DNA of 15,289 bases from NCBI GenBank assembly GCA_015039465.1, contig MU130643.1, forward strand, positions 97,732 to 113,020. Reading direction: 5' to 3'. The position numbers and the translations under genes were made by a program. Positions 1-15,289 of this stretch are shown here, piece by piece. This DNA is from Phlegmacium glaucopus (taxonomy: Eukaryota; Basidiomycota; Agaricomycetes; Agaricales; Cortinariaceae). Under the pieces are notes generated by a model. The model made no database searches. It saw only the letters and a list, made by a program, of their open reading frames with translations, and was not told the origin of the DNA. Within the stretch, counting starts at the first letter, position 1. Each line of letters starts with the position of its first letter.

Positions 1-317
1 TTTTTCCTTATTTCTTAAACCTTCCTTTTATGGAAATTACACTGCTATCTTCACTAAAATTTATTATGTAAAAAAAGTAATCAAGAGGAATTAAATTTCC
101 ATACATAAGAAACATTTTATCTCACCAGAGCTTGTTGTTTAAATGGCTTCCTGCAGAGTCTATAAAGCTTCAATTTTAGCTTTTTTAATTTAGCACTTTT
201 GGCAGGGATTACTGTCACTCAGCAACATCTATACCTCCTACAAACATTTAAAACCTCAAATTAAATTGTTTTGATACTTATGATGTAATAAACCCACCCA
301 GGCTGGGCTGCAAGCCA
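1..317. other. AT-rich non-coding flank
   Basis: I see no gene, tRNA or LTR here. The stretch is AT-rich with many short A and T runs, unlike the GC-balanced retroelement that begins near 335. It contains an 8-base inverted pair (tggaaatt near 31, aatttcca near 94), which could arise by chance. It does not match the 3' LTR at 6774-7088, so it is not the missing 5' LTR. It may be host intergenic DNA or another repeat at the broken left edge of the element. Confidence 0.6.
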
Positions 318-1504
318 TTGTGGAAAGCACAATTTCTGTGGGTCACTTATTTGAGGGTGACCATGATGTTACGGTACGTCACACTGCCTGAGATTGCCGA
401 CCCCCACACACATGCTCTCACCAACAACGGCTTGAAGGTCCAGCTGGAGGCCAACCTAAACAGCGAGCTCAAGTTAAATCTCCTCAACGAGCCAACTATC
501 TCCAGCCAGTTAGATGCCTGGTCCACTGAGGTCAAGGAGCGTGACGACCAGATCAAAGCTGAGAATGCACGTACTCAGCACCTCATTGATGCCAGTAACG
601 CTGCCCGCTCTGCTAGACGAGGCGACAAGAAAGATCTCCTTAGTTGCCTTTCAGACCCTCGCACTACCAAGGCCGTGAACATGGGAACAAATAGCGACAC
701 GACCCGCCGCTACCTCCCTAAACTCCATGACAAAGAAAAACGACTCCTCAATGAACATGAAGGATGCACCCATTGTCGCAAATTCTATACGGGACATCGC
801 GCCAAAGACTGCCCTATGACAGCCAACAACACCTGGCCAGATGCAGAAACATATGCTCCACTCACCCTTGAGATGGCTTTGGCCTCCAAACCACCTGCAA
901 ATGCCTCATCATCCTGTCTCCCAGCTGCAGCCGTGATATCTTCTCGCAATGAGGTTTGCGATGAGGAAACTGACTCATACGTGGACCCCTCACCTCTTAC
1001 TATACCCCACCTTGTTGCCACATTGGATGCCTTTGGGCCCAATATCTCCCAGTTTCCCATCCCTGTACCAGCACTGCTTGACATTGGTTGCCCCTCTGTA
1101 GTGATTAGCTCTACTCTTGCTGAAGAACTCGGTCTGTGTCGCTATCCCTTGCCACTCAAGGAAGACAACCTTTCATCACTTTCTGAATCACCACTGCCAT
1201 GCAAAGACTATGTGAAGATGGAGTTGTCATCTGGGAATGGAGGATGGAGATCTACTGTTTTCCGGGCTAAAATTAATGTTGGGCTACCTGTACCTCTTAT
1301 CCTTGGAATGCCATTCTTGTCTTCGCAACATATTGTCATTGACACCAACGCTCGCACTGCTAAAGATAAGCGAACAGGATATGATCTGCTCAACCCCAAC
1401 ATTCCCACACGAGAATGGGCACCAGAATGGGTGACACCACCCCCAACACCTCCAAGACTACATAAATCACCCATCAAGACTCTGGAAACTGCATCAGAGC
1501 CAGC
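318..1504 (+). pseudogene. Ty3/gypsy gag (C-terminal part) and retroviral-type aspartic protease
   Basis: This is the left end of a degraded LTR retrotransposon: nucleocapsid part of Gag followed by the protease that would cleave the polyprotein. A charged helical segment (about residues 45-115) leads to a zinc knuckle near residue 150 of the form C-X2-C-X6-H-X4-C (CTHCRKFYTGHRAKDC). The protease follows near residue 253 as LLDIGCPSVVISS. The usual active-site D-T/S-G is D-I-G here, so it may be inactive. The flap and C-terminal half end with VPLILGMPFLSS, which fits the usual ILGMPWL motif. The N-terminal capsid part and the 5' LTR are absent; homology seems to start near 345, just inside AT-rich DNA, so the start at 318 is probably not a true start. 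The open frame runs on to 1640, but everything after 1504 belongs to an inserted element. Confidence 0.85.
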
Positions 1505-1987
1505 ACTTGCTGGTGATAGGACCCATATAGCCTCTAGGTTCGGAAACAGGTTATTTTCAAGGTTTAACAACTTCGCAGATACTCAGGAATACCTCGCAGT
1601 TACCATTATCACTCGCACTCTCGGTCGCAGTTACCAGTAACTCTCGCATTATCATCTGTATGTCCGGCACTACCTTCTACTCCTCGCTCATACATCGCAC
1701 AACCATTCTACGACCCCTACAACTATCAAAAGCACCCTCATCACTCTTCGCACTTCATACTTCAGACCAGTTTCCACTTTCTCTATCAATATTGGACTTA
1801 GCCATTTCGCCCTTTCGCAGCATTACCTCCACACAGCCATTATCTAATCTCGTGGTCTTTCACGGTTCGCATAAGCATATCTTACCTCTCCGGTATCCCC
1901 TGCACTGGTTTTATTATGGTCCGTGTTTATTTTGCACTTGCTTTCTTTCATTTTTCCATATATATATTTTATCATATACTTTGAAAC

Positions 1988-2011
1988 AGGAGGTCATGCA
2001 ACTGACCTCCT
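1988..2011. repeat. Perfect 9-bp hairpin
   Basis: AGGAGGTCA at 1988-1996 is the exact reverse complement of TGACCTCCT at 2003-2011, with the 6-nt loop tgcaac. It lies inside the nested insertion, downstream of an AT-rich stretch. It could be a transcript-end or packaging structure of that element. The role is inference. Confidence 0.7.
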
Positions 2012-2078
2012 TACTCATCATGTTTATTTTTACTTCGTCTCCTATGTCTTCGTTACCAAACTATTGGGTTAACGTTGA

Positions 2079-2134
2079 TGTACCTGCGGTGGGGACAGAC
2101 CGCAAGTAGTACGTAGTTCGTGGGGTTGATGTAG
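2079..2134 (+). repeat. Left arm of long inverted repeat
   Basis: This 56-nt arm starts TGTACCTGCGGTGGG and is the near-perfect reverse complement of 3095-3152, with roughly 50 of 58 aligned positions matching and two short gaps. The arms enclose about 960 bp that includes the minisatellite. The pairing could be the terminal inverted repeats of a foldback element inside the insertion, or two LTR fragments inserted head to head. Confidence 0.8.
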
Positions 2135-2570
2135 TTCTCTTCAGTAGGTGATAGTGAGGTTTTATGAGGTGCGAAGGTTCGCTTTAAAGTGCGAGATAAT
2201 GCGCAGAAAAAGCGAAGCCCGCAGGATGATTTTGAAGGAGTGCAAGAGTAGCTTAGCACAACGTTCCAAAGGTGGGATCAAAAGTGTGGTAATTCGTCCG
2301 TTTTCCTCCTCCCCTTTACCCTACTTGCTACTGCTAATAATATAGTAACTAGCAATAGCTAAGTGCAGAAAGGTGAAACAGGAATGTAAAATGTGGGTTA
2401 AAGCGGAGTCACATGGGTCCGGTATTTTAGGAATGAAACATAGGAGATAAGAGCCAAATAAAGGAGACAAGATAAAAATAAAGGTGATGAGTAATACAGT
2501 CACCTGAGTGACCTTCGTTGGAGTCGTGTTTGAAGATTGCAAGAACAGCTGGCAACTGCGAATGATAATG

Positions 2571-2741
2571 CGAATGTTGGTGATGACTGCAAGTATCTGC
2601 GATGATCTGCGAGTATTCTGCGATGATCTGCGAGTATGTGCGATGATCTGCGATGACCTGCGATGATCTGCGATGACCTGCGATGACCTGCGATGATCTG
2701 CAAGTATCCGCAATGATATGTGAGCATCCGCGAGTATACTG
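2571..2741. repeat. 10-bp minisatellite (tgcgatgatc family)
   Basis: A tandem array of a 10-base unit, mainly tgcgatgatc and tgcgatgacc. The cleanest run is 2629-2700, with diverged units such as tgcaagtatc and tgcgagtatt at both edges. On the minus strand it is open in more than one frame, giving repeats such as HRRSSQIIA; these are artefacts of the periodic sequence, not a gene. Confidence 0.85.
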
Positions 2742-3094
2742 CAAAGGTTGTGAAACCGCAAAAATGGTGTGTTTACATCCCTAGACATCTCCTGGGTCCT
2801 ATCAACGTGATTTCGCATTAGCTCAATTTTTACATTACTGTTTCGCATATCCACACCTGGTTAGTTTACAACTCTTGTATTAAGTATCCGTAGCAAGTAG
2901 GAGGGAAGGCGAACAAGAGACGGCCAGAGTTTTGATCCCATAAACCTTGCAGCAACATTCTAAGTCAATAAGTCTCATTCTTTAAGCTACTTCGCGTACT
3001 GTGTTATCATTCGCGAACTTCGCTATCTTCGCGGTCTACTCTTCTTGCGTATCTCAATACCGCGAACTTCTCTTTAAAACTCTATCGAGGAAAT

Positions 3095-3152
3095 CTACAT
3101 TAACCCCTCCGAACTATGTTACTACTTGCGGTCTGATCCCACCGCAGGTACA
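3095..3152 (-). repeat. Right arm of long inverted repeat
   Basis: Reverse complement partner of 2079-2134. It ends in cccaccgcaggtaca, only 17 bases before the right end of the insertion. The sequence just inside it, rich in gcgaac and cttcgc words, shows only weak similarity to the sequence inside the left arm. Confidence 0.8.
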
Positions 3153-3169
3153 ACACCGGTTACCTCCTA

Positions 3170-4988
3170 CCAGCCCCCATCATGGCGGCAGTCCATGAAC
3201 ATATTGAGACAATTTCTCTTCAGGAAACACTTGCGAGAAAGGATGCCAAGATGAAACGCAAATACGAGGACCATTTCCCCTTGCGCTTACCTGATACCAC
3301 TACTGATGTCCCCAACCATATCTACCACCGAATTTGTCTGAAGGACCCCAACAAAGCCATCAAGGGCCACAGCTATTCTGCTCCAAAAAAATATCATAAC
3401 TCATGGAAGAAACTCCTTGATGAACACATACTAGCAGGCCGCATATGCGCTTCATCATCAGAATATGCTTCCCCTGCTTTGTGTGTCCCAAAATATTGTG
3501 ATGGGGGCCCTGACCTGTCTGTACCGCCCTGGTGGGTAAATGATTACCAAGGATTAGATGCCAACACCATAAGGGACAATTTCCCCTTACCACATGTAGA
3601 CAATATCTTAGCTGATTGCGCACGAGGCAAGATCTTTGGAAAAATGGACATGACTAATTCATTCTTCCAACATGCGTCCATCCCAACAACATCCATCTTA
3701 CTGCCGTTCGAACCCCTTGGGGATTATATGAATGGACCGTCATGCCAATGGGTGGATGTAATGCACCATCAACTCATCAGCGCCGCATGACTGATGCGCT
3801 GCATGAGCTCATTGGAAAAATCTGCCATGTCTACCTCGACAATATCATAATCTGGTCACAAACAGTTGAAGAACATGAAGTTAATGTTGCCAAAGTACTG
3901 GAAGCACTCCGTAAAGCCAATCTGTTTTGTAATGGTGCAAAAACCACCCTCTTTTCCACCGACATCTCATTCCTTGGGCACAAAATATCCACAGCAGGAA
4001 TACAAGCAGACCCCCGAAAAATTGACCGAATCCTCAACTGGCCACAGCCCACTACTGCAACCAATGTACAAGGCTTCTTAGGGCTCACACGTTACATTGC
4101 TGCCTTCCTCCCTGCGCTTGCCAAACACACCCAGCGTCCTAACACCACTCACCACCAAGGACTGTGATCGAGATTTCCCAGCATGGACGCCCAAACACCA
4201 GAAAGCATTTGATGCGATCAAGGCGTTGGTCACAGGCACTGAATGCCTGACTGTGATCGATTACGAGGACCAGACAAAGAAAATATTTGTGACCACAGAT
4301 GCCAGTGACCGCCGAACAGGTGCAGTTCTGGGTTTTGGAGAAACTTGGGATACTGCACGACCAGTGGCCTCTGACTCATATCAACTGAACGATGCAGAGA
4401 AGAATTACCCAGTTCACGAAAAGGAACTCCTAGCCATCGTCAAGGCTCTCAAGAAGTGGCGCACAAGTCTTCTTGGGACACATTTCAAGATATACACCGA
4501 CCATCGTACCCTCAAATACTTCCAATCTCAGAAAGACATGTCTCGTCGACAAATGCGCTGGTCTATGTATTTAGCTGATTTTGATTACGACATCACATAC
4601 ATCCGGGGAGAAGAGAATACTGCCGTAGACGCCCTCTCCCGCATGCCTGACGCAACGCCGAGTCCCATGTTTGCAGCATGTGCCCTAGCCCACACAAGAT
4701 CCCCAGCTCCACAGCAACAAACAGCCGCCCTTGTGACCTTGGACATCACCGCTGATGAATCCCTGCTCCGGGACATTATTGCTGGTTACCAGGATGATGA
4801 TTTTGCCTAACAGCTGATGAAAGACATCAGGGCTGGTAGCATTGAGGGTGCGCGAAAAGAGAACAACCTCCTATATATTGGTCGTCGGTTACTCATCCCC
4901 AACATACCCCATGTTCGCGAACTCTTCTACAACCTTGCCCACGACACACTTGGCCATTTCGGTTTCGACAAAAGTTATGAGGCGTTAC
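3170..4988 (+). pseudogene. Ty3/gypsy reverse transcriptase, RNase H and start of integrase (broken)
   Basis: Pol polyprotein of the chromovirus. RT motif A is GKMDMTNSFFQ (about 3640-3669), the template-grip region is VMPMGGCNAP (from 3739), and the catalytic box at 3832-3852 reads YLDN instead of YLDD (second Asp codon at 3841-3843 is aat). RNase H shows VTTDASDRRTGAVLG, HEKELLAIVKALKKW and YTDHRTLKYF, then the linker VDALSRMP. The integrase zinc-binding half begins with AHDTLGHFGFDKSYEAL. Breaks: a one-base loss near 3670, a one-base gain near 4128, and a TAA at 4808-4810 where the conserved reading expects Lys (gcc-taa-cag). The next break is the inserted element at 4989. With a mutated catalytic Asp and these breaks, the copy cannot make active enzyme. 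Confidence 0.93.
4981..4988. repeat. Left target site duplication of the hAT-like element
   Basis: ggcgttac here is matched by ggcgttat at 5492-5499, 7 of 8 bases. Eight bases is the duplication length of hAT-superfamily transposons. Removing the element and one copy restores the integrase codons YEALCDSYYW. Confidence 0.8.
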
Positions 4989-5491
4989 CAAGGGAGTTTG
5001 GGAAATAAAAAAATATACCACAGGTTGAATTTGTTTTTAAGCACACTTCAGGCTGGACTACCTACCTATGTAATCAGGCACATGTCTATATATGGAAATA
5101 TTACATCATCAGCACAAGCACTTGCTCACCCATCCCATACCAGGTGCTTTGCAAGCCTCACAAACCCAATCCCATGGTGCTATCTCCAATCATACACACT
5201 GGAGGATGATACTAGAAGATAAAGGTTAGTAACAAAAAGCTCGACAATTATGTTCTAAAAGGATTAATACCCATTGAGATTGGACATTTTGACCATTATC
5301 ATTGTTTTTTGCACTGTCTGAGTATTCTAAATGTTTGTAGACCTTACAAGTTGCTTATAACTTGCCTTGAACCTTGTCTAATGCCATTTTGAGGTCATTT
5401 TGACCAGGGTTCCAAAAAAAAAATTAAGCAGCCAATGGCTGGACTACCTAACTGACCCCTGGTCTGGGATTCCAATTCCTGAACCCCCTTG
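4989..5491. mobile_element. 503-bp hAT-like non-autonomous transposon (MITE-like)
   Basis: This element splits the integrase zinc domain. It starts caagggagttt and its right end, reverse complemented, starts caagggggttc, so it has imperfect terminal inverted repeats beginning CAAGGG. With the 8-bp target duplication this fits the hAT superfamily. It has no transposase and no long open frame, so it would depend on an autonomous relative. A similar phrase near each end (ggctggactacctacct about 5051, ggctggactacctaact about 5439) is a subterminal direct repeat. The retroelement inserted first and this element came later. Confidence 0.75.
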
Positions 5492-6742
5492 GGCGTTATG
5501 TGACTCATATTACTGGCCCAACATGCGACGAGACCTGGAACAGGCTTACATTCCATCATGCTCCCCCTGTCAACACACAAGAGCCACACTAGCAAACCCA
5601 CTGGCCCACTACACCCTCTACCAGTACCTGACGCCCGCTTTGAGGCTGTGGCACTGGACTTTGTGGGACCCCTGCCTGAAGAAGGTGGAAAAGATACCAT
5701 CCTCACGATGACAGACCTTCTCGGGGCTGAAGTGCGGCTTGCACCAGTGCACTCCACTGCTACTGCTGCTGAGGTTGCAGTTGTCCTTTTTGATGAATGG
5801 TATTGCGAAAATGGCCTCATGCGACAGATTATCATGGATTGTGACCCCCTCTTTACGTCCAAGCTCTGGACAGCACTGCACAAGCATACAGGCGTCAAAT
5901 TGAAGATGTCGACGGCATACCACCCTCAAACGGATGGTGCAAGCGAGCGGACAAACAAGACACTCAACCAAGCCATTCATTACCATGTCGACAACAACCA
6001 GAAGGGTTGGCTCTCCAAGCTCCCCCGAATCCGTTTTGCGATCATGAACACAGTAAATGCATCCACCGGATTCTCGCCTTTCCACCTGAAGACTGGCAGG
6101 TCACCCTGTCTCATTCCCCCTCTGATCCCCGTGTCTGCAAATTTAACAACTGCTGAGGTTGACGCACGACAAATCATCACACGGTTGGAGCTCGACGTTA
6201 AAGAAGCCCAGGATAATTTACTTGCAGCGAAAATTCGACAGGCTTACCATGCGAATGAGCACCGGGCACCTGAGATTGTGTACAAGGAGGGTGATTTAGT
6301 CACGTTGTCTACAGAAAACCGGCGCCGAAACTACAAACGCAAGGACAAGAAACGTGTTGCCAAGTTCATGCCCTGGAACGATGGGCCCTATACAGTTGTC
6401 AAGGCTTTCCCTGAGAAATCCGAATATACGCTATGCCTCCCAAACAACCCCCAGACCTTCCCAGGTTTCCACTCCAGCCTTCTGAAACCCTTTGTCCCCA
6501 ATGACCCTACCCTCTTCCCAGACTGCAAATTCACTCGTCCAGGTGCTGTCGTAACCGAAGACGGCACAGAGGAGAACATGATCGACAAGATTGTCGATGC
6601 TCGACGTCGCGGACGGGGGAAGCAGTACTTGGTGAGATGGGTGGGTTATGACTGTGACCACGACAAATGGCTGTCCGGCAAGTTGCTGGAAGACACGGAA
6701 GCTCTGGATGTTTGGGAAGCGGAGAATGGCACAGAAGTCTAA
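5492..6742 (+). pseudogene. Ty3/gypsy integrase with GPY motif and chromodomain
   Basis: Resumes directly after the inserted element with CDSYYWPNMRRDLEQAYI and the zinc ligands CSPC (about 5560-5571). A one-base loss near 5575 shifts the frame; the rest runs open to the stop at 6742. The DDE core is visible: ALDFVGPL (first Asp), IIMDCDPLFTS (second Asp, with Cys where Arg is common) and PQTDGASERTNKTLNQ (Glu). A GPY module follows (WNDGPYTVVKAF). The last roughly 55 residues form a chromodomain (IDKIVDARRRGRGKQYLVRW, GYDCDHDKWL), which in chromoviruses steers integration to heterochromatin. That part is the best-preserved piece of the element. Confidence 0.93.
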
Positions 6743-6760
6743 CAACGTACAAATTTTTTC

Positions 6761-6773
6761 GAGTGGGGAGGGG
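6761..6773 (+). other. Polypurine tract
   Basis: gagtggggagggg lies immediately before the LTR, where the plus-strand DNA primer of LTR retrotransposons is expected. It is purine except for one T. Its position between the pol stop and the TGTAA end supports the LTR boundary. Confidence 0.7.
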
Positions 6774-7088
6774 TGTAAGGATGCCTCGGCCCCTTACCAC
6801 TAACCGAGGACTTCGTAGAAGGATGTCACCGAGTCGCACTTCAACGCGGATGTTGCTCTCAGGTTGACATCTATTACACTCAGATGACACGGACTCGACT
6901 ATATAGTTTTCACCACCCACCTTCGTTGCACCCACCCAGAACCTTACTCTGTGCAACGAAGGTGAGTTTAACCTAGTTATTATACGACCCAGAACCTTAC
7001 TCTGTGCAACGAAGATACATTTGTCCTGTCCGTCGTTCGACCAGTGAGGCTCGCTAACACGCAGGCCTTTCACGCACATTCAATTACA
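6774..7088 (+). repeat. 3' LTR of the Ty3/gypsy element
   Basis: Begins TGTAAGGATG right after the polypurine tract and ends CAATTACA, so the termini are TGTAA...TTACA, a perfect 5-bp inverted pair with TG...CA ends. Length is 315 bp. A TATA-like ctatatag lies at 6899-6906. Downstream are a 13-bp perfect hairpin (6918-6930 with 6952-6964) and a 28-bp direct repeat (6934-6961 and 6987-7014). No 5' LTR is in the window, so age by LTR divergence and the target duplication cannot be judged. Confidence 0.8.
6918..6964. repeat. LTR hairpin with 13-bp perfect arms
   Basis: CACCTTCGTTGCA (6918-6930) pairs exactly with TGCAACGAAGGTG (6952-6964) across a 21-nt loop. It sits just downstream of the TATA-like site, so it would lie near the 5' end of element RNA if that site is used. 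A second copy of part of the right arm and loop occurs at 6987-7014. Confidence 0.8.
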
Positions 7089-7110
7089 AAATGTTGGGAT
7101 AATTTCACAG

Positions 7111-7274
7111 CTAGAACAAATGAATAGTTGTCTCAACTTTAGGATAAAGTTTGTATATTAATATGGAATGTATGTTACCTAGAACAAATGAATAGTTCTA
7201 GGTAATGATCAGCTATTGTAATGTAGAAATAAAATGATTGTGCTCACGTCTCAACTTTAGGATAAAGTTGAGAC
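7111..7274. repeat. Two perfect hairpins plus a fused partial copy of both cores
   Basis: Hairpin A is 7175-7205: TTACCTAGAAC, a 9-nt loop, GTTCTAGGTAA, an 11-bp perfect stem. Hairpin B is 7248-7274: GTCTCAACTTTA, loop gga, TAAAGTTGAGAC, a 12-bp perfect stem. At 7111-7151 the core of A (ctagaacaaatgaatagtt) is joined directly to the core of B (gtctcaactttaggataaag), where neither can close its full stem. The stretch lies in AT-rich DNA right after the LTR and has no gene. Confidence 0.8.
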
Positions 7275-7384
7275 TTGTAATAAGTAAAAGTCCGTGACAC
7301 AATGACCGTGATTATGTAATGCAAGAGATTACGCGAATAAAGAATAAAATATATGATAAGATAAAAGGATACCTAAACAGATAA

Positions 7385-8624
7385 TCAACGAGTGGAACTC
7401 GTATAGTTCAACACAAAATGCCCATCATCCCCAAATGTATGTCCCAATTTCGGTAAAACTCCCAACCATTCTTGTGTCCATTGCTTTAAACCATCCGACC
7501 ATCGACCTGTCCATTCAGATTTTTTTCCCCCATGGGTTACGAACGACAACGAATCTCTTTCCGTTACATTTTACCGCTCGAAGAACCGAATATGCGTAGT
7601 TTCCGATCAAGCTTTTGTACTTTAGTACCTGTGACGCCGCTTCTTGTACTGTCGAGGTTGTTGAATGAACATCCGAAAGGTTGGTCTTTGCTCTGCTCAG
7701 TTCTTCGTCCTAGAATCGTTCAGGTTCTAGTTGCGTTAAATTTATGTGAAGGATTTTTGTTAATGAACTATATATTGCTCTTTAAAACGGTCGAAACCCC
7801 ACTAGAATACGAAAGATTAGTTTTTTGAATTAACAGAAAACCAGGACTTTACCAGGTGAGGTCCTCAATCGCATCGCATTCCTGACCTCCCAATGCATGC
7901 GAATAATTGCCATGGAGTTTCGCATACGCCCCCCCGATGAGCGGAACCTAAATTTCTCCTGCTGTTCCTGATTTCGCGAAATACAACGACTTTCCACCTT
8001 TCCGAGCTGATTTGTTGTAGATATCCTTGTCGTACTACGACTTGTAGTGATATAGCTCTTGTTCGCTAGCCTTGAGTCCTTCGTATTTCGGAACTCGGGC
8101 ATATAACATACTGTTTGGGGGTGAAGGGGGGTGATGTTCGGCGTTAAGCGGGCCATAACGGTTTAGGAAAGGAAAGGAACAACTAACTCGTCGATGATGA
8201 CAGTGACCCAAGCATTATCTCGGAAGAAGATGAAACCATATACCCCAACTTTTTCATCTCGCTATAGAAAATGTCGGTGGGGTTATCGTATAGTAATCAC
8301 AAAGACCTGAAAACGTACAGTGACACAGAACTTCTCCACTAAGCCTGGTGCTATTGAGACGGTAGCAAGGGCGGAGAGAAATCAACAATCTCCCAAAGCT
8401 CCTTGGATAATGTCGTTTGAATCTGTAGCACCGCCGACGAACAATTGAGGATTATCGAATATTTGAGTGACACGATGAATGTTGGCGGGGGAGAGTTTTT
8501 CATTAGTTTGCATGAATAGTCCATAAAGACATCTGCTCGTGTCATTCTCTATGTCGAACTTGATGTCTCTGGGAACTCGGTATGAACAAAAAGGATGTTT
8601 GAAGTAGTTCAAATGTACCTGAAT
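7385..8624 (-). pseudogene. Calpain-type cysteine protease pseudogene
   Basis: Calpains are intracellular calcium-linked cysteine proteases with a Cys/His/Asn triad. On the minus strand the N-terminal exon (8624-8319) shows RDIKFDIENDTSRCLYGL, then HRVTQIFDNPQLFVGGA and the active-site motif DIIQGALGDC, with Cys at 8385-8387. The next codon is TGA (8382-8384) where Trp is expected. After it FLSALATVSIAPGLVEKF is intact, then a 57-nt GT-AG intron (8262-8318), then RDEKVGVYGFIFFRDNAWVT. Further on are GKSLYFAKSGTAGE and YAKLHGNYSHALGGQECDAI. The His motif reads NYAYSVLRAV (7584-7601), so His is replaced by Tyr (7596-7598). The Asn motif VVVRNPWG is kept (Asn 7536-7538), then a frameshift at an A run, and EWTGRWSDG to GHFVLNY. 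Several more stops make it dead. The upstream N-terminus is missing; the duplicated block starts just beyond it. Confidence 0.88.
8262..8318 (-). other. Intron in the calpain pseudogene
   Basis: The minus-strand sequence begins gtacgttttc and ends ttctatag. Removing these 57 nt joins EKFCVT to RDEKVGVYG in frame. The retained intron shows this is a decayed genomic gene and not a retrocopy. Confidence 0.8.
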
Positions 8625-8663
8625 TTTCTATTTGTTGCCCGACAATCTTTAGCAATTCGTTGT

Positions 8664-9388
8664 ACGTTATTGCACATCGGATATCCGTTTACGATTTTCT
8701 TGACCAGTTTCTTGTGTCCTGTCTCGCGACCTGACATCCAAAAAGGTTATGTGGCGGAATAACAATCGGTAAGAAACCCCATACCATGAGTGCCTGCCTG
8801 AGTCGTTCATTTGTTTCTCACACCAGACAAGTTCTCCTTAAGTTCTTTCAACTGTGAGCCATCTCTGCCCTCACTCCCGCAACTTCCTTATCTAACACAA
8901 CCACTTCCAGTTGTTCTTATGGATCAACAAGGTGATTTTCAGGGAGTTATGATTGCTGCTATTTGCATCAATAAGTTCGTCCTGGAGTTTTGTGGGTTTG
9001 GCTTGGGAAGGAAGCATTCAGCACGACGTTCTTTGGGGTCTCGCATGAGTTTCGTGTAGTCTGCTCGTCGGGCGTCCAGAACGTGGAATTTTGGGCATAA
9101 TTTTGAGAGTTCTTGGTCATCGCTTGCAGGCTGCGAATTTACTAGGCGTCCTCGGTCAAGGATCAAACTTTTATTAATTTACGTACCACTGGGAGAGGTG
9201 AAAAGGACCCCCAGAGGGAGGCTTCGCACTCGGAGGTAGAGAAGCCTGTCGAGGTTCATCCGATGGCCAATGCATTCGATGGTGTTTTGATTGGTGATTC
9301 CTGCACGGGATATTGAAGATGAGGAACAAGAACCGAGATGAGTGTTAGAGACAACTTGCCGCTTATGTAATCGAGAGCATTGAACGTT
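8664..9388. repeat. Duplicated block, copy 1
   Basis: Runs from acgttattgcacatcgg and is similar along its length to 12204-12897. A last patch, cgcttatgtaatcgagagc (about 9363-9381), matches tgtttacgtaatcgagagc near 13365, so copy 2 carries about 450 extra bases before that patch. Orientation is the same. On the + strand it has a start MSACLSRSFVSHTRQ (8787) like copy 2, but with small indels that end it early. On the minus strand it holds a version of the small spliced frame described for copy 2. It ends about 70 bases before the RCC1 gene. Confidence 0.8.
8936..9346 (-). pseudogene. Unknown spliced minus-strand frame, copy 1 (degenerate)
   Basis: Counterpart of 12553-12939. The minus strand reads GITNQNTIECIGHRMNLD near 9300, then a frame change, then a GT-AG intron of 56 nt starting gtacgt just before plus 9187. 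The second exon reads PASDDQELSKLCPKFHVLD, ARRADYTKLMRDPKERRAE and PKPNPQNSRTNLLMQIAAI before a TGA. Sharing of the intron and frame with copy 2 suggests it was once coding. The family is uncertain. The NTIE motif after a hydrophobic segment recalls the TTxE motif of DHHC palmitoyltransferases, but no DHHC box is convincing. Confidence 0.3.
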
Positions 9389-9457
9389 CCATCCAATGTT
9401 GTCGTCAAACAATTGTGCCGAACGGCCACCTGATGACTTGCCCGAACACAAACCACC

Positions 9458-10819
9458 ATGATAACACTATTATCGACTGGATCGAATGCGCATGGGCAAC
9501 TGGGCAATGGTACTCTGGACGATTCTCACATATTTCAACGTTGTTCTTTCACAAATCACCCACCCAACTCGTTGCCTCGAGGGACTTCAGCCGTTCTCAG
9601 TGTGGTTTCTGGTGCAAACCATACTTTGGTGCTTCTAGAGTCAATTGATCAGTTAGGACTGAAGACGAGGGAATTATGGGGCTGCGGTGACGGACGTTCA
9701 GGTCAACTAGGCAAAAGATACAAGGAAGACACCCTTTCAGGAAGTTCCACGACGAAGTTTAGAAAGATTGATTTGTCTCTCGAGGACTCCGGTCTTTCCG
9801 GCTATTCGTGTCGGCTGATCAGTGCATCTTGGGAGACGAGCTACGTTGTACTATCATGTGCTGGGAAAGGGGACGTTGTAATTTCCATGGGATCTGACGA
9901 CTTTGGAGATCTCGGGGTTGGAGGAGGTTCTTCTACCAGGACTGGAAATCAATCTGCAAAAGATTTTCACGTGGTTAGGTTCGACCATCTTTCTACGCCT
10001 TCAGGTATTCGTATTACCCCTGCTGCTCTTCGAGTAGAATCTATCACTTCGGGTCAACGACATACCATCGTCCATATACAAATATCGGAACCAGTTAGTA
10101 TACCACTATACGTCGGATGGGGGACATCTAGGCATGGCCAACTCGGGCAAGCACCTTTATCCGACTCAAACCGTCCAACATTCACATCACTTCCACGGGT
10201 TATAGAAGTAGATGACATTGTATCATCTGCTCTCGGCATTCATCACAGTCTATTCCTCCACGCATCGTCCGGACAAATATCTGCTCTGGGATCTAATCGG
10301 AAGGGTCAACTCCAGTTATTACCATTGAAAAACGTTCGAAAGATCGGATGTACCTGGAATGGATCTTACGCAGTTGTCGAAACAAATGAAGAAGAATGGC
10401 GTATACATTGTTCAGGTAGCAACTCTCATGGCCAACTTGGATTGAAGACTGACCCACTGAACGCTGATATTCTTGGTTCTGGCGTCGTCTGTTTTTCGGA
10501 AGTCTTCAATTGTAAAAGTACATCTGTCGAAATCGCATGTGGAAGTGAGCACGTATTGGTCCTTTCCCATCGGAACATGGAAGATCGCTTTGTACAACAT
10601 GTATTGTGGGGATGGGGATGGAACGAACATGGGAACCTAGGGACTGGAAATACGGATGACACCCCCCTACCGTTCAAGATTTGGTCAAATGAACCTGACT
10701 TTGGTTCTCGATTCGAAGGAGTGCATGAGTTAATTGGAATTTGGGCTGGCGTCGGTACAAGTTGGATTTGCTGTTCACTCAGCGAGCATTATGGTCGTAA
10801 GTGGTTCTCCATAAAATAA
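9458..10819 (+). CDS. RCC1-repeat beta-propeller protein (Ats1/Kti13-like)
   Basis: Intact 453-residue frame with no introns and a good start context (accATGa). RCC1-type repeat signatures recur through the protein: GSNAHGQLGNG near residue 8, GCGDGRSGQLGK near 75, GSDDFGDLGVGG near 145, GWGTSRHGQLGQ near 225, GSNRKGQLQLL near 280, GSNSHGQLGLK near 320 and GWGWNEHGNLGTGN near 390. Seven repeats would close a seven-bladed propeller. Small fungal RCC1 proteins of this layout resemble yeast Ats1/Kti13, a partner in the Elongator tRNA-modification and diphthamide pathways; this assignment rests on layout, not a search. No Ran-GEF-specific feature stands out. A GTAAGT at 10796 near the stop could be a donor, so a further 3' exon is possible. 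It is the only complete, intact gene in the window. Confidence 0.85.
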   Translation: MITLLSTGSNAHGQLGNGTLDDSHIFQRCSFTNHPPNSLPRGTSAVLSVVSGANHTLVLLESIDQLGLKTRELWGCGDGRSGQLGKRYKEDTLSGSSTTKFRKIDLSLEDSGLSGYSCRLISASWETSYVVLSCAGKGDVVISMGSDDFGDLGVGGGSSTRTGNQSAKDFHVVRFDHLSTPSGIRITPAALRVESITSGQRHTIVHIQISEPVSIPLYVGWGTSRHGQLGQAPLSDSNRPTFTSLPRVIEVDDIVSSALGIHHSLFLHASSGQISALGSNRKGQLQLLPLKNVRKIGCTWNGSYAVVETNEEEWRIHCSGSNSHGQLGLKTDPLNADILGSGVVCFSEVFNCKSTSVEIACGSEHVLVLSHRNMEDRFVQHVLWGWGWNEHGNLGTGNTDDTPLPFKIWSNEPDFGSRFEGVHELIGIWAGVGTSWICCSLSEHYGRKWFSIK

Positions 10820-10956
10820 ATGCTTATTCTTATCTATATACGGAAGTTTGGAGGGTAGTAATCATCATCATTGTATACCGTTCTTGATACTAATCTGTGG
10901 AAGTTTGCATACACTAGGGAAATAGTGGTTTAATTAGCTGGTTCGTATTATATCTT
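10820..10956. other. AT-rich intergenic stretch
   Basis: I see no gene here. It is the likely 3' untranslated and terminator region of the RCC1 gene and, on the other strand, downstream of a possible minus-strand terminal exon. Confidence 0.5.
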
Positions 10957-11094
10957 TCAAAAGTAATCATCTTCACGATCATTCAATGGTAAATTTGCCT
11001 TGACTGTTAAATTGGGACTCGTTTTGATTATGTTGGTCTTTGGGCACTCTGGCAGTGGAGCGTCCACAGCATTCGGCGGAGGCCAATAGTACAA
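10957..11094 (-). CDS. Possible terminal exon of an unknown minus-strand gene
   Basis: A 45-codon open stretch ending in TGA (10957-10959) reads LYYWPPPNAVDAPLPECP, then KTNIIKTSPNLTVKANLPLN and a DREDDYF tail. It is preceded on the minus strand by a good intron 3' end (tttaatatttttag) with branch-point-like words. The composition is protein-like, but I do not recognise it. I could not find an upstream exon that joins in the same phase without stops, so this could be a decayed gene or chance. Confidence 0.3.
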   Translation of the reverse strand: MYYWPPPNAVDAPLPECPKTNIIKTSPNLTVKANLPLNDREDDYF

Positions 11095-11326
11095 CTAAAA
11101 ATATTAAAGTATTAATAATTATTCTGCTGAGCAGACTTAGTAAGGAATACCATTAGATAGACCGAGACCTAGAGCTAGTAGTTCTCGACAAGGACCTACC
11201 GCTTCATTGGTCCATGAGTCCAAAGGTCATTTGTTCTTTTTCAATATCTACAAAACACAAATTATTAGACAGGTCCAAACTAAGAACTGGAGTTATAAAA
11301 ACAAACCTTATTGATGCTCAAAAAGA

Positions 11327-11901
11327 CTGTCCACGATGACACAGCGAGTATCTTCCCCAAGCCAACGGAAAACGCTCTTTGATCCCTAATTCTGCTCTGC
11401 CCTTCTCTTGCAAAACGCTGCGGATTGGCCACCATTGCAATCCTGTGTTCCTTTGATTGCAGGATGCCTCCCGAAACCTGCACCTAACACTCCGGCTAAA
11501 GTGAGATGAGGATTGGCCATACAATCTATCGTTTTAAGCTCCAAGTTGCGTGATGAAGGAGATTGAGTATTGCATAATCGCAGTGGGGCTTCTCGATTAT
11601 CCGTTCCCCAACAAATATATGTGCCATCAGGCCGGACTCGACATCCTCGGCGGCGGATGCTCGAAGAAGACCGCCATCTACGGCGACAAGAAACCCATCG
11701 TCAACGGACCCAGATGCGATGTGCCTCTTCACCACGTCGACAGGAATGTCCCTAGCATCCTCAACAACTTCGGGAAACGCTGGCTCGCCTATCATCCCTT
11801 CAACGTCATTGGAGTCGGATGAATCAAGCGAGAGCTCTTCGAAAAGGTTGAAAAGTTGTCGAACTGTGGTAGAATCTGGGGTGGGTAGTTCTCGGGATTA
11901 G
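11327..11901 (+). pseudogene. Possible decayed gene with Ser/Thr-rich exon, unknown family
   Basis: A start MTQRVSSPSQRKTLFDP (11336) meets a stop. After it the same frame reads QSCVPLIAGCLPKPAPNTPA to 11498. A GT-AG intron (gtgaga near 11499 to cgcag near 11583) then joins in phase to WGFSIIRSPTNICAIRPD and a Ser/Thr-rich tail (STSSAADARRRPPSTATRNP, then PSTSLESDESSESSSKR) ending at TAG 11899-11901. Such tails look like a disordered regulatory region. The in-frame stop and lack of a known domain leave it doubtful, and other frames over the same bases are also open. Confidence 0.25.
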
Positions 11902-12203
11902 TTGATGATGTTGTCCAGATTTTGACATGAATGATGGTCATTGAGGTTGTCAATCTTTGGAAGTTGGTGGCGAATTTGGGTGTCCTTGAGGCTAGGAACG
12001 GAAGATATACCTTGCCAGGCATGAAGCTGCATCCCATTTATCTTAGTCTTTCAGTCATTCGATTTTCGAAGTCGGCATTAGCATTGAAGTTGAATAAGAG
12101 TCTTCGTAATATGCTACTGGTGCTGCAAGGCGTTAGTTTAACACCTTCAATAAATCAGGAGAGAAGGCAAAGAGACCGTCAAGTTTCTCAACAGTGGCAA
12201 AAT
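11902..12203. other. Stretch without a recognisable gene
   Basis: A 92-codon frame (11931-12209, +) and an 81-codon frame on the other strand are open, but neither shows a recognisable motif or good splice context. I call no gene here. Confidence 0.4.
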
Positions 12204-12327
12204 CGTTAATTGCATATCGGATATCTGTTTACGATGCTATTGACCCGTTTCTTGCGTCGTGTCTCGCGATCTGACATCCAAAACAGTTATGTGGTGGAAT
12301 AACGGTCGGTAGAAGAAAGCTCATACC

Positions 12328-12510
12328 ATGAGAGCCTGCCTGAGTCGTTCGTTTGTTTCTCGCACCAGACAAAGTTCTTTCAATTCTGCCCCAGCCATCT
12401 CTGCCCTCTCTCCCGCAACTTCCCTATCTAACACAACCACTTCCAGTCGTTCTTATGCATCAACAAGGCAAATTTCAGGGAGTTACGATTACTGCTATTG
12501 GCACCACTAA
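12328..12510 (+). pseudogene. Mitochondrial-leader-like N-terminal fragment
   Basis: The frame starts MRACLSRSFVSRTRQSSFNS and continues through an Ala/Ser/Thr-rich part to SRSYAST. It is rich in Arg and Ser, without acidic residues in the first 45, and ends with an RSYAS-type processing motif, all typical of a matrix-targeting presequence. After it a neighbouring frame reads KFQGVTITAIGTTKFVL, faintly like the start of a mitochondrial Hsp70 (GIDLGTTNS), but the match is weak. No mature domain follows. The copy at 8787 has the same start with frame damage. Confidence 0.35.
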
Positions 12511-12552
12511 GTTCGTCCTGAAGTTTTGTGGGTTTGGCTTGGAAAGGAAGGA

Positions 12553-12939
12553 TTACGATTCCACGCAACGTTTTTTGAGGTTTCGCATGATTTTCGTGTA
12601 GTGTGCTCGTCGAGCTTCCAGAACGCGGAATTTTACGCATAATGTTGGATCATCGCCTACAGGCTGCGAATTTACTAGACGTCCTCAGTCAAGGATCAAA
12701 AACCCTATTAATTTACGTACCACTGGGAGAGGTGAGGGACCCCTAGAGGCAGGTTTCGCACCGGAAGTAGAGAGACCTATCGAGGGGTTAAACTCAGGGG
12801 TAACGAGGTCCATCCGAGGGCCAATGCATTCGATGGTGTTTTGATTGGTGATTCCTAGCACGGGATATTGGAGTATGAGGAGGAAGAACCGGAATGGAAG
12901 ATTGACGAACAGCGCTGTAGCAAGTGTGAGGTGGTGATG
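12553..12939 (-). pseudogene. Unknown spliced minus-strand frame, copy 2
   Basis: Exon 12939-12721 begins after a cag acceptor. It reads HHLTLATALFVNLPFRFFLL (one hydrophobic, membrane-like segment), then VLGITNQNTIECIGPRMDLV and a Ser/Pro-rich linker ending SPLPV. A 57-nt intron (12664-12720, gtacgt...ttcgcag) joins in phase to CVKFRVLEARRAHYTKIM and a stop at 12553-12555, earlier than in copy 1. The NTIE after a membrane segment recalls the TTxE motif of DHHC palmitoyltransferases. A possible ruined DHHC box (D-H-V-S-R-W) lies near 13120-13100 on this strand, but most key residues are absent. The family is unsure. Confidence 0.3.
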
Positions 12940-13434
12940 CTGAGTGCTAGACTGTGGGAGCTCGTAGATAAGATAACTGTTGCCCCAATGAATGTCTCAG
13001 GAAGATGATGGCTGAAAGGATGATAGGTTTTCTTGTCACGGTTTGTGAGAAGGGCTTTCGCGGTGCGAAAATGGGCACCTTGAGACCAGGCCGATTGGCT
13101 GACCAACGGGAGACATGATCCAAAGGCTTTCAGCTTTCAAATCCGAAATCTGAAGCTGAAGAGCCCGAAAGTCCTGAGCGTCGATTCTTTTTGGTAGATG
13201 AGCGCCCAAATTCAAACCAGCTGTAGCAAATACAAAAGGGAGCAGGTGCGCGGGTTGAAGGAAAAGACTTTAAATAGGTAGGATAAGAATTTTTCGCGGC
13301 TGAACGTGAACCTCGATGAAAGAAAGTTGTTGTTTGCGTAAGACTTGCATTGGTTCTACAGCTTGCTGTTTACGTAATCGAGAGCATCTTTCTTTCTGAC
13401 GCTTATCACTTACCACAACTCAGTGTTCAAGGAT

Positions 13435-14854
13435 ATGAAGCGCATCTTCAAGAAAATTATCAATCCCAAGAAATCAAAACATTCGTCTCTAACCATCAAC
13501 GATGCTCTGGGCTCCCCAGCAACTTCGATATCTACCATCAGAGCAAGCACCGCTGATCCCATGCTATCCGTTCCCGCTAATGCTGCGGCTGTAAACCCAC
13601 AATTTATTCAAGTCGCTGGCGTGACTGTGAGTGTTCAACTTCGCCCATCGCATCCTCATGTATTTAACTATCGTCATCGATCAGGCCGCCCATGACCTAG
13701 TCTCTACTTCAGTCTCTGCCCTAGCGATCAATGAGCGGGATGTAAGCATTCCAGTCACCAGCATTACTGTGAGCGTCCAACTTCGCCCATCGCATCCTTA
13801 AGCATCTAACCATCGTCAGCGACCAGACCGCCCATGATCTACTCTCTACTTCGGTTTCCACCTCGGCGATCCATGACCTTGCTCCCGTAAGCATCCCAGC
13901 CGCTGGCGTTAATGTGAGTGTTCAACTTAGTCCATCATATCTATCACTATTCAATCATCATTGTCGATCAGAGTGTCCATGGACTCCAAGTCTCCGCTTC
14001 GGTTTCCACTTCGGCTGTCGCTCCTGTAGCCCATCCGGAAAGAAATTCACCCTTACCTGATGCCGTAATATTGGGATCCATAGAATCGCAACAAAATCCT
14101 TCCGTGAGTTGCTTGCATCATGTGTTCTCGGCTTTCGCTGACGATGATAAGGCTCAACAATCTGTCTCGGGTCTCTTTGCGAATGCCCAGAATATCCTCA
14201 TTACTGGTGGCATTTTTGTAAGTCTTTCTCGTAGGTTGTGTGTACGATTTAGTAATAATTATACATATAGAACATTCTCCCTGCCAATACTAGTGAAGGG
14301 CAGATGAAGATCCCTGTAACTCAAAAGCCCAACTCCAGTCCAATCTTTACTGGACGGAAAGATGTGCTTGATAAACTTGGGAACATTTTTGTTCATCGTG
14401 CTACTGGTAGACTGATGTCAAGGCGCTCTTGCCTCCTCTGGGGATTGGGAGGGATTGGAAAGACCCAGATTTGTCTCAAGTTCATAGAAGAAATGTCTGA
14501 CATGTAAGGGTTCTTACTCTGCCATTCACAACACTGGATTCATTTCTTGATAGTTTTATGCATGTCTTCTGGATTGATGCCTCCTCTCATGAGAGCATGG
14601 AAATGTCTCTCAAGGGCATATCTAGCCTTCCTGCTGCCCAAGAGTCACATGTGGATGGCTCAGTTGAGCCTGTCCTCCAGTGGATATCTTCTCTGCAAGA
14701 AGAATGGTTGATTGTGTTTGATAATGCTGATGATCTTCCTGCAGAGACAGTAGACAAGTTCATTCCCTCATGCAACAGAGGTAATATTCTGATTACTAGC
14801 AGAAACCAATTCATGGGAAGGATTGTATCATTTGGGAACAAAATTGAGATCCAT
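13435..14854 (+). CDS. NB-ARC STAND (NLR-like) protein, 5' part, seven exons
   Basis: Fungal NLR-like signal-transduction ATPase. Exons: 13435-13626, 13685-13768, 13827-13913, 13972-14103, 14152-14217, 14271-14503, and 14554 onward. All introns are GT-AG and join in frame. The start MKRIFKKIINPKK is basic. A Ser/Thr/Val-rich N-terminal region made of repeated exons follows, then LFANAQNILITGGIFNI, a glycine motif common before mushroom NLR ATPase domains. The NB-ARC shows PIFTGRKDVL, Walker A GLGGIGKTQ (14442-14468), VFWIDASSHESM, Walker B WLIVFDNADD (14705-14734) and the sensor-like GNILITSRN. The putative 48-nt intron 14104-14151 is also open and ends in aag, so it may be coding instead. 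The good frame stops making sense after KIEIH (14854). As printed it runs 15 more codons to a stop at 14897-14899, because the following sequence is reversed. Such proteins are thought to act in non-self recognition; the C-terminal repeats lie outside the window. Confidence 0.85.
13627..13971 (+). repeat. Tandem exon-intron duplication in the NLR N-terminus
   Basis: Three introns, 13627-13684, 13769-13826 and 13914-13971, are each exactly 58 nt and are copies of one another (gtgagtgttcaactt...gatcag; gtgagcgtccaactt...gaccag; gtgagtgttcaacttag...gatcag). The exons between them are 84 and 87 nt and encode related peptides (AAHDLVSTSVSALAI... and TAHDLLSTSVSTSAI...). The next exon begins in the same style (SVHGLQVSASVSTSAV). 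The unit is about 142-145 nt. Phase is 0 at every junction, so adding or losing a unit keeps the frame. Confidence 0.88.
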
Positions 14855-15289
14855 TTATTGTATCAAGTACCGGAGAAGTCGTCGTCTAACCTTATATAGG
14901 AATCTTTATAACGATACTACTATCTTTCGTGTATAAACTTCATAATCGTAACGTCGGACCCGACGAACACGTAGTCACCTTACTGGTGGTCGGGAGGAAA
15001 GATAAAGAAACTTTCTTTCTAGGGTTCAGGGTATGTGACAAGATAATATGAAACTACGGGGACACTTAGATCGTAGACTGTAATCTCGGACTGCTACGTA
15101 ACTGTTAACGGAATTTATAACTAGTTATAGTGTAAAGGGTCGGAGTTATATCCGGGGTCGTACTAGTTATCGTTCTCCTTACGTCGGTTCAAGTTAGTGT
15201 TAGTGAGACCGTCGAAGATCTACGAGTCCGTTACCTAGGTTTATTGATCGAAAGTCTTCTTCTCGATATCGTAGACCATGTAGGTAAAG
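14855..15289. other. Mirror-written continuation of the NLR gene (reversed, not complemented)
   Basis: As printed, neither strand encodes anything recognisable. Read from 15289 back to 14855 without complementing, it gives 145 codons with no stop, beginning EMDVPDAIALLLKAS directly in frame after the H codon at 14852-14854. The peptide then shows SYLDPLPEHLEAARVIV, the ARC-type motif ELGCIPLAIDHAGAYIEAG, CDIDQYLRQLSMHRQALMS, YNRTVYGTWDLSFKEI and LQICAFYHHSNISKDIF, the order expected after NB-ARC in mushroom NLRs. The left edge is fixed at 14855 by frame and homology; the right edge is at or beyond the window end. A normal inversion would give the reverse complement, so this is most likely a data error or artificial change. 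Confidence 0.95.

Follow-up and report, generated by a model that had tools for sequence, protein, structure and literature searches.

A gene segment printed in mirror order beside an assembly gap of Phlegmacium glaucopus, probably through a gap-filling fault

The last 435 bases of the DNA analyzed here are written backwards on their own strand. We studied a window of 15,289 nucleotides from Phlegmacium glaucopus (assembly GCA_015039465.1, contig MU130643.1:97732-113020), in which a predicted NB-ARC-like gene continues downstream through positions 14855 to 15289, but with its letters in plain reversed order, that is, reversed without being complemented. The mirrored block reaches precisely from intact sequence to an assembly gap, and we judge it to be an assembly artefact, not a real biological feature. 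We put at roughly 90% the probability that it arose when a gap-filling step partly closed the adjacent N gap and wrote its fill reversed without complementing. A sequence-only reading of the window had already claimed that these end bases are mirror-written, that they restore an open reading frame when reversed, and that neither chance nor inversion could account for them; the evidence bearing on each of these points is laid out below.

Reversed without complementing, the segment translates in frame 1 into 145 codons with 0 stops, in agreement with the earlier count, whereas the printed, reverse-complement, and complement readings contain 6 to 13 stops in each of their nine frames. Random shuffling of the bases left any of three frames open in 4 of 20,000 trials. 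When the reversed 435-base DNA was searched against its own genome, 230 first-look candidates were returned, 40 of which were scored; all 40 match, with 88 to 94% identity and a best E value of 1.7e-193. The same search with the printed order, on both strands, gave eight candidates, all of them matches: the segment itself and seven other places at 82 to 90% identity. In all seven, the matching block fits normally ordered sequence after reversal, and these seven are thus mirror-written themselves. No match of the printed segment, or of its reverse complement, is better than those of the plain reversal. At the protein level, the un-mirrored reading has 543 public protein matches; the best, to P0001, covers 97% of the query at 71% identity, a strong overall similarity. 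Among the matches listed (120 of the 543 public proteins), all 120 span the joint between forward and mirrored sequence, 113 of them without a gap within 8 residues. A plasmid collection searched with the window end gave no match, and that collection is uninformative for a fungus.

We located the two edges of the block separately. When the last 300 forward bases are followed by the reversed block, the alignment runs through the joint in all four paralogues compared (L022 to L025; L numbers denote loci of this assembly), with 93.5 to 95.1% identity. With the upstream 300 bases followed by the block as printed, the paralogue match ends at the joint in 4/4, and in none of the four does a reverse-complement match run past it. 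One of these paralogues, L022, is normally ordered where it aligns and carries mirrored stretches elsewhere in its locus. When the joint position was varied from 14835 to 14879, the best fit fell at 14855 (96.0% identity over 500 bases to paralogue L024), which bears out the earlier statement that forward NB-ARC coding breaks off after 14854. The block had been described as lying at the window end. Its left edge is exact at 14855; its right edge, however, is the start of a run of 7,297 N beginning at the base after 15289, and not a sequence end, since the contig continues to 209,823.

Genomic inversion resembles this arrangement in that part of the sequence runs opposite to what surrounds it. 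Because the two strands of DNA have opposite polarity, however, an inversion yields the reverse complement, whereas here it is the plain reversal that matches. Inversion therefore cannot explain the segment, as had been argued, and the other matches in the both-strand search of the printed DNA are the seven mirrored places described above. A mirror repeat of the H-DNA type likewise shows plain-reversal symmetry within one strand, but it needs both arms, and no forward copy of the block stands beside it: in L009 (the joint and nearest flanks), the reversed block had no match that could serve as a second arm.

A measure independent of homology was obtained from word composition. In double-stranded DNA, a k-mer is approximately as common as its reverse complement but need not be as common as its plain reversal; in five sample loci, with both strands counted, TA occurs 5,408 times versus 7,644 for AT. 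We therefore scored orientation by comparing the frequency of each k-mer with that of its plain reversal, using training loci (L019, L020, L026, L027, and L029) picked for the earlier absence of mirror calls and N. The 5-mer score of the segment is -23.8 as printed and +23.8 when reversed, with similar results for word lengths 2 to 6. The window's remaining 435-base tiles, 34 in number, all score above the printed segment, the lowest at -2.5. Of the background 400-base tiles away from gaps, 41/305 fall below 0 and 2/305 below -10, so that single weak mirror calls are unreliable. Genome matches, paralogue alignments, and the 5-mer score together confirm that the 435 end bases are reversed without complementing.

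The joint interrupts a gene whose translation predicts an NB-ARC-like STAND protein, probably one of the ordinary members of an extensive NB-ARC/TPR family. The ends of the exon that carries the P-loop were placed by eye from GT/AG. On the un-mirrored reading, PF00931 (NB-ARC) scores 17.5 bits against a cut-off of 23.5; in two scanned relatives it scores 40 bits (P0010, which passes) and 23.0 bits (P0001, just below the cut-off), and P0001 carries TPR repeats. With the fungal NB-ARC/TPR (NLR-like STAND) family the predicted protein has in common a P-loop, a core of NB-ARC-like type, relatives whose C-terminal part carries TPR repeats, and very many paralogues in the genome. Nothing unusual was seen in the gene; its TPR part is not within the window and would fall in the N gap. 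The family is very large here, as the number of first-look candidates for a single 435-base piece illustrates, and its size agrees with assembly gaps falling often within it.

Table 1. Features of the window, and of one further locus where its name precedes the coordinates
Feature	Position	Strand	Basis or remark
Mirror-written block	14855..15289	.	Plain reversal, N run directly after; read uncomplemented on the printed strand, from 15289 down to 14855
Predicted exon, normal order	14271..14503	+	P-loop GLGGIGKT at 14442-14465; translation; Pfam AAA_16 and NB-ARC matches, both below curated cut-off
Predicted intron (GT...AG)	14504..14553	+	Inferred by eye from the sequence
Predicted next exon, normal order	14554..14854	+	14854 is the last base before the mirror joint; translation; 4/4 paralogues match up to the joint
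Three direct unit copies	13606-13981		Spacing 142-145 bases, 72-82% alike
RCC1-like protein	9437-10816		Closest among named records listed: Phlegmacium glaucopus, 89%
Repeated segment	8669-9018 and 12209-12554		About 3.54 kb apart; pieces of 60-162 bases, 86-92% identity
Ty3/gypsy-type retrotransposon pieces	252-6742		Matches in several frames: RNase H-like, integrase, chromodomain
Tandem array	2582-2742		10-base unit (10/20/30-base periods)
Mirror-called blocks flanking a gap	L028:2605-3909 and L028:6476-7642		Copia-type pol and gag pieces

The remainder of the window holds several further features (Table 1). Just upstream of the NB-ARC-like exons, the three direct copies resemble an exon-plus-intron unit duplicated in tandem at the 5' end of that gene, the exon reading being our interpretation. 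The repeated segment that flanks the RCC1-like gene on both sides is a local duplication. The nearest named record of the RCC1-like protein, among those listed, suggests that the DNA probably comes from the webcap group. The retrotransposon region, whose first two frames gave no Pfam match, contains the tandem array.

The fault recurs at other gaps. A search of the assembly (60,534,613 bases in 259 contigs) revealed other mirrored blocks of approximately 0.4 to 4.4 kb at left or right gap edges on other contigs, each reversed in place. Their content includes NB-ARC/TPR genes as well as unrelated copia-type retrotransposon pieces. In L012, the gene runs forward past the equivalent of the window's joint and is mirrored from near 3149, with N at 4065; in L015 it also runs forward past that point and is mirrored from near 3646, with N at 4521. 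The turning point from forward to mirrored order thus varies among these paralogues and the window. L011 and L013 have their mirrored block on the right-hand side of the gap, and in L010 a mirrored block of approximately 2.4 kb contains no N at all, which we read as a closed gap.

We tested 20 block boundaries for matches that span the joint. Seven boundaries, representing 6 distinct sites, have such a match after in-place reversal. Four have one in the printed order (three in L017, plus L010 9472), none does after complementing, and 9 lack a spanning match in every reading; the four that the printed order spans were taken as false or doubtful calls of the detector. In-place reversal spans the joint at all homologous gap edges except L016, where the boundary scan gave no resolved position. 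The right joint of L010 gave a spanning match once its boundary was scanned, and the left joint lies in repeats, with its best fit at the border of the scanned range. Sixteen gap edges have a flank of 250 bases or more; 12 of the 16 were labeled mirror, 7 of these 12 having been reached through a mirror match. The four edges labeled normal are both sides of L030, the right edge of L009, and the left edge of L013 (273 bases only). The right edge of L015 is a weak mirror call (-1.3 over the block).

For an estimate that did not start from mirror matches, we sampled fifteen 10-kb places, chosen by hand without regard to mirrors and including three on the window's own contig. They contain three N gaps: L021 and L028 carry the mirror label on both sides, and L030 carries it on none. 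Of the 142,689 non-N bases sampled, 5,004 (3.5%) fall under mirror labels beside gaps, or 5,884 (4.1%) if a doubtful call in a simple-repeat stretch, L017 7889-8768, is included. Two other calls, L010 9472-9901 and L017 3580-4392, were treated as false, as the printed order matches across their borders; the latter also disappeared with another training set, as did L018 8939-10000.

The two blocks at the L028 gap call for separate description. The nearest 400 bases on its two sides score +0.8 and +5.3, contrary to the mirror label, but long frames (284 and 331 codons) occur only in the complemented reading, the other three readings reaching 65 to 97 codons. Only in this mirrored reading do the blocks match copia-type gag (PF14223, 5.3e-12, above the cut-off) and, weakly, a reverse transcriptase (PF07727, 3e-4, below the cut-off). 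The order of the gag and pol pieces fits a separate reversal of each gap edge.

These observations led us to consider how a stretch of sequence could come to be reversed exactly where an assembly gap begins. It is the location of the blocks, at contig edges and N runs, that points to the gap-filling stage, and recurrence at other gap edges, on other contigs, and with other lengths and contents argues for a systematic fault of that stage. The exact joint at 14855 and the exact abutment on N support a fill origin. In our proposal, a gap-filling or contig-extension step would add sequence to a finished contig edge, beside a remaining N run, and the fill would be written in plain reversed order through one half of a reverse-complement operation being either missing or surplus. 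The patch might be delivered as a reverse complement and then complemented only, or it might be delivered forward and then reversed. The former variant would leave patches of the opposite orientation correct and would also fit the normal gap edges, which might equally be edges that received no fill. In the organism itself, the gene would run on without interruption in the ordinary way. Counting against a fill origin are the 4/16 gap edges in normal order, the discovery of 7/12 mirrored edges through the mirror match itself, and the mirrored block of L010, which has no N. The weak call at L015, the positive scores nearest the L028 gap, the joint of L016, and the four boundaries spanned in the printed order count on the same side.

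Two related mechanisms were rejected. Had the whole gap string (left fill, N, and right fill) been reversed as a unit, the block's gap-side end would not continue its own contig, as it does; a net complement without reversal fails because it spans the joint at 0/20 boundaries. Partial fills left by gap-filling programs such as PBJelly are a known kind of misassembly and likewise add sequence to the edge of a contig, next to N that remain, but the fills here are reversed without complement. JGI hybrid fungal assemblies made with ALLPATHS-LG and patched with PBJelly are described in two articles (PMC7550596, PMC12923307), so that patching of this kind is in use for fungal genomes. Our literature search found no description of reversed, uncomplemented gap fills, an absence only as good as the search made, and passages of a comparison of gap fillers (PMC6733440) do not mention such a fault.

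We weighed the fill origin against other explanations. Some other data-handling step, such as a scaffolder, a polisher, or a format conversion, may have reversed stretches as strings; this is unlikely, but it is the strongest of the rivals, given that the gap-filling stage is deduced from position alone and that the mirrored block of L010 has no N. The blocks, however, start at arbitrary points inside a gene and end at N runs, and the reversal is confined to contig edges, a restriction that handling of whole contigs or scaffolds would not produce. The sequence-only reading had left open a string-reversal error or a deliberate alteration of the record. String reversal is supported by its recurrence at gap edges, and it is neither an isolated slip nor an alteration of this window alone. 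Deliberate alteration, for example as a planted test, has nothing in its favor beyond the oddity itself, and the presence of the flaw at many places on several contigs, with differing lengths and contents, makes it very improbable.

A truly mirror-ordered stretch in the organism's DNA, produced by some unknown process, would take the printed sequence at its word, and the pattern does appear at seven other loci. Strand polarity, however, turns inversions into reverse complements, the blocks stop exactly at N runs, their starting points differ between paralogues, and unrelated content is affected alike; we consider this explanation to be vanishingly improbable. Still less can be said for chance, in which an unrelated sequence happens to be open when reversed: the earlier judgment that it is unlikely stands, in view of the identity of the reversal to paralogues (up to 94% over 435 bases, at the best E value given above), the protein match, and the rarity of open frames among shuffles, and for practical purposes this explanation may be dismissed. 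The partial fill written in reverse thus remains the reading we favor.

Mirror-written sequence fails to align to its relatives, yet it would pass contiguity checks. It can also create long spurious open frames; L010 has one that is 337 codons long. Among 7,995 scored public candidates, no relative of that frame appeared, and there is accordingly no evidence here of such frames having been deposited, in this or other genomes. Elsewhere, the fault could be detected simply, by comparing k-mer frequencies with the frequencies of their plain reversals beside N runs, and the value of the finding lies in this warning and this simple test for other assemblies. Tentatively, and with the odds against it, we raise the possibility that the fault extends beyond this genome. 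Some gap-filling tool or pipeline in public release may have written mirrored partial fills, in which case other public gap-filled assemblies would carry mirror sequence at the percent level. Similarity searches would miss such sequence, which would cut real genes short and produce false open frames, chiefly in expanded families rich in repeats. In Phlegmacium glaucopus, the fault breaks genes at gaps, here within the expanded NB-ARC/TPR family.
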